DNA of 64,000 nucleotides from Capsulimonadaceae bacterium (GTDB lineage Bacteria > Armatimonadota > Armatimonadia > Armatimonadales > Capsulimonadaceae), in NCBI GenBank assembly GCA_031292625.1, contig JARLGU010000015.1, positions 248,001-312,000 on the forward strand. The letters run 5' to 3'. Below, one piece after another: positions 1 through 64,000 of this stretch. The position numbers and the translations under genes were made by a program. The notes beneath the pieces are model-generated. The model did no database searches. It saw nothing but the letters and a program-made list of their open reading frames with translations, and was not told the origin of the DNA. Positions within the stretch are counted from its first letter, which is position 1. The number at the start of each line of letters is the position of its first letter.

Positions 1-165
1 TTGCGCTCGCCGCCGCGACTCCCGGCGGGAGGGAAGCCAGAGGGGCGGCGTCGCATTTTTGGGGCGCTGAAAGCGTCCACGGAGTGAGTAAGCAAAGGGC
101 GGCGCATGCATGCCGCGCAAGTTTCATCCATGCCGAATACATTGTTGATCGAATCCCTTGACAAC
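1..165. other. Window edge, no gene seen
   Basis: GC-rich sequence with a short CTCCC-GGC-GGGAG hairpin near position 20 and no reading frame I would defend. It lies downstream of the minus-strand pseudopilin gene that ends at 166. It may be intergenic repeat material, but a genome search is needed to tell. Confidence 0.4.
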
Positions 166-1020
166 CTATATTTTGCTAAACGTAATCTGCGCACCGTTGT
201 TTTGAGTACCGGATGCGGTGTGGTTGGTCACCGAAGCTGCCGCGCCGGATGACGAGGCATCGTAGCCAGGCGAGACGTTGTTGCCGAGCATCCATTTGAC
301 GTGCCCGTCTACCATGAGATAGTTTGAACCCTTGGAATGCGGACCGTCCTGTCCGGAGACGCCCATATTGCTGCTGCAACCGGTTCCCGTGCCGCTGCCC
401 AATCCCTGGAGATAGCCCGTGGCGTACTTGACGGTGCTATTCCAGCAGCCGTTCGGGGTGTTGGAAAGCGTATAGCCGTTGCCCGTTGCGGAAAGCCCCG
501 CGCCGCTCGCCTGATAGCAGTAGTCGATCCGGCAGTTGTTTCCGGTAACTTCCGCAAGGTTTACCGTGGCGGCTGGCGAGGAAAACTTGGAAAGCGACGC
601 CCCCATCTCGTTGTAATCGCTGGTTGCGACGTTCAGGTTGTAGGCGTACGAAATTACGTCTGGATACGAGTTGTGTAATGTGGTCAGGTCATCGGGACAG
701 GCGTAGACGTTCGTCGATTTGACATACGAATAGACTTGCCCGGCCCATCCCTGTCCGACACAGTATTGGTAGTTCCACGACGCGGTCATCCCAGTGTTCG
801 GGACGCCCGGCACGGACACCTCGTCATAGTCTTGTTCGTATTGCAGGAACGCAGCGCCAAGCTGTTTCAGGTTCGAGGAGCAACTGCTCTGCCGCGCCTT
901 CTCGCGCGCCGTCGCGAATACCGGAAATAGTATAGCCGCAAGAATCGCGATGATGGCGATAACAACGAGTAACTCAATTAATGTGAATGCGTTTTGGGTT
1001 TTAGTCTTCTGGCTTTTCAT
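166..1020 (-). CDS. Type II secretion/pseudopilin-like protein with H-x9-DG domain
   Basis: A 284-residue exported protein of the prepilin-like N-methylation family. The class III leader is short and basic ([11 protein letters not shown]), followed by [16 protein letters not shown] with the conserved Glu five residues into the helix. The pre-cleavage residue is Ala rather than the usual Gly. After the helix comes [13 protein letters not shown] and a Cys-containing SNLKQLG segment. The C-terminus carries [16 protein letters not shown], the H-x9-DG motif that marks a large family in Armatimonadota and Planctomycetes. I chose the ATG at 1020 because GGAAGG sits just upstream; a start 12 codons earlier would lengthen the leader without benefit. 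The function of this family is not established; a surface-fibre or secretion role is inferred. A second member lies at 4374-5396. Confidence 0.85.
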
Positions 1021-1070
1021 AGGATCCTTCCAATTGCCTGAGAGCGTGCGAAACATATCCGCCCTGTCGC

Positions 1071-1145
1071 CCGCGGGCTAGACCCGCGGCCGGTAAGCGA
1101 CGTAAGCCCGTTGAAGCGGTAGCCCTAAGTCCGCTTTAGCGGACT
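1071..1145. repeat. Pair of perfect hairpins in an intergenic spacer
   Basis: Two perfect inverted repeats sit between the pseudopilin and GntR-type genes. The first has arms CCGCGGG (1071-1077) and CCCGCGG (1083-1089) with a 5-nt loop. The second has AGTCCGC (1128-1134) and GCGGACT (1139-1145) with a TTTA loop, followed on the plus strand by six T at 1151-1156. No plus-strand gene lies upstream, so a simple terminator role is unclear; it may be a dispersed palindromic repeat. Confidence 0.5.
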
Positions 1146-1234
1146 CCTCATTTTTTCCGGACACGTACTTCAGTGCGTGGCGCGAGCGGAGTGCATTCAT
1201 CACACGCGCTCCAAGAAAGCTGTTTCCGGGTCTA

Positions 1235-2461
1235 TTAGTGGTTGTCATGCGCAAAAATGGCTTCCCGCATGGACGACCGAACGATCAGGTTCGACTTCAA
1301 GCGGATTTGCAGCACATCCGCCTCGCCTTCGATTAAATTGACGATCATTTTCGCCGCTTCGCGCCCAATGGTTTCGAGAGGCGGGCGCATGCTGCTAATG
1401 CCCGCCATCGCGGCCTGCGGCAGATCGTCGAAGCCGATCAAGAGGTAGTGTTTGCCTGCTAACCGCCCGGACTTTCTTGAGACGCTCGCAAGCCCCATAG
1501 CGACGAAATCGTTGATCGCAATGATGGCTGTCGCATTTGGCCGCTCGGCAAACAACGCGGTACCGGCGATCTTGCCTGCTTCGAGTTGGTCTATGTCATC
1601 GGTTGAGCCTGGTTCGGGACCGGTCCAAACATACAATGCGTCAGCCGGCAAGCCCGCGTGTTGGACTGCCTTCTCGATTCCCGCGAGGCGCTCGCGCACC
1701 CAAAAGTTGTTGAACGGGGCCGCAACTACGATTTCCCGCGCGCCGACTTGTATCAAGTGCAGAGCCGCATCGAAGCCCGCGGCAAAGCTGTCGTAGTAAA
1801 TTTGGGGGACCGGCACTTCGATCTGCCGGGATGACGTCACGAGCATTGGGATGGAGAGCGACATCTTCAGCCGCGCAAGGCTGTCGAAATCGCCGATCGT
1901 ATCCGCGAAGAGGATAACAATCGCGTCCAACCCTGCAACATCGAGCATATCCACCGCATTCTCGATCGAGACGGGCGGAGCTCCTCGCGGAACGCTTCGC
2001 GACACGAACGCGAAATCGACGTCCCGCTCGTTTCGCAGACTGGACTCGAACGTCGAAAGGAATGAATGGTTGAAGTACCGTGCAAAGGGATCGATACGCG
2101 TGTAATCATCGACGCTCACGCCGATGACGCCAATGTTCAGCGGCTTCGTTGGCCGCGGCGCGTGAATTGCCGTGCCTGGTTCCGCGCCGGCTCGCGCCGC
2201 GTTGACGAACGTCCCGCGCCGCCCCGATGCGACCAGGGTTTCGTCGTCGAGCAGGCGGGCAATCGCGCGCTGAAGCGTCATCAGGTCGACGCCGTATTCC
2301 TTCGCAAGGTCGCGGCGTCCCGGCAGCATTGCCCCTGGCGCCCATTCGCCGCCTTCGACGCGCCTTCTTAGGTCGGCCTCGATCCGTTTATACGCCGCTT
2401 CGACGCCGTGCGTTCGTCCGGCTGGCACTGCGAGAATGTTAGTCATCGTTTCAGTAGACAT
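1235..2461 (-). CDS. GntR/LacI hybrid transcriptional regulator
   Basis: A 408-residue regulator. Residues about 20-90 form a GntR-type winged helix (RRDLAKEYGVDLMTLQRAI, then SGRRGTFV in the wing). The rest, from about residue 110, is a LacI/periplasmic-binding-like ligand domain (LNIGVIGV, a long central fold, and FDDLPQAAMAGISSMRPPLETIG near the end). This architecture resembles AraR-type sugar regulators. It starts at 2461, only about 10 nt from the predicted transcription start, with no Shine-Dalgarno in front, so it may be translated from a nearly leaderless mRNA; the Met codon five residues in is an alternative. The ligand is unknown, though the nearby carbohydrate operons make a sugar likely. 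Confidence 0.88.
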   Translation of the reverse strand: MSTETMTNILAVPAGRTHGVEAAYKRIEADLRRRVEGGEWAPGAMLPGRRDLAKEYGVDLMTLQRAIARLLDDETLVASGRRGTFVNAARAGAEPGTAIHAPRPTKPLNIGVIGVSVDDYTRIDPFARYFNHSFLSTFESSLRNERDVDFAFVSRSVPRGAPPVSIENAVDMLDVAGLDAIVILFADTIGDFDSLARLKMSLSIPMLVTSSRQIEVPVPQIYYDSFAAGFDAALHLIQVGAREIVVAAPFNNFWVRERLAGIEKAVQHAGLPADALYVWTGPEPGSTDDIDQLEAGKIAGTALFAERPNATAIIAINDFVAMGLASVSRKSGRLAGKHYLLIGFDDLPQAAMAGISSMRPPLETIGREAAKMIVNLIEGEADVLQIRLKSNLIVRSSMREAIFAHDNH

Positions 2462-2478
2462 CTGTTTCGTACAACTGT

Positions 2479-2507
2479 ATTATAAGCCTCGGCGGCAGGT
2501 TTGTCAA
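2479..2507 (-). promoter_or_regulatory. Consensus sigma-70 promoter of the GntR/LacI-hybrid gene
   Basis: Read on the minus strand: TTGACA (2507-2502), a 17-nt spacer, TATAAT (2484-2479), both hexamers perfect. A small dyad TACA-AC-TGTA (2470-2479) lies at the expected start of transcription and may be an operator. Confidence 0.75.
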
Positions 2508-2567
2508 GAAGGTATTTTCAGCGCGCGGGGTCTGTCCTGCGGATTAGAGGCGGGCGACGAGGAGCTC

Positions 2568-2984
2568 TCAGGATTCGCCCGGGGCGAAGAGGGGCTGTGT
2601 CATTACATCGGCGAGCGTCGTGGAGCGGAAGCTTTCCTCGACAAGCCTCGCCGCGTCATCGAGCCGCTGATGGAGCAGGCAAAGTTGGGACGCGTGTTCC
2701 GGGCGTTCGAGCGGACAATGGGTAATTCGGCTAATGGGATCAACCGCCTGCACGACTTCATATAAGGTGATCACGCTACAAGCTCGAGCAAGCACGAAGC
2801 CGCCGCCTGGTCCGCGCTGCGATCGCACGATACCGGCGCGAACAAGATCTTGCATTACCTTTGACAGGTAACCGGAAGGCGACGAAGAGGCTTCCGCAAT
2901 CTGGTGGATTGTTTTCGATACGTCCGGATTTTCGGCCAGGTAAACGGAGGCGCGCAGGGCGTATTCGGTTGTTTGCGAGATCAT
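2568..2984 (-). CDS. Rrf2-family transcriptional regulator
   Basis: A 138-residue Rrf2 protein, full length for the family. It opens with the typical MISQTTEYALRASVYLAE, continues with the winged-helix core (IHQIAEASSSPSGYLSKVMQDLVRAGIV cut by the recognition helix) and the wing SQRGPGGGFVLAR. The region that binds Fe-S in IscR/NsrR relatives keeps two cysteines (HCPLE...QLCLLH) rather than three. It may therefore sense a metal, thiol or cluster, but that is inference. It has its own consensus promoter with a 28-bp perfect palindrome downstream of the -10 box, so autorepression is likely. The gene is divergent from the LacI gene at 3221. Confidence 0.9.
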   Translation of the reverse strand: MISQTTEYALRASVYLAENPDVSKTIHQIAEASSSPSGYLSKVMQDLVRAGIVRSQRGPGGGFVLARACSVITLYEVVQAVDPISRITHCPLERPEHASQLCLLHQRLDDAARLVEESFRSTTLADVMTQPLFAPGES

Positions 2985-3001
2985 ATTTGGTAAGATCCAG
3001 G

Positions 3002-3029
3002 AATATCAGGATATTAATATCCTGATATT
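3002..3029. promoter_or_regulatory. 28-bp perfect palindrome, probable Rrf2 operator
   Basis: AATATCAGGATATT at 3002-3015 is followed directly by its exact reverse complement at 3016-3029. It starts just downstream of the -10 box of the Rrf2 promoter and ends 17 nt before the start codon, the expected position for a repressor site. Confidence 0.75.
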
Positions 3030-3030
3030 G

Positions 3031-3059
3031 ATCATAGCATCTGCCGGTAGGCTTGTCAA
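3031..3059 (-). promoter_or_regulatory. Promoter of the Rrf2 gene
   Basis: On the minus strand: TTGACA (3059-3054), 17-nt spacer, TATGAT (3036-3031). The palindromic operator abuts its downstream edge. Confidence 0.75.
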
Positions 3060-3144
3060 GCGCCGTGAGAGGATGGGGTGAAGGCCGCAGGAGGGGCGGA
3101 AACAATATTTTAACTTGCGTTTGAAAACTGCTTAAAATAGCCTA

Positions 3145-3173
3145 TTGACAATCCCGCTTCGGGGTGCTATTAT
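3145..3173 (+). promoter_or_regulatory. Promoter of the LacI-family gene
   Basis: TTGACA at 3145-3150, a 17-nt spacer and TATTAT at 3168-3173. The expected start of transcription near 3180 falls inside the tandem operators at 3178-3204. Confidence 0.75.
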
Positions 3174-3177
3174 ACTA

Positions 3178-3204
3178 CCATAACGTTATGGCATAACGCT
3201 ATGG
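3178..3204. promoter_or_regulatory. Tandem LacI-type operators
   Basis: CCATAACGTTATGG (3178-3191) is a perfect 14-bp palindrome with a central CG, typical of LacI-family operators. It is followed at once by CATAACGCTATGG (3192-3204), a near copy. Both cover the start of transcription of the LacI gene, which points to autorepression. Confidence 0.7.
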
Positions 3205-3220
3205 TGGAGTCGTTTCAGCA

Positions 3221-4333
3221 ATGGTAACGTCAATCAATGGACATCGTCGGGCGATAAACGGAGCGGGCTTCGGCAAGGCAACTCTTAAAGATGTCGCAGC
3301 AATGGCGGGAGTATCCGTTACAACCGTATCGCACCTGATGACGGGGCGCGCTGGGGTTTGTTCGGATCAAACCGCGGAGCGAATTCGGAGCGTCGTTCGA
3401 GAGTTAAAATACGTTCCGAACGGACCGGCACGGGAGCTCAATCGGGGCAGCACGCGTACCATTGGCGTGTGCATGACATCTCCATGGGAACTAAGTCACA
3501 ACATCGAAGGTTCGTTCGCGCAACGTCTCATGTCCGGAGTCACGCACGTAGCGGACGAACAGGGCTACTTACTGCTCCAGTACCCTCTTGAGGTGCGCCT
3601 TGGCAGGCAGATGGAGCCGTTGCTGAACAGCCGGGCGGATGGACTCATTCTCAGTTCTTGCCCGACGGATCCGCGTGCGCAAATGATCGCCGATGTTGCG
3701 ATCCCGCTCGTACTGGTCGTGCAGTTTACAAATGTTCCCGATGGCGTCGGCTGTGTTTATGCCGATGAGCAAGAGACAGTTGCGGTCGCTCTCGATTATC
3801 TTTGGTCTCTTGGCCACCGTCGGATCGCTCATCTTGCCGGACCGGTCGAGGAAGTCATCGGGGATGACGATTGGCCAAGACGAGCGACGGATAGCGCCGT
3901 GTGGCGTCGCAAAGCCTATATTGAATGGATGGGCGAGCGGGGAATTTTCGATCCACGGCTTATCGCCTACGGCCAAACGTGGGAAGGAATCGATGTGCCG
4001 GAGACCACGCGAGCCCTGCGCGAGATGCCCGATCCGCCGACAGCGTTGTTTTGCGCGAGCGATCCGCTGGCGCTGAAGGTTATTGAAGCCGCCCACGAAA
4101 TGGGATGGGAGATTCCCGGCAAGCTGTCGGTCGTTGGCGTCGACAACGCTTTCGTCAGTGCTCTGTCTCACCCGGCTTTGACAACGATCGAGCTGCCGAT
4201 TCGTAATGTCGGCGCGGAGGCAATGCGTCTGCTCTTGCGGATCGTTCACAACGATCCGATTTCCGAATATCGCGTCAAGCTGACTGGCAGCAAACTCATC
4301 CAACGAGCAAGCACGTCCGTAAGGGCGAGTTAA
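3221..4333 (+). CDS. LacI-family transcriptional regulator
   Basis: A 370-residue LacI/GalR repressor. The N-terminal helix-turn-helix is clear at about residues 20-75 ([20 protein letters not shown], then [14 protein letters not shown] with the hinge). The sugar-binding domain follows ([56 protein letters not shown]). The length is slightly above the usual 330-350 because of an N-terminal extension. It is preceded by a strong promoter with two tandem palindromes. The next gene, a pseudopilin, begins 40 nt downstream and is probably co-transcribed. The effector is unknown; control of the adjacent carbohydrate operon is plausible. Confidence 0.92.
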
Positions 4334-4373
4334 TATCACTCGTGAGATTCTATACAAGTGCAGAAGGAAAAGG

Positions 4374-5396
4374 ATGATGTTCCATACAACGAAACTCCGA
4401 GAGCGATGCAATGATGCTTTTACTTTAATTGAGCTTCTGGTCGTTATAGCCATTATTGCAATATTATCCGCTATTCTGTTCCCTGTGTTCGCGACTGCTC
4501 GTGAGAAAGCGAGGCAAACAACGTGCGCGAGCAATCTCAAGCAGCTCGCCCTCGCGGTCATTCAGTACACGCAAGACTACGACGAGACAGTGCCGCTTGG
4601 CAATAGCGCTTACGGAACCAGTTGGTCGAACCAGGTGTATCCATACGTGAAAACTGTTGGCGTCTACACCTGTCCGGACGACCAATTCGATGCCCCTGCG
4701 TGGGAGAGCGCGGTGGGAAATACCTGTGGCGGAGTATCCAACTCAATAATGAAGGCGATATCCTACAGCTTCAACTGGGATCTCATCAGCAGTAACGATA
4801 GTGGTAATGGCTGGCCGGGAGGACATCTAAACCTAGTAACAGCCCCTGATTCCACCGTGATGTTCACGGAAGTGACCGGATCTTCTGCAAATCCTACGTC
4901 GTCCGTTTTGGTCCGCTGGCCGCCGGCAGGGGATAACTCGCCTTGCTCACACGCTGGTATCACATGGGGCTCAGGTTATACAACCGCCAATTTAATGTCA
5001 TCGACTACCGACGGCGCGCAGATTATGGCATATAGCAGCTTATCTGCTACGGCACAGTTTGCCACGGGGCCGCTTGGCAGTGGATCAATACCCGCATCCG
5101 CGTCTGCGTCGCCGATAAACCAGTACAGTTTCATAAGCGGCTGCCAAAATGCTTTCAGCGGAGCAGGCAGCACTCTTGCCGCATGTACCGGCATTCCGCA
5201 AGCGCCTTCCGCGGGCCGGCATAGCGGCGGATCGAACTTCGCGATGGCCGATGGTCACGTCAAGTGGTTGATAGGCAGCAAGGTTTCCGTGGGATTCACC
5301 GCCGGTACGGTTAGCGCAGCACAGAGCAGTACCGGAGCAGCGGGCTCGCAAGCTCTTGGCGCTGGAGGGTGGGCCGCGACCTTTAGCGCCATGTGA
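4374..5396 (+). CDS. Pseudopilin-like protein with H-x9-DG domain
   Basis: A 340-residue exported protein with the same plan as the one ending at 166. It has a short basic leader, [16 protein letters not shown], the [16 protein letters not shown] linker, a globular beta-rich middle, and [16 protein letters not shown] near the C-terminus. The residue before the helix is again Ala. Two ATG codons stand in tandem at 4374 and 4377, both behind AAGGAAAAGG, and either may be used. The gene follows the LacI gene by 40 nt and precedes the exported-hydrolase operon. That position suggests a surface structure made together with polysaccharide-degrading proteins, which is inference. Confidence 0.85.
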
Positions 5397-5596
5397 TCGC
5401 ATTAGCCCGATAAGCATCTGGCTGCAATACGAATGCTGGGCGCCTCCAACTCAGATGCGGAACAAAGACATCGCCGTGTCGCTCTGTCGAAAACATGGTC
5501 GGCGTAATCGTGCGATCCGTGTTCCAAGCGGGATTGGGTATCAGCCTTCCACGCGAAAATGTACGAATCTATTGCGAGAGGACTTTCGCTATTACC

Positions 5597-6442
5597 ATGC
5601 TTATACGTTTAGTCGCACGAGGTCTGCTATCGGCCTCGGTCGCGCTGATACTCGTGGCCCCGCCTGGGCTATTCGCTCAGGTCTCCGTCACAGCCAAGGT
5701 GAACCCGACGGATGGGGCGGAAATGGTACTTGTGCCTGCGGGCGAGTTTGCGATGGGCACGGATGCATCCGAGATACCAATCGCCGCTCGAAGGCTTTTC
5801 AGCGACGCGCCGAAGCACATTGTGAACTTGAGCGAATATTGGATTTACAAAAACGATGTCACCGTAGCTCAATACAAAGCATTTTGTAAAGCCACGGGCC
5901 ATGAAATGCCGCCTTTCCCCCAATACACATGGCAAGGCGACGATCACCCGATCGTCAATGTGAATTGGAGCGACGCGAGCGCCTACGCCGCATGGGCCGG
6001 CGTTTCGCTGCCGACCGAGGCCGAATGGGAGAAGGCGGCGCGCGGGACGGACGGGCGAGCGTATCCCTGGGGAAACGAATGGGATCCAGGCTTGTGCGCC
6101 CACTGGGAGACTACTTTTGTCCTTGGGGACCTGGGGACGAATATGTCCGTTGGAAGCTATCCGCTTGGCGCAAGCCCTTACGGGGCGCTGGACATGGCCG
6201 GAAACGTCTGGCAGTGGTGCGCGGACTGGTACGACCCAAATTACTACAAGGCGACGCCTTCGATCAATCCGACCGGTCCGGAAAACGGAAGCTGCCGGGT
6301 GTTGCGCGGCGGGGCCTGGGATGACGTGGGCACCTACATCTTTCGAGCGGCCCATCGCAATTATCGCTTTCCCAGCAGCATCGATGTCAACGATACCGAT
6401 GGCTTTCGCTGCGCAGCCACGTCCGCGCAATCGATGAATTAA
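5597..6442 (+). CDS. Exported FGE/sulfatase-modifying-factor-like protein, catalytic cysteines absent
   Basis: A 281-residue protein with a signal peptide (LIRLVARGLLSASVALILVA to LFAQ) and one formylglycine-generating-enzyme-type domain. Conserved blocks are MVLVPAGEFAMGTDAS, EYWIYKNDVTVAQYKAFC, HPIVNVNWSDASAYAAWAG, LPTEAEWEKAARG, YPWGNEWDP, DMAGNVWQWCADWY, RVLRGGAWDD and DGFRCAAT. Catalytic FGEs have a copper-binding Cys-x4-Cys between the RGG block and GFRC. Here that stretch (DDVGTYIFRAAHRNYRF) has no cysteine, so sulfatase activation is unlikely and a binding or structural role is more plausible. The ATG at 5597 gives a clean signal peptide and has GAGAGG upstream. It is the first gene of the coupled operon that runs to 17539. 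Confidence 0.85.
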   Translation: MLIRLVARGLLSASVALILVAPPGLFAQVSVTAKVNPTDGAEMVLVPAGEFAMGTDASEIPIAARRLFSDAPKHIVNLSEYWIYKNDVTVAQYKAFCKATGHEMPPFPQYTWQGDDHPIVNVNWSDASAYAAWAGVSLPTEAEWEKAARGTDGRAYPWGNEWDPGLCAHWETTFVLGDLGTNMSVGSYPLGASPYGALDMAGNVWQWCADWYDPNYYKATPSINPTGPENGSCRVLRGGAWDDVGTYIFRAAHRNYRFPSSIDVNDTDGFRCAATSAQSMN

Positions 6443-6456
6443 GGAGCTCTCGTCCA

Positions 6457-9400
6457 ATGCGTTTTTCAAACATTGCTCTCGCCATTTCTCTCGGAGTCGC
6501 GCTGTTAGCGCCAACGTGCGCTCAGGCGCAGTGGTCCTGGACAACGAATGCCATGAAATACGACGCCTCGCATCTGGTGACGCCGGACTTACAGGCGGAG
6601 CTTCAAGGCGCCTCCGATCTTTCCGGCGATCTCAAGGACCGTAAACAGCCCCGGATTCTCGGATGGTTCGAGTACAACTTCAGCGTTCCATCGACCGGAT
6701 GGTATGTCTTATCACTCAAAGGCGGGAGTGTGTCGGAGTATATTCTCGATCCTCATGACGGACAGCTAAATCCGACATGCACCACGAGCGCCGGGAATTT
6801 ATTCATGAATGCGGGCAAGCACACTTTGCGCCTTCAGACGATGGTCAAGGCAGGGTTTGACAGAATAAAAAGTCTTACCATCACTCAATCGGACGGCTCG
6901 GTCGCTCAGACTTTTCAGGCGAATATCTCGAACGGAATGACAAAACTTCTGGCCGGAAGCCAGATCCCGCTGACGATTTCTTCAGGAGGGCGTACATCAT
7001 CGGGCAAACTGACAGTGGTGGTAAGGGATTTCAGCCCCGACGTAGTCTATCAATTCGTCAATGGCTATGTTCACAAGACACCGCGCCTCGAACCACATTC
7101 TGGCGGCGACATCGTCTACCATACGGACGTCACGCTACCGGCGTCGGAAGGACTGACTTCTCAAACGATCTGTATCCCGGCGACTGGACATGGCTCGTTT
7201 ACGATCTCGTTCCTCGACGGTCAGAACGTAGTCGGATCCGCTAACGTACAGGCGATCGGCTATGACGTTATCGCCGTGCCCAAATCAGCGCCAGCCGGAG
7301 ATCAAGCCAAGCGCACATTGATTCAGACCATCGATTGTGCCTCGCAAGCTCCCGACTATGAAGGCGGAGTGCCGTTTCACGGCGTGCGCAGCAGAGTCGT
7401 CACGAGTGTGGCGGGGACTTATCGCGAGTCGGGTCTGCTTGGGTACCGGGACCACGAGGACGCAACCACTCCAAACTGGTTCGCATACACGCTTAACATC
7501 GATGAAGTGCAAAAGCCCTACATGATTGAGGTTGATTACCCTGACGACGCATTGCGCAACTTCGCAATTGCCCTTAGGGAAAGCGAGCCAGGAGCCTATA
7601 CGTTTACGGGCGGCGTCGACTGCGGCGGCGAGTTTAGCTTGTCGTATAAATTGCAGACCGAGACACTCATGTTTTGGCCGCGTTCGCCCAAAACACGGAT
7701 TGTGCTTTTCAACGATGCTGACGGCACACGCGCCGCAGCGGCCAGAATCCGTTTGTACCGGGTCGACGAACCGCTTCCGGCCATGCCGAATGTGTCTAAT
7801 AGCAGCCGGATGATGGCGAATTGGTACGAAGAAGGGATCAGCTTTACGGATCAATGGGGAATTCCGTGGAGCGATTTCGATAGCTTTAAGCCTGGTCCAG
7901 GAGTTCCACCTGTGGGCGATCGCAACACGGAAACCGCCGCCGCCAGATGGACAACAGCCGCCGCCTATTTGGGTGTTAACACTCTAATGCCCGCCGTTAA
8001 CGTTTACGGTATTGTCCTGTACCCCTCTAGCGTCGATAAACTGAACGGAAGCCCAGCCGGCGATGATGTGCTGGGCGAGATCATGGCGAACGCCCAAGCG
8101 AGAGGGATCAAGGTCATCCCCGAACTTTTCCCTCGCTGCGACGAACTTGCCTGGTATACCGCGTATTCCTGCGATCCGAGTCAATATTTGCTTCGCGACC
8201 TTAACGGTACATTTGGTCATTTCCAGGCAGCGAACCCTCTGTTCCCTGCTAACCAACAGTGGATCCTTAACGTGCTCGGAGAAGTCGCGGACAGGTATAA
8301 AGATTCCCCTGCGCTGGCTGGCGTCTGTTTACACGTGGCGAATTGGGGCAATAGTGGATTCGATAATTTTGTAAACCTCGATCAGGGATACGACGACTAC
8401 ACGATCGGCCGGTATAAGGCAGATACGAAGAGCGCAATCCCATTCGTGCCCGGCGATGGAAAGTATCACGACCGGCACGACTGGCTTTTGGCGAACGAAC
8501 GACAGCAGTGGATTACGTGGCGCTGCGAGCAGATCACGAAGGTTCTCGCTGGGATCGTAGAGCGCGTTCGCAAAGCGCGTCCGGATTTGAACGTTTATAT
8601 CAACTATATCGGCAATAGTGGCGGGTTTAACCCTCCTGTGGACGCCGACCCTCGTAATGCGGGACTCGATCCTGGCATGCTCCGATCCATTCCTGGGTTA
8701 ATCTTGTTGGATGCGCGCTCCAATTACGGCCGGTGCAGCATCCAAGCCGTCGAAAACGAGTGGGACTATCGCAATTTTCAACTCGATCCGGCCAAGACGC
8801 ATGAGTTTCAGGGAGACGATGCTCCTGGAAAATTCCTGGCAACACAGCAGTATATCGAGGGAATCCCCGATGTCTTACCGCCGGAGAATCTCGGTTTCGA
8901 CAAAAATGTCATTCGCCGCTGGATGAGCGGAGATGTGGTTCCCTCCGGTCGACACGATCTCGAACGCTATGCGGTTGCGCTTGCCGAAACGGATGCGTTT
9001 TTCATGGGGGACGGCGGCAATGGCTACACAATCGGGCGGCCCGTGCTGCGCGATTGGCTGCGAGAATATCACTGCCTGCCAGCTCAGATGTTTACGCGTA
9101 CTCCATGTCCATGCGATCCGGCCGTAGTTAGGAGCTTAACGAAGGGCGATACACTTCTCTTCTATGCGGTCAATCGGGAACGGTTCCCGGTGCATGTCGA
9201 AATATCGCTAGCGGGTTTGAAGAGCCTACATCGTGCCTCAACGGGCCAGCCGGTTGCTGCATCGAAGGGGCACCTCAGCGTGTCGCTCGAACCCTATGAG
9301 CTGATTGTCTATGCCGCCAACCCTGGCGCATCGATAACGAATGTCGCCGAGACTATTCCGGTCAAGGACATGCAGCAGGTTGTCAAACAGGTTCAGTGGT

Positions 9401-9957
9401 TGAGTGTGCTTGCGAAGACGCCGCCGGCGACGGTGACCGGCGATCAAGTCGCGGTTATCGGAAAGTACGCATCGCAGGCGTCGGCCGCGCTTGACAATAG
9501 GCAATACTGGCTGGCGCGCACCACTCTTGAGCGTCCCGAACTGCTCCGAGTTCTCGCGAGCCTCAACACGCTGCCGCCTGATCTGTACGCGCCGGTAAAC
9601 TCGCTGTACGAGGCGGTCGACCTGACACTCTCTGGTACCGCCCAGTTGCAGGATGGACAAGTAGTCGTTGGTCTCACGAATCCTGGGGCCTCGGCGATGA
9701 TCGAACACTTGCAGGGCTTTTACGGCGGCCAGCACAAAATCGTCATCCGGTACCGAGCCCTGTCGGATGCGAAGCTTACCATCGTTGCCAACGACGCGCA
9801 GCCAGTTCCTGTCGACCTGCCAAAGAGCGAAAGCGGCGTCGCATCGGTGGATGTTTCTCTTCGTCCGAGAGTGAAAAACCGGCTCACCATAGCAGGCGCA
9901 TCGCCGGCGACTGCTGCAATCGACGGGCTCGCCGTCTACAGCATCGAGGTGCGGTAG
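6457..9957 (+). CDS. Large exported protein, glycoside-hydrolase-like TIM barrel with flanking beta domains
   Basis: A 1166-residue protein with a signal peptide ending near CAQAQW (residue 24). Residues about 25-440 look beta-rich and may bind carbohydrate. Residues about 455-850 have the alternating pattern of a TIM barrel seen in glycosyl-hydrolase-like proteins: an N-terminal WGIPWSDF block, AAAYLGVNTLMPAVNVYG, ARGIKVIPELFPRCDE near residue 555, ALAGVCLHVANWG, and RPDLNVYINYIG near 712. The tail is again beta-rich. I cannot assign a GH family or the catalytic acids. AAGGAG is placed well for the start at 6457. It follows the FGE-like gene by 14 nt and is 1 nt from the next gene, so it is translated as part of the same operon. 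Confidence 0.75.
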   Translation: MRFSNIALAISLGVALLAPTCAQAQWSWTTNAMKYDASHLVTPDLQAELQGASDLSGDLKDRKQPRILGWFEYNFSVPSTGWYVLSLKGGSVSEYILDPHDGQLNPTCTTSAGNLFMNAGKHTLRLQTMVKAGFDRIKSLTITQSDGSVAQTFQANISNGMTKLLAGSQIPLTISSGGRTSSGKLTVVVRDFSPDVVYQFVNGYVHKTPRLEPHSGGDIVYHTDVTLPASEGLTSQTICIPATGHGSFTISFLDGQNVVGSANVQAIGYDVIAVPKSAPAGDQAKRTLIQTIDCASQAPDYEGGVPFHGVRSRVVTSVAGTYRESGLLGYRDHEDATTPNWFAYTLNIDEVQKPYMIEVDYPDDALRNFAIALRESEPGAYTFTGGVDCGGEFSLSYKLQTETLMFWPRSPKTRIVLFNDADGTRAAAARIRLYRVDEPLPAMPNVSNSSRMMANWYEEGISFTDQWGIPWSDFDSFKPGPGVPPVGDRNTETAAARWTTAAAYLGVNTLMPAVNVYGIVLYPSSVDKLNGSPAGDDVLGEIMANAQARGIKVIPELFPRCDELAWYTAYSCDPSQYLLRDLNGTFGHFQAANPLFPANQQWILNVLGEVADRYKDSPALAGVCLHVANWGNSGFDNFVNLDQGYDDYTIGRYKADTKSAIPFVPGDGKYHDRHDWLLANERQQWITWRCEQITKVLAGIVERVRKARPDLNVYINYIGNSGGFNPPVDADPRNAGLDPGMLRSIPGLILLDARSNYGRCSIQAVENEWDYRNFQLDPAKTHEFQGDDAPGKFLATQQYIEGIPDVLPPENLGFDKNVIRRWMSGDVVPSGRHDLERYAVALAETDAFFMGDGGNGYTIGRPVLRDWLREYHCLPAQMFTRTPCPCDPAVVRSLTKGDTLLFYAVNRERFPVHVEISLAGLKSLHRASTGQPVAASKGHLSVSLEPYELIVYAANPGASITNVAETIPVKDMQQVVKQVQWLSVLAKTPPATVTGDQVAVIGKYASQASAALDNRQYWLARTTLERPELLRVLASLNTLPPDLYAPVNSLYEAVDLTLSGTAQLQDGQVVVGLTNPGASAMIEHLQGFYGGQHKIVIRYRALSDAKLTIVANDAQPVPVDLPKSESGVASVDVSLRPRVKNRLTIAGASPATAAIDGLAVYSIEVR

Positions 9958-9958
9958 G

Positions 9959-11452
9959 ATGCACAAACGCCTGCTGCTATTGTGTTTTCTCGGCGTTGTT
10001 TGCGCGGGGACTGTCGCCACGGATGCAGCAACCATAGCCTTCTGGCCGTACGCACCGGTCCCGGCGGACGCGATGCGAGCGGTCGTGTTGCCGGTCCGGG
10101 AATCGGCAGCTTTTGAAGCCGCATTCGAGACCAAAGGCGAGCTTGGTTTGCCGAATCTGTGGAACGATCGAAGGATTGCTTGGCGGCGGTTGACTTCGCT
10201 CGGCGACAATAAATACCGAATCGCCGACCGTGCCAGGTTGGACGATCGCAATATGGTTGTCGTGATCGCCGGACATTTCTTTAGTCCGGTTCTCTACCGC
10301 GAGCAGGATTATCGATTCCGCTTGACTTGCAACAAGGCATCGACTTTATTCATCGACGGCCAAAACGTCATGAAAATAGGGGCCGGTCAGTCGCGCACCG
10401 TGGCAGTGCTTCCAAGCGATTATCGAATTGGACCGGTGCGGTTTGCGATCGTGACATCCGGGAGTAGCGACACGGAGTTCAGTCTATCGATGGCCCAGCC
10501 GGGCGACGTTCACTTCTTTGCCGACCTGCCGCCAATTCTCGACAAAAGTGTCCATGTCACCGATTATCCGTCCGTCGCGATTAGCAATGGCATTATCTAC
10601 GCGCGACTGGCCATTCCTGATCCGATCAGGGGCTACTACCGTGCCAATCGCTTCGAACAGGCCGGGATGATCCTGTCGCTCGTTTGCAAGGGACACACCT
10701 ATTTGTCGACTGCGCCCGCAGTCCATAATCCGCTCGATGTCAATTTGCCGATAGGACTTTGCGAAGAGTGTTTCGATGCGATTGCGTGGGACGACGCCAA
10801 ACCTGGAGAACCGTTTATCAAGTTTGGCGTAGGGCTCTACGAAAAACAGTGCATCGCAAGATCGGGATTTTCGAACCCCGCTTGGCCAATACAGCTTTTC
10901 GGGTGGACCACGCATTCCGGCAACAACTGGGTGGAGTTTTCGCAGGAAATCCAAGGCTCAAGAGGATGGAGCTACCGCTATGTTAAACGCATCGTGCTCG
11001 TGCCGGGAGAGCCCGTGATGCGAATCGAGCACGAACTGGTCAATACGGGCAGCCACGAAATCGACATTGAGCAATACAACCACAATTGGGTGAACATTGA
11101 TGGCAATGTTCCGTCCGACGGTTATTCGGTGCAGTTCCCATTTACTCCCATGCCGACCGGCCCGCTGTCGCCGTGCTTGCACCTAAGCGGGAACACGATC
11201 AGCACTGCGTCCTCGGAAACCGTGCAGGCGATGGTGGCAGGTTTCGATTCTGCTGCATCAGACAAGGCAGTACGCATTAGCACGATGGGATCTCCTGCAT
11301 CGCTGGAGATCAACTGCGACACGCCTCTGTCTAAGGTAGCGGTATACATGTGCCCCAAAAGCATTTGTTATGAGCCGTTCGTTTGTCTGCATGTTCCACC
11401 AGGAGAAAGTACAACATGGTCGCGGACGTATAGGTTTATATCCGCGACTTGA
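9959..11452 (+). CDS. Exported protein with galactose-mutarotase-like fold, function unknown
   Basis: A 497-residue protein with a hydrophobic signal peptide (LLLLCFLGVVCAGTVATDA). The C-terminal half resembles the beta-supersandwich found in aldose epimerases and in the non-catalytic domains of many polysaccharide lyases and hydrolases: WVEFSQEIQG, WSYRYVKRIVLVPGEPVMRIEHELVNTG, and YNHNWVNIDG. This is a pattern-level assignment. The start codon lies 1 nt after the previous stop. The stop codon overlaps the TTG start of the heparinase-like gene (TTGA), which means translational coupling. Confidence 0.65.
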   Translation: MHKRLLLLCFLGVVCAGTVATDAATIAFWPYAPVPADAMRAVVLPVRESAAFEAAFETKGELGLPNLWNDRRIAWRRLTSLGDNKYRIADRARLDDRNMVVVIAGHFFSPVLYREQDYRFRLTCNKASTLFIDGQNVMKIGAGQSRTVAVLPSDYRIGPVRFAIVTSGSSDTEFSLSMAQPGDVHFFADLPPILDKSVHVTDYPSVAISNGIIYARLAIPDPIRGYYRANRFEQAGMILSLVCKGHTYLSTAPAVHNPLDVNLPIGLCEECFDAIAWDDAKPGEPFIKFGVGLYEKQCIARSGFSNPAWPIQLFGWTTHSGNNWVEFSQEIQGSRGWSYRYVKRIVLVPGEPVMRIEHELVNTGSHEIDIEQYNHNWVNIDGNVPSDGYSVQFPFTPMPTGPLSPCLHLSGNTISTASSETVQAMVAGFDSAASDKAVRISTMGSPASLEINCDTPLSKVAVYMCPKSICYEPFVCLHVPPGESTTWSRTYRFISAT

Positions 11453-13101
11453 TCCAGCCGGATCTCGACGCGCTTTACGCGCTTGCAATTGTGGGCGACG
11501 AGGACTACCGGGCGATCCGCCGGGGATTTCTGGCGCTGGCATACGTTTTCGCCGATCCCGACTATTGCCGCTATGAGGACTTCTGGATGGAACTCGACGC
11601 TCCCGAAGAAGGCGTGCTCGAGGCAATGCGCGATGAAATGGGCGACTGCCCCGTCCCGCCGAATTTCGCGGCGGAATTTTTCACTACAACCGCGGTCATG
11701 GGAGAGCTCTTCGATCGGCATCCGATGCACGAGACGTGGCGCGCATTTGGCGACGAGATGATGGAACGCTATCTCGAGCGCTGGTTTGAACAAGACGGAA
11801 CGTATCACGAGTCGATCAACTACCAGAACCATTGCTTCAACGAGCTCCTCTGCCAGATCGTCCCTGCCCAGGCGTCGGGGAGAATCGACTATGCGTCGAA
11901 TCCACGCGTGCGCGGCTCGTTCGAGCACTTCCTTGCCGTGCGCATGCCATTGCTTTCAGAACATCTCCCGCCGCTCGACGATCCGGGGCGCGTTTGCGGC
12001 GCAGGCGATCTATCGCGGCGGAGTCCTCTGCCGGCGTGCGGCAACTCGGGGAACGATGGCAACGAGCAGCTGTGGGGCGGGCAGCTTTCCGTTGGAGCAT
12101 GGCTCTATGCGGATCGAGATCCGGCTTTTGCTTCGGCGCTCATGACCGCTTGGCGTGAGGGAGGCAAGGTCGTTCTCGAACACGAGCACCCGTTACTGAC
12201 GCTCGCGACGCTCGTACCGTCGATCCCTTCCGCGCTTCCAGCGCCTCGGAGCGCGCATCGTCTGAGCCTTGGCATCGTCTCGCGCGGAGCGCTTTCCACC
12301 GGCGAGCCGCTTTGGAGTCTTTTCCGGGCGGGGCGCGCGACGCATCACATGGACTTCGACCAGGGGAATCTACATATCGCCGCCGGAGAGCGGGTGCTGC
12401 TTGGCGATCACGGCTATCACACGATCGATGGGGAGGGACGGCGGATCGGCGGCGCGGCGACGTGGCTGCACAATACGATTACCTATGGCTGCGAGCGCGA
12501 CAACTCATCCGGCTATACAGGGCTCGAAGAAGCCCCTGAACCCGTTTTCGTTCACCTGGGCGATGCGTTTGACTACGTCGTTCATCGCATGACCACCACG
12601 AATCTGCGACGCCTGGACCGTCATCCGTATTTCTCGCTAATCCCCATTGCCGCGCAGGTGCATGTCCGGCACATGCTATTCGTGAAGAGCGGCTATTGGG
12701 TCATTTGGGACGTATTCGAGAAAGGCGCCGAACAGACGACATTCTGGTTGCATCCGACCCGGCCGATGAAGGCGCTGGGGTACGGCGGATTTCGCGCGGG
12801 CGAGGAAGGCGAAATCGGATTGTCGGTTCAATTCGTGTTGCCCTCTAAACTTAATGTGATAGAAAATCGCCAGTCTGGCCCGTTATGGTCGTTCGCCCTT
12901 CGCGAGCCGTCCGGGCGTCCGTATCTTGCCGTGCTTGCCGCGACCCGCTCGGCGGACGGATTTTATGCGCGGTACGACGACGCGAACCGCCGCCTCCGCA
13001 TTTCTCTCGATGGCGTAAGCGATGTCGTGGACCTACCGGATGCTGGCGCGGCGCAGGCGCCCTTGATCACAAGGGACGTGGAGAGGTTGAAACTGCATTG
13101 A
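11449..13101 (+). CDS. Heparinase II/III-like (alginate-lyase-fold) protein
   Basis: A 550-residue protein with the two-part layout of heparinase II/III enzymes: an alpha-helical toroid in the first half (YLERWFEQDGTYHESINYQ, typical of the toroid with its Tyr/His/Asn residues) and a beta-sandwich half starting near residue 285. The motif HHMDFDQGNLHIAAGERVLLGDHGYH matches the conserved heparinase-II block. A polyuronide or glycosaminoglycan-like substrate is inferred. Unlike its neighbours it has no recognisable signal peptide, so it may act in the cytoplasm on imported oligomers, or the true start may differ. The start chosen is TTG at 11449 (TTGA overlap with the preceding stop); the next gene also starts at a TTGA overlap. 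Confidence 0.78.
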   Translation: MIQPDLDALYALAIVGDEDYRAIRRGFLALAYVFADPDYCRYEDFWMELDAPEEGVLEAMRDEMGDCPVPPNFAAEFFTTTAVMGELFDRHPMHETWRAFGDEMMERYLERWFEQDGTYHESINYQNHCFNELLCQIVPAQASGRIDYASNPRVRGSFEHFLAVRMPLLSEHLPPLDDPGRVCGAGDLSRRSPLPACGNSGNDGNEQLWGGQLSVGAWLYADRDPAFASALMTAWREGGKVVLEHEHPLLTLATLVPSIPSALPAPRSAHRLSLGIVSRGALSTGEPLWSLFRAGRATHHMDFDQGNLHIAAGERVLLGDHGYHTIDGEGRRIGGAATWLHNTITYGCERDNSSGYTGLEEAPEPVFVHLGDAFDYVVHRMTTTNLRRLDRHPYFSLIPIAAQVHVRHMLFVKSGYWVIWDVFEKGAEQTTFWLHPTRPMKALGYGGFRAGEEGEIGLSVQFVLPSKLNVIENRQSGPLWSFALREPSGRPYLAVLAATRSADGFYARYDDANRRLRISLDGVSDVVDLPDAGAAQAPLITRDVERLKLH

Positions 13102-13916
13102 GCAATCGACGCCATATTCCGAGGCTGGCCCTTGCCGGCATCGCCGCGCTGCTTGCGGCTTGCCGCGTTCAGGCGTTGCCGTCGGTCGACGTTCCGCGCT
13201 GTACGGTTGCACCGCTTCTGACCGCGAGCCCAGGCGATCCCGCATGGAAGAATGCGGGTCGGATCGAATCGCTTCCGCTCATGCGTGGTCCGCGGTCGGC
13301 GGGGCAAGAGCCGACGACAACGCATGTTTTGCTGCTCTGGGACGACGCGCGGCTATACGTTCGATTTGTTTGCGATGACCGCGATATTGTCGTTTCCCGG
13401 CCTGGCAAACCGCTGTTTAGTGGAGATACGGTTGAGTTTTTTATCGACCCCGTTGGCGATGCGCGCGAGTTTGTTGAGTTGCAGATCAATCCGGACAACG
13501 CGAGGACGCAATATATCCATCTGATCACTGCGCCGGTGGTTGCCTCAGACGACGATGGCGTGTTGTGTAAGGCCATCATGCAGCGCGACGATTGGACGTT
13601 TACCGAAGATGGTATGCCGGGGCTTGTGACGGCGACGAACCGGGTCGCTACGGCCGTGGACGGAGAAGGCTGGCTCGCGGACATTGCCGTGCCGGCGGCG
13701 CCGCTCCTCCGCCGCCTGGAGGGCACGCATTTTGCGCCGATGGCGCTGCGCATGAACTTTGTTCGCTACAACTGTTTCCACGGCGCGGCTCCCGTTGCGA
13801 TGGCGTGGTCGCCTGTCGTTTGGGGGCGGCCGCACCGATCGCCGCAGCGGATGGGGACCCTTCGCCTGGTCGCGAGCGATATTGACAAGGATTCAAAGGC
13901 AGAGGATAAGCAATGA
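13098..13916 (+). CDS. CBM9-like carbohydrate-binding lipoprotein
   Basis: A 272-residue protein. The TTG at 13098 overlaps the heparinase stop (TTGA), and GGAGAGG lies about 11 nt upstream. From this start the leader reads HIPRLALAGIAALLAAC, a good lipoprotein signal with lipobox LAAC (Cys22). The rest is a single carbohydrate-binding family 9-like domain: TTHVLLLWDDARLYVRFVC, GDTVEFFIDPVG, FVELQINPDN, GWLADIAVP, RMNFVRYN and a closing MGTLRLV. The family binds the ends of glycan chains or plant polysaccharides. Here it would sit on the cell surface next to the hydrolases. Its stop overlaps the next gene by ATGA. Confidence 0.8.
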   Translation: MSNRRHIPRLALAGIAALLAACRVQALPSVDVPRCTVAPLLTASPGDPAWKNAGRIESLPLMRGPRSAGQEPTTTHVLLLWDDARLYVRFVCDDRDIVVSRPGKPLFSGDTVEFFIDPVGDAREFVELQINPDNARTQYIHLITAPVVASDDDGVLCKAIMQRDDWTFTEDGMPGLVTATNRVATAVDGEGWLADIAVPAAPLLRRLEGTHFAPMALRMNFVRYNCFHGAAPVAMAWSPVVWGRPHRSPQRMGTLRLVASDIDKDSKAEDKQ

Positions 13917-16900
13917 GAAATTTCCGGATTATTGCCACGATCTTAATGATTGCGGTTTTGAGCGTAGGCGCTTGCGACTGGTCGCGTGCGCAGATGGTGA
14001 CTGGCGAACGCATGCAGGGCTATGCGGATGCGTTCGGAGTCAAGCTCGACGAGAGGAGATATCCGTACGAGGCGAAGGTTGTCTCGTCGAGCGTGCCAGG
14101 CAGCGTTCTTTGGCCCGGCGAACAGCCCTCGATCATAATTCAGTTGCATAACAACACGTCCCAGCCTGTTCAGGGCGCATACTCCGTTGAAATGATCCCC
14201 TTCGCCACGCTTGGCATTCCCGGGGATATCTGGAAGCCTCAGGTAACTCGGCTCGGCGCAAGCGTCAAGATCCCCGTCATCGTGGATTTGCCTGCCAACG
14301 GACATCAGAATATCGCGCTGTCGCCGGCGGTTCCGGCTACGTTCGGAGCGTATGCGTTCGTTGTAGATCTCGGTCCGTTGGGGCGGCAGTTCGTCACGAG
14401 CGTAGTGCGAACGTTCAAGCCTGCCGGCGAACGCGTGCAGTATCCCCGCATGTGTCTTGACTATATGAACGTTGACGTGCTTAAACGTCTCGGAATCCAC
14501 GCGATTCGATATGGCATCGAATATTGCCCGACAACCAGTAGGACTTTCGATATGTGGTACGCGCGGCAGGCGCAGACTTTCAAGGCGCTGAACGATGCAA
14601 ACATCTCCGTTCTCGCGATGATCGGCGCGGGTTCCGCATCCGAGCCGCTCGGCATGCCGCGCCCGTGGCTCTCCGACGACGGCACGATGATGAAGACGAA
14701 ATCCGATTATGCGTGGCTGCCATCGAACGACGCGGATTTCCAGGCGTTCTGCCGCAAGATTGCGTCGGACTTCGGCTGGCCCAAGGGACCGGTAAACGCG
14801 TTCTCTTTGTGGAATGAGCCGTGGGAGGGCATTTCGATTTCGGGGTGGGGCGCGGACATGTTGCGCTACCGTGAGTTGTATATGTGCATGGCGCATGGCG
14901 TCGACGAAGCACGTCAGCATGACGGCGTCGATGTGCTGGTTGGCGGTACGGATTCTTCCTCAAACGCGTTCGATAAGCTCTTCTCCGATGGCACGGATAC
15001 CATGTTGCCGTGGTTTGATTTCCTGAGCATCCACTATCAGGGCCTTTCGTCGTACGCGAACGTTAAGCAGTGGGTGAATCGGAACAATCCTCGTGGCCGG
15101 GTGCGGATTTGGGACACGGAAAGCTGGGTCGCCAACACCGATGACCGCGTCGCGGCCGTAGTCGCCGGCGACCGCGCGGCTGGCTATGACCGCGCGATGG
15201 GGGTTTTCGGAGGCAACGTTCAGAGCGAGAATACGTACAATGTGATCGGCGATGATGGCAAACCCTTGAAGGTTACGAGCATCGATGCATGGCCGGTTGC
15301 CGCTGCCGTTGGCGCGGCAAGCCACTTTATCGGCGAGCGGGACTTTAACCGCCTACTCTTCCAGAACGGCCTGCCTTGGGTAATGCTGTTCGACGGCGCG
15401 AAGGACGCAACTGGGCGTGTGAACCCGGAGGATGGCGCCGTTGTCGTGGTTGGTGATCTCGGCGAGGCCTTCGGGGCGGACAATTTGCCGATGCGCACCG
15501 CGCGAGGCTTTGTCGAGATTGCCCATAAGGCGGCTTTACGGAAGCAGCTTGCCGCAGCTTCCGATAGTGATCGCGCGAAGCTGCAGACGCTTCTCGATAC
15601 GCCGGAGACGCTGAGCGGGGCGACCATGACGATTGCGGCGGGACAGGGATTCAGTCTTTACGATTGTTACGGCAACCCGGTTCCGGCAAAGGATGGAAAG
15701 ATCGTCGTGCCGCTTGACGGCCGCGGCTTCTTCCTGCGCGGCGACGGAGCGCCTGGATCGTTCCAACGGCTCGTCGAGGCAGTTCGCGCGGCGCGCATCG
15801 ACGGCATCGAACCTCTCGCGATCGTGGCGCACGACATGACGCTGCCGGTCGGCAATCATCCAGCGCTCAAGTTGGTCCTCACGAACGTGCTGAACCGTCC
15901 CGTAACCGGCAGGCTGAATGTTCGTCTGGGCGCTCTGACAGTGACGAATCCGGATATCGTATCGATCGCGGCAGGCGAGACACGGGACGTCTCCGTGATC
16001 GTTAAGTCGGGCGCTCCGGCGGCGAACAACACGTATCCACTCTCTGTGCGGTTCGACGCCGGCGTCGACGGGAGCGCTGTCCACAGTGAGGATATGCACG
16101 TTAACGTCATTGCGCATCGCAGCATCACGGTGGACGGCGACCTGAGCGACTGGAAGGGCGTCCTGCCGCAAACCGTGACCGCCGGGAGCGGTGCTCCCAC
16201 TCTGGCGGAAGCAGCGTGGTTTCCGTTCAAGAAGTTCGATACGTCCGTCAAGAACGGCCTCGCAACGGCGTACCTCGCTTACGACGAGAAGAATTTCTAT
16301 TTCGCCGCCAAGGTTGCAGACGATACGCCCGATCCCGGCATGGTGCGCATGGCAACGCGCAACGATGAGGAGTATTTCTATCCAGCCGTTACCTACAAGC
16401 TCAACGATGATACGGTTCTGCAGAAGCGCGAGAAGACCTGGGCCGATTCATCGAACGACGCGCGCGCGCCGCAAAGCCCTTCCGATTCATCGGTTCGCTT
16501 GACCGGCGTTTGGGAGTCGACAGTGAAGCAGTTCGCGATCGATTTGACGCTCCCCAAGGATCGCGCGCACCAGGTGGCGCTCTACATGCTCGACTGGGAC
16601 GATATGGGGCGGCGCACAACGACCATCAGCGTCCTCGATCGCGACACGGGCAAGGCGCTCGATCGGCGAAAGATCGATTCGTATAAGCTAGGCGACTACG
16701 CGGTCTACGAGCTCAGCGGCAATGTTCGGATCGTACTCTCGGCAAACAACTGGCTGAGCGCGCCGCTGAACGCCTTGTTCTTCGATCCCGCGTCATCCGG
16801 CATGGGTGCTACGGGGACATCGGCGCGATTTGTAAATCTCGACACGGCCACGCAAGGCAACTGGCGCGGTAAGTACGGCGCCGACGGCTATAACGTGATT

Positions 16901-17539
16901 GGCGCGCCGGTAAAGTATCCTGCATATGCGACGGTGGCAACGCCGGAAGTGCTGGAGAAGACGCCTTTGACATGGCCGGACGGCGTGCGACGCTATTCAT
17001 ACCGCAAGGGACCGGATTTACCGGCGGGCGACGCGCCGCGTCACGATAACGTGCAGATCGCCTTCAACGTTCTCTCTCCTGACCAAAAGCCTTGGCTTCC
17101 AACGTCTCCGGGTACGATGCCGGGGTTCATCAACTACAGCGACACGGACTACGAATATGCGTTGAACCCGATTGCGGCGCAGTACGGCGGCGGCGTGGAG
17201 ATCTGGCGGCTCGCCGCGCCCGGCATGCCTCGCAAACACTTCTATCCCCGCCAGCCGAAGTCGCCGCTCGACGGTCCCGTGAACGGACAACTTGTCATAA
17301 AGCGCGACGGCAACACGCGAATCGTCGAAGCGGCGATCCCGTGGACGGAGATCCCCGAAGTCAGGAAAAAGCTCGAACTTGGGCAAACCATTAAGTTCAC
17401 GTTCCGCGTCAACGACAACAAGAATCCAGGCACGATGGAGTTGTCGCGCATGAGGAGTGTCGCGAAGCGAAACCCCTCGATGCATGTCGACTGGGTTGAG
17501 CATTGGGCCAACGAAATCGAATTCGGCTGGGAGAAGTAA
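13913..17539 (+). CDS. Large exported clan GH-A-like glycoside hydrolase with C-terminal CBM9-like region
   Basis: A 1208-residue exported protein. The leader has a hydrophobic core ending in VGAC (Cys21), so it is either a lipoprotein or cleaved after SRA. Residues about 170-470 resemble a clan GH-A TIM barrel (GH39/GH5-like): FSLWNEPWEG with Glu302 as candidate acid/base and RIWDTESWV with Glu403 as candidate nucleophile, about 100 residues apart as in that clan. A beta-sandwich follows, then from about residue 730 a CBM9/DOMON-like region (SITVDGDLSDWKG, NFYFAAKVADDTPDP, and near the end RIVEAAIPWTEIPE with IKFTFRVNDN). The exact family and substrate are unknown. It is the last gene of the operon; the start is coupled by an ATGA overlap. 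Confidence 0.8.
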   Translation: MRNFRIIATILMIAVLSVGACDWSRAQMVTGERMQGYADAFGVKLDERRYPYEAKVVSSSVPGSVLWPGEQPSIIIQLHNNTSQPVQGAYSVEMIPFATLGIPGDIWKPQVTRLGASVKIPVIVDLPANGHQNIALSPAVPATFGAYAFVVDLGPLGRQFVTSVVRTFKPAGERVQYPRMCLDYMNVDVLKRLGIHAIRYGIEYCPTTSRTFDMWYARQAQTFKALNDANISVLAMIGAGSASEPLGMPRPWLSDDGTMMKTKSDYAWLPSNDADFQAFCRKIASDFGWPKGPVNAFSLWNEPWEGISISGWGADMLRYRELYMCMAHGVDEARQHDGVDVLVGGTDSSSNAFDKLFSDGTDTMLPWFDFLSIHYQGLSSYANVKQWVNRNNPRGRVRIWDTESWVANTDDRVAAVVAGDRAAGYDRAMGVFGGNVQSENTYNVIGDDGKPLKVTSIDAWPVAAAVGAASHFIGERDFNRLLFQNGLPWVMLFDGAKDATGRVNPEDGAVVVVGDLGEAFGADNLPMRTARGFVEIAHKAALRKQLAAASDSDRAKLQTLLDTPETLSGATMTIAAGQGFSLYDCYGNPVPAKDGKIVVPLDGRGFFLRGDGAPGSFQRLVEAVRAARIDGIEPLAIVAHDMTLPVGNHPALKLVLTNVLNRPVTGRLNVRLGALTVTNPDIVSIAAGETRDVSVIVKSGAPAANNTYPLSVRFDAGVDGSAVHSEDMHVNVIAHRSITVDGDLSDWKGVLPQTVTAGSGAPTLAEAAWFPFKKFDTSVKNGLATAYLAYDEKNFYFAAKVADDTPDPGMVRMATRNDEEYFYPAVTYKLNDDTVLQKREKTWADSSNDARAPQSPSDSSVRLTGVWESTVKQFAIDLTLPKDRAHQVALYMLDWDDMGRRTTTISVLDRDTGKALDRRKIDSYKLGDYAVYELSGNVRIVLSANNWLSAPLNALFFDPASSGMGATGTSARFVNLDTATQGNWRGKYGADGYNVIGAPVKYPAYATVATPEVLEKTPLTWPDGVRRYSYRKGPDLPAGDAPRHDNVQIAFNVLSPDQKPWLPTSPGTMPGFINYSDTDYEYALNPIAAQYGGGVEIWRLAAPGMPRKHFYPRQPKSPLDGPVNGQLVIKRDGNTRIVEAAIPWTEIPEVRKKLELGQTIKFTFRVNDNKNPGTMELSRMRSVAKRNPSMHVDWVEHWANEIEFGWEK

Positions 17540-17725
17540 GCCAGGGATAATGGCTCCGGTCGCACTGCGACCTCTCGTAAGGCGTACCCTGACAGCCGGT
17601 TTTGCGGACGGCGTCGTACCGTCGTTCGCCAGGCCGGTCGAGGAACTCTGCCCCAGGCCTCGCGGCCGTTCCCCATTTCGCCGTTGCACAACTCACGATC
17701 TTTCGCGTATTTCTTTGCGCGAGGC

Positions 17726-17754
17726 TTGACTGTTAGGCGCTCAGGGTGTAACAT
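17726..17754 (+). promoter_or_regulatory. Promoter of the SDR-dehydratase unit
   Basis: TTGACT at 17726-17731, a 17-nt spacer and TAACAT at 17749-17754. A dyad overlaps the -10 box and start site. Confidence 0.65.
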
Positions 17755-17766
17755 GTATATACAAGT
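17751..17766. promoter_or_regulatory. Dyad operator ACATGTATATACAAGT
   Basis: A 16-bp dyad with one mismatched pair and a TTGTATATACAA-like core, the sort of site bound by GntR-type sugar regulators. It covers the end of the -10 box, consistent with repression. The GntR/LacI hybrid at 1235-2461 is one possible binder, which is inference. Confidence 0.55.
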
Positions 17767-17853
17767 TGAGTCGTGCACATGATCTGGACCGTTGCTGCCC
17801 AGGCGGTGCTCGCATTTTGCTCAGCAGTTGACGAACGATTGGATGGCGACTAG

Positions 17854-18606
17854 GTGACATTTACTGGAAATTTACACGGAAAGCGAGCCCTGGTAACAGG
17901 GTCATCTCAAGGGCTCGGGCGGGTGATGGCGATGCGTCTTGCGGCAGTTGGCGCGAGCGTCGTAATCAACAACAAGGATGACGCAAGTGCCGCTCAACGG
18001 GTTGTCGACGAGGTCGAAGCCGCCGGGGGGATGGCGGAGGCGCACTGCGCGGACGTCGCCGACGAGACCGCGGTCGCGGCGCTGTTCGACAATATCGGCC
18101 CGGTCGATATCCTCGTAAACAATGCCCGAATTGACCCCTATTTTAGATCGGCGGATTGTACGGACGCTGCGTGGTTCGAACAGGTGCTGCATGTTAACCT
18201 GACCAGTGCGTACCTGTGTTCCACGATGTTCTTCGAGCAGGCGAAGGCGCGCCGCTGGGGCAGGATTGTCAACATATCGAGTGTCCGGTCCTATATTGCG
18301 TCGGAAATGAACATGATCGCATACGGAGTCTCGAAGCTCGGCATGCATGGACTGACCCGCGCATTTGCCGGCAATGGCGCACAATATGGCATTACCGCCA
18401 ATACGATCGCGCCAGGAATGATCGCGACTGAGAACATTGATCTTCGTCTGACCGCCGAAATGAAAGCCTCGGAAACCGCCAAAATTCCGCTCGGCCGGGC
18501 CGCATCCTGCGACGAAATCGCCGAAGCCGTCCTGTTCGTCGTATCAAACGGTTATGTCACTGGCGAAACGATCAATATCAACGGCGGAATGTTCTATGCG
18601 CCCTAA
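17854..18606 (+). CDS. Short-chain dehydrogenase/reductase
   Basis: A 250-residue classical SDR. The cofactor motif is TGSSQGLG (residues 15-22); the active site is Ser142/143, Tyr157 and Lys161 (NISS...YGVSK). The usual NNAG motif reads NNAR here, an uncommon change near the nicotinamide site. The end GETININGGMFYAP is typical for sugar or polyol dehydrogenases of the FabG-like type. It starts with GTG at 17854 after TAG of the leader. The dehydratase gene begins 24 nt downstream, so the pair likely oxidises a sugar and then dehydrates the aldonic acid. The exact substrate is unknown. Confidence 0.88.
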   Translation: MTFTGNLHGKRALVTGSSQGLGRVMAMRLAAVGASVVINNKDDASAAQRVVDEVEAAGGMAEAHCADVADETAVAALFDNIGPVDILVNNARIDPYFRSADCTDAAWFEQVLHVNLTSAYLCSTMFFEQAKARRWGRIVNISSVRSYIASEMNMIAYGVSKLGMHGLTRAFAGNGAQYGITANTIAPGMIATENIDLRLTAEMKASETAKIPLGRAASCDEIAEAVLFVVSNGYVTGETININGGMFYAP

Positions 18607-18630
18607 CGGCGCGAAGGGGAGACTCGATCC

Positions 18631-19794
18631 ATGAAGGTGACCGACATCAAAGTTTATCTGGTCAACGTTTACCGCGCCAACTGGGTGTTTGTCAAAGTGC
18701 TTACCGACGGCGGCTTACACGGAGTCGGGGAGGCGACGCTCGAATATCGAGAAAAGACGGTTGCCGAGGCAATCCTCGAGCTAAAGCGCGAATTAGTCGG
18801 CAAGGATCCCCACAATATTGAGAAGTTTTACGCCGATGCTTATCGGGATGCGTACTGGCGGGGCGGTCCTGTCCTAATGAGCGCGCTCGCGGGTGTCGAA
18901 ATGGCTCTTTGGGATATTAAGGGCAAGGCCTTTGGCGTTCCCGTGTACCAGCTTCTCGGCGGAAAATGCCGCGACCGTGTTACATGTTACGCTAACGCCT
19001 GGTTTTCGCCCGCGCGGACACCGGATGAGTTCGCGGTCAAAGCGCGTCAAGCGGTCGCGATGGGGTATCGTGGGCTAAAGTGGGACCCGTTCGGGTCGGC
19101 GTGGCAGCAGATCGCGAAGCACGAGATGCAACAGGCCCGTGAATGCATCCGCGCCGTCGTCGAGGCAGTGGGTGACGATGTCGACATCTTGATTGAGGCG
19201 CATGGGCGGTTCAATATTCCATCGGCAGTCAAGGTCTCCCAGATGCTGGAAGAATTCGACGTACTGTGGCTGGAAGAGCCGATTCCTCCGGACAACAAAG
19301 AGGGGCTTGCCGATGTCAGACGCCGCTCTCGCGTTCCCATCGCCGCTGGCGAGCGCATGTATGGACGGTACGACTACCGCGAGTGCTTCCGTCTCGGCTG
19401 CGTGGATTACGCACAGCCAGATGTCTCGCACATGGGAATTGCGGAGTTGCGCAAGATCGGCGCGATGGCTGAGTGCCATCATATTCCAATCTGCCCGCAT
19501 AACCCATCAGGACCAATCGCGAACGCCGCCACTTTGCAGCTTGCCGCCTGCATGCCCAACTTTGCGTTTCTCGAAACGATGATCTACGATGTCCCATATC
19601 GGCGCGAGTTGACGACGGAAGAGGTGGACATTGTCGATGGAGCCATGTTGATACCCGAGAAGCCCGGTCTTGGTCTCGATATCAACGAGGATGCGCTCGC
19701 CGAGCACCCGTATAAACCCGTCGCGCTCAGGCACTATGCTGGAACGTTAACGGAGATCCGCCCAGCCGACGCGACCGGCATCGCGACGAATTAG
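18631..19794 (+). CDS. Enolase-superfamily sugar-acid dehydratase (mandelate racemase/galactonate dehydratase-like)
   Basis: A 387-residue protein, usual size for acid-sugar dehydratases. The N-terminal capping domain includes VKVLTDGGLHGVGEAT. In the barrel, the candidate metal ligands are Glu189 (LIEAHGRF), Glu215 (WLEEPIPP) and Glu241 (AAGERMYGRYDY). Candidate acid/base residues are His191, His290 (ICPHNPSGP) and Lys150 (GLKWDPF). The EAHGRF arrangement and ICPHNPSGP resemble galactonate/gluconate-type dehydratases, which turn aldonic acids into 2-keto-3-deoxy acids. Substrate cannot be fixed from sequence. It forms an operon with the SDR upstream. Confidence 0.85.
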   Translation: MKVTDIKVYLVNVYRANWVFVKVLTDGGLHGVGEATLEYREKTVAEAILELKRELVGKDPHNIEKFYADAYRDAYWRGGPVLMSALAGVEMALWDIKGKAFGVPVYQLLGGKCRDRVTCYANAWFSPARTPDEFAVKARQAVAMGYRGLKWDPFGSAWQQIAKHEMQQARECIRAVVEAVGDDVDILIEAHGRFNIPSAVKVSQMLEEFDVLWLEEPIPPDNKEGLADVRRRSRVPIAAGERMYGRYDYRECFRLGCVDYAQPDVSHMGIAELRKIGAMAECHHIPICPHNPSGPIANAATLQLAACMPNFAFLETMIYDVPYRRELTTEEVDIVDGAMLIPEKPGLGLDINEDALAEHPYKPVALRHYAGTLTEIRPADATGIATN

Positions 19795-19962
19795 CGCGCG
19801 CGCCCGTTCGGCGGACTCGCGGCGTTTGTCCGGACCGATCTTAATGGCCCCTGTGCAAGCGGGTGGGCACGTTTGATCGTCGTCGGCCGGGCTCGGTCAG
19901 CCTCACTACTGTCGAAGCACGGGGATATAATCGCTGAGCAGTGACACGGTGATTCCTTCCAC

Positions 19963-19991
19963 TTGACAATTTTGGCGAAACGTCATACAAT
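19963..19991 (+). promoter_or_regulatory. Promoter of the 1130-residue protein and symporter unit
   Basis: TTGACA at 19963-19968, a 17-nt spacer and TACAAT at 19986-19991. The rest of the spacer since 19795 shows no gene. Confidence 0.75.
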
Positions 19992-20021
19992 GCCCATACG
20001 TACCATCAATACGTATGGGCA
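19991..20021. promoter_or_regulatory. Perfect 12-bp inverted repeat operator
   Basis: TGCCCATACGTA (19991-20002) and its exact reverse complement TACGTATGGGCA (20010-20021) are separated by 7 nt. It covers the predicted start of transcription. Each arm holds an ACGT-centred half that resembles LacI or GntR operators. It could also fold as an RNA hairpin at the 5' end of the message. Confidence 0.7.
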
Positions 20022-20095
20022 GTCTGTTTAGGGGCGGCGTTCGTCTAGCGAGGCGGCTAGCCTCGCGAGGGATATCTGTCTTGGAGGATCCACCT

Positions 20096-23000
20096 GTGTC
20101 TCATTTCCGACTTCTCGTTTGCTTAACCTTGTGCCTTATTGGGCTTGCCGGCGGGCGTGCAATGGCGCAGACGCCTGGGCAGTTTCTCGTCGAGGCCGAA
20201 GATTTTCAGTTTCGAGGCGCATGGAGCGTAAACAACGACGGCGCGACGTCGCATCGGGCCTATCTGATAACGGGCGGCGGATCGGCGTTCACGGCTGTTA
20301 CGTTTAAGCAGGCAGGAACGTACCATGTTTGGGGGCGGAGCCGCGACTTTTCGGTGAATCAGGGTACGCGCCTCTATCAAATCGCGATTGACGGCAACGC
20401 CCTTCCGAATACGCTGGGCAAGCACGGTTTCGCTGGCTGGAAGTGGGAAAAGGCAGGGGATGCGACGATCGCGGCATCGCAGCACATGCTGCAGCTTACC
20501 GGGTTGACATCTTTTGCACGGTGCGACGCTCTCTATTTCACGACTGGAGACGAGGATCCCAACGACAAATCGTTGGCGTCGCTCGGAAAGCTTTCCATCG
20601 CGCCCGATCATTTGGCTTACAAGCTGACGTCGGATGCCGTCTTGGCTCCTCCTGCGTTGACGGCGACGGAAAGCGGGCAGGAGGTTGGCCGCGTAACGGG
20701 CAAGAACATGCGCGTCGTCTTCAGCAAAGCGGCCGACGCAACGGGAGGGGCGCATATCGTTTGGGACTTCTTCGTGCTCGACAACGGCAACTGGAGCAAG
20801 CTTCCGCTTGCTGCCGATGGAAGCCGCATTTACCTGATTCATTCTCCCAAACCGGCTGTGGACCTGTTCCAGCCGTCGCCCCGGTGGTTTGAGACGAGTA
20901 CCCTGAAGGCACACTTTTCGGTTGCTGGCCGCGAATATGAAACGGCCACGGGTATCGGAAATCCCTTCTTTGCGGGGACGAGCGAGCTCGTCTTGCCCCT
21001 GTCGGCCCGCCAGGTGGATGAGCGGACCGTTGAGCTTGGCTGCAAGACGACGGCTGGGAGCGACGTGGTCGTTCGTTGGTCGATCGCGCCCGGAGCGAAC
21101 GATGCGAAGGTGAGCGTCAAGTTCCAGGCGACCGGGAGCGCGTCCTATTCACTCGCGTTTTCGCCGTTCTCGGAACTAGGCGACGATAAGGTCAAGGATG
21201 CCGAGCTTCCGCCGCTCTTCCAGAGCAAGCGCCGCGCCGAAAGCGCTTGCCTGTTGCCGAACACCGTTATGCCGCATGCGCTATCTCTTGTTGAAACCGC
21301 GACGGCGTCCGGTTCGCCGGTAAGCCTTGCGATAACAGCGGAACCGGCGGAACTGCCGTGGAACTGGCCCGGCGTCGACAACGCTGTTTGCGGGTTCAGC
21401 GAAATTGGCGCGGGCGACAAGTGGCAGCCTACTGGCTTTATGCCGATTCTTGGCTACAAGAATTCTTATCTGTCGACCGGCGAATCGAAAACGGTTGCGT
21501 TTCGTGTCGCGGTCGTCCCGGGCGATTGGAAGTCGGGATTGGAATACACGTCGACGAACATCGACGAAGTAACGGACTACCGCAAGCCGTGGAAGACATC
21601 CCTGACGAACGCCGCGTTTAACATAATCGACTTGATGAAGAACGACGATGCGTCGGGGTGGGATCCGCATTTGAAGGGCTTTTGGAACATTGAGAGCAAG
21701 GATACCGCAAGTCAGTCGGATCCGCTCCCGCTGATCTCGACCGCCGTTCTTACGCACGATGAAGACTTTTACCTCCGGCGGGCCCTCCCGACGATCGAAT
21801 ATACGCTCAGCCGGCCAACTGCGCATTATGCGACCTATCTCGTGCCAGATTCGGGGTACCTAAAGGCGGAGTACACCAAAATGCAGGTGCCCTCAACAGG
21901 CTATGGGACCGCCTATTGGCAAAGCGCCTATGCGTTGTTGAACGATCTCAACCCATGGATGGCCGAGCTAGCGTCAACCTCCAAGGATGACGCGCGCGGC
22001 GCGAACACGCACGGCGTGCCGAATTGGTGCAACATGCTCGCTCTATACCGGCTGCATCCTACTCCGGAGTTGCTTGCGAAAATTTCAGCGGAAGCGAGCG
22101 ATTGGATCGATAAGGAAATTGTAAAGCCAAGACGCGGCGATTTAGGGTTTGAGCCGTTCTACAATGTGTCCTACTACCCCTATTGGTGGGACTTGCCCGA
22201 TCTTTACGAACTGACGCACAATCGGAAGTTTCTTGACGCTGCCGAGGAAGGCGCGTTCGGTACGATCGCGGGCCAGTGGTCGCAACCGCTCATTCCGCAG
22301 GGCGACATTACGGTTAACGCTGGCGGGAGTTTCAACGGCCTGAAGGACATCTGGTACAAGGGTTCCGATAAGTATCGCCTCGGCTTTCCGCGAAAGCCGG
22401 GCGATACGCCTGAGCACCAGGTTCCGGCGTGGCTTGTCTCCCGGGTTGGCTTAGGGTTCGAGCAGCCCGTAACGTACTACGGCGGCGGACAGAAGGGCTT
22501 CAATAATATCTTCAATTCTGCCTGGGCGCCAAATCTCCTGCGCATGTACGACTTGACCGGTCGCGATATCTACCAGACCTACGCTCGCAACACGATCCTC
22601 TCGCGCTGGGCCAACTACGGTGGATATTACATTTCAGGCTACACCGACCTCCCGCTAGATCCGGATTACCCGTACAAAGGGCCGGACGTTACGAGCATCT
22701 ACTATCACCATATTCCCGTGCATCTGGCATTTACGCTGGATTACCTTGTCACCGAGGCGCATGTCCGGTCAGGCGGCAAGATCAGTTTTCCATGGGCCAA
22801 GCAGCAGGGGTACGTCTGGTTTGACAACCGCGTGTACAGCGCGCAGCCGGGGAGCGTATTCGACGATAAGACAGCGTCGCTCTGGCTGGACCGCAAGATT
22901 GCCCGGGTGGATTCGCCCGCGGTCAACTACATCACGGCTCGTGGACATGACCGATTCTGGGTCGTGTTGATGAACGAATCCGATAAGGCCGAGCAGGCGT

Positions 23001-23488
23001 CGATCGTGCTCGATGCAAATGCGCTTGGTCTGCGCGCCGGCAGTCCGTATGCGATTTTCGGTGCGGATGGCAACAAGGTTGGAGATGGGACATCGGCAAC
23101 GGTCACGGTTCCGGCGAAAGGGCTTGTTGCCGTGGCGTACGCTGCCGCGCCGCGTGATGCGTATCCAGCGCTTCCGGCGCTCGCTGGGGGCAGGACAAGT
23201 GTGGACCTCCCTGGGGCATGGGGTAAGGCGGAAGCGTTTCGCATTCGTAGTCCGTTCGGCAAGGACTCGCTGTACGTCGTGTTGACGGGGCGTCCGGCAG
23301 AGGGCTCTACGGCGACGCTCTCGGTTGACGGCGCGGCGGCCATAACGACGACGCAGTATCCGTATGAGTTCACGCTGCCATGGTGGCCAATGGCGAAGGA
23401 CCTACGCTTTACAATCACCGTGGAGGAACCCGGCGGGAAGAGTGCGGTTTCGGAGGGGCTTACATTGCCAGGCACGCCTGGTCACTGA
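20096..23488 (+). CDS. Large exported protein with N-terminal carbohydrate-binding-like domain, family not recognised
   Basis: A 1130-residue protein. I chose GTG at 20096 because GGAGG lies 8 nt upstream and the leader is then a clean signal peptide ending in AMAQ. An ATG at 20015 falls inside the operator and is unlikely. Residues about 27-155 start with VEAEDF, the usual beginning of CBM6/35-type domains. The middle, roughly 500-900, has the helical, aromatic-rich repeat pattern of an alpha/alpha toroid (AYWQSAYALLNDLNPWM; YYPYWWDLPDLYELT; SIYYHHIPVHLAFTLDYL), as in some lyases and glycosidases. The end is beta-rich. I cannot name the enzyme family. A symporter gene follows after 53 nt, so the pair may degrade and import one substrate. 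Confidence 0.7.
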   Translation: MSHFRLLVCLTLCLIGLAGGRAMAQTPGQFLVEAEDFQFRGAWSVNNDGATSHRAYLITGGGSAFTAVTFKQAGTYHVWGRSRDFSVNQGTRLYQIAIDGNALPNTLGKHGFAGWKWEKAGDATIAASQHMLQLTGLTSFARCDALYFTTGDEDPNDKSLASLGKLSIAPDHLAYKLTSDAVLAPPALTATESGQEVGRVTGKNMRVVFSKAADATGGAHIVWDFFVLDNGNWSKLPLAADGSRIYLIHSPKPAVDLFQPSPRWFETSTLKAHFSVAGREYETATGIGNPFFAGTSELVLPLSARQVDERTVELGCKTTAGSDVVVRWSIAPGANDAKVSVKFQATGSASYSLAFSPFSELGDDKVKDAELPPLFQSKRRAESACLLPNTVMPHALSLVETATASGSPVSLAITAEPAELPWNWPGVDNAVCGFSEIGAGDKWQPTGFMPILGYKNSYLSTGESKTVAFRVAVVPGDWKSGLEYTSTNIDEVTDYRKPWKTSLTNAAFNIIDLMKNDDASGWDPHLKGFWNIESKDTASQSDPLPLISTAVLTHDEDFYLRRALPTIEYTLSRPTAHYATYLVPDSGYLKAEYTKMQVPSTGYGTAYWQSAYALLNDLNPWMAELASTSKDDARGANTHGVPNWCNMLALYRLHPTPELLAKISAEASDWIDKEIVKPRRGDLGFEPFYNVSYYPYWWDLPDLYELTHNRKFLDAAEEGAFGTIAGQWSQPLIPQGDITVNAGGSFNGLKDIWYKGSDKYRLGFPRKPGDTPEHQVPAWLVSRVGLGFEQPVTYYGGGQKGFNNIFNSAWAPNLLRMYDLTGRDIYQTYARNTILSRWANYGGYYISGYTDLPLDPDYPYKGPDVTSIYYHHIPVHLAFTLDYLVTEAHVRSGGKISFPWAKQQGYVWFDNRVYSAQPGSVFDDKTASLWLDRKIARVDSPAVNYITARGHDRFWVVLMNESDKAEQASIVLDANALGLRAGSPYAIFGADGNKVGDGTSATVTVPAKGLVAVAYAAAPRDAYPALPALAGGRTSVDLPGAWGKAEAFRIRSPFGKDSLYVVLTGRPAEGSTATLSVDGAAAITTTQYPYEFTLPWWPMAKDLRFTITVEEPGGKSAVSEGLTLPGTPGH

Positions 23489-23541
23489 AATCACTTGTTC
23501 TTTACGCAGAACAAACAAGCTTCTCGGGAGGAAAGAAGAAC

Positions 23542-25590
23542 GTGCACTTTTCCTGGATCGATTGGACGCTGGTCATTCTCATCCTCGGGTCGATAATCGC
23601 AATGGCGATATCGACCCGCAAGTTCAGCCATGGAGTGACCGACTTTCTCTCGGCTAACCGTTGCGCTGGACGGTATCTTTTGACGCTGTCAGACGGCATC
23701 GGCGCAGCCGGGCTGGTCGGGGCGATCGCGAATTTCGAGAAGTTCTACAAGGCAGGCTTCGCCGCGAGTTGGTGGGGCATGATGATGGGGCCGGTCGCGA
23801 TGGTCATCGCGCTGGCGGGCTGGGTGAACTATCGATATCGCGAAACGCGTTGCTTGACGATGGCGGAGTTCTTCGAGAGACGCTACAGCCGCAACTTCCG
23901 GATCTACGCCGGAATATTGTGCTGGATAAGCGGCGTGCTCAACTATGCCGTGTTCCCCGGAATCGCGGCGCGATTTCTCGTGTACTTCTGTGGGCTTCCC
24001 GTACGCCTGCACGTCCTTGGACTCGCGATCCCGACCATCGCGCCGGTGATGCTCGTTCTCTTGTCGACCACGCTGATTCTCACGCTTTCCGGCGGGATGG
24101 TGTCCGTCATGATTACCGATTTCCTGCAGGCGCAGTTCGTGAACATCGCGTTCGTAGCAATCGGAATTATCCTCTGTTGCACATTCCATTGGAGCGATAT
24201 TGCCGCCACGCTCAGGAATACGGCGCCGGGCAAGTCGCTGGTCGATCCATTCGATCAGGGCGGCGTGTCGTCGTTCAATTTCTGGTTCTTCGCGATCTTC
24301 GCCTTCAAGGCGTTCTACAACCGTCTGGGTTGGCAGAGCTCGCAAGGCTTCAATTGCGCCGCGAAAAGTCCGCACGAGTCGAAAATGGCGGGCATTCTGG
24401 CCGAGTGGCGCGGAGGCGTAACGTATTTGATGCTCAGTCTGATGCCGATCTGCGCGTACGTGTTGATGCACGGCGGCGGAGGAGCGCATCTGGCGAGCAA
24501 AGTACCCGCTATTCAGGCGACGCTGGCGACGATCCTCGATGAGCACACGCGGGCCCAGGTTACCACATCGGTTGCGATGGCGCACATCCTTCCCGTTGGC
24601 GTACTCGGCCTCTTACTGGCGGCGATGGTTGCCGGTACGGTCGGAAATGACACCACGTACCTGCACGCTTGGGGAAGCATATTCATTCAGGATATCTACC
24701 TGCCGCTCACCCGGAAACATTCTCTAAAGCCGTCCGAGCATATCAGGATGCTCCGGATCTCGATCCTAGCGGTCGCCGCTTTTGCATTTGTGTTTTCGCT
24801 GGTGTTTCCTCTGCGGGACTACATTCTGATGTACTTCCTCGTGACGGGGGCGATTTATTTGGGCGGATCCGGTGTCGCAATTATCGGCGGGCTTTACTGG
24901 AAGCGGGGCACCACTCCGGCGGCGTGGGCGGGAATGACAACGGGAACGGTGCTCGCGACATCCGGCGCGCTGCTGATGGCGATCTGGCCGTCGGTCCCGG
25001 CGCTTGTGCGCATCGCTCCAACCTTTCCAATCGACGGGGCGCGCAACGCCTTCATTGCGTCCGTTGCCGCCGTGCTCGTCTACGTGTCGGTGTCCTTGCT
25101 TACATCTCGAAAGGCCTTTGACATGGAGTGGCTCCTCCACAGAGGCAAATACCATATATCGGAACCTGCGGAAAGCGGGATCGAGAGCGCCGACCTGCCA
25201 ACGCCAGGAGAGCGCCGCGTGCCTGCCTGGATGCGCCGGATCGGCATTACCGAAGAGTTCACCACTGGGGACCGGGTGATTTACTTCTTTAAGATCGTTT
25301 GGACTACGTTCTGGACGGCGACATTCATTATCGGATGCACGCTCGGGCTTGCACACAGATTGACGCCCGTGGACTGGCTTAATTGGTGGTACTTCACGGT
25401 CGTGCTCGGGCTTGTCGTCGGCGTCGGTACCGTTGTTTGGTTTGTTGCCGGCGGGTTTTATGACCTGCGCGACCTGCTCCGTCATCTGCGTGCCAAGGAA
25501 GTCCTGCTTGTGCAGCAGGCGCGTTGTGCAACTGAGGATCCTGTGGTTGGAGAACCGTCAAGCGCGGAACCAGAGGCCCTCGGAGTATAA
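23542..25590 (+). CDS. Sodium:solute symporter (SSS family)
   Basis: A 682-residue integral membrane protein of the SSS family. It begins HFSWIDWTLVILILGSIIAM with the first membrane helix, then FLSANRCAGRYLLTLSDGIGAAGLVGAI, the conserved region of the helix-1/2 core. About 13-15 membrane segments are visible, more than 100 residues of hydrophilic sequence separate late helices, and there are two further hydrophobic segments near the C-terminus. The GTG at 23542 has GGGAGG 9 nt upstream. It follows the exported 1130-residue protein in the same direction, so a sugar or sugar-acid import role is likely; substrate unknown. Confidence 0.88.
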   Translation: MHFSWIDWTLVILILGSIIAMAISTRKFSHGVTDFLSANRCAGRYLLTLSDGIGAAGLVGAIANFEKFYKAGFAASWWGMMMGPVAMVIALAGWVNYRYRETRCLTMAEFFERRYSRNFRIYAGILCWISGVLNYAVFPGIAARFLVYFCGLPVRLHVLGLAIPTIAPVMLVLLSTTLILTLSGGMVSVMITDFLQAQFVNIAFVAIGIILCCTFHWSDIAATLRNTAPGKSLVDPFDQGGVSSFNFWFFAIFAFKAFYNRLGWQSSQGFNCAAKSPHESKMAGILAEWRGGVTYLMLSLMPICAYVLMHGGGGAHLASKVPAIQATLATILDEHTRAQVTTSVAMAHILPVGVLGLLLAAMVAGTVGNDTTYLHAWGSIFIQDIYLPLTRKHSLKPSEHIRMLRISILAVAAFAFVFSLVFPLRDYILMYFLVTGAIYLGGSGVAIIGGLYWKRGTTPAAWAGMTTGTVLATSGALLMAIWPSVPALVRIAPTFPIDGARNAFIASVAAVLVYVSVSLLTSRKAFDMEWLLHRGKYHISEPAESGIESADLPTPGERRVPAWMRRIGITEEFTTGDRVIYFFKIVWTTFWTATFIIGCTLGLAHRLTPVDWLNWWYFTVVLGLVVGVGTVVWFVAGGFYDLRDLLRHLRAKEVLLVQQARCATEDPVVGEPSSAEPEALGV

Positions 25591-25595
25591 ACGCA

Positions 25596-27821
25596 TCATT
25601 TCGCGGAAGACGACTCCGCAATGACCGCGTCGAATCTCGCAAGGGTTTCGGTTCGTTGGGCAGATGCGGCGGCCGTTGGCAAATGCTGGGCTGCGAGGCA
25701 TGCGATAAGCGCTTGGGCTGCGTGGTCGTATTGGTCGCGCATGTGACGGTCGATCTCGGGGTCGGCATGGTTGCCGGTCTGCGGCATCCGCATCAGGTTG
25801 TTCGTACCGTCCTCTGCTGCATATTCGCTCAGGATCGCCGCCGCCTGACGATAGTAATCGGCAGCTTGGGCCGGTTGGCGGCTCGTAAGCGCGTCATCTC
25901 CCAGGAAGAGATTGGCGTCCACGTAGTCGACATCGACAATCTCCGTGACAGCCCGTATTTGGCCGACCGGGCTGTGTTCGAGCGCGACGATCTTTTTGGA
26001 CGCCTGGCGGGCGCCTTCGATATTTCCGAGGGCGATATCGCTCTGGACGACGATATTCCAGAGCTTGGTAAACGCCGGTTCGATCGCAAGCCCTTTTAAG
26101 GCTGCGGCGAGGGCATCCTGTGGACGCTTGTTGTTGAGGCAGTACGTTGCGACGCGTCGATAGGCAACGCCGCTGGGGGCTAGCGCCGCCGCCCGGCGAA
26201 GGTCGAACTCCGTGGCCGCGGGATCCGCGTTGGGGTCTACGGTAAGACCTTTTCGAGAATAGTAATCAGCGCGCAATGGGTTCAGCGAAATCGCCGTTTG
26301 ATAGGCGGACATCGCGGCGGTTGGGGCACTGTAGTCTTTCGAGGCCGCCAACGCATCCGCCGCCATTCCCTGCGCTTCCGCCGCTGCCCAAAGGATCATC
26401 GTGACGCCAAAGGCAGCGCACCACACGACGCCCTTGGCCGCAACGACCGCAGGCAATTCCCATTTGCCGATCCGCACCTGCGGGAACGAGGCGCTTCGCT
26501 GCTTCGCGATCGCTAGAATAAGCGCTCCGAGAAGCCACATGGTCAGACCATCGAACGTAAACGCCCAGTCCGAGTCGATCACGTTCTGTATCAGTCCAGC
26601 CGCAAAACCGCCGCCGAGACCGCATAAGAGCAGCCTATCGTTGCCTCCGGCCGCGAACCCAAGTACGGCCGCTTCCCGCTTGCTGGCCGGTTGTTCAGCC
26701 GGCTCAATCGTCGCTGCGGCCGCGCGAAGTCCCGCGGAAGTAATTAATCCAAATCCTGCGATCAGAAACAGCAGGCCCGGGATCCCAATCTCGTCAGCCG
26801 TTTGCAAGTAGGCATTATGAGCCACCCGGGTGTATCCGACGAGCGCGTAGCGCTGATAGGCGTAAACAAAAGTACCGGGCCCCGTGCCGAAAACTGCATT
26901 GTGCTCGGCCATCTTGACGGCTCCGCGCCAGGTCCACACCCGGAACTGACCGGAGTGCGCCTGATCCGCCGCAACGGAGCTGGTGAGGCGATGCGTGACT
27001 GGCTTTGCAACGGCGAGCCCGGCGAGAAGCAAGATCGCGACGGCAACCGCTGCACGAACCGGCAGATCTTTGGGACGTTCCAGGCCGCGTGCAACTGAGA
27101 CCGCAAACCCCGCAACGAAGATTATGATGCCGAGGCTCAGCGAAATGAGTGCGAAGCGAGATCCCGTAGCCGGAAGCACGAGAACCTGACCGGCCAGGGC
27201 GATTGCATAGACGAGTGCCGCCGCGACCTTAGGGCGACCCGGCGCCGCGAAAAACAGGGCGAGCGTCACCGGGATGGTCATAACAAGAAAGCCCGCGAAG
27301 TAGTCAGGCGTCGACGTGCCGAACTCGCGCCACGAAGACTGGTGAACCTGCACGTGAATGAGGTAGTCGTGGAGGCCTATGTACGACGCCGCCAGAGCTG
27401 CGGCGACGAGCGACAGGACGCAGGCGTAGAGCGCTCGGCGCTGCCTCAGGAGCGGCTGCATTTGCGTAACCAAGACATATCCCATAAGCCAATACGATAG
27501 CGTTCGGATCATGACGTCAAGGTAAGCAAGATGTCCGTGGTTCACAACGATCCATTGCCACAGCAACGATAACGCCGCCCAAGCTACGTAGAGCCCAAAG
27601 CACCAATGGAAGACGGTCATTGGCTCGGGCGTGCGGTCGCGGAGCGACGTGAAGGATACGACAGCGGATACGAGAAGAATTACGCCGGTGACGATCGGGG
27701 TCCAGAGAACCTCATCGGGCAACGCCGCCTTTAGCGGGGCGATAAAGATCGCCAACGACAAAAGAATGATCGGTAGGTTCAAGTATGGCTCGCGCTTAGC
27801 GGCTCGGGGCTCCCGGCGCAT
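25596..27821 (-). CDS. O-antigen ligase/polymerase-like membrane protein with C-terminal TPR-like repeats
   Basis: A 741-residue protein with about 12 membrane helices in the first 470 residues. It contains a Wzy_C-type region with a long loop (FAVFGTGPGTFVYAYQRYALVGY type, with AHNAYLQTADEIGIPGLLF), the signature of O-antigen ligases and polymerases. From about residue 510 the protein is soluble and helical with TPR-like repeats (AMSAYQTAISLNPLRADYYSRKG; DALAAALKGLAIEPAFTKLWN). This fusion is common in environmental bacteria and usually linked to glycan or glycoprotein assembly. The ATG at 27821 is used; a TTG one codon earlier is possible. The gene converges with the symporter gene and only 5 nt separate the stops. 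Confidence 0.82.
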   Translation of the reverse strand: MRREPRAAKREPYLNLPIILLSLAIFIAPLKAALPDEVLWTPIVTGVILLVSAVVSFTSLRDRTPEPMTVFHWCFGLYVAWAALSLLWQWIVVNHGHLAYLDVMIRTLSYWLMGYVLVTQMQPLLRQRRALYACVLSLVAAALAASYIGLHDYLIHVQVHQSSWREFGTSTPDYFAGFLVMTIPVTLALFFAAPGRPKVAAALVYAIALAGQVLVLPATGSRFALISLSLGIIIFVAGFAVSVARGLERPKDLPVRAAVAVAILLLAGLAVAKPVTHRLTSSVAADQAHSGQFRVWTWRGAVKMAEHNAVFGTGPGTFVYAYQRYALVGYTRVAHNAYLQTADEIGIPGLLFLIAGFGLITSAGLRAAAATIEPAEQPASKREAAVLGFAAGGNDRLLLCGLGGGFAAGLIQNVIDSDWAFTFDGLTMWLLGALILAIAKQRSASFPQVRIGKWELPAVVAAKGVVWCAAFGVTMILWAAAEAQGMAADALAASKDYSAPTAAMSAYQTAISLNPLRADYYSRKGLTVDPNADPAATEFDLRRAAALAPSGVAYRRVATYCLNNKRPQDALAAALKGLAIEPAFTKLWNIVVQSDIALGNIEGARQASKKIVALEHSPVGQIRAVTEIVDVDYVDANLFLGDDALTSRQPAQAADYYRQAAAILSEYAAEDGTNNLMRMPQTGNHADPEIDRHMRDQYDHAAQALIACLAAQHLPTAAASAQRTETLARFDAVIAESSSAK

Positions 27822-27892
27822 CAATACGCCACATGGATGCGGCCGCGATCAGAGTATACCCGAGGCAGCGCGGCCGCATGTGCGCCGCGCCG

Positions 27893-28666
27893 CTAGCCGA
27901 GGATCCGAGCGCCGGTCAGCAGCAATACGGTGCCAAGGGTGGGGCGCAGAGCTTGCTCGGGTATGCGCTTGCAGACATAGCCGCCGATCAGGACGCCGGG
28001 AATCGCGCCTGCAAGCAAACTGCCGACAAGGCCGTAGTCGACATCGCCCGCGAATACGTGTCCAAGCGCCGCGACCGCAGACAAGATGCAACCGTGGAAT
28101 ATGTCCGTCCCCACCATTTTCTTTGCGCGCAGTCCAAAGAGCAAGATCAGCGCGACGCCAAATAATGTGCCTGCCCCGATGGACGTTAGACCTACCAGGA
28201 ATCCCGCGGCCGCGCCGACGAGAATCGCCGCGACGAGGGTGTGCTTTTGGCTCAGCGGTTGCCGGCTGTCGAACCATGCCTCCACTTGAGGCGCGGAACG
28301 AGCGATAAGGACCAAAGCAACGAGCACGAGTACGCCGCCAAGAAGATGAGTAATCAAGGTCTCGGCTTGCTTGCCGTTATGCTTGTCGATCGTATGCAAT
28401 ACCCAGACGCCAAGGAGCGAGGCGGGGAGACTGCCAATCGCAAGCTTCCAGACGAGAGACAAATCGACGTGTCCCGCCTGCTTGTGCTGGTATGAACCGG
28501 ATATTTTCGCGATGGCGGCGTATGCCAGGTCCGATCCTACGGCATACTTGGCTTTGTAGTGAAACAGAAAGATCAAGATGGGCGCCATCAACGAGGCGCC
28601 GCCCATGCCCGTAAGGCCAACCAGAAACCCGACTAGTAGACCGGCAATCGCGTTGTGCACATCCAT
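27893..28666 (-). CDS. TauE/SafE family anion exporter
   Basis: A 257-residue membrane protein with two internal repeats, each opening with a glycine-rich helix (GLLVGFLVGLTGMGGASLMAP and GAAAGFLVGLTSIGAGTLFG), the mark of the TauE/SafE (DUF81) family. Members export sulfite, sulfoacetate or similar anions. Substrate cannot be told here. The ATG at 28666 is preferred because AGAGGAG lies upstream; an ATG nine codons earlier is possible. The spacer upstream (28667-28844) has an AAGCC-GCT-GGCTT hairpin and AT-rich sequence, probably promoter. Confidence 0.88.
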   Translation of the reverse strand: MDVHNAIAGLLVGFLVGLTGMGGASLMAPILIFLFHYKAKYAVGSDLAYAAIAKISGSYQHKQAGHVDLSLVWKLAIGSLPASLLGVWVLHTIDKHNGKQAETLITHLLGGVLVLVALVLIARSAPQVEAWFDSRQPLSQKHTLVAAILVGAAAGFLVGLTSIGAGTLFGVALILLFGLRAKKMVGTDIFHGCILSAVAALGHVFAGDVDYGLVGSLLAGAIPGVLIGGYVCKRIPEQALRPTLGTVLLLTGARILG

Positions 28667-28844
28667 ACCCGAGGACTCCTCTGACGACGGCATTCGCAGA
28701 TTGTCTACTTTACCTATTTAGTTATAGATAATTCAAGCCGCTGGCTTAAAATAATTAATCGCTTTGGAGAACGAATCTACGATGCAGCGCTGACTCGAAT
28801 GCCGGTCGCTCATACGCGGTCAACGACCGGCAGGGGACGAGGAG

Positions 28845-29495
28845 CTAGCCGACGACCGAGATGGAGAGGCCATCGACGTGGCTTTTCATGACCGGAACGA
28901 TCGCCGACGTAAGCGATTGCTCCTGGGCGATTGCCTGGTTAAATTGGCCGATGCCGCTCGACGCATCGCCGTCCAATACGCCGCCGGAAAGCGTGTTGTC
29001 TCCGAGGATGATACCGCCTTTGCGGATGAGCTGCAGGGCTTGCTTCAGGTAGCCGACATAGCCGCCTTTATCCGCGTCGATAAATACGATGTCAAACGGC
29101 TCGGCTTTCTCGGCAATGAGCCGCTCCAGGGAACGAGAGGCCGGACCGACCAGGACCGTTACCCTCTCGTCGAGACCGGCGCGCTTAAAGTTGGCGCGGG
29201 CGACCTCCGCGTGCTTGGCTTCGAGCTCAAGGGTAATCAACTTGCCGTCCGGCGGAAGCGCCGATGCGAGCCACGCGCCGCTATAACCGCCAAGACTGCC
29301 GATTTCGAGAATGCGCCGCGCGCCGACGATCTTCGCGAGAACGTGCATGAGGTGTCCCTGGCTTGCGGAGATGCTGATCGATGGCAGACCGGCTTGTTGT
29401 GCGGCTGTGTGAATGTCATCGAAAAGCGGATGATCGTAGCGCGGACCGAAAAGGTTAGTGATGTAAGTGTCGATCTGTTGCGAAAGCTCAGACAT
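28845..29495 (-). CDS. Class I SAM-dependent O-methyltransferase
   Basis: A 216-residue methyltransferase of the caffeoyl-CoA/catechol type (Methyltransf_3). Motif I is ARRILEIGSLGGYSGAWLA, followed by LITLELEAKHAEVARANF. The metal-binding and catalytic block is FDIVFIDADKGGYVGYL, with GGIILGDNTLSGG afterwards. Full length for the family. The acceptor is unknown. It lies 59 nt downstream of the acyltransferase gene on the same strand and may share its message. Confidence 0.9.
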   Translation of the reverse strand: MSELSQQIDTYITNLFGPRYDHPLFDDIHTAAQQAGLPSISISASQGHLMHVLAKIVGARRILEIGSLGGYSGAWLASALPPDGKLITLELEAKHAEVARANFKRAGLDERVTVLVGPASRSLERLIAEKAEPFDIVFIDADKGGYVGYLKQALQLIRKGGIILGDNTLSGGVLDGDASSGIGQFNQAIAQEQSLTSAIVPVMKSHVDGLSISVVG

Positions 29496-29554
29496 GAAAG
29501 AATCCCATTTCTGCTGAATAGTGGGCCGATCTGTCCGTTGCCGCTACGCCGGGC

Positions 29555-30706
29555 TTAGCTCTGGCGAACCTTGGACGCGGACATAAACGGCTTCTCGAAG
29601 ACGAGATGGAACAAATATGCTATTGCGACTATACCCGGTATGCACACGATCAGAAGGCCAAAATTTGTTACCGGGGATGGTGACGCAAAGCGGTGAACAG
29701 TCAGATTGATCGCGTGCAAGAGCGGGGCATGTACGAGGTACAGGCTGTAGGAGAAGGCTCCCATGGAAACCAACGGCTTCCAGGTGAGAAAGCGAGTCAG
29801 GGCAAACCGCTTGACGTCGAGGTCTTGAGCGGTTGCAGCCATAAGAAGCGCGGCAGCCCCTCCGGCTAGGGTATCGAAGTAGGCTTCGTTGACATCGAAG
29901 AATTTCTTTCCGGCCACTACAATGCCGATCGCGAGCACGATCCCAAGGGCGTACGCGGCTGTACGATAAGCCTGGCTAACTCGTCCGAGTACGGTTTCTC
30001 TCGCCGCCACGGCCCCAAAGGCGAATAGGCCGAAGTACCAAGGCGTCGCCGAGTTGAACTGGGGCAGAAGAATATGCACGGCAAGTCCGCAGACTACGGC
30101 AAGGGTCAATGCAACTCTGTTGCCGAGCTTGACGATCCAGTAGGCGATCAGCGGAAGCGTGAAGTAGAGTTGAAACTCGACGGCGATGCTCCAGAGGCAA
30201 TAATTGATGCCGCCTCCGGAACCGCGTAGCGGCATATCGTTCACCAGAAGAAAATGGGTTACGACGGTGTGCCAAGTCAATGGAAGAGAATTATCCCAGA
30301 CGGTTCCCGTGTACGTATGTGCGGCGGCGAGAATGAAGAGAATCGCGACCCCAAGCGCGGCATAGTAGGGCGGCAGTATCCTGCGTGCACGGCGCAGAAT
30401 GTATGGGACGAACGAGCCGAACTCGTCATTGCGACGCGCGACGGAAAGCATGAGACAGAATCCGGACACGACGATGAAGACGTCGACGGCGAGATGGCCG
30501 TAGCTCAGGCCAATGTGATTGATCCACTTCTCGGCGTAATATCCATCGGTCGGCTCGAAATACGCATGGGCTAGCACGACAAAGAGGGCCGCCATGGCCC
30601 GGATGCCGTCGACAAATGCCAGGTGCATCTTGGACGAACGCCATGGAAAGACGCGCGAATCCTCGGCGATAAGGAAGCTGCTTTCGGGAGCTAAAGTGTT
30701 TGACAT
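29555..30706 (-). CDS. Acyltransferase 3 family membrane protein
   Basis: A 383-residue protein with about ten membrane helices. The N-terminus has LAFVDGIRAMAALFVVLAHAY, with the family's conserved His in the first helix. A second conserved motif, INYCLWSIAVEFQLYFTLPLI, is in the middle. The family O-acylates sugars of exopolysaccharides, lipopolysaccharide or macrolides. Given the sugar esterases at 50-55 kb, sugar acetylation is possible but unproven. Confidence 0.9.
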   Translation of the reverse strand: MSNTLAPESSFLIAEDSRVFPWRSSKMHLAFVDGIRAMAALFVVLAHAYFEPTDGYYAEKWINHIGLSYGHLAVDVFIVVSGFCLMLSVARRNDEFGSFVPYILRRARRILPPYYAALGVAILFILAAAHTYTGTVWDNSLPLTWHTVVTHFLLVNDMPLRGSGGGINYCLWSIAVEFQLYFTLPLIAYWIVKLGNRVALTLAVVCGLAVHILLPQFNSATPWYFGLFAFGAVAARETVLGRVSQAYRTAAYALGIVLAIGIVVAGKKFFDVNEAYFDTLAGGAAALLMAATAQDLDVKRFALTRFLTWKPLVSMGAFSYSLYLVHAPLLHAINLTVHRFASPSPVTNFGLLIVCIPGIVAIAYLFHLVFEKPFMSASKVRQS

Positions 30707-30883
30707 GAAGGACCGATCGTAGCCTTGCGAATTTGCAGCCGAAGCAGCCCATAGCGATCGGCATGAGGTTTTTTGAGTTGCACGACGCCTGCCGGACTGA
30801 AGGATGATGACTATCAGTTTGGCGTAACAGCCGCCAGATCGCTATCCGCCAAGCGGCCGACTGACGGCGCGCTCATCGTCCGT

Positions 30884-32587
30884 TCATCCTGGCAGCATCA
30901 AGTGCTCAATGTAGCGGTCTTCAAAATCGGGGTCAAGGTTCAGCTCTATGATTTCGGTTTGCCCGCGAAGCGCGCTCATTTCGTCGATGATCCCAACGTC
31001 CAGCAATGCCAGGTAGGAACCAGCAAGCGACGTATTGCCGACCACCTGGATCTGGCGGGGGGCAAATTCTGGAAGCAGGCCGCTGTCGATTGCGCTTTGC
31101 AGATCGATGTGCATGCCAAAGCCACCTGCGAGATAGACGGTCTGAATCTCCTGAGGAGTAACGCCGACGCGCGAGAGAAGCGTTAGAATTCCGGCCGCGA
31201 CGGCGGCTTTTGCCTGAAGCAGCGATGCAATGTCCGTCTCCGAGATTGAAATCGGATTTCCGTCCTGACTGCTCGCCACACGAAAGGCTTTGCCGTATTC
31301 GGTCGCGATCAGGCAGTCGTCATATCTCGCCGCCTCCGCCGTGAAGCGGCCGCGGCTGTTAAGCAATCCGCTTCGTACTCCATAAGCAAGGAAATCCACG
31401 TATGCCGAGCCGCAGATTCCAGTGGCGGCGCCGCTTCCGATTTGTTCGATCTGTACGGTGTGCGCTTCGGCGTTAAGCTTAATGTGACTGATCGCGCCAT
31501 TCGTTGCCCGGATGCCATGGCTTAGCCCGGAGCCTTCAAACGCAGGCCCAGCCGCCGTGGCGCAGGCAAGAAGCCTTCCGCCGCGCCTAAGAATAATTTC
31601 GCCATTGGTGCCGACGTCGATAAGCAGGCTCGGGCCATCGTCGTAGAACAGGCCGCTTGCGAGGATCCCGGAACTCAGGTCGGCGCCTATATACGCGGCG
31701 AGGCCCGGCATCAGGTGCACCGGCGTTTGGGTTGTGTCCAGTCCAATCTGAGACGCGGTAAGCAGCGTGTAGTCAAGAAAGTTCGGGGTAAACGGAACGC
31801 TGCCCATCGGACCGGGATCGACTCCGGCGAGGAGGTGCAGCATGGTCGTGTTGGCTGACACAGTGTAGCACCGAATGTCTTCCCGCGACGCGCCTTCCTT
31901 GCGCAGCATCTCGGCGATGAGCGGCGCGATCGTATTACGCACGACAGCTTCCTGAAGTTGACCGAGAGCTCTCGGATCGGTGAGGCACAGATTGATGCGG
32001 GTGAGGACATCGTCGCCAAGCTGGATCTGGTTGTTGAAGGAGCCTTCCTGCTGCAGCACCGCCCCCGTCGCCAGTTCGACAAGCTGTGCCACAACTGTCG
32101 TGGTGCCGATGTCTATTGCCACGCCGAGCGCGCGTTCAGTGAGATGCGGGTTATATCCGACCGTCTGCCATCCATCCGGCGAGTAAGATTCAATCCATCC
32201 GGGAGCGCCAGAATTTAGGGCTCGCCAGATTGGATTGTCGGCCCGGGCGATGTTAATGCGGTACGAGGCAACGACTTGCGGGGCGTGGGACATCAGCGAT
32301 CGCATCGATACGCGAATGCGCGCATAGCCGCTTGGAGCGAGACGAGTTCGGCACCCGCGCACGGTGACCGGAGATCCGTTAACATGCACGGGCGCGAGTG
32401 TGTCGCTCGTAATGAGTTCACCTTCCAGCAGGTCAACCTGGCAGCCGTTACAGAGGCCCTTTTGCCCGCATCGGGCGTTGAGCGCAATTTCTTCGTGCCG
32501 TAGAATCTCTGAGAGGGGCCGCTCCGCGAGCGCGTGGCGAACGTTAATAGTAACCTCTCTGTTAGGGCATTCAACTACGAGCTTCAT
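30884..32587 (-). CDS. RACo-like reductive activator of corrinoid protein (2Fe-2S plus ASKHA domain)
   Basis: A 567-residue protein. Residues 1-90 are a plant-type [2Fe-2S] ferredoxin domain with Cys40, Cys46, Cys49 and a fourth Cys near 80 (RCGQKGLCNGC ... VRGC). A linker region follows, then from about 150 an actin-like ATPase domain (ALGVAIDIGTTTVVAQLVEL; SLLIDVGTNGEIILR; YLAGGFGMHIDL). This is the layout of RACo/RamA-group proteins, which use ATP to return oxidised cob(II)alamin in methyltransferases to the active Co(I) state. Its start overlaps the stop of the DUF1638 gene (ATGA). The corrinoid protein and UroD-type proteins stand divergently, which fits the function. Confidence 0.87.
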   Translation of the reverse strand: MKLVVECPNREVTINVRHALAERPLSEILRHEEIALNARCGQKGLCNGCQVDLLEGELITSDTLAPVHVNGSPVTVRGCRTRLAPSGYARIRVSMRSLMSHAPQVVASYRINIARADNPIWRALNSGAPGWIESYSPDGWQTVGYNPHLTERALGVAIDIGTTTVVAQLVELATGAVLQQEGSFNNQIQLGDDVLTRINLCLTDPRALGQLQEAVVRNTIAPLIAEMLRKEGASREDIRCYTVSANTTMLHLLAGVDPGPMGSVPFTPNFLDYTLLTASQIGLDTTQTPVHLMPGLAAYIGADLSSGILASGLFYDDGPSLLIDVGTNGEIILRRGGRLLACATAAGPAFEGSGLSHGIRATNGAISHIKLNAEAHTVQIEQIGSGAATGICGSAYVDFLAYGVRSGLLNSRGRFTAEAARYDDCLIATEYGKAFRVASSQDGNPISISETDIASLLQAKAAVAAGILTLLSRVGVTPQEIQTVYLAGGFGMHIDLQSAIDSGLLPEFAPRQIQVVGNTSLAGSYLALLDVGIIDEMSALRGQTEIIELNLDPDFEDRYIEHLMLPG

Positions 32588-33333
32588 GAGACGCTGTCCT
32601 TAGGCGCTGCGATCGTGATCACCCGGTCGTCCGCTGTCATCGCAAGCGTTTGCCCTGGTTGGAGGACGAGAAATTTCTCATCCTCCCAGTTTCCGGAGAG
32701 GAGGTCGATCAACAGTTGGGGATTGCCGCGCTGGTGATCGAAGGACCACTTCAGCCACTCGGCGCACCCTTTTGTATAGTCAATATCTTCTTGCGTCACG
32801 CCGACGCCAAGATCGACGTAGGCGGCAAGGTTGTACGCCTGAAACCAGTGCTGTTCGGATTCCATCAAGAACTCAGCATCGTCCTCGCCGTACTTCTCGA
32901 CATATTGGGCGTACAATGTGTCGTAGCGCTTTTTGCCGGGCGGGATGTGGTGACGGTTCCAGCCGGGGCTGTACCAGTACGTGCCAGGGTGTTCGCGAAC
33001 ATAATTGGCGTAGACGCGCTTATCGCCGAGCAGCAGAGTTATGCAGTCGTGGGCTCGCGGGACGACAAGCAGCGCGGCTTTGGTCGTCACCGCCTCTGTT
33101 CCGCGACTGCACAGCCCGTATCCAAGGACGATCGCCGTTGGTTTGACTTCGGACTCTACGCGGTCAATTGTTGCCTGCAGGGTAGAACGAAGCCGGTCGG
33201 GCTCATTGTGCAAGCCCTGCTCAAGCTTTTCGGCGTGGATGACCTGCGGGAGATCTTTACTGTAGTGTTCGATTTCATCTTCGAGCACCGCGCAAAACAA
33301 GACGGCTATTCGAGCGGTTCTTTCGTTTGACAT
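32584..33333 (-). CDS. DUF1638 domain protein
   Basis: A 249-residue cytoplasmic protein of the DUF1638 family: ARIAVLFCAVLEDEIEHY, AIVLGYGLCSRGTEAV and VPRAHDCITLLLGDK are recognisable blocks, with Cys residues that could bind metal. Biochemical function is not established; members are often found beside corrinoid methyltransferase genes. I chose the ATG at 33333, because AAGGA lies about 8 nt upstream and an earlier ATG at 33360 would be too close to the promoter. It overlaps the RACo-like gene by 4 nt, so both are made from one message. Confidence 0.8.
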   Translation of the reverse strand: MSNERTARIAVLFCAVLEDEIEHYSKDLPQVIHAEKLEQGLHNEPDRLRSTLQATIDRVESEVKPTAIVLGYGLCSRGTEAVTTKAALLVVPRAHDCITLLLGDKRVYANYVREHPGTYWYSPGWNRHHIPPGKKRYDTLYAQYVEKYGEDDAEFLMESEQHWFQAYNLAAYVDLGVGVTQEDIDYTKGCAEWLKWSFDHQRGNPQLLIDLLSGNWEDEKFLVLQPGQTLAMTADDRVITIAAPKDSVS

Positions 33334-33375
33334 TGCCCCGATCCTTACATGGCCTGCCAATTATCGGACAACTCT

Positions 33376-33405
33376 ATTATAGAGGTATCTCGGTACATTC
33401 GGCAA
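33376..33405 (-). promoter_or_regulatory. Promoter of the DUF1638-RACo unit
   Basis: On the minus strand: TTGCCG (33405-33400), 18-nt spacer, TATAAT (33381-33376). The -10 is perfect, the -35 moderate. Confidence 0.55.
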
Positions 33406-33742
33406 TTGACGCAATTAGCATTTTGAGGCGATGAAAGATCAAATCCTCGTATGCCGCCGAGCGAAACGCGTCGTTTCTTGAGTTGCGCCGCCAAGGTGTC
33501 TAACCTTAATTTAGCGTGCAAAATGCAAATTTTCCCGCTTACATGTGGCACACTGTACCATGCGCGGCTCGCCGCGCCCCATCGCAATCGGTATAAATCG
33601 GCCGTAGTGTGGATGGTGCGAAGAATCGTGCGTCGTAGAATGTGAACAAGCAAAACGGGCAAGGACGCCTGGCCATATTGAGGTGGCGCGATTTGCTCTT
33701 TGATGGACCAACCAACGATCGACTAAGCGACGGGAGGACGAT
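33406..33742. other. Divergent spacer in the corrinoid island
   Basis: No gene seen. It must hold the promoter for the corrinoid-protein genes, but I find no clear -35/-10 pair. A TGCAAAATGCAAATTTT stretch near 33520 has the short direct repeat TGCAAA. I looked for a cobalamin riboswitch and did not recognise one. The start of the corrinoid gene is preceded by GGGAGG at 33732. Confidence 0.4.
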
Positions 33743-34369
33743 ATGAGCGATCTTTCGATACTGACCGAGGCGATCAAGAACGGAAACCGCGCGGATGCGG
33801 TTCGGTTAACCAGTGAGGCGCTAAGCGGCGGCGATGACTTACACGCGATCCTGGCCGCGCTGGTGGATGGCATGGACGATGTCGGCCGCCGGTTCAAATC
33901 CAACGAGATTTTTGTACCCGAAGTTCTTATCGCGGCGCGGGCAATGAAAGAGAGCATGGCGCAGCTTGAGCCCAAACTGCTCGCTGCCGGAATTCGCCCG
34001 GAGTTCACGGCGGTAATCGGCACGGTTCAAGGCGACCTGCACGACATCGGCAAGAATCTGGTAGGCATGATGTGGAAGGGCGCGAACTTTAATGTCGTCG
34101 ATTTGGGTACGAACGTATCGCCAGAAAGAATCATCGATGCGGTCCGCGAGCACAAGGCAAACCTCGTTGGCTTGTCGGCCCTGCTTACGACGACGATGCC
34201 CGCGATGAAGGGGGCGGTTCAAGCGATCCGTGCGTCCGGGGTGAACGTTAAGGTTCTTGTCGGCGGAGCGCCAATCACGGGAGACTTTGCGCGTGAAATC
34301 GGCGCGGATGGGTTTGCGCCGGATGCCGCAAGCGCCGTCGAAGTCGCCAGACAGCTCGTCGCCGCGTGA
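33743..34369 (+). CDS. Corrinoid (B12-binding) methyltransferase protein
   Basis: A 208-residue corrinoid protein of the MtaC/MtbC/MtmC type. An N-terminal helical cap (residues about 5-88) precedes the Rossmann-like B12 domain. The cobalt-ligating motif is intact: GDLHDIGKN with Asp98, His100 and Gly103 (D-x-H-x-x-G). Further family marks are VVDLGTNVSPE, GLSALLTTTMPAM and VKVLVGGAPIT. The bound corrinoid carries a methyl group between a substrate-specific methyltransferase and a second one. It is followed after 93 nt by three UroD-superfamily genes and is divergent from the activator genes. Confidence 0.92.
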   Translation: MSDLSILTEAIKNGNRADAVRLTSEALSGGDDLHAILAALVDGMDDVGRRFKSNEIFVPEVLIAARAMKESMAQLEPKLLAAGIRPEFTAVIGTVQGDLHDIGKNLVGMMWKGANFNVVDLGTNVSPERIIDAVREHKANLVGLSALLTTTMPAMKGAVQAIRASGVNVKVLVGGAPITGDFAREIGADGFAPDAASAVEVARQLVAA

Positions 34370-34462
34370 TTTTGCGGGCGGCGCGGGCGATGACGCCGCG
34401 CCCTTGCAGGGTTCGCTTAAATACGGCGCGCCTGATCGTTGAATGCAGGCGCGGAGGCAACA

Positions 34463-35551
34463 ATGAGCCACGCTTCGTTAACCGGCCGAGAACGCGTGTC
34501 GCGCATGTTTGCGCGACAGGACCACGATCGCGTGCCGCGGCATGACACATTCTGGTCCGACACCATCCTACGCTGGCAGATAGAAGGTCTTTCCGGCGGA
34601 CAGGAGGCTGCCCTCGAACTCCTAGACAGCGACTTTCGACCACTCTGCTGGAGCCTTCCAGTTCCATTCCCAGGCATGAATGATATCTTGTCCGAGGACG
34701 AGTCGTCGCAGACGGTGCGTGACGCGTTTGGCAATATTAGCCGCAAGTGGAAGAACAAGGAGACCGAACCGGAGTTGCTTCGATTTGGTTGCGTCGATCG
34801 CGACGATTGGGATCAGACGTATAAGCCGCTAATGGTTACGGCGGGTCTTCACGTGGACGTAAAAGGGGCGAGGAACGCGTTCGCCGAGGCGCATCGCCGC
34901 GGACAGTGGTCGTTCTTTTCCGCGAGCGAGACTTTCGAGATGACCCGGCAGATGCTTGGCGAGGAGACTACTTTGGTCGCGATGGCGTCCGAACCCGATT
35001 TTATACGGGACGTCTCCAACATCTATACGGATCTAATCTTGCGCGATTTCGAAGCGTTGTACGAAGACGGCATCCGGCCGGACGGCATTTGGCTCTTTGG
35101 CGACATGGCGTACAACTACGGTCCGATGTGCTCCCCTGCGATGTATCGGGATCTGATATGGCCGGATCACGTCCGAATGGCGCACTGGGCGCATGCCCGC
35201 AATCTCCCCGTCATCTATCATAGCGACGGCAATGTGAGCGCCTACCTTGATCTCTACATCGAAGCCGGCTTCGACTGTATCCATCCGCTGGAGAACTGTG
35301 CTTCGTTGCACTTGCAGGACATCGGACCACGTTACGGCAAGAGCCTTTGTCTCTTCGGCAATATCGATGTCTCGATACTCGGAAGCAACGATCCTGTGCG
35401 TATCGAGCAGGAGATCTCGTCCAAGCTTGCGGCCGGCAAGAGAACCCGGGCCTATGCCTACCACTCGGATCATTCCGTGCCGGCGTCCGTTAGCTGGGAA
35501 ACATACAAGCTCGTAATCAAACTCCTCGATCACTACGGTTATTACGACTGA
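34463..35551 (+). CDS. UroD/MtaA-superfamily protein, HSDG subgroup
   Basis: A 362-residue protein of the uroporphyrinogen decarboxylase superfamily. It lacks the porphyrin-decarboxylase N-terminus and, with this context, is more likely a corrinoid-linked methyltransferase. The metal-site position reads YHSDGN rather than the H-x-C of MtaA/MtbA, so the usual zinc cysteine is missing; HIS/ASP may bind the metal instead. Other marks: GIWLFGDMAYNYGPMCSP, IHPLENCASL and LFGNIDVSIL. ATG at 34463 has GGAGG 5 nt upstream. The next two genes are distant relatives. Confidence 0.82.
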   Translation: MSHASLTGRERVSRMFARQDHDRVPRHDTFWSDTILRWQIEGLSGGQEAALELLDSDFRPLCWSLPVPFPGMNDILSEDESSQTVRDAFGNISRKWKNKETEPELLRFGCVDRDDWDQTYKPLMVTAGLHVDVKGARNAFAEAHRRGQWSFFSASETFEMTRQMLGEETTLVAMASEPDFIRDVSNIYTDLILRDFEALYEDGIRPDGIWLFGDMAYNYGPMCSPAMYRDLIWPDHVRMAHWAHARNLPVIYHSDGNVSAYLDLYIEAGFDCIHPLENCASLHLQDIGPRYGKSLCLFGNIDVSILGSNDPVRIEQEISSKLAAGKRTRAYAYHSDHSVPASVSWETYKLVIKLLDHYGYYD

Positions 35552-35602
35552 CGCGGACAAGCGCCTCCTCAGGCAGGTTACGGACAATCGGAGGAACGAT
35601 CG

Positions 35603-36763
35603 ATGCTGACGAACTTCGACTATGCGGCGCACAACGCCGAGGTGAAGGAAGTTTGGGCTGCCTATCGTGCGGGAAAGCCAATTCGGACGCCGGTGATATG
35701 GGGGATCAATACACGCTACACGATGTTCAACGACGCCGCAAATCCGCGCCGGATAACGTTCGAGCAGTATTTCAACGATCCGTCGGTAATGCTCGAAAGA
35801 CAGCTCGAGCACCAGGAGTACATTCGTCTCAACATTCCACAGGACGCAGAGATGGGCCTGCCGGCTGAAGGCTGGAATATCGGCGTCGATTTTCAGAATA
35901 CCTACGAAGCCGCGTGGTTTGGCTGCGAGATCGATTATTCGGCCGAACAGGTTCCTGATACGCGTCCGATGCTAGGCGACGACAACAAGCGCCTTCTTTT
36001 CGATCGCGGCATCCCGGATCCGTTTGAAGGCGGCTTGATGCGCAGAAATTGGTCGTTTCGCGAACATATTCTGAAGGCGCGCGAGGACGGGTTTACGTGG
36101 CGAGGCAAGCCGTTGCTCTCGGTTTCGCCTTCGGCTATGGGCACGGATGGGCCGCTGACGGTCGCTTGCAATCTCAGGGGAGCGTCGGCGTTTCTTACCG
36201 ATATGATCGAAGACCCGGATTACGCAAGGGAATTGCTGGATTATATTACCGAGGCGACGATCGTCCGGATTCAGGCGTACCGCAAGGTTCTGGGTATGCC
36301 GGACAAGACGCAGTCGTGGGGCTTTGCCGATGATAGCATCCAGTTGATTTCCTGCGCAATGTACGAAGACATGGTCTTTCCATATCACAAAAGGCTCGTG
36401 GATGCCTTTTCGACGGGAGGGCCTAATGGCGTGCACTTATGCGGCAATTCGAGCCGGCATTTCGCGTTCATGAAGCAAAATCTGGCAATCCACTCATTTG
36501 ACACGGGATTTCCAATCGATTTTACGGCCGTGCGCGAGAGCGTCGGTCCGGATGTGGAGATCCTGGGCGGTCCTTCGGTGCCGTTCCTGCAGCGGGCCGC
36601 GCCCGACCAGGTGCGCGCGGAGGTCAGGCGGATTTTAGACAGCGGCGTCCGGACAGGCGGTAAGTTTGTGCTGCGCGAGGGCAACAACCTTGCGCCCGAC
36701 ATTCCTTTCGATAATCTGGTTGCGATGTATGACGAGGGCAAGGCGTATGGCCGGTACCAGTGA
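35603..36763 (+). CDS. UroD/MtaA-superfamily protein with H-x-C motif
   Basis: A 386-residue member of the same superfamily, clearly different from its two neighbours. It has HLCGNS, the H-x-C zinc half-site of methyl-transferring members such as MtaA, MtbA and CmuA. The third, downstream Cys of that site is not obvious: the equivalent stretch reads VLREGNNLAPDIP. Other marks are QSWGFADDSIQLIS and VEILGGPSVPF. Starts at ATG 35603 behind GGAGGAACG. Probably the subunit in this island that binds zinc and the methyl acceptor or donor thiol; inference. Confidence 0.82.
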   Translation: MLTNFDYAAHNAEVKEVWAAYRAGKPIRTPVIWGINTRYTMFNDAANPRRITFEQYFNDPSVMLERQLEHQEYIRLNIPQDAEMGLPAEGWNIGVDFQNTYEAAWFGCEIDYSAEQVPDTRPMLGDDNKRLLFDRGIPDPFEGGLMRRNWSFREHILKAREDGFTWRGKPLLSVSPSAMGTDGPLTVACNLRGASAFLTDMIEDPDYARELLDYITEATIVRIQAYRKVLGMPDKTQSWGFADDSIQLISCAMYEDMVFPYHKRLVDAFSTGGPNGVHLCGNSSRHFAFMKQNLAIHSFDTGFPIDFTAVRESVGPDVEILGGPSVPFLQRAAPDQVRAEVRRILDSGVRTGGKFVLREGNNLAPDIPFDNLVAMYDEGKAYGRYQ

Positions 36764-36781
36764 AAGAATGAATTACAGCGG

Positions 36782-37873
36782 ATGACGAGTTTTTCTCGCG
36801 ACAATTTTGAGCGGATGCTGCAGAGGCGGCATCCCTACCGGTTGCCGTTCGATATCGCGTTTACTCGGCCGGTCAACGATCGGGTTCTCGAGCATTTGGG
36901 AATTGGCGACCCCGTCGTCGCATTCGATTTGGACTTTCGCGCGGTTGCAGCGCAGTACAAGGATGACGTCGCGCAGTGGCGCGCTGCCTATAGTGAGCAC
37001 GGCATTGCGATACCGGCTGGATACGATATCGGTTGGTGCGGGAATGCCACCGCGCCAATCGATCGGTCGGAATCCGCGCAGGCCCACCACATTCCTCAAA
37101 CATTTGCCCCGTTATCGGCGATCTCGTCGGTGAATGACCTGAAGTCGTTCCCGTGGCCGGACGTACAGGATGACAAGGCTTTCGATCATCTAGCGCTTCA
37201 GGTGAGCAAAATTCAGGCCGAGGAACGCGTCGCAATGGGTCTCATTGAGAGCACGGCGTTTGACCCGGCTTGCTCGTTGCGCGGGCTCGATGCTCTCGTC
37301 TACGATCTGCATGAGGGCGGCGAGATCGGCAACTGGCTGTTGGATTTCTTTACTGCGCGCTCAATTCACATCGTACGGCAGTTCTGCAAGGCCGGCGTCG
37401 ATGTCATTCGATTGGGAGACGATGTCGGGACACAGCGCGGGATGCTCATGTCGGTGGATTTTTGGCGTCAGCATATTAAGCCACGGCTCGTATCGGTCAT
37501 TAAGGAAATTTGGAATTCGCAGACTCGCCGTGTCGCAATCAGCTACAGCTCGGACGGCGATATTCGAGCGATCCTTCCCGACCTGGTCGATATGGGTATA
37601 GACATCATCCGGCCGATGCCGCCCGAGTGCATGCCGATCGACGAAGTCATCGGGCAGTATCGATCTCAGCTGGCGTTTTGGGGCATGATCGGCACCCAGT
37701 CCGTCATGCCGTTCGGCACGCCCGAGGATATTGACGGCCAGGTGCGCCACCTGGCGAATTGGGTGCGGCGTGGGGCGTCGATCATCGTTTCCCCAACGCA
37801 TGCGCTTGAGCCGGACGTCCCTTGGGACAACGTCTCGGCATTGGCGCGCGCGGTCCGGAATGCGCGGCTATAG
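36782..37873 (+). CDS. UroD/MtaA-superfamily protein, SSDG subgroup
   Basis: A 363-residue member of the superfamily. The metal-site position reads ISYSSDGD, with neither His nor Cys at the expected places. Conserved stretches include VIRLGDDVGTQRGMLMS, IIRPMPPECMPIDEVIG and AFWGMIGTQSVMPFG. It starts 18 nt after the previous stop and ends the island. It could be a substrate-specific methyltransferase, a binding protein or an enzyme that acts on the demethylated product. Confidence 0.8.
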   Translation: MTSFSRDNFERMLQRRHPYRLPFDIAFTRPVNDRVLEHLGIGDPVVAFDLDFRAVAAQYKDDVAQWRAAYSEHGIAIPAGYDIGWCGNATAPIDRSESAQAHHIPQTFAPLSAISSVNDLKSFPWPDVQDDKAFDHLALQVSKIQAEERVAMGLIESTAFDPACSLRGLDALVYDLHEGGEIGNWLLDFFTARSIHIVRQFCKAGVDVIRLGDDVGTQRGMLMSVDFWRQHIKPRLVSVIKEIWNSQTRRVAISYSSDGDIRAILPDLVDMGIDIIRPMPPECMPIDEVIGQYRSQLAFWGMIGTQSVMPFGTPEDIDGQVRHLANWVRRGASIIVSPTHALEPDVPWDNVSALARAVRNARL

Positions 37874-37910
37874 GCGCGCAAAACCCGTATTTATGACAGG
37901 TTGATTGATA

Positions 37911-37943
37911 CCGGTCGATGGGATAACAATAGTATTCGACCGG
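37911..37943 (+). terminator. Stem-loop after the corrinoid island
   Basis: CCGGTCGA (37911-37918) pairs perfectly with TCGACCGG (37936-37943) around a 17-nt loop. No T run follows, so a rho-independent role is uncertain. Its place 38 nt after the last stop fits an mRNA end. Confidence 0.35.
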
Positions 37944-38129
37944 CCTCCTATGCTCCCTCAATTGGAACCGCGGTGCATCCAGCTAAATTGGCTGCCCGGA
38001 GTTTGAATTGAGCAGGCGGCCGGTCGTCAAATTGTTCCGAATCGGGAACGTTCAACCATCCCCGCGCGTTAACCAATTGACGGTATCCACAATGAGGTCT
38101 CCTCCGCCGAATCGATGACGCGAGTTGGG

Positions 38130-38145
38130 GTATATTCAGGTATAC
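38130..38145. promoter_or_regulatory. Dyad in the suf promoter region
   Basis: GTATA-TTCAGG-TATAC, with a TATACT that could be a -10 box at 38141-38146. The centre resembles the half sites of the Rrf2 palindrome at 3002-3029 (ATATCAGGATAT). Control of suf by an Rrf2-type Fe-S regulator is well known in other bacteria; here it is a guess. Confidence 0.35.
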
Positions 38146-38222
38146 TAACCCCGACTGTTTAGGTCGGAGACTATTATTGTCGGGATGTAGAGCGCCTGTC
38201 CATGGCGCACGCGAGGACGATT

Positions 38223-39665
38223 ATGTCGACATCGACGGATACGATCGAGGAGCTAGCCAACCGGGAATATAAATACGGCTTTGTCAGCGACATTGAGGCC
38301 GACGCCGTTCCCAAGGGGTTGACGGAAGAGACGGTTCGCCTGATCTCGCGGATCAAAAGCGAGCCCGAGTGGATGTTGGAATGGCGCTTGCGGGCTTTTC
38401 GTCACTGGCAGACGATGGAGGAGCCGCATTGGGAGAATGTTAAGTTCAGCCCTGTCGACTATCAGGAGATTGTCTACTACTCAGCGCCGAAGCCCAAAAA
38501 GGTTTTGAGCAGCATCGATGAGGTCGATCCCGACCTGCTGCAAACGTTTGAAAAGCTCGGCATCTCGCTGGACGAGCAGAAGCGCCTCACGAACGTAGCT
38601 GTGGACGCCGTCTTTGACAGCGTATCCGTGGCAACGACGTTCAAGGGTAAGCTCGCGGATATGGGGATCATTTTCTGCTCGATGTCGGAGGCGCTCCGAG
38701 AGCATCCCGATCTCGTCAAGCAGTACCTCGGCACGGTGGTTCCTTATTCGGACAACTACTACGCGACGCTTAATTCCGCCGTGTTTAGCGATGGGTCGTT
38801 CTGCTATGTCCCCAAGGGCGTACGCTGTCCGATGGAGCTTTCCACGTATTTTCGCATCAACGCTGAGAACACGGGCCAGTTTGAGCGGACGCTCCTTGTC
38901 GCGGACGAGGGCGCGTATGTCAGCTACTTGGAAGGCTGTACAGCTCCGATGCGCGACGAAAATCAGTTGCATGCGGCGGTCGTCGAGCTTGTGGCGCTTC
39001 CTGGGGCGACAATTAAGTATTCCACCGTCCAGAACTGGTACCCAGGCGACAAGAATGGCGTCGGCGGTATTTTTAACTTCGTGACGAAGCGCGGCAAATG
39101 CGCGGAGCGAGCGAAAATTTCGTGGACTCAGGTGGAGACCGGCTCGGCGATCACGTGGAAATACCCGAGCTGTATCCTGCAGGGAGACGACTCCGTGGGG
39201 GAGTTTTATTCCGTCGCGTTGACCAACAACTATCAGCAGGCCGACACCGGCACCAAGATGGTGCATATCGGCAAGAATACCCGGAGCACGATTGTCTCCA
39301 AGGGCATCTCCGCCGGACGGGGGCAGAATACTTACCGCGGCCTTGTTCGCGTCAACGCGGGAGCGGAAAACGCCCGCAACTATTCGCAGTGCGATTCGTT
39401 GCTGCTCGGCGACAAGTGCGGGGCGCATACGTTCCCATATATCGAAGTTAAGAACCCGACCGCAAAGGTCGAGCATGAGGCCTCCACATCCAAGATCGGC
39501 GAAGACCAGATTTTCTACTGTAACCAGAGAGGCATATCGACCGAAGATGCGATCAATATGATCGTCAACGGCTTCTGCAAAGAGGTGTTCCGCGAGCTCC
39601 CGATGGAGTTTGCGGTGGAAGCCCAGAAGCTGCTCGGTGTGAGTCTTGAAGGAAGCGTCGGCTAA
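38223..39665 (+). CDS. sufB: Fe-S cluster assembly protein SufB
   Basis: A 480-residue SufB, the core scaffold of the SufBCD complex, which assembles Fe-S clusters in the cytoplasm. It has the typical N-terminus ([18 protein letters not shown]), the parallel beta-helix with [16 protein letters not shown], and the closing block [20 protein letters not shown] chose the ATG at 38223, which follows GAGGACGATT. First gene of sufBCDSU plus a sufT-like gene; the spacing is short throughout, so one operon. Confidence 0.96.
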
Positions 39666-39692
39666 ACGCCAAGTCCATCAATCGGAGATGAC

Positions 39693-40463
39693 ATGTTAAC
39701 GATTAAGAATCTACATGCACGCGTCGAAGCGAAGGAGATCCTGCGAGGGATCGACCTGCAGGTGAATCCAGGCGAGGTTCACGCAATCATGGGGCCAAAC
39801 GGCTCCGGCAAGAGCACTCTGGCTGGGGTGCTGGCGGGGCGTGCCGCCTACGAGGTTACAGACGGGACGGTCACGTACAAGGGACTGGATCTCCTCGATC
39901 TCAGCGCCGAGGAAAGGGCGCGTGAGGGAGTCTTCCTGGCTTTTCAATATCCTGTCGAAATACCCGGCGTCAACAACACATACTTCCTGAAGGCCGCTCT
40001 GAACGCCGTCCGTAAGCACAGGGGCGAGGAAGAGCTGGACGCAATGGAGTTCTTGCAGCTCGTACGAGAGAAGCTCAAGATCCTTCACATCGACCAGAGC
40101 TTGCTGAACCGTCCGGTCAACGAGGGTTTTTCGGGCGGCGAAAAGAAGCGCAACGAGATCTTTCAGATGGCCGTGTTGGATCCCTTGTTGGCGATCCTGG
40201 ACGAGACGGATTCTGGCCTCGATATCGACGCGCTTAAGTCGGTGGCGGACGGCGTCAACGCTCTGCGGTCGCCAGATCGAGCGATCATCGTAGTGACGCA
40301 CTATCAGCGGTTGCTCAACTACATTGTTCCGGATTTCGTCCACGTTCTTGCACGGGGGCAGATCGTCAAATCGGGCGGTAAGGAACTTGCGCTGGAGCTC
40401 GAAGAGCGCGGCTACGATTGGCTGCTCGAATCGACAGGCCGTTCTTTGGTTGGGGCTGGGTAG
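39693..40463 (+). CDS. sufC: Fe-S cluster assembly ATPase SufC
   Basis: A 256-residue ABC-type ATPase that powers the SufBD scaffold. Walker A is GPNGSGKST, the signature is FSGGEKKRNEI, Walker B is LLAILDETDSGLDID, and the switch His is in VVTHYQRLLNYI. It starts 27 nt after sufB behind GGAGATGAC and is followed 11 nt later by sufD. Confidence 0.97.
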   Translation: MLTIKNLHARVEAKEILRGIDLQVNPGEVHAIMGPNGSGKSTLAGVLAGRAAYEVTDGTVTYKGLDLLDLSAEERAREGVFLAFQYPVEIPGVNNTYFLKAALNAVRKHRGEEELDAMEFLQLVREKLKILHIDQSLLNRPVNEGFSGGEKKRNEIFQMAVLDPLLAILDETDSGLDIDALKSVADGVNALRSPDRAIIVVTHYQRLLNYIVPDFVHVLARGQIVKSGGKELALELEERGYDWLLESTGRSLVGAG

Positions 40464-40474
40464 GAGACGTATTC

Positions 40475-41803
40475 ATGACCGCAACCATCGATACCAACAA
40501 CAAGTACGCAGAGGACTTTGATCGACTTCTCGCAGCCCGTGCAACTGGCGAGCCGTCCTGGTTGACGAGGCTTCGCCGCAGAGCGTTTTGTTCGTTTTCG
40601 GAACTGGGTTTCCCCACGCGCAAGCACGAAGAATGGCGATTTACGCCGATCCCGCGAATCATCGAGACGCCGTTTGGACCTTCGCGTTCAGGCGCCGCTC
40701 CACACGATGGGGATGCCGCAGCTTATTCGTTTGGCGAGCTTGGGGGCGATCAGATAGTCTTCGTCGACGGATATTTCGACGCGGCCCTATCCAGCATAGA
40801 GTCCAGCGCGGATGGCGTACGCGTTGGCAGTCTTGCGGCGGCCCTGGCAGACGACCCTGGGGCGCTGGACGGTAAGCTCGGCGCATTCGCTCCCGTTGAG
40901 GGTTGGACGTTTTCGGCGCTGAACGCTGCGTTTTTCGCTGATGGCGCTTACGTGCTGATCCCAAGGAATGTGGTTCTCGAAGCGCCCATTCAGATCCTGT
41001 ATCTTTCGACGGGCGGCGAGCGTCCGACGGTTTCGTACCCGCGAACATTGGTGATCGCGGAGCGCGGCAGTCAGGCGACCGTGGTGGAAAGCTACGCGAG
41101 TTCGTCGGGCGAGCTTTACTTCACGAATGCCGTTACTGAGTTCTACATCGGCGAGAACGCGGTGGTTGACCATTATAAGGTAACCCGCGAAGGCGTTGGC
41201 GCGCAGCATATCTCCGTTGCGCAGGTCGAAATCGAGCGGAACGGTCGTTTCAAGTCGAACAATATTACGCTTGGGGGAAGCCTTGTCCGCAACGATGTCA
41301 ACGCGCATCTTGCCGGCGAGGGAATTGTCTGTGTGCTCAACGGCCTTTATATGGCGCGCGGCAAGCAACTTGTCGACAACCACACGTTCATAGATCACGC
41401 GAACCCTAATTGCGAAAGCCACGAGCTATACAAAGGCATTCTCGCGGATCGATCGCGCGGAGTTTTCAACGGAAAGATCCTTGTGCGTCCCGATGCGCAG
41501 AAGACGGATGCCAAGCAGACGAACAAGACGCTGCTGCTCTCGAAGGAAGCGACCATCGACACGAAGCCCCAACTGGAGATCTTCGCGGACGATGTGAAAT
41601 GCACGCACGGCGCAACGGTTGGCCAGGCGGACGAAGAGGCGGTGTTTTACCTCCGGTCGCGCGGCATTGGCGAGGAGGATGCGCGCAGCCTCCTGACGTA
41701 CGCTTTCGCGAGCGACATCGTCAGCCGGATTGCGATCGAGCCGATACGCCAAAAGTTGGATGAGGCGCTGTTTACGGAAGGGGCGCTGCAAGGCATCCGT
41801 TGA
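40475..41803 (+). CDS. sufD: Fe-S cluster assembly protein SufD
   Basis: A 442-residue SufD, partner of SufB. The N-terminus has SELGFPTRKHEEWRFTPI, as in SufD proteins, and the beta-helix end has HGATVGQADEEAVFYLRSRGIGEEDARSLL. ATG at 40475 follows TAGGAG, whose first three bases are the sufC stop codon. Confidence 0.95.
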   Translation: MTATIDTNNKYAEDFDRLLAARATGEPSWLTRLRRRAFCSFSELGFPTRKHEEWRFTPIPRIIETPFGPSRSGAAPHDGDAAAYSFGELGGDQIVFVDGYFDAALSSIESSADGVRVGSLAAALADDPGALDGKLGAFAPVEGWTFSALNAAFFADGAYVLIPRNVVLEAPIQILYLSTGGERPTVSYPRTLVIAERGSQATVVESYASSSGELYFTNAVTEFYIGENAVVDHYKVTREGVGAQHISVAQVEIERNGRFKSNNITLGGSLVRNDVNAHLAGEGIVCVLNGLYMARGKQLVDNHTFIDHANPNCESHELYKGILADRSRGVFNGKILVRPDAQKTDAKQTNKTLLLSKEATIDTKPQLEIFADDVKCTHGATVGQADEEAVFYLRSRGIGEEDARSLLTYAFASDIVSRIAIEPIRQKLDEALFTEGALQGIR

Positions 41804-41880
41804 CGCCGGCGCAACTCGGCGTGCGCGCCGGTCAGACAGCCCCCGAATGGCAAGAGACGGCGCGCGAAGAGGACAAGAGG

Positions 41881-43131
41881 ATGAGGAATGGGGAGCTTAA
41901 CAAGCGAGTGAACACTTTCGACGTGGATGCGATTAGGAACGATTTCCCGATCCTCAAGCAATGCGTTCACGGACGCCCGCTCGTATATCTGGACAATGCC
42001 GCGACCACGCAGAAGCCGCAAGAGGTGATCGATGCCATTGTTCGGTACTATACCGAAACGAACGCAAACATCCATCGCGGCGTACACCTGCTTAGTGAAA
42101 AGGCCACGAAGGAGCACGAGGATGCGCGCAAGATCGTCAAGCGTTTTCTCAACGCAAGCAGCACGCAAGAGATAGTCTTCGTCCGGGGATGCACGGAGGC
42201 GATCAATCTCGTGGCCGACAGCTGGGGCTCGGAGAATCTTGGGCCGGGGGACGAGATCCTCGTTTCCAACATGGAGCACCATTCCAATATCGTCCCATGG
42301 CAGCTTTTGTGCCAGCGCACCGGGGCGGTTCTGAAGGTGATCCCAATTGACGATGCCGGCGATTTGCTGATGGATGAGTACCAAAAGCTGCTTGGACCGC
42401 GCACGAAGATTGTCAGCGTCGTCCATCTTTCCAATGCGCTGGGCACGATCAATCCCGTGCGTGAGATCACGCGGCTTGCACACGAGGCAGGCGCGAGGGT
42501 CCTCATAGACGGTGCGCAGTCCGTGCCGCATATTCCCGTTGACGTTCAGGATATCGGGTGCGATTTCTTTGCGTTTTCCGGGCATAAAATCTATGGCCCG
42601 ACCGGTATCGGCGTGCTTTACGGCAAGCGCGAACTGCTCGAGGCGATGCGCCCTTATCAGGGCGGGGGCGATATGATTTCGTCGGTTACGTTTGAGGAAA
42701 CGACCTACAACGCTTTGCCGTATAAGTTTGAGGCGGGCACTCCCAATATTGAGGGAGCGATTGCGCTCGGGACGGCGATCGAGTATGTCGAGCGGATTGG
42801 GCTTGAAGCGATTGCGGCGCATGAGCGCGATGTTCTTGAGTATGGCGCGCAGCGGTTGTTGGAAACTCCTGGCGTGACTCTGATTGGCACGTCGCGGCAC
42901 AAGGCAAGCATCTTGTCGTTTGTGCTGGAGGGGGTTCATCCGCACGATGTGGGAACGATCCTGGATCAAGAAGGGGTCGCCATTCGGACGGGGCATCACT
43001 GTGTGCAGCCGGTTATGAAGCGGTATGGCATTCCGGCGACGGCAAGAGTGTCGCTGGCGTGTTACAATACGCGCGGCGAGATCGACGCGCTCGTTGCGGG
43101 ATTGAAAAAGGTCGTCGAAATTTTTAGTTGA
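41881..43131 (+). CDS. sufS: Cysteine desulfurase SufS
   Basis: A 416-residue class II cysteine desulfurase. It takes sulfur from cysteine using PLP and passes it to SufU. The PLP lysine is in FFAFSGHKIYGPTGIG, the active-site cysteine in RTGHHCVQP, and the PLP-binding region in VRGCTEAINLVA. I chose ATG at 41881 behind AGAGGACAAGAGG. A TTG at 41800 overlaps the sufD stop (TTGA), as in some other genes here, and would add 27 residues. Confidence 0.95.
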   Translation: MRNGELNKRVNTFDVDAIRNDFPILKQCVHGRPLVYLDNAATTQKPQEVIDAIVRYYTETNANIHRGVHLLSEKATKEHEDARKIVKRFLNASSTQEIVFVRGCTEAINLVADSWGSENLGPGDEILVSNMEHHSNIVPWQLLCQRTGAVLKVIPIDDAGDLLMDEYQKLLGPRTKIVSVVHLSNALGTINPVREITRLAHEAGARVLIDGAQSVPHIPVDVQDIGCDFFAFSGHKIYGPTGIGVLYGKRELLEAMRPYQGGGDMISSVTFEETTYNALPYKFEAGTPNIEGAIALGTAIEYVERIGLEAIAAHERDVLEYGAQRLLETPGVTLIGTSRHKASILSFVLEGVHPHDVGTILDQEGVAIRTGHHCVQPVMKRYGIPATARVSLACYNTRGEIDALVAGLKKVVEIFS

Positions 43132-43189
43132 GGAGTGTACACCGGGTGATTTCGCGAGGCCGCGGCATGCACCGGGAGAAATGATCGCA

Positions 43190-43642
43190 ATGTCCGAACT
43201 ACGTGAACTGTACCAGGAAGTTATCCTGGATCATAACAAGAAACCACGCAATTTTCGTGTTTTGGAGACTGCCAACCATCATGCGGATGGACACAACCCG
43301 CTTTGCGGGGACAATGTGACCGTGTACCTGGATGTCGAGGACGGCGTAATTACCGACATTAGTTTCCAAGGATCGGGTTGCGCGATCTCCAAGGCATCTG
43401 CTTCCGTCATGACGACCGTGTTGAAAGGCAAGAGCGTCGCCGAGGCGGAGGATCTGTTCAATCAATTTCATGAACTGGTAACGGCGGACGGCTCCGAAGA
43501 GCTGGACGCCGACCATCTGGGCAAACTCGCCGTCTTTTCGGGGGTTCGCGAGTTTCCCGCGAGGGTTAAGTGTGCGAGTCTTGCTTGGCACACTGTTCAC
43601 GCGGCGCTCGCCGCAACTGAGAAGCCGGTAACTACGGAATGA
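43190..43642 (+). CDS. sufU: Fe-S assembly sulfur acceptor SufU (IscU-like)
   Basis: A 150-residue SufU/IscU-type protein. The three conserved cysteines are in NPLCGDNV, GSGCAISKA and RVKCASLAWHT, and the Asp after the first Cys is kept. The spacer loop between the second and third Cys is long, as in SufU, which takes sulfur from SufS. The ATG at 43181 would start only 2 nt after GGGAG, so the ATG at 43190 is favoured. The stop overlaps the next start (ATGA). Confidence 0.94.
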   Translation: MSELRELYQEVILDHNKKPRNFRVLETANHHADGHNPLCGDNVTVYLDVEDGVITDISFQGSGCAISKASASVMTTVLKGKSVAEAEDLFNQFHELVTADGSEELDADHLGKLAVFSGVREFPARVKCASLAWHTVHAALAATEKPVTTE

Positions 43643-44028
43643 GCACTTCATCTAGTTTGGCAAATGGCAACGAAGATTCATCAGCGGGCGCGACGAGCTT
43701 TCGTCCGCTGACGCCGGAATCGAGGGCTTCGCTCGAGGAAGATGTGGTTGTGGCATTGAAGACATGCTACGACCCTGAAATCCCCGTCGACGTCTATGAG
43801 CTAGGGCTCATCTACGACATAGAGATCGACAAAGAGCGATTTGTGACAATTCGCATGACGCTCACGTCGCCTGGATGTCCGGTTGCGGGAAGCCTCCCAC
43901 CGGAGGTCGAGCGTAAGGTTGCGCAGGTGGAAGGCGTTCTCGGGGCGAAGGTCGAGCTCGTTTGGGAGCCTCCGTGGACAATGGACTGCATGTCCGAAGA
44001 GGCCAAGCTCGAGTTAGGCTTCTTTTAG
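43639..44028 (+). CDS. sufT: SufT-like DUF59/MIP18 family Fe-S maturation protein
   Basis: A 129-residue MIP18-family protein: TCYDPEIPVDVYELGLIYD, VTIRMTLTSPGCPVAGSL with the reactive Cys, and VELVWEPPWTMDCMSEEAK. These proteins assist Fe-S delivery to targets. Overlaps sufU by 4 nt and ends the suf operon. Confidence 0.92.
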   Translation: MSTSSSLANGNEDSSAGATSFRPLTPESRASLEEDVVVALKTCYDPEIPVDVYELGLIYDIEIDKERFVTIRMTLTSPGCPVAGSLPPEVERKVAQVEGVLGAKVELVWEPPWTMDCMSEEAKLELGFF

Positions 44029-44374
44029 GGCGCTGTCCGGCGCGTCGCGGTAACTGGGAAAGTTGGATCTGTTCGTCACCGTTTTGCGTGCGCCGCAGGC
44101 GTGAGCTTACTGTCCCAAATGGTTCGGCAGACCCCGTTTGCTCGCTCGATTGCCCTTGCGAGTGCCCGTTGAAGCGCGGATTCGATTCTTCGTCGTCATT
44201 CCACATCCATGATCTAGAGAATCCTATTGACGGGATGGTCCGTTTAATAGTAACATAGACCGAGCCTGGGCTCTCCGCGAGCCAGTCCATTTCCCCGAGA
44301 TCCATACTGGGATCACGCTACATCACGACGTTCCACGAGATAGGGAACGTGTCGAAAGGGGTTTATCCAACATC
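44029..44374. other. Spacer with PPIase promoter
   Basis: No gene seen. I checked for tRNA, tmRNA and RNase P RNA because of a GGATTCGATTC-like string near 44180, but no cloverleaf or core motif forms. The second half holds the promoter at 44227-44256. Confidence 0.45.
44227..44256 (+). promoter_or_regulatory. Promoter of the parvulin gene
   Basis: TTGACG at 44227-44232, an 18-nt spacer and TAACAT at 44251-44256. Confidence 0.5.
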
Positions 44375-45646
44375 TTGAAGAGACTAACGCATAAGTACCT
44401 AATCGCCGTAGGCACGGCAATGACAATGGTCGCGCCGGCCGCGCTGGCCGCCGATCCAGTTCCGGCTCCGGCGCCGGCTCCTCCCGCCGCAGCGGCGCCG
44501 GCCCCCCCCGCAGCGCCTGCCGCGCCCGCAGTGAATGCCGCGCCAGCCGCTCCTGCAACTCCCGCGCCGGCGCAAGCGCCCGGACCAGGTTTGCCTCCGC
44601 CGCCTCCGACGAATGTTCCCGCTCCCGCTCCGGGGCGTCCGATGCCGCCTCAGTTTCCGGGCAACATGACGCCGTCCCGGCCAGTTGTGACAGCGGCGCA
44701 GGTTAATGCTCCTGGGGTTCATATCGTCAATCCGGCGACCATTAAGGTAACCGGCGATGCGGCAAGGGTTGGCTCGGCCGTCATTACGAACGAAGAGCTG
44801 GTTCGTCACTTCCTCTTGAACGGCGGGCAGAGCGCGCTGAACGACCTGATCGCGATGTCGATCGTCGAGCAAGAGGCGAAAAAGCAAGGCGTTTCCGTAA
44901 GCAAGTCTGAGCTTGGCCTCAAGTACGTCGAGTTCAAGCGTCAAGTACTCGAGCAAGCGCCGCCGAAGACAACATGGACGGCATTGCTGCTTCAGGAAGG
45001 CCGTTCGGAAGAGTACGCCATCGAGCAGGTTCGCCTTCGCCTTCTAGTTGAGAAGCTCATGGCGAAATCCGTCGCGCCGGTCGAGTTGGCGGGAAAGCGC
45101 CACCTCTACCATATCCTGATCCCGACGGTGCAAATTCCTGCACACGACGCCATTCCTGATGCCGCCGCGAAGGCTCAGATCCAGCAGATCGCCAGCGATA
45201 TTGCGGCGAACAAGATCACCTTCAAAGACGCCGCCAAGAAGTACTCGCTCGATGACCAGACGAAGGTTGCCGGCGGAGATCTTGGATGGATGGGCAAGGG
45301 CGAGGGACTCGACGCGGATTTCGAGAAGGCGGCATTCGCCCTCAAGGAAGGCGAAGTTAGCGCCCCCGTCAAGTCGCAGTTTGGCTACCACTTGATCTAT
45401 GTGGAACGGCTGGGCGAGAACGCGACGGCGGCCGAGAAGGCGAAAGCCAACGAGGAGAACCGCAGGGAGCGAATGAGCCAGCGCGATCTGCGCGGCTATA
45501 TGCAAGAGCTTCGCGGCAAGTATGCCGTCGAGAACCTGCTGCTGCCGGCTACCGCGCCCAAGGCAGTTGTTGCGGCTCCGAAGGCGCCTAGCGCCGTGAA
45601 GGCAAAGGCTGCAAAGCCCGCCGTCAGCAAGAAGCCAGCGAAGTAA
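44375..45646 (+). CDS. Exported parvulin-type peptidyl-prolyl isomerase (SurA/PrsA-like)
   Basis: A 423-residue foldase. A signal peptide (YLIAVGTAMTMVAPAALAAD) is followed by a Pro/Ala-rich linker to about residue 90. A SurA-type helical segment follows, then one PpiC domain at about residues 235-345 (KRHLYHILIP, KKYSLDDQTKVAGGDLGWM, FGYHLIYVERL). It ends in a Lys/Ala/Pro-rich tail. It likely helps fold exported proteins, which are numerous in this region. The TTG start at 44375 gives a proper signal peptide; an ATG 15 codons on would cut into it. Confidence 0.9.
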   Translation: MKRLTHKYLIAVGTAMTMVAPAALAADPVPAPAPAPPAAAAPAPPAAPAAPAVNAAPAAPATPAPAQAPGPGLPPPPPTNVPAPAPGRPMPPQFPGNMTPSRPVVTAAQVNAPGVHIVNPATIKVTGDAARVGSAVITNEELVRHFLLNGGQSALNDLIAMSIVEQEAKKQGVSVSKSELGLKYVEFKRQVLEQAPPKTTWTALLLQEGRSEEYAIEQVRLRLLVEKLMAKSVAPVELAGKRHLYHILIPTVQIPAHDAIPDAAAKAQIQQIASDIAANKITFKDAAKKYSLDDQTKVAGGDLGWMGKGEGLDADFEKAAFALKEGEVSAPVKSQFGYHLIYVERLGENATAAEKAKANEENRRERMSQRDLRGYMQELRGKYAVENLLLPATAPKAVVAAPKAPSAVKAKAAKPAVSKKPAK

Positions 45647-45656
45647 TACGGAAATA

Positions 45657-45688
45657 GGAGCGAGGACCATTAACCCGGTTCTCGCTCC
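45657..45688 (+). terminator. Stem-loop after the parvulin gene
   Basis: GGAGCGAG (45657-45664) pairs perfectly with CTCGCTCC (45681-45688), 10 nt after the stop codon. No T tract, so it may pause or stabilise rather than terminate. Confidence 0.45.
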
Positions 45689-45753
45689 ACTCTTCACGCA
45701 AGTATCTAACCGGTTTCGTTCTATCAATCCAATCTTCCGAGAGGTATATCCCA

Positions 45754-46914
45754 ATGGCAAAGAAAGCGATCAATATTGGGCTCGTCGGTTATAAATTCAT
45801 GGGGAAGGCGCATTCAAATGCCTATCGTCAAGTTGGACGTTTTTTCCCTGAATTAGAGGTTTCGCCCGTCCTCAAAGCGATCTGCGGACGCGATGAGCAG
45901 GGCGTGCGCGAAGCTGCCGACTCGCTCGGCTGGGAAAGCTACGAGACGGACTGGCGGAAGCTGATTGCGCGCGATGATATCGACGTGATCGACATTGCGA
46001 CCCCAGGAAACAGCCACGTGGACATCGCAATTGAGGCTGCCAAGGCCGGAAAGCATGTCTTTTGCGAAAAGCCGATCGCGACCGAAGCCGGGTCCGCAAA
46101 GCGGATGTTTGACGCCGTGAACAGCGCGGGCGTAAAGCACGCCGTTTTCTTTAACTACCGTAAAGCGCCTGCGGTTGCGCTTGCAAAGCAGCTAATCGAG
46201 CAGGGAGTCATCGGCGACATTTTTCATTGGCGCGGGACATATTTGCAGGACTGGATCGTCGATCCCGATTTCCCGCTGGTTTGGCGGTTGCGCAAGGAGG
46301 TTGCGGGCAGCGGTTCGCACGGCGACCTTGCGGCGCACCTTATCGACTCCGCAAGATACCTTGTAGGCGAGATCGCACAGGTTACTGGGTTGCTGGAGAC
46401 GTTTATTAAGGACCGGCCGGAAATGGCGTCAAGCGCCGGTCTTTCCGGCGAGGCGGATCTTTCGCGACGAGGAAAGGTTACTGTAGACGACCAGTCGCTT
46501 TTCCTGGCGCGATTCGAGTCGGGGGCGACCGGATCGTTCGAGGCAACGCGCCTTGCTCCTGGCCGCAAGAACTACAACAGGTTTGAGATCAACGGCAGCA
46601 AGGGGTCGCTCGTGTTCAACATGGAGCGAATGAATGAGCTGGAGGTCTATACAGAGGACAACGCAGCTGGCGCTTACGGTTTTCGGACTATTCAGGCGAC
46701 CGCGGGAAATCACCCGTACGCGGGACATTACTGGCCTGTAGCCCACATTATCGGCTACGAGCATACGTTCATCAACTTCGTGTATGACGCGCTGCACGCC
46801 ATTGCAAACGACCAGCAGCCGTCTCCAAACTTTTTGGATGGCTACATCAACAACCTTGTCCTCGACGCAGTCGAGCGCAGCTCACGGAGCGGGAATTGGG
46901 AAAAGGTGCAATAG
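45754..46914 (+). CDS. Gfo/Idh/MocA-family sugar oxidoreductase
   Basis: A 386-residue NAD(P)-dependent oxidoreductase. The Rossmann part opens [19 protein letters not shown] and holds [17 protein letters not shown], the family's EKP motif. The C-terminal domain has [29 protein letters not shown] with the candidate catalytic His, and a GSLVFNMER segment. Members act on sugars, inositols or amino sugars; substrate not determinable. GAGAGG lies upstream of the ATG at 45754. Confidence 0.93.
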
Positions 46915-46940
46915 GCATCGACGCTCGCATCTCGGATAAG

Positions 46941-46965
46941 CCGGCGGCGCGGTTCTGCCCGCCGG
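46941..46965. terminator. Stem-loop between convergent genes
   Basis: CCGGCGG (46941-46947) and CCGCCGG (46959-46965) pair perfectly around 11 nt, between the stop of the oxidoreductase gene and that of the small membrane protein gene. It could serve both strands. Confidence 0.4.
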
Positions 46966-46966
46966 T

Positions 46967-47197
46967 CTATCGGAGATAGGTGGTCCACAGCCAATAAAGG
47001 ATCACGCAAGCAATCAGGACCGTGCTCCAGCGCGGTCCAAGCCATTCCGCCAAGGGACTCTTCAGCAACTTACGCCATTGGCGCGCGGATCGTCCCGCCA
47101 GCTTTGCCTCCGCCTTGAGGAGCAGCTCAGCATCCTCGATTGGCTCGTCTGTCTCTGCAGGCGGCGACGCATCGGGTTCGTTCGGAGTGGGTTCCAC
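46967..47197 (-). CDS. Small membrane protein, function unknown
   Basis: A 76-residue protein: an acidic, Pro-rich N-terminus, a helical basic segment (GRSARQWRKLLKSPLAEWLG) and one C-terminal membrane helix (TVLIACVILYWLWTTYL). The tail-anchored layout and clean amphipathic segment argue for a real gene. I do not recognise the family. It lies 72 nt downstream of the acyl-carrier-like gene on the same strand. Confidence 0.55.
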   Translation of the reverse strand: MEPTPNEPDASPPAETDEPIEDAELLLKAEAKLAGRSARQWRKLLKSPLAEWLGPRWSTVLIACVILYWLWTTYLR

Positions 47198-47269
47198 GTG
47201 AGAGATAATACCTTCCGCAATGGGCTTGCGCCGGCAATTCTCACCGGATGATCTAGCCCCCTGGTTCTT

Positions 47270-47674
47270 CTAGTCCGCAAGTATTATGGCGACATCTCTC
47301 AGTGTAGCGATGAACTTTGCGTCAAGGTGCGTGGCTCCTAAAAGTCTTGATTCGACTGCTATGCGTAGCCTGTCGACTCCGGCGGAATCGCCTCCGGTTA
47401 TTTTAGGATGTCCGGCCAGATCGTCAAGCTTGTCGGTTGGGCGTAAGTACCCGGGCTTTGTGTGCAACAGCTTAGCGATCTTGCGCCAGACAGCAACGAA
47501 TGCTTGTCTCGTAATGATTTGGTCCTGAAAATACTGGTTGTAAATTTCGTCTTCGGATAAAAGGGGACGCCCGGATACGCCGCTATAGCGGCGCTTACGC
47601 TCGTAGTCCGTGAAAAGCTTCGAAAGCAATACGGCGGCTGAGACGATCAGAAGAAGAATTGTAAATTTATCCAT
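47270..47674 (-). CDS. Anchored protein with acyl-carrier-like C-terminal domain (paralogue A)
   Basis: A 134-residue protein. Residues 3-20 form a membrane helix, then a basic stretch, then LLSEDEIYNQYFQD. From about residue 58 the sequence follows the pattern of an acyl carrier domain: VWRKIAKLLHTKPGYLRPTDKLDDL, then GGDSAGVDRLRIAVESRL with Ser97 at the phosphopantetheine position, and TLRDVAIILAD at the end. It aligns along its length with the protein at 48005-48418. The start at 47674 is chosen to match that paralogue; longer forms up to 47836 are open. Role unknown; a carrier for lipid or acyl transfer at the membrane is inference. Confidence 0.65.
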   Translation of the reverse strand: MDKFTILLLIVSAAVLLSKLFTDYERKRRYSGVSGRPLLSEDEIYNQYFQDQIITRQAFVAVWRKIAKLLHTKPGYLRPTDKLDDLAGHPKITGGDSAGVDRLRIAVESRLLGATHLDAKFIATLRDVAIILAD

Positions 47675-48004
47675 GGGCCAGCCTGCGACAGCAAAGATGC
47701 GATTTACTGAGAGCGCGTGAAATAACTCTGCATGGTGTGAAGAGATTTCAAGACGGCTCATGCCTCCTTCTTGGTCGCTTCGCTCCAGGTTAGTCACAGC
47801 CAGCTGCTTGCGACAAAATCGCCGTCTACGGCGCACGAAAAATGGCCCGCCCGTTCGACAAACTCACCGCCCTGAGAGCGCCGAGGGGCCGGCCAGAGAA
47901 GGGCTCCGAATTCTTTACTCGTATTGCTCGGCTCTATTGCATAGAGGAGCCGTAGTGAGAAGCAATTCGATATATTTCACACCCTCTGCGGCAATCAGCG
48001 CTCG
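47675..48004. other. Spacer between the two carrier-like genes
   Basis: The frame of paralogue A stays open upstream to 47836, so part of this may be coding. Otherwise no gene or promoter I can defend. Confidence 0.4.
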
Positions 48005-48418
48005 CTAGCAGTCGTCGGCAAGCGCCTCGATGATGTCGCCCAGGCTTCGAATATCGCTGCATTTCGCCTGCGGCATCGAACATTGCCGCACTTCGGACTC
48101 GAACACAAGGTCCTCGACGTCGGTCAATTGGGCCAGCTCGTCGCCCGAGGCGACACCGGAGAGAAGCGCTAATTCGTCGCCAGGCCGAAGCCTTCCGGCG
48201 TCCGCATGCAAGATGGCGGCGATTTTACGCCAAGCATACGCGAACTGCTCTAACGATAAGGTCGAATCAGTACGGTAGATTTCGTAGATTTCTCGCTCGG
48301 TCAGGGGCGGCCGGCATATTAGAAGTGCGTTGCGGCGACGGCGTTCAGCGCTCGTTACGGTGCGTTTGTGGCAGGCCTTGCCTATTAGGGATATAAATAG
48401 GCGTATGATTCTAATCAT
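48005..48418 (-). CDS. Anchored protein with degenerate acyl-carrier-like domain (paralogue B)
   Basis: A 137-residue relative of the protein at 47270. It has an N-terminal hydrophobic stretch (IIRLFISLIG), a basic region, PPLTEREIYEIYRTD, YAWRKIAAILHADAGRLRPGDEL and IRSLGDIIEALAD. Where paralogue A has Asp-Ser, this protein reads GDELAQLTD with no serine at the phosphopantetheine position. It also has extra cysteines near the end (Cys113, Cys120, Cys137). It starts only 9 nt after the stop of the GH16 gene, so it may ride on that operon. A 7-bp-arm dyad TATGATT-CT-AATCATA (48404-48419) overlaps its start codon. Confidence 0.65.
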   Translation of the reverse strand: MIRIIRLFISLIGKACHKRTVTSAERRRRNALLICRPPLTEREIYEIYRTDSTLSLEQFAYAWRKIAAILHADAGRLRPGDELALLSGVASGDELAQLTDVEDLVFESEVRQCSMPQAKCSDIRSLGDIIEALADDC

Positions 48419-48427
48419 AATGGCATG

Positions 48428-49717
48428 TCATTGCCTTGCATAGGCACGCACGTATTTTACCTGCATATCCGAGGGATCAGGCGTTTTGTCGATGGGCCAG
48501 CCTCCTCCGAGAGCGAGGTTCACGAGCATATACATCGGACCAGTTGCCTCGGGCGGCGTTGGACGGCGGAACATCTCGACGCCGTCAAAGTACCATATAA
48601 TGTCGGTCGGATCCCACATGACTCCGTAATTGTGAAAGTCTGCCGCCATGTCGGCGACGTACTCGGCAGCGCCGGTGGCAGTGTGCTTATTCGGGGCCCA
48701 CGTGTGCAGGGTCGTATAGAGGTTCTGCGGCGCGTGTCCGTACTGCTCGACGACATCGATCTCAACGTCGGTGACCGACGAATTGCCGATCCTGTCTGCG
48801 CAGAGCATCCAGAAGGCAGGCCAGGTTCCAGGACCTTTCGGGAACTTTGCTCGCATCTCGAAGTAGCCGTATTTCTGTGCAAAGCCATTCTTATGCGAAT
48901 CCATCGTGGCGAGCAATCCGGATTGCCAGTGATCGGCCGCCTTTCGGGCTTCAATGGTGAGGATGCCGTCCTTTACCGAAAATGGGAAACCGTCCGTTTC
49001 ATCCATGAACCGGGCGTCGCCGAAGTTGCCTCCGACGGGGCGGCGCGAATACCAGCGGCGGCCCGGTCCATCGGTTGCCGCATCGAGCGCATTGAACTCA
49101 TCATCGAACGTCATATGGTAGCCTTTGAGGCTCAGCGTCTTCGGCCGGGAGGAATCAAGAGGAGCGCTTGGCGCGTTGTGGTCGATCACAATCTGGCCGC
49201 ACATGTAGGTGTCGTCCTCGTCAGGGACGACACCCTTGCCGGGCAGGATCGGCACACGTCGCCAGCCGGGAGGCGCTTTCGTATTTCGATACAATCCCGC
49301 GACGATTGTGTAGACGCCATCGGGAACGGTCGCCGGAACAAAGATCGTCTGCGTATAGCTAACGAGGCCCGTCCACTTGCTGGTTGCCGGATACGGATCG
49401 TGGTCGCCCTGAAAGACCATTTGTCCGGCGGGGTTCATGAAGTGGACGAATACGGTGTACTCTTGGTCCATCGGCCGGGCGTTCCAGTTCATGGTGAGCT
49501 TAAATGGCTGTCCGGCTGGTATCGCCTTGGGACGAGAGGTCGCAGGCAAGAGGATGGGCGCAACGTCGGAGACCGCCGCGCCGGCGTGTATATCGTCCAC
49601 CACTATGACGGGCTGTGTATGTGCCGGGGAAGCGCACGCGGCCATGACGGCGAACGAAAGGACGGCTAGAAGAGGAAAATCCAAACGACCAGCAAAATGG
49701 GCGGGGGCGTATAGCAC
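48428..49717 (-). CDS. GH16 family endo-beta-glucanase/laminarinase-like lipoprotein
   Basis: A 429-residue exported enzyme. The leader ends FAVMAACAS, a lipobox with Cys near 28. Residues about 40-190 are a beta-sandwich domain of unknown type. The GH16 domain follows from about 205 (YHMTFDDEFNALD) with the catalytic motif VEIDVVEQYG: Glu319 as nucleophile, Asp321, and Glu324 as acid/base. It also has GYFEMRAKFPKGPGTWPAFWML and MYMLVNLALGGGWP. GH16 members cut beta-1,3 or 1,3-1,4 glucans, agar or carrageenan. GTG start at 49717 with AAGGA 7 nt upstream. Last catabolic gene of the esterase cluster. Confidence 0.92.
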   Translation of the reverse strand: MLYAPAHFAGRLDFPLLAVLSFAVMAACASPAHTQPVIVVDDIHAGAAVSDVAPILLPATSRPKAIPAGQPFKLTMNWNARPMDQEYTVFVHFMNPAGQMVFQGDHDPYPATSKWTGLVSYTQTIFVPATVPDGVYTIVAGLYRNTKAPPGWRRVPILPGKGVVPDEDDTYMCGQIVIDHNAPSAPLDSSRPKTLSLKGYHMTFDDEFNALDAATDGPGRRWYSRRPVGGNFGDARFMDETDGFPFSVKDGILTIEARKAADHWQSGLLATMDSHKNGFAQKYGYFEMRAKFPKGPGTWPAFWMLCADRIGNSSVTDVEIDVVEQYGHAPQNLYTTLHTWAPNKHTATGAAEYVADMAADFHNYGVMWDPTDIIWYFDGVEMFRRPTPPEATGPMYMLVNLALGGGWPIDKTPDPSDMQVKYVRAYARQ

Positions 49718-49785
49718 TTGTCAATCCTTGTTCCAGACCAAGCGCATTGCCCCGTCTCATTCTGCAAGGCGGGGCAATGTGATCG

Positions 49786-51543
49786 TTATTTGGGCGGCCC
49801 AGGGAACGCGCTTGGTTCGGACGCCCACGGCCAGTTGTCGGTTTTAAACGGTGACGCGGGCAGCCCAGCGCCATTGGAAAGGTTCGCTACGGGATAGTTC
49901 GCCCAGCCATAGCGGACGGCGACCGGCGATTTAACGTTTGGGCTTGAGACGACGACGCTATCGCCGTCTATGATTGCGTCAGCCGTGAAATACTCGCCAT
50001 CAGCGCCGGCGACCTCGAACCCGACCAGTTTGCCAGCGGGCGCGACAACATCGCCGTCATCGGATACGTTGTGTACTTCGATGGCCTTAAGTCCCTTCGC
50101 GTGCCAGAACCAGACGCGCAAGGCCGGGGCGGACGGTGAAACCGGCTGGTCGCCTTTCGGCTTGGCATTGAGAATCGATGGAGTGAGCGCGTCGCCGTTT
50201 CCGAAAGACCTGTGTACGCTAAACTTCTCGATCGCCTTGTAGACAGGTCCGGAATACTCGACATTCTGTCCATAGACATTGGCGCGTGCAATTAACGCAA
50301 GACGGACGCCGACGGGTTCCTTGCGGCGAGGATGTATATCCTTGACGTCGCCAAGGTCTGTGATGACCGCCATCCCAGTATTGGGCAGCGTGTTTAAGGT
50401 CTGGCGCTGTGCTTCGCGAAGATCTGCCCAGGAGTTCGCGCCCTTGGGCAATGGAGTTGAACTGATCGGCATGAAGGGGGCGAGCTGAACGAACAGGAAA
50501 GGGAAGTCGCCCTGTCCCCAGCGCGTGCGCCAGTCCGTAATCATGGCCGGAAAGAGCGATTTATACCCATAACCATCTCCGCCATTGGACTCGCCCTGGT
50601 ACCAGATAGCGCCGCGAATGCCATAGGGAATGATCGGCGCGATCATACCGTTGTAAAGGTGCGATGCGCCATTGGGCCAATGTTCGTTATCGACGGGTTT
50701 ACGCGGAGATTGTGGCGCATTGGTCGGGATAGGATTGCCCGCCGTCTTCGCGGCGGCAACATCTGCTTGAAACTTTTGAAGGTCGGCGTTGTATTTATCG
50801 AGCTTGTTATAGTAGTCAACGAGTTGGAGCGGGATCAGCGTCGGATACAGGTATTCTTCCTTCAAATAGTGGTGGAAGGCCGGATTCGCTGCAAGGGCCT
50901 CATGGCTAGTCCAAGCCTGTGCGGGGGTGCCGCCCCAGTTATCGTGGATCAAGCCAACGGGCACGTGAAGCGCCTTGCGCAACTCGCGGCCGAAGAAGTA
51001 GCCGACCGCCGATAGATTGGGCACGGTATCCACGGTGGCTTCTTGCCACGCGCCGCCAACCGTCGTTTGCGGAGTGATCCCCACGTTGTGCGGGACGATT
51101 ACAAAATGGAGGAGCGGGTCGGCAGAAGCCGGTATGGCTTCCTTGGAGAATGCGGGCTGCGTCCAGCCCTTCATTGGATACTCCATATTAGACTGTCCGC
51201 TGCAGATCCACACCTCTCCGACCAGGATGTTGTTCAGGGTAACTTTATCGTTTGCCGCCCCTGCGACATTGAGCGTGTACGGTCCGCCCGCGCGAATAGG
51301 TTTTAGCCTCACCGACCAATTTCCGTCGGAACCCGACACGGTTTTGACGTTCTGTCCCTTGATCGAGACGGTGATCGGCTCGTTAGGATCAGCGGTACCC
51401 CAAACCGGGATCGGTTGATTCTGCTGGAATACGGCGTTGTCCGTAAAGAGTGGTCCGGGCGTAATTGTGGCCTTTGCGACTTGCATGCCGGATACGGCGA
51501 AAAGGGCTGTCGCGACATACGCAAGGCTACGAAACGAGTTCAT
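49786..51543 (-). CDS. Exported sialate O-acetylesterase-like carbohydrate esterase, copy 1
   Basis: A 585-residue exported SGNH-type esterase. The signal peptide ends near AKA. A beta domain (LFTDNAVFQQNQPIPVWG) is followed by the esterase core with WICSGQSNMEYP (nucleophile Ser in GQSNM), GAIWYQGESN, and DIHPRRKEPVG, where Asp and His complete the triad. Members remove acetyl groups from sialic acid or other sugars; in environmental bacteria they often act on plant or algal glycans. ATG at 51543 follows AGGAG. Two close paralogues lie directly upstream. Confidence 0.92.
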   Translation of the reverse strand: MNSFRSLAYVATALFAVSGMQVAKATITPGPLFTDNAVFQQNQPIPVWGTADPNEPITVSIKGQNVKTVSGSDGNWSVRLKPIRAGGPYTLNVAGAANDKVTLNNILVGEVWICSGQSNMEYPMKGWTQPAFSKEAIPASADPLLHFVIVPHNVGITPQTTVGGAWQEATVDTVPNLSAVGYFFGRELRKALHVPVGLIHDNWGGTPAQAWTSHEALAANPAFHHYLKEEYLYPTLIPLQLVDYYNKLDKYNADLQKFQADVAAAKTAGNPIPTNAPQSPRKPVDNEHWPNGASHLYNGMIAPIIPYGIRGAIWYQGESNGGDGYGYKSLFPAMITDWRTRWGQGDFPFLFVQLAPFMPISSTPLPKGANSWADLREAQRQTLNTLPNTGMAVITDLGDVKDIHPRRKEPVGVRLALIARANVYGQNVEYSGPVYKAIEKFSVHRSFGNGDALTPSILNAKPKGDQPVSPSAPALRVWFWHAKGLKAIEVHNVSDDGDVVAPAGKLVGFEVAGADGEYFTADAIIDGDSVVVSSPNVKSPVAVRYGWANYPVANLSNGAGLPASPFKTDNWPWASEPSAFPGPPK

Positions 51544-51613
51544 GAGGCTTCTCCTGTCAATCGCCCGGCGCGGTTCATGCGAGTGCATGGCCGCGCCGGG
51601 AGGTTAACGTATT

Positions 51614-53290
51614 CTATTTGGCAGCCGTGGGCTGGTCTTTTGGACCGGATGCCCATGGAAAGTTGTCGAACTTGAACGGGGACGCAGGCAACCCCGCGGC
51701 ATTCGCCAAATTCGCAACCGGGTAGTTGGCCCAGCCGTATCGTACGGCGACCGGCGCGCTCACGCTAGCGCTCGACACGACAACGCTGTTGCCGTCAATT
51801 GTCGCGTCAGCGGCGAAGTAGTTGCCGTCGGATCCGGCGACTTCAAAGCCGACCAGCTTGTCCGCCGTTGCAACGACCGGCCCATCGTCGTCCGCGTCGT
51901 GTACGTCGATCGACTTCAGGCCAGCCGCGTGGGTGAATTGGATCTCAACTTTGGAGTCTGTGATCTTTACGCTATCCAATACCGGCCCCGAATATTCGAC
52001 ATTTTCGCCGTAAACCTGCGCACGGGCGATAAGAGCGAGGCGATCGCCTACGGGCTCCTTGCGGCGAGGATGAACGTCGCTAGACGCGCCAAGATCGGTA
52101 ATCACGGCCATCCCCGTGTTGGGCAGAGCCGTCAAAGTGAGGCGCTGAGCCTCGCGAAGGTCGGCCCACGTGTTCGCCCCGGGAGCGACAGGCGCCTTAT
52201 TGATTCCCATAAATGGCGCGAGCTGAACGAAGTAGAACGGGAAATCTCCCTCGCCCCAGCGTGCTCGCCAATCCGCGATCATCGTTGGGAAAAGCGTCTT
52301 GTATTCGTAGCCGCGTCCGCCATTGTTTTCGCCTTGATACCAGATGGCGCCGCGAATGCCGTAGGGAATCAGCGGGGCAATCATTCCGTTGAAAAGGTGC
52401 GCCGCGCCATTGGGCCAATGTTCGTACGTAGGCGGGCGGCGCGGCGGTGTTGGGGCTTTGGCGGTAAAGGGAGTCCCGGCGGCCTTTGCCGCATCGGCAT
52501 CGGCCTGATACTTTGCCTTCGCCGTATTGTAGGCGTCGAGCTTTGTGTTGTAATCCGCCAGCAGCTTAGGATATTGGTCAGGATAGGCCGCCTCCTCGTC
52601 AACGAGGTGACGCAATTCCGGGACCGCCTGCAGCGCTTCCTTGCTCGTCCATGCTTCCGCCGATGTGCCGCCCCAATTCACATGGATCAGGCCGACCGGC
52701 ACGCCAAGCGCTTTGCGCAGGTCGCGTCCGAAGAAATAACCAACTGCGGTCAGGTTGCCCACCGTTTCAGGCTTCGCTTCCTGCCAAGCTCCCCCAACGG
52801 TCCTTCGCGGGGTTATCCCGATGGTGTTGGAAACGATCGCGAAGTGAAGCATCGGATCCGCGGAAGTAGGGATCGCTACCTTGGCGTAAATGGTGAGTTC
52901 AGGAGCCACTTTGAAGCCAGAAAGCGGGTACTGCATATTGGATTGACCACTGCAGATCCAGACTTCTCCGACTAAAATATTCTTTAGCGTAATGGTGTCC
53001 GCTGGAGTGCCGGTAATCGTAAGCGTATACGGGCCTCCCGCAGGCATCGGCGTTAAGTTCACCGACCATGCTCCGGCAGCGTCCGCCGTCGTCGTGACAG
53101 TTTGGCCGTTCATGGAAACGGTAATCGGCTCGTTGGCATCCGCCGTTCCCCATACGGGGATCGGCAGTTCCTGCTGGAGCACGGCATTGTCCGTGAAGAG
53201 CGGGCCAGGCGTAATTGCGGCGTAAGCGCTTTGCACGCCAAATGTGGCGAGCAGCACGGCGACGCACAGGATGCGACGAAGAATTGTCAT
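51614..53290 (-). CDS. Exported sialate O-acetylesterase-like carbohydrate esterase, copy 2
   Basis: A 558-residue paralogue with the same parts: signal peptide (RRILCVAVLLATFGVQSAYA), LFTDNAVLQQELPIPVWG, WICSGQSNMQYP, GAIWYQGENNGG, DVHPRRKEPVG. The loop after the Ser motif differs from copies 1 and 3 (GFKVAPELTIYAKVA), so specificity may differ. It is 70 nt from the next gene. Confidence 0.92.
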   Translation of the reverse strand: MTILRRILCVAVLLATFGVQSAYAAITPGPLFTDNAVLQQELPIPVWGTADANEPITVSMNGQTVTTTADAAGAWSVNLTPMPAGGPYTLTITGTPADTITLKNILVGEVWICSGQSNMQYPLSGFKVAPELTIYAKVAIPTSADPMLHFAIVSNTIGITPRRTVGGAWQEAKPETVGNLTAVGYFFGRDLRKALGVPVGLIHVNWGGTSAEAWTSKEALQAVPELRHLVDEEAAYPDQYPKLLADYNTKLDAYNTAKAKYQADADAAKAAGTPFTAKAPTPPRRPPTYEHWPNGAAHLFNGMIAPLIPYGIRGAIWYQGENNGGRGYEYKTLFPTMIADWRARWGEGDFPFYFVQLAPFMGINKAPVAPGANTWADLREAQRLTLTALPNTGMAVITDLGASSDVHPRRKEPVGDRLALIARAQVYGENVEYSGPVLDSVKITDSKVEIQFTHAAGLKSIDVHDADDDGPVVATADKLVGFEVAGSDGNYFAADATIDGNSVVVSSASVSAPVAVRYGWANYPVANLANAAGLPASPFKFDNFPWASGPKDQPTAAK

Positions 53291-53367
53291 TATAGATCTC
53301 CCGGAAGCCCGCCAGCTCGTTGGGAATACGCACCGGCGGGCAAATAATCGTTAGGGCCAAGAGAGCG

Positions 53368-55026
53368 CTATTTTGCCGCGTCCTTTTGGTCCTTCGGAGC
53401 GGAAGCCCAGGGCCAATTGTCGGACTTGAACGGCGAGGCGGGAAGACCTGCCCCGTTCGACAGGTTCGCGATCGGGTAGTTCGCCCAACCGTATCGTACG
53501 GCGACCGGGGATTTGACGCTGCTGCTGCTGACGACCACCGCATTGCCGTCGATCGCGGCTGTGTCCGCGGCATAGTAGACGCCATCCTTGCCCGCGACCT
53601 CGAAACCGGCCAGCTTAGCGGCGGGCGCGACGATCGGGCCGTCATCGAAGCCATCGTGGACGTCGATTGTCTTTAGGCCCGACGCATGCGTAAAGCGGAC
53701 ACGGACTTTGGAGCGCTCAACTTTGATGCCGTCGAAGACGGGCCCAGAGTACTCGACATTTTGTCCATAGGTCTGGGCAAGGGCGATGAGCGCAAGGCGA
53801 TCGCCGACCGGCTCTTTGCGGCGCGGGTGGATATCCGTCGAGTTGCCCAGATCCGTGATGACAGCCATGCCGGTGTTGGGCAGGATAGATAACGTCGCAC
53901 GCTGCGCTTCTCGCAGGTCCGGCCAGCCGTTCGCACCCTTGGGGAGCGGTTCGGATTTGATTGCCATGTAGGGAGCAAGCTGTACGAACAAGAACGGGAA
54001 ATCGCCTTCCCCCCAGGTTTTGCGCCAATCGGAGATCATCGTTGGGAAGAGCGTTTTGTACTCATAACCGGACCCGCCGTTGGCCTCGCCCTGGTACCAG
54101 ATCGCACCGCGAATGCCGTATGGCGCGACCGGAGCGATCATGCCGTTGTAAAGGTGAGCTGCTCCGCCTGGCCACCGATCGTAAGCGTCGGGCTTTCGCG
54201 GCGGCTGCGGCAACGCGGGCGGCGGCGTGCCTGCCGCTTTGGCTGCTTCCAAGGCGGCTTTCAATTTCGTCTTGTTTTCGTTATATTTCTCGATAGCATT
54301 GTCGTAATTCAGGAGCGCCAGAGGATAGGAAGACGGATAGAGATCTTCCTCGACGAGATAGTGGTGAAGGCACGGCACAGCCTCCAGGCTTTCCTTGCTC
54401 GTCCACGCCTGGGCGGGAGTTCCGCCCCAGTTGTCGTTAATGATGCCGACAGGGACCTTAAGGGCGGCGCGCAGATCCCGCGCGAAGAAATAGCCAATCG
54501 CGGTTGTGCGCCCTACGGTGTCCGGCGTGGCAATCGTCCAGCTGACGGATACGGTTTTCTGGGGCGTTAGGCCAACCGTATGGACGACATTTGCGTAGCG
54601 CAAGAGCGGATCGTTCGCAGCGGCTTGCGCGGTCGCGTACGTGGTCGCGCGGGAGAGCGGAAACTCCATGTTAGACTGTCCGCCGCAGATCCAAACCTCG
54701 CCAACGAGTATGTTGTTGAGCGTCACCGTATCGTTGGGCGTTCCGGTAATGGTAAGCGTATACGGTCCGCCAGCCGCAATCGGGCTGAGCTTGACAGACC
54801 ATGCGCCGCTTGCATCCGCCACGGTCTTAGCCGTTTGTCCGTTGATCGCAACGGTGATCGGCTCCTTGGCATCCGCGGCGCCCCAGACGGGAATGGGAAG
54901 TTTCTGCTGCAGCACGGCATTGTCCGTAAACAGGGGAGCGGGAACAATGGTGGCATTGGCTGGCTGAAGGGCCAATGCGGCAAGCATCGCGGCAACGCCG
55001 CAAACTTGTCGTTGGATTTTCGTCAT
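53368..55026 (-). CDS. Exported sialate O-acetylesterase-like carbohydrate esterase, copy 3
   Basis: A 552-residue paralogue, first gene of the cluster. Signal peptide (GVAAMLAALALQPANA), LFTDNAVLQQKLPIPVWG, WICGGQSNMEFP, GAIWYQGEANGG, DIHPRRKEPVG. The residue before GQSNM is Gly rather than Ser. ATG at 55026 has AGGAG upstream. Copies 1-3 are spaced 70-80 nt apart, which suggests a single operon that ends with the GH16 gene. Confidence 0.92.
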   Translation of the reverse strand: MTKIQRQVCGVAAMLAALALQPANATIVPAPLFTDNAVLQQKLPIPVWGAADAKEPITVAINGQTAKTVADASGAWSVKLSPIAAGGPYTLTITGTPNDTVTLNNILVGEVWICGGQSNMEFPLSRATTYATAQAAANDPLLRYANVVHTVGLTPQKTVSVSWTIATPDTVGRTTAIGYFFARDLRAALKVPVGIINDNWGGTPAQAWTSKESLEAVPCLHHYLVEEDLYPSSYPLALLNYDNAIEKYNENKTKLKAALEAAKAAGTPPPALPQPPRKPDAYDRWPGGAAHLYNGMIAPVAPYGIRGAIWYQGEANGGSGYEYKTLFPTMISDWRKTWGEGDFPFLFVQLAPYMAIKSEPLPKGANGWPDLREAQRATLSILPNTGMAVITDLGNSTDIHPRRKEPVGDRLALIALAQTYGQNVEYSGPVFDGIKVERSKVRVRFTHASGLKTIDVHDGFDDGPIVAPAAKLAGFEVAGKDGVYYAADTAAIDGNAVVVSSSSVKSPVAVRYGWANYPIANLSNGAGLPASPFKSDNWPWASAPKDQKDAAK

Positions 55027-55593
55027 AACTATTCTCCTCATAGGGCCGCTGCGCACGACTAGGGGCGCAAGCGCCGTACGTTTGGACGGTTCGTCAGGTG
55101 TATCGGTTCAGAAATTTCCAGCAATGCGCCACTCGCCCCCAGGGATTCACTTGCGTGATTGATCTCGGCGACGAAGTCGCCAAACGAGCCTCGCATTATC
55201 GTCAGGCGACAAGCAACCGGCTTCGGCGCCGAAGATCAAGAGAGTGCCTGGCGACTGGAATGCTTGGTTGCGATTTCGGGCGAGGAGCGGTGAACTCTTC
55301 CGGCAATTTACTGGTATTTAATAATTCGCCAGCACCGTATAATATCCTTCGCCAAATTTGCTGGTCCTCGGATTCGTATTCCCGCGAAAAGCGCGCATTC
55401 GCGAAGCGCAACCGGTAGCCGATGGCCGCGACTCATGAGGCCGCCGCTCCCAAGAGAAGCACATCTCACGTACATGGCCGCCTGTCATCGGGTAGAATGC
55501 CTGCGTACCGCTTAACACTAACATAACAATCGGCGTGATCTGCCGGGCCGTTCGCGGATAGGCGAGCGGCCGTATTGACGTGGGAGGACTGTT
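55027..55593. other. Long divergent spacer
   Basis: 567 nt between the esterase operon and the Pit genes, without a gene I would defend. It holds an AT-rich part at 55297-55370 with a near direct repeat (GCAATTTACTGGT at about 55303 and CAAATTTGCTGGT at about 55354). Both promoters should lie here, but I see no clear consensus pair. Confidence 0.4.
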
Positions 55594-56217
55594 TTGGGAC
55601 TGTTTGGGAAAGACCCAATTTTTTTTAACCTGCTTGATTCGCAAGCAAACGCGGCGATCCGCGCCGCGGAGGAGTTCCATACGCTAAGCATGGACTTCGA
55701 CACGCCGACGCGTCGAACGGATGCAATTAAGCGCATTGAGAACGAAGCGGACGATTTCACGCATGAACTGGCGAACCGCTTGGATTCGACGTTCGTAACG
55801 CCGTTCGACAAGGAAGACATCCGCGCATTATCCGGGGCTCTTGATAACGTTACCGACGAAATCGAAGCAGCCTCATCGCGCATCGTTCTCTACCGGCTAA
55901 CGACTCCGCGCGCCGACCTTGCTCCTCTTGTCGCCAGGCTTGTCGAAACAACGAAGGTCACCAAAAATGCGGTCGCGGCTCTGCGCGACCTCAAGCTGTT
56001 TCGCAACAACAGAGAGCTCTTTGTCGAGATCCACAGGTTGGAGAACGACGGCGATTATGGATATCGCCAGGCTCTCAGCAATCTTTTCAATGCGATCGAG
56101 CCCGACGCGCTCATGGTCTTGAAGTGGAAGGAGATCTACGATCGCGTCGAAAAGGCAATGGACATGTGTGAAGATGTAGCCAACATCATCGAAAGCGTGG
56201 TGATCAAGTATGCTTAG
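55594..56217 (+). CDS. DUF47 (PhoU-like) Pit accessory protein
   Basis: A 207-residue helical PhoU-like protein of the DUF47 family (FFNLLDSQANAAIRAAEEF, RIENEADDFTHELANRL, FDKEDIRALSGALDNVTDEIE). These proteins are found next to Pit phosphate transporters and probably control them. TTG start at 55594 is supported by GGGAGG 6 nt upstream. It overlaps the Pit gene by 8 nt. Confidence 0.92.
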   Translation: MGLFGKDPIFFNLLDSQANAAIRAAEEFHTLSMDFDTPTRRTDAIKRIENEADDFTHELANRLDSTFVTPFDKEDIRALSGALDNVTDEIEAASSRIVLYRLTTPRADLAPLVARLVETTKVTKNAVAALRDLKLFRNNRELFVEIHRLENDGDYGYRQALSNLFNAIEPDALMVLKWKEIYDRVEKAMDMCEDVANIIESVVIKYA

Positions 56218-57229
56218 CATCCTGCATAGTGGCGGGATCATTCTCATCCTGATCATTGCCTGCGCGCTGTTGTTCGATTACATCAACGGATTTCACGACA
56301 CCGCAAACGCAATTGCGACGGTAATTTCCACTCGGGCGATGCCGCCGCGCGCTGCCATTTTGATGGCGGCGGTTCTTAATTTTGCAGGCGCATTGTATTC
56401 AACCGGAGTTGCGAAGACGATCGCCAACGGACTCGTCGATAGCCGTATCGCCTCCCAGCACGTCATTCTCGCCGCCGTGATCGGAGCGATCGTCTGGAAC
56501 CTGATTACGTGGAAGTATGGAATCCCAAGCAGCAGTTCGCACGCGCTTATTGGCGGTCTTCTCGGGGCTGCGATCGTGAGCGGCGGGTTAAGCGTCGTGA
56601 AGTGGCACGGGATCGTTGAGAAAGTTCTGGCGCCATTGGTTGGCTCGCCGCTAATCGGCTTTGTTCTTGGCCTTTCGATCATGAGACTGCTGCTCGTTAT
56701 TTTTGCCCGCTCCACGCCTGGCCGCGTGTCGGCGCTCTTCCGAAACCTGCAGCCTATCTCCGCCGCATGGCTCGCCTGGAACCATGGGCTGAACGACGCT
56801 CAAAAGAGCATGGGGATTATCACCCTTGCCCTCGTGTCGTTTCATGTGCTTCCACGCACTCCTGGCGGAGCCGCCGTGCCAATGTGGGTGATCATTGCGT
56901 GCGCGACGGCAATGGCGCTCGGGACATCGGCTGGCGGTTGGCGGATTATCAAGACGATGGGACAACGGATTTTCCGGCTTGAGCCGATACACGGCTGTGC
57001 GGCGGAGACGGCGGCTGGCCTTGTGATCTTTCTCGCGAGCCACTTTCAGATGCCGGTGAGCACTACGCACGTCATATCGGGCAGCATCTTTGGCGTCGGC
57101 TCAGTCCGGCGCGCATCCGCCGTCCGCTGGGGCGTCGCGGAGACAATGCTCGTGGCATGGGTGCTAACCTTGCCGGCATCCGCCCTGGTCGGCGCATTAG
57201 CGTCTTTCGCGCTCGGAGGACTGCGGTAG
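56210..57229 (+). CDS. Inorganic phosphate transporter, Pit family
   Basis: A 339-residue membrane protein of the PHO4/Pit family. The two signature repeats are FDYINGFHDTANAIATVIST and AWNHGLNDAQKSMGI, with SSSHALIGGLLG and STTHVISGSIFGVG as the paired SxxH-type motifs. It imports metal-phosphate with H+ or Na+. Coupled to the DUF47 gene. Confidence 0.95.
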   Translation: MLSILHSGGIILILIIACALLFDYINGFHDTANAIATVISTRAMPPRAAILMAAVLNFAGALYSTGVAKTIANGLVDSRIASQHVILAAVIGAIVWNLITWKYGIPSSSSHALIGGLLGAAIVSGGLSVVKWHGIVEKVLAPLVGSPLIGFVLGLSIMRLLLVIFARSTPGRVSALFRNLQPISAAWLAWNHGLNDAQKSMGIITLALVSFHVLPRTPGGAAVPMWVIIACATAMALGTSAGGWRIIKTMGQRIFRLEPIHGCAAETAAGLVIFLASHFQMPVSTTHVISGSIFGVGSVRRASAVRWGVAETMLVAWVLTLPASALVGALASFALGGLR

Positions 57230-57238
57230 GCAGCTCCT

Positions 57239-58717
57239 CTAAGCGCGGGTCAATGCCCGGATATCGGCTCGGACGCCGGTCAAATAATCGATGGCGTCAG
57301 CTGCGCCATATTCGCCGTTCTCATCTTCAATCATCGAAGGCAGAAAGCTAACGTCCTGACCGAGGGTGATCAGCGGTTGCTCCGTGTAGCCATACTTCTG
57401 GTGCTGCGGCAGGTCGATTGCGGAGAGGAGTGAGTTGCAAAGGCACTTGCGCCCTTCCGTTTCTTCCTGTTTTCCGCCCTTCTTAAGGTAGTCCGCGACG
57501 GGTTCGGCCGGGCATCGGAAGGCAACCGCCCCGTCCTCGCGAACATAAGGATGGCGCAACCGAGTCACATCGCAGATTCTCGGACGAGCGTTGTAGTTTC
57601 CGTGCTCCGACAACGTGTCATCGAGCGTTACCACCTTGAACGGGAAGCCCGACGGGGAAGCGAGGGCATCGGTTCGCACCTCGAGATCGTTCTGGAAGGC
57701 GCGGCGGATGATCTGCCGTTTGAACTCCGTGCGAAGCCCTGAATCTCTACTCAAGGCAAATATGGACCCGAGCTGGACACCGGTCGCGCCGGTTGCGATC
57801 GCCTCGGCGATCTTCTCGGGGCTGGCATAGCCTCCCGCGAGCCAGAATGGCAGACCTATCTCGCGGATTTGGGCCAAGTCCACGATGTCGCGTTCGCCGT
57901 AGACCGGTTCATTGTTCTCATTAAGCCGCAGCTTGCCGCGCGGCGGCGCGTTGTGTCCGCCGGCAATTGCCCCTTCAATCACGAAGCCGTTGATTGCGCC
58001 GCTCGCTTTCGTCGCCATGAGGTTCGCGAGCGTAACGGATGAGACAATTGGCAGGAAGTTAGGGCGCTTAAGCGGCGCGGTGGGATTGGGCAAGATGGTC
58101 GCCGGATCGAAATGGACGCTGTACGATTTATCCGGTGCGCTGTTCTCAACCGTGACCTTATACGAAGCCTTCTCGTGAAGAGACAGCTTGTCGATTGCGC
58201 CAGGGATTTGCAACGGAATCCCCGCGCCCATAAGAACATAGTCGACGCCCGCTATCATCGCTCCGTATAGGGCGGGGAGGTGGCCGAGTTGGATTTTCTC
58301 GAGATAGTTGATGCCGATGAGGCCGTCGTGTCCTTCGCGAGCCAGCCAGACCTCCACGAAATTAGCGCAAACGGCAAGCTCGTAGAGGTCCTTATTCACG
58401 TAGAGAGTGTACGCGGGAACGAGTTTAAAGTTTCGCGCCGTGGCGGCGTCGCCTTCGCGGAAATAGCGGTCGATCACGCGCTGGGCAATCTCGGGAACCG
58501 GGAAGTGCGACAAGGCTCGCCGAACATGGCCGCCAGGATCGCCGCGTTGCAGACGCCTGGCGATGACGATGTCGATGCCGGTGCCGGATACCACCCCAAG
58601 TTGGCCGCAAGAGGAAACGGTTCTCGCTAGCCGCCAATCCGAGACGCCGATCCCCATACCCCCTTGGATAATCTTTGGCTGTCGCGTTCGAAGCTCGGGC
58701 GGAGTTGTCATGTTCAT
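57239..58717 (-). CDS. Nitronate monooxygenase/2-nitropropane-dioxygenase-like flavoprotein
   Basis: A 492-residue FMN-binding TIM-barrel protein of the nitronate monooxygenase superfamily, longer than the usual 320-350. Recognisable parts are IIQGGMGIGVSDWRLA, GFVIEGAIAGGHNAPP, PFWLAGGYASPEKIAEAIATGATGVQLGSIFALS. The C-terminal extension carries several cysteines (RPRICDVTRL, GRKCLCNSLL) and resembles the PfaD/FabK-like or uncharacterised long forms. The physiological substrate is unclear. It converges with the Pit gene. Confidence 0.85.
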   Translation of the reverse strand: MNMTTPPELRTRQPKIIQGGMGIGVSDWRLARTVSSCGQLGVVSGTGIDIVIARRLQRGDPGGHVRRALSHFPVPEIAQRVIDRYFREGDAATARNFKLVPAYTLYVNKDLYELAVCANFVEVWLAREGHDGLIGINYLEKIQLGHLPALYGAMIAGVDYVLMGAGIPLQIPGAIDKLSLHEKASYKVTVENSAPDKSYSVHFDPATILPNPTAPLKRPNFLPIVSSVTLANLMATKASGAINGFVIEGAIAGGHNAPPRGKLRLNENNEPVYGERDIVDLAQIREIGLPFWLAGGYASPEKIAEAIATGATGVQLGSIFALSRDSGLRTEFKRQIIRRAFQNDLEVRTDALASPSGFPFKVVTLDDTLSEHGNYNARPRICDVTRLRHPYVREDGAVAFRCPAEPVADYLKKGGKQEETEGRKCLCNSLLSAIDLPQHQKYGYTEQPLITLGQDVSFLPSMIEDENGEYGAADAIDYLTGVRADIRALTRA

Positions 58718-59325
58718 AAATTGTTCGGTCTGAGTCTGTGAGAGGCAGGACGATCCTTTCGGGATCGCACTTAGGCTTTGGACGATTGCTCATGTCCAGT
58801 ATGGGTGCGGCTGCCTCGGCCGCGTCAATCTGTGCGGCTTCATTTGACGGTATCCGTCAATGTCTTCGGAATTGCCTCGTACGGCTTCCTATTCATGTGG
58901 ATCTCCGGCTCTTTCGATGTGCTGCCGCCGAAAACCCTTACAAACGTCAGTACCTGCCGACGCAATAGATTAACACACAGTATAATCCAGACAGGCCAAT
59001 ATATCAAGACCTGTGAGTCCTATTTTCATAACGGGTGAAATCAATTCGCAAATTTAACATCCTTTGATTGGCATTTTTGTCAAAATTACGCATAAAATCG
59101 GCATCGTATACAACACTGTGATATTTGTGCATCTTCTTGCCATGCAGGGGTAAAACGATAGCAGCGATGGGCCTCCAGCCATCACTAACGCGGGGCTGGG
59201 CGATGTATCGAAGCAGGTTTGCTGAGCGACGGACAAGCGGCGATCTCTCGAATCGCGTTGAGGAACAAAATTGCCGGCAAGCCGATTAATGTTATCGGTC
59301 TTAAACCGATGAAGGGAGAGAGCGC
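58718..59325. other. Divergent spacer
   Basis: 608 nt without a supported gene. It includes the minus-strand promoter at 58979-59007, an AT-rich part at 59030-59135, and an ATCGGT/ACCGAT hairpin at 59294-59310 directly before the Shine-Dalgarno of the carbonic anhydrase gene. No riboswitch class was recognised. Confidence 0.45.
58979..59007 (-). promoter_or_regulatory. Promoter upstream of the nitronate-monooxygenase-like gene
   Basis: On the minus strand: TTGATA (59007-59002), 17-nt spacer, TATACT (58984-58979). The leader to the start codon would be about 260 nt, so another start site is possible. Confidence 0.45.
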
Positions 59326-59949
59326 ATGTCAGAACGGTCGAGCACGGACCGCATCATAGAGGAGTTGACTGCCGGCAACGCAAGGTTTTTGCAGGGGCAT
59401 TCAATCAAATCAACCCAGGCATCTCTGAATAAACTCAAGAGCTTTGCGGTCACCGGACAGTTTCCGAAAGCGATCGTTCTTTGTTGTTCAGATTCGCGGG
59501 CGCCGGTTGAGATTATTTTCGACCAGGATATCGGCGACCTGTTCGTCATACGCGTCGCGGGGAATATTGTCGCGCCATCGCTCGTAGGAAGCGTCGAGTT
59601 CGCGGCGAGTACGTACGGAACGAGCCTCGTGCTCGTTATGGGGCACTCGCAATGCGGGGCGGTCACGGCGACGCTTAAGCATGTCGAAGACCCGCTCGGG
59701 ATCGAATCGGAAAACCTTCACGACTTGGTCGCGCGCATCAAGCCCCACATTTATCCGATCGCCCAGATACGGGAGATGTCGTTCGAGGAAAAGCTGCGGC
59801 GGTCCGTTCACGCCAATGTCCTCGCATCCGTAGCCCAGCTTTCGAGCTCCAGCCGTTTAATTGAAGGGTGGGTGCGTGACGGCAAGTTGACCGTGGTGGG
59901 GGCGGTGCTCGATTTGAGCACCGGCGCGGTGCATTTTATCGATACGTGA
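59326..59949 (+). CDS. Beta-class carbonic anhydrase
   Basis: A 207-residue beta-carbonic anhydrase, which hydrates CO2 to bicarbonate. Zinc ligands are Cys54, His107 and Cys110; the Asp56/Arg58 pair is in CCSDSRAPVE, and GHSQCGAV holds the other two ligands. GGGAGAG lies before the ATG. The last 14 nt overlap the convergent dus gene. Confidence 0.95.
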   Translation: MSERSSTDRIIEELTAGNARFLQGHSIKSTQASLNKLKSFAVTGQFPKAIVLCCSDSRAPVEIIFDQDIGDLFVIRVAGNIVAPSLVGSVEFAASTYGTSLVLVMGHSQCGAVTATLKHVEDPLGIESENLHDLVARIKPHIYPIAQIREMSFEEKLRRSVHANVLASVAQLSSSSRLIEGWVRDGKLTVVGAVLDLSTGAVHFIDT

Positions 59950-60937
59950 CCGTCGCGACGCTTCGATCGACCGCCAATGCGTCGAACAGGTCATCTAGTG
60001 TGTCGAGGCGCTTAATTTGGTCGAAGCCAAGAAAGGCTCCGTGCCGGCTTGCGAGCATCAGCCACTGTTTGATGCGGGCAAGCGTGCTGGACGGGCTATG
60101 GGCGTGCATTTCGAACGAGTGGTATGCAAGGCGTCTCAGACAGGGTGTCCAGTCGAAATCGGAAGACATTGGCTCAATGGCCGTGAGTGGAAGTAAGCGA
60201 AGTTCCTGGGCAATCAGCATCGAGAGATAGGGATTGGCCAGGGCGCCGCGTCCGAGCATAAAATGGGTGCATCCCGTAACGTCGCGACATCGCCTGAAAT
60301 CGTCGACGGACCAGATATCGCCGTTTGCAACGACTGGAATTCCGGTTCTTTCCCTCACCAGCCCAATCGGCTCCCAGTGGGCGGGCGGAGCGTAGCCCTG
60401 CGCGCGCGTGCGCCCATGGATCGTCAGCCACGATGCCCCGCCTTCCGCTGCGCACTCCGCGTTCTCGATAATGGAGTCCATTGAGTCCCAACCCAGGCGC
60501 AGCTTGGCGGACACCGGGATTTCGGCGGGGACGGCGTTACGGACCGCGCGAACGATACTCCTTATGCGGGACGGATCTTTTAGCAGAATAGCGCCGCCGT
60601 CGTGGTTGTTGACGATGGGCGCTGGGCAGCCAAAGTTAAGATCGATGGCCTTCGCCCCTGCCTGGGACGCGACCGTCGCCGAGTCCGCCATCAGGGCGGC
60701 GTCGCCGCCGAGCAACTGAACTTGTACAGGCAGTCCGCTCGGCGTGCGGCCGTCGTTGAGCAATTCGGGGACATGCCGGTAAAACGCGCGCTTGCTTGGC
60801 AGCGACGTGCTGATCCTGAGGAACTCCGACACCGCGAACGTAAATGCACCCATTTCGCCCAAAACCGCGCGCATCGGCGCATCTGTAAGTCCCTGCATGG
60901 GGGCCAATATAATCGATGGCGAGCCGGGATTCAGCAT
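59936..60937 (-). CDS. tRNA-dihydrouridine synthase
   Basis: A 333-residue FMN enzyme that reduces uridine in the D-loop of tRNA. It has ILAPMQGLTDAPMRAVL, the catalytic Cys in LNFGCPAPIVNNHDGG, SAKLRLGW, LTIHGRTRAQGY and VVANGDIWS. No Shine-Dalgarno stands before the ATG at 60937; a TTG at 60979 would add 14 residues. The subfamily (DusA, B or C) is not clear. Confidence 0.92.
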   Translation of the reverse strand: MLNPGSPSIILAPMQGLTDAPMRAVLGEMGAFTFAVSEFLRISTSLPSKRAFYRHVPELLNDGRTPSGLPVQVQLLGGDAALMADSATVASQAGAKAIDLNFGCPAPIVNNHDGGAILLKDPSRIRSIVRAVRNAVPAEIPVSAKLRLGWDSMDSIIENAECAAEGGASWLTIHGRTRAQGYAPPAHWEPIGLVRERTGIPVVANGDIWSVDDFRRCRDVTGCTHFMLGRGALANPYLSMLIAQELRLLPLTAIEPMSSDFDWTPCLRRLAYHSFEMHAHSPSSTLARIKQWLMLASRHGAFLGFDQIKRLDTLDDLFDALAVDRSVATVTYR

Positions 60938-61017
60938 GATTATGATTGTACTCGATGGTTGTTGCCGCGCCGCTTTCAATACTAGTCAAAACTTCTCAAA
61001 ATGGCTAATGGTGACTA

Positions 61018-61045
61018 TTGACTTTTTATCAAAACGTGTTATGCT
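61018..61045 (+). promoter_or_regulatory. Promoter of the HTH-GspE fusion gene
   Basis: TTGACT at 61018-61023, a 16-nt spacer and TATGCT at 61040-61045, 34 nt before the start codon. Confidence 0.6.
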
Positions 61046-61078
61046 TACTCGTGACATCTGTTGACAAAGGAGCCTGCC

Positions 61079-62524
61079 ATGGTAGTCGCACAAGCGGATC
61101 ACGACGACGATGACGAACTCGGACTTCTGACGATCGATGAGGCGGCGAAGTTTTTGGGCACCAGCAAGTCGACGCTCTACCGGTTGCTTGGGCAAGGAGA
61201 TCTTAGCGCAACGAAAGTCGGGAAGCAATGGCGCTTTCGGAAGTCGGATCTGCGGGCATATCTCAATCGCGACGCATCTCCCGCCGAGCCCGAAATAACG
61301 GATATCGATGAGGAGAAGATGCGAATGCTGTTGGATGATGAGCCAATCGTCCAATTGGGCTATAACATCGTTCTTCAGGCGATCCGCGAAAAGGCAAGCG
61401 ACATTCATATCGAGGCAAACAAGAATGGCGTCCGGGTTAGGTTCCGAATTGACGGCGTTCTCCAGGACATCCTTTCGGTTCCGAAAGAGGTACAAGGCCC
61501 GCTGATCGCGCGTTTTAAGGTTCTGGCCGACCTGAACCTTTCGGAACGGCGCATCCCGCAGGACGGTCGAATTCCGTTGAGGCACGAGGGAATTGAATAC
61601 GATTTGCGGGTGAACTGCTTGCCGACGAACTTTGGCGAGAGCCTTTCCATGCGGTTGCTTAATCGATCGAGTGTGCTGCTAAAGCTCGACAAACTTGGGT
61701 TTGCGCCCGAAGAACTGGCGTCCATTCAACATCTCTTCAATAAGCCAAGCGGGATGATCCTCGCCTCCGGACCGGCCGAGTCCGGCAAGACGATGTTTCT
61801 GTACGCATGCTTGAATGAATTGAACAAGCCTGACGTCAAGATCGTCACGATCGAGGACCCGGTTGAATACATCATTCCGGGCCTCTTGCAAGTCCACGTC
61901 CAGCAAAGAGCGGGAATGACATTCCAGGCGGCCCTGCGCGCGTTCATGCGTCAGGATGCGGATGTCATCATGGTTTCGGATACGCGAGATGAAGAAGTTG
62001 CTCATCTTGCGATTGAAGCGGCGGTTGCGGGGAGAGTTGTCCTGGGGGCGATGTACGCGGAGAGCGCCCCCGCGACTTTGTTCCGATTAACGGACATGGG
62101 CATGGAGGCGTACCTGGTCGCCGCCGCCGTTTCTGGCATCGTCAATCTGCGGATGGCGCGGAGGCTCTGCGTCCATTGCAAGCGAGCCGTGGATCCCGCG
62201 GAGGCGTCGCGGCTACTTCGCAAGGTTATGAGCGTTTCCGCGGCCGGGGGGTACAGCATCAATGTGGTCCCTGCGCTTTACGAGGCCGTTGGCTGCGACG
62301 AATGTCATGGCTTGGGTTTTCAGGGACGGCTCCCGCTCCATGAGGTGCTCGTTTGCAATCCTCAGCTAGCCAAGCAGATGCTCCAATGCCGGGATGCGAG
62401 CGAGGCAATTCGACTGGCAGTCGAAAGCGGGATGCGAACGCTGGTTGCGGATGGAGTGAGCAAGGCGGTTGCGGGGGAGACTACGGTCGATGAAGTCTTG
62501 CGCGTCACCTTGGGACCGCTATAG
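61079..62524 (+). CDS. Excisionase-type HTH domain fused to a GspE/PilB-like ATPase
   Basis: A 481-residue protein. Residues about 15-70 are a MerR/excisionase-type DNA-binding domain (LTIDEAAKFLGTSKSTLYRLL, WRFRKSDLRAYL). The rest is a type II secretion/type IV pilus ATPase with its own N-domain (ASDIHIEANKNGVRVRFRIDG) and a RecA-like core: Walker A GPAESGKT (231-238), and ALRAFMRQDADVIMVSDTRD, where the usual GEIRD has become SDTRD (Asp301 in place of the Walker B Glu). The His-box region is also changed (AMYAESAP). The four-Cys zinc site (CVHCK ... CDECH) is kept. ATG at 61079 has AAGGAG 6 nt upstream. It may be a regulatory or degenerate ATPase rather than a pilus motor. Confidence 0.88.
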   Translation: MVVAQADHDDDDELGLLTIDEAAKFLGTSKSTLYRLLGQGDLSATKVGKQWRFRKSDLRAYLNRDASPAEPEITDIDEEKMRMLLDDEPIVQLGYNIVLQAIREKASDIHIEANKNGVRVRFRIDGVLQDILSVPKEVQGPLIARFKVLADLNLSERRIPQDGRIPLRHEGIEYDLRVNCLPTNFGESLSMRLLNRSSVLLKLDKLGFAPEELASIQHLFNKPSGMILASGPAESGKTMFLYACLNELNKPDVKIVTIEDPVEYIIPGLLQVHVQQRAGMTFQAALRAFMRQDADVIMVSDTRDEEVAHLAIEAAVAGRVVLGAMYAESAPATLFRLTDMGMEAYLVAAAVSGIVNLRMARRLCVHCKRAVDPAEASRLLRKVMSVSAAGGYSINVVPALYEAVGCDECHGLGFQGRLPLHEVLVCNPQLAKQMLQCRDASEAIRLAVESGMRTLVADGVSKAVAGETTVDEVLRVTLGPL

Positions 62525-62670
62525 CCCCGTCGAATACTGCGAGAGGCGCCGCGCACAGCGCATGACAAGTGTTGCGTACCGGCGCGGCGTATTGCAATCC
62601 AAGATAGCATCGATCACTTGCGCGAATGGTACACTAGCAGGGAAGCGGCGCTTCGTTGATGGGGTGAACG

Positions 62671-63549
62671 ATGTTTCAGAAACTATTAAAGCCATTCATC
62701 GTGGTTGCGGCTGGAGCAGTGGTCGTTGCTCTGATGCTTTTTGCGGCCCAGGCGTACCTCATCTATTCGTATCATCCCGATCATCGCAGGCTAGGCGTTG
62801 TCTTAAATGGTCTTCAAAAGCCGATGCCGGGCGCAATCCTCAGGTTCCGCGATCAGCGAGGAACGGTTGTCGCGCTCTTCACCGCAAATCGGGACGGAGA
62901 GTTTCGCGGCAATCGGCTTGACGGCGTCAGAAGCGGTCTTCATGCGGATGGATACGGGCTTTACCGGTCAACGGGAGATACGGGCGGCGCCGGCTTTATC
63001 TACTATTTCTCGCCGATCGGCAAGCAGATAGTTTGCGTACGCGACCCATCAAGACATCCCCTTGCTAAATTGAAGCTCGTCCTGGGCGGGCACGACGCGC
63101 ATGGTCGCGAGCTTCGCATAACGACCGCGGCGGACGGCTGCGGGCAGGTTCGCGCTCCGCTTGCGGCGCGATACGATCTGAGCTGTTCCAACCCCAATTG
63201 GGAGATTGGACACGTAAACGTCACGGCTAGGGCGGGCTTTGTTCGATACGACGCGATGGCGGTTCGTCCCGCCGCCATTCGCGGCCGCTTACATGGGCCA
63301 GATGGTAAGCCGGTGGCGGGCGGTACAATCGTTTCAGAACGCTACGCCGGCGGGGATTTTATTGCGTTCGGCCCGAGCGCCATAGTCGACGGCCAGGGAC
63401 GGTTCCTGATCGCACATCTCAAGCCCGCCGAGTATCAGCTCGTTTGGCAATCTAATCAACCAAGCAGGTTGGCGCCGCAGGAACTGTGCGCACATCCTGT
63501 TCTTACGGCGAGTGGGAAGACGACGACTGTCGGGCTGCGCTGCCGGTAG
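62671..63549 (+). CDS. Membrane-anchored beta-rich protein with carboxypeptidase-regulatory-like domain
   Basis: A 292-residue protein with one N-terminal membrane helix (FIVVAAGAVVVALMLFAAQAYLI split from the cytoplasmic MFQKLLK) and an extracytoplasmic part. The C-terminal 85 residues look like a carboxypeptidase-regulatory/Ig-like domain (AIRGRLHGPDGKPVAGGTI ... GRFLIAHLKPAEYQLVW). A similar PMPGAILRFRDQRGT pattern near residue 50 suggests a second one. Function unknown. It lies 146 nt downstream of the ATPase fusion gene. Confidence 0.7.
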   Translation: MFQKLLKPFIVVAAGAVVVALMLFAAQAYLIYSYHPDHRRLGVVLNGLQKPMPGAILRFRDQRGTVVALFTANRDGEFRGNRLDGVRSGLHADGYGLYRSTGDTGGAGFIYYFSPIGKQIVCVRDPSRHPLAKLKLVLGGHDAHGRELRITTAADGCGQVRAPLAARYDLSCSNPNWEIGHVNVTARAGFVRYDAMAVRPAAIRGRLHGPDGKPVAGGTIVSERYAGGDFIAFGPSAIVDGQGRFLIAHLKPAEYQLVWQSNQPSRLAPQELCAHPVLTASGKTTTVGLRCR

Positions 63550-63619
63550 ACGACTGCAAGAGCGTGTGCCTTCGTGGATGTCGCCTTTCGAGCTCGATAG
63601 AACCATAGTGAGGTATTGA

Positions 63620-64000
63620 ATGCTGCAGTTCTCGATCGATAAGACACGGTGTACGGGGTGTGGTCAATGTGTTGACGACTGCATTTCCGGAATTATCAGC
63701 CTGGATGAAAATGCAGTTCCATCGATTGCACCGGATCTCGAGGCGTTGTGTATTCGTTGCCAGCACTGTCTGGCAGTCTGCCCGGAAGGGGCGTTGTCAA
63801 TTTTGGGCAAGCTGCCCGGCGACAGCGCGCCATTGCCGCCAGGCAGTCTAGCTTGCTTCGACCAAATGTCTCTCCTGGTTCGGGGGCGTCGCAGCTATCG
63901 GCATTTCCGGCAGGAGAACGTTGCGCCCGCCGTGCTGACGGAAATCCTGAATACGGTGAGTTACGCTCCGACCGGCGTCAACGCCTGTCAGGTCACGCTT
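63620..64000 (+). CDS. Ferredoxin-nitroreductase family protein, 3' end outside the window
   Basis: The frame is open from ATG 63620 (GAGG 6 nt upstream) to the window edge, 127 residues. Two [4Fe-4S] motifs stand at the N-terminus: Cys11, 14, 17, 21 (CTGCGQCVDDC) and Cys44, 47, 50, 54 (CIRCQHCLAVC). A nitroreductase domain begins at about residue 88 (RGRRSYRHFRQENV, then SYAPTGVNACQV). Such fusions reduce nitro compounds or quinones using Fe-S electrons with FMN. The rest of the FMN domain is missing only because the window ends. Confidence 0.87.
   Translation, partial: MLQFSIDKTRCTGCGQCVDDCISGIISLDENAVPSIAPDLEALCIRCQHCLAVCPEGALSILGKLPGDSAPLPPGSLACFDQMSLLVRGRRSYRHFRQENVAPAVLTEILNTVSYAPTGVNACQVTL

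Follow-up and report, generated by a model that had tools for sequence, protein, structure and literature searches.

A six-gene island in a bacterium of the phylum Armatimonadota, contained in a 64,000-nucleotide stretch of DNA (the window), is probably a corrinoid methyl-transfer hub, in which enzymes of the UroD superfamily would load methyl groups from O-methyl-type donors and the methyl groups would pass to homocysteine; both the substrates and the direction of transfer are what we infer. The island is a real, conserved unit and more than a product of chance, because the same arrangement is found in three phyla. Systems of this kind are known; for the multi-enzyme form seen in Armatimonadota, Verrucomicrobia and Planctomycetes, a search of open-licence papers, judged by title and abstract, found no description of corrinoid/UroD clusters. 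Genomes of Planctomycetota, Verrucomicrobiota and Armatimonadota are rich in UroD-family genes without an assigned function, and their link to a shared corrinoid carrier and activator provides a role that can be put to the test; corrinoid demethylation would thereby reach a lineage that has an oxidase, and methyl groups, perhaps those of polymers from plants or algae, might be harvested with the usual folate step bypassed.

Gene content and layout of the island

The features of the island are as follows.

30884..32587, minus strand, RACo-type corrinoid reductive activator (RACo_C_ter and Raco_middle, Pfam E = 1.4e-73 and 1.2e-48)
32584..33330, minus strand, DUF1638 protein (PF07796, E = 3.6e-36; alternative TTG start at 33360)
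33331..33742, no strand, divergent intergenic region between the DUF1638 and corrinoid genes (from the sequence)
33743..34369, plus strand, corrinoid carrier protein, CORR (PF02607 and PF02310; motif D-L-H-D-I-G)
34463..35551, plus strand, UroD1, putative methyltransferase and constant partner (PF01208, E = 2e-12; HSDG at 253-256)
35603..36763, plus strand, UroD2, putative MtaA-like methyltransferase (PF01208, E = 1e-24; HLCG at 278-281)
36782..37873, plus strand, UroD3, putative methyltransferase (PF01208, E = 4e-16; SSDG at 256-259)

All six genes were confirmed by sequence and Pfam as the sequence-only reading had given them, and the D-x-H-x-x-G motif of the corrinoid protein is intact, as it had stated; its gene set stands, while its interval (32584-37873) begins at the DUF1638 stop and leaves the RACo gene outside. 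The ATGA overlap that it had reported for the activator and DUF1638 genes follows from the coordinates, with the DUF1638 stop TGA at 32584-32586 and the RACo start ATG at 32585-32587. This pair is transcribed divergently from the corrinoid gene and the three URO-D genes, the first of which, UroD1, starts with ATG at 34463 and has a further TTG upstream at 34439.

The N-terminus of RACo carries a ferredoxin-like C-x5-C-x2-C motif, with a weak Fer2 match below the cut-off. DUF1638 and RACo have been tied genetically to B12 reactivation in Phaeobacter (PMC5764234), and the window holds the sole copy of each in the genome, alongside two MtbC-type corrinoid proteins genome-wide. The best NCBIfam match of the island corrinoid protein was MtgC_2, at 171.5 bits and short of the family cut-off of 370. 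Two features of a three-component corrinoid methyltransferase system are present in the island, namely the D-x-H-x-x-G corrinoid protein and an activator of the RACo/RamA type; for the third, a TIM-barrel methyltransferase that acts on the carrier, the UroD proteins are candidates by fold and gene linkage. No riboswitch was found by Rfam in the window or in six related islands; at E up to 1 the sole Rfam match was a sub-threshold chance match outside the divergent region, and promoter-like and terminator matches showed no excess over shuffle expectation.

Conservation in other genomes

UroD1 loci were counted at an identity of at least 45% with at least 5 kb of flank on each side (n = 35). UroD1 orthologues (45-54% identity) were found in Verrucomicrobiota, Planctomycetota and Armatimonadota, and an orthologous corrinoid protein lay near UroD1 at 25 of the 35 loci, RACo at 21 (mostly in the divergent layout of the window), a homocysteine methyltransferase at 17 and DUF1638 at 16. 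At 17/35 loci the corrinoid gene and UroD1 were on the same strand and less than 300 nt apart; corrinoid orthologues adjoining UroD1 in other phyla were mostly 60-73% identical. Among eight distant UroD1 relatives, none had an orthologous corrinoid protein, RACo, DUF1638 or homocysteine methyltransferase nearby. A minimal cluster (L154) consists of corrinoid protein, homocysteine methyltransferase, UroD1, DUF1638 and RACo, with no MtaB, and orthologues of UroD2 and UroD3 were found repeatedly in islands with orthologous corrinoid proteins. In Opitutaceae islands, a lone corrinoid protein is accompanied by as many as 11 UroD genes.

Judged by gene neighbourhood, these comparisons show RACo and DUF1638 to go with the corrinoid carrier, UroD1 to be its putative constant partner, and UroD2 and UroD3 to be recurrent candidate extra partners. 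The view of the island as a corrinoid methyl-transfer module, taken by the sequence-only reading, holds, and its strongest methyltransferase candidates are the UroD proteins, since each recurs in islands with orthologous corrinoid proteins.

The three UroD-type proteins

The description of the three UroD-type proteins as unlike one another proved correct, because their pairwise identities are only 19-24%. In the family alignment of UroD1, HSDG (253-256) is joined by invariant E277, D336 and H337, and its AlphaFold2 model (pLDDT 93.6) has UroD 2inf and MtaA 4ay7 as closest folds. UroD2 matches PRK06252 (E = 1.5e-22). Against MtaA of M. mazei (4ay7) it shows 28.6% identity across 185 aligned positions (about half of the protein), above the line of 25% identity to MtaA used for MtaA-like proteins in PMC10418091; H278-x-C280 is invariant in its family alignment, and REGNN stands at the site of the third MtaA ligand, a Cys. 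UroD1 and UroD3 match MtaA models weakly.

For UroD3, modelled with a UroD/MtaA fold (AlphaFold2, pLDDT 86.2), the S of the window copy corresponds to H in eleven relatives (HSDG or HCDG); H340 is kept, and the His of H-x-D is replaced in the window copy alone. Since it lacks a His kept by its relatives, the window UroD3 may be inactive or changed. The motifs HSDG, HLCG and SSDG, with H-x-C in UroD2 only, are thus as first read, except that SSDG is no family trait. Foldseek gave UroD, MtaA and MetE as top folds. PDB sequence searches returned MtaA 4ay7 and UroD enzymes only, at low identity, plus one chance match, and so gave no substrate hint. The methylated sugars and methoxylated aromatics that the sequence-only reading had suggested are conjectural candidate substrates.

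Genome complement and proposed route of the methyl group

The genome has 26 UroD genes, the majority without a nearby corrinoid gene and several sitting with PhyH and AraC genes. It encodes MetF, a complete five-domain MetH, which has its own activation domain and therefore no need of RACo, and a stand-alone homocysteine methyltransferase on contig C34, 38-48% identical to copies in related clusters. Neither a stand-alone folate:corrinoid methyltransferase (pterin-binding PF00809 occurs in folP and MetH only) nor ComA was found in the genome. Coenzyme M was considered as methyl acceptor and rejected because the genome has no ComA.

By analogy with the known families, RACo, helped by DUF1638, would draw on ATP and an electron donor to bring the cobalt of the carrier back to Co(I), and the UroD-fold barrels would bind methylated substrates and pass the methyl group to Co(I). 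Oxygen-bound methyl groups may be the target of UroD1 and UroD3, to judge by their predicted metal-site positions, which are His, Asp and Glu and not the His-Cys-Cys of thiol methyltransferases; in UroD enzymes acting on O-methyl groups, the Cys ligands are lost or swapped for carboxylates (PMC10418091). The predicted metal site of UroD2 is mixed His-Cys. Methyl groups might leave via homocysteine, through the C34 enzyme or MetH, to give methionine; neither coenzyme M nor a folate methyltransferase of its own would then be the exit. Against the hub stand the position of the homocysteine methyltransferase on C34, outside the island, and its identity of only 38-48% to the cluster copies. Some related islands carry a pterin-binding methyltransferase or MetF, which counts against it as well.

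Alternative readings of the island

A less probable reading, though one with some weight, is a split methanol system, in which the island would be the carrier, activator and unloading half, with MtaB on contig C37 and UroD1 as an MtaA-like unloader (methyl-Co to acceptor). The sequence-only reading had found no MttB or MtaB: the island has no MtaB and the genome no MttB (PF06253), but the sole MtaB of the genome lies on C37, outside the window. A co-regulated dedicated gene of the MttB/MtaB type elsewhere was what it had named as counter-evidence; half of this is in place, since the gene exists, and its set, which has its own corrinoid protein, must depend on the window RACo, the only one in the genome. 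The sole RACo would accordingly serve the methanol set on C37 as well as the island. This single copy speaks for the split arrangement, as does the closest sister of the island (L079/L128, Fimbriimonadaceae TGS_ARM4), where MtaB directly precedes the orthologous corrinoid protein and UroD1 and the RACo-DUF1638 pair is divergent. Of 27 Armatimonadota genomes with MtaB, at least 10 have a UroD1-family gene less than 300 nt (mostly less than 40 nt) from it. A further likeness to MtaABC is that MtaB adjoins UroD1 and the orthologous corrinoid protein in related islands of Armatimonadota, Verrucomicrobia and Planctomycetes. Against it, the C37 set already has an MtaA-like UroD of its own (H-x-C and a later Cys), MtaB is present in only 4/35 UroD1 clusters and missing from the minimal one, and UroD1, like UroD3, lacks the cysteine ligands of MtaA. 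An unloading role would also fit UroD1-family genes immediately beside MtaB, as they are in many Armatimonadota.

It is improbable that the island is a type 1 MGC, a cluster for the salvage of methylated sulfur or selenium compounds. Its parts list would fit such clusters (at least two MtaA-like/UroD proteins, a corrinoid protein, an activator and no folate methyltransferase nearby), with UroD2 MtaA-like with H-x-C and UroD1 and UroD3 only weakly similar to MtaA models. However, type 1 MGC proteins are almost invariably His-Cys-Cys, encoded co-directionally and from obligate anaerobes (PMC10418091), whereas the zinc-site positions here read HSD, HLC without the third Cys, and SSD, the activator is divergent, DUF1638 is present and the genome has a gene for heme-copper oxidase subunit I, from which a lifestyle other than that of an obligate anaerobe would be predicted.

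That the UroD proteins act independently of the corrinoid protein, in the way most of the 26 in the genome would, and lie next to it by accident or to some other end, is very unlikely: the absence of a corrinoid gene within 10 kb at 10/35 UroD1 loci would suit it, as would the PhyH and AraC company of other UroD genes, but the close same-strand pairing of corrinoid gene and UroD1 occurs in three phyla and is absent from distant relatives. Least likely of all is a split methionine synthase that makes methionine from methyl-folate with the UroD genes incidental, since, although the split MetH of Phaeobacter includes RACo, DUF1638 and an MtbC/MtgC-like corrinoid protein (PMC5764234; compare MtgBCD of Roseobacters) and homocysteine methyltransferases occur in related clusters, the genome has a complete MetH, no stand-alone pterin-binding methyltransferase and no MttB/MtgB, and UroD enzymes instead go together with the corrinoid gene in related islands.

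Relation to known O-demethylase systems

Among the closest counterparts are the methoxy-aromatic O-demethylase systems MtvABC, OdmABCD, Vdm and MtoABCD, and CdmBCA, which like the island combine a UroD-superfamily methyltransferase I, a small corrinoid protein and a RACo-type activator. MtvB, OdmB, VdmB, MtoB and CdmB are themselves UroD-superfamily proteins (PMC13222342, PMC10418091), so UroD genes without an MtvB-like gene are no mark of a new type, and the claim of novelty on that ground is not supported. The likeness to MtvB, OdmB, VdmB and MtoB is one of superfamily assignment (PMC13222342) and not of direct sequence comparison; PDB profile searches found no MtvB, OdmB or MtoB chain. The O-demethylase systems have a pterin-type methyltransferase II, which is missing from the island and for which the genome offers MetH only, and DUF1638 is an addition of the island relative to the methoxy-aromatic systems. 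In the Mto system two UroD paralogues, MtoB1 and MtoB2, share MtoC, as several UroD proteins would share one corrinoid protein here.

More tentatively, the islands of Armatimonadota, Verrucomicrobiota and Planctomycetota could form a class of their own within corrinoid methyl catabolism, in which one corrinoid protein serves a battery of UroD-fold O-demethylases with carboxylate sites (acting, for example, on methylated sugars) and methyl groups go to homocysteine without a folate:corrinoid methyltransferase. The battery would then comprise three UroD demethylases in the window and up to eleven in Opitutaceae, each for one O-methylated compound.

Island genes and their conservation

All six genes that the sequence-only reading had assigned to this corrinoid methyl-transfer island were found as described, by sequence and by domain matches, and its three UroD-type proteins are indeed unlike one another, with pairwise identities of only 19-24%.

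Genes of the island (window positions)
30884-32587, minus strand: RACo-type activator, overlapping the DUF1638 gene by ATGA
32584-33330, minus strand: DUF1638 gene, ATG start (alternative TTG start at 33360 possible)
33743-34369, plus strand: corrinoid protein with both B12-binding domains and the motif D-L-H-D-I-G
34463-35551, plus strand: UroD1, URO-D protein
35603-36763, plus strand: UroD2, URO-D protein
36782-37873, plus strand: UroD3, URO-D protein

UroD1 relatives were taken from named genomes (80 loci, chiefly Verrucomicrobiota, Planctomycetota and Armatimonadota), the window proteins were run against these loci by tblastn, and counts were restricted to the 35 loci in which UroD1 reached ≥45% identity and had ≥5 kb on each side. 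The corrinoid protein was present in 25/35, on the same strand as UroD1 and adjacent to it (<300 nt) in 17, and RACo in 21, oriented opposite to UroD1 in 20; 16 of the 35 carried DUF1638, and 17 a homocysteine methyltransferase. In the 8 loci whose UroD1 fell under 45% identity, none of these four was found. The loci are non-independent, many coming from related Opitutaceae MAGs; nevertheless the co-occurrence, for which a search of related genomes had been proposed, covers three phyla. Corrinoid proteins of related islands mostly share 60-73% identity with that of the window, and UroD2 orthologues, at 41-63%, recur there, as do relatives of UroD3, at 39-48% apart from one at 32%. The closest sister island (L079/L128, Fimbriimonadaceae TGS_ARM4) has RACo-DUF1638 divergent from MtaB, corrinoid protein, UroD1, another UroD and UroD2, and in Opitutaceae islands as many as 11 UroD genes accompany a corrinoid protein in ~21 kb. 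Judged from sequence, the island is a real, conserved corrinoid methyl-transfer unit. The acyltransferase and O-methyltransferase genes that lie upstream in the direction of RACo were not seen in related islands whose gene lists were inspected.

In a group of verrucomicrobial islands, mostly from Opitutaceae/Opitutae (L090-L092, L095-L098, L100, L102, L103, L108, L112, L119, L149), a single corrinoid protein is surrounded by 8-11 UroD genes, often together with a homocysteine methyltransferase. At locus L082 (13512-15332) a UroD domain appears by eye to be fused to a corrinoid domain, as in CmuA, in a cluster that separately encodes a corrinoid protein, alongside RACo and MtaB. The neighbour downstream of the window's island, starting at 38202, resembles on inspection by eye a Suf operon for iron-sulfur assembly.

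Active sites of the UroD-type proteins

His-Cys-Cys ligands are a mark of thiol methyltransferases, whereas O-methyl enzymes have carboxylates in their place or lack ligands (PMC10418091). In the UroD1 family alignment H253, E277, D336 and H337 are invariant and D255 nearly so. MetE spaces its zinc ligands His-x-Cys-x21-Glu, a spacing that the His-x-Asp-x21-Glu of UroD1 presumably resembles. H278-x-C280 is invariant in the UroD2 family, in which REGNN (358-362) replaces the third ligand Cys of MtaA 4ay7. The UroD3 family has H-x-D, together with invariant E282 and H340. Among the three island proteins the H-x-C pair is confined to UroD2, as first noticed, but the SSDG reported for UroD3 is not a family trait, Ser replacing the H-x-D His in the window copy alone. 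Judged by these ligands, UroD1 and UroD3 would be O-methyl enzymes, with UroD2 in between, although caution is needed in that MtaB acts on methanol and uses thiolates. The predicted models of UroD1 (pLDDT 93.6) and UroD3 (pLDDT 86.2) both adopt the UroD/MtaA barrel.

Genome context and proposed methyl transfer

The window's genome, that of a member of the Armatimonadota (5.77 Mb, 96% complete), encodes heme-copper oxidase subunit I and several PhyH-type dioxygenases, so an oxygen-using lifestyle is likely. RACo and DUF1638 each occur once genome-wide, in the island; of two MtbC-type corrinoid proteins, one is the island's and the other lies on contig C37, in the following row.

L028 7346-10781 (C37): MtaB, MtaA-like UroD and corrinoid protein

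This MtaB scores 529.6 bits with PF12176 and 394.5 bits with NCBIfam MtaB (cut-off 720), and the MtaA-like UroD has H-x-C plus a later Cys; the row is probably a methanol methyltransferase set that has no activator of its own. The initial statement that MttB and MtaB are missing holds genome-wide for MttB and only within the window for MtaB.

Most likely, RACo with DUF1638 would return the corrinoid cobalt to Co(I), UroD1 would load methyl groups onto the corrinoid, UroD2 and UroD3 would do likewise with other specificities, and homocysteine would carry the methyl groups off. Homocysteine is the best candidate acceptor; transfer to coenzyme M or through a stand-alone folate:corrinoid methyltransferase is improbable, since ComA is absent from the genome and its only pterin-binding domains belong to a folP-like gene and MetH. 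MetH is complete and, having its own activation domain, would be independent of RACo. MetF is present, as is a stand-alone homocysteine methyltransferase on contig C34 (zinc motifs GANCG and GGCCG). Some related islands do contain a pterin-binding methyltransferase or MetF, so methyl groups may leave by different routes in different lineages.

The main rival makes UroD1 the unloading partner of MtaB, in keeping with the 27 Armatimonadota genomes that carry MtaB, of which at least 10 have a UroD1-family gene ≤300 nt from it (in most of these ≤40 nt); the minimal cluster L154, however, pairs UroD1 with a homocysteine methyltransferase and has no MtaB, which favours UroD1 as loader.

Comparison with known systems

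The suggestion that UroD-type proteins in a locus without MtvB might be a new enzyme type was not supported: MtvB, OdmB, VdmB, MtoB and CdmB are themselves UroD-superfamily enzymes (PMC13222342), so UroD-type substrate methyltransferases are a known idea. One MtoC is common to MtoB1 and MtoB2 (PMC8630106). Unlike those systems, the island has no methyltransferase II and adds DUF1638. Gene direction, active sites and an oxidase-bearing genome set it apart from type 1 MGCs (PMC10418091), and it departs from split MetH and MtgBCD (PMC5764234, PMC12478193) in having UroD enzymes and no MttB. No description of multi-UroD islands was found in the open-licence literature searched, within which the island is a previously undescribed variant of known corrinoid methyl-transfer systems.

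Distribution among close kin and other UroD-family genes

Each of the 18 genomes sampled from the window's family and order was without a UroD1 relative (at E 1e-10), without DUF1638 and without MtaB; the window's genome carries all three, so the set was either gained horizontally or retained where kin lost it. In a relative's genome (G059, C4:136512-137850) MtaB lies in two adjoining frames, perhaps through a frameshift or assembly error.

The strongest URO-D match of the window's genome (L001 1489-2508, contig C6) is of MtaA/CmuA type, with H-x-C and a later Cys, and is not HemE; no canonical HemE was recognised among the genome's UroD hits. A UroD-family gene, a gene resembling phytanoyl-CoA dioxygenase (PhyH) and an AraC-type regulator form a recurring trio in this genome.

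UroD/PhyH places in the window's genome
L032 8172-11152: trio
L033 7983-10998: trio
L034 3089-6022: trio
L038 7995-10875: trio
L040 8719-11656: trio
L039 6594-8731: UroD/PhyH pair without AraC

Pfam confirmed PhyH at 6/6 of these places and AraC at 4, the AraC of L038 being recognised by eye.
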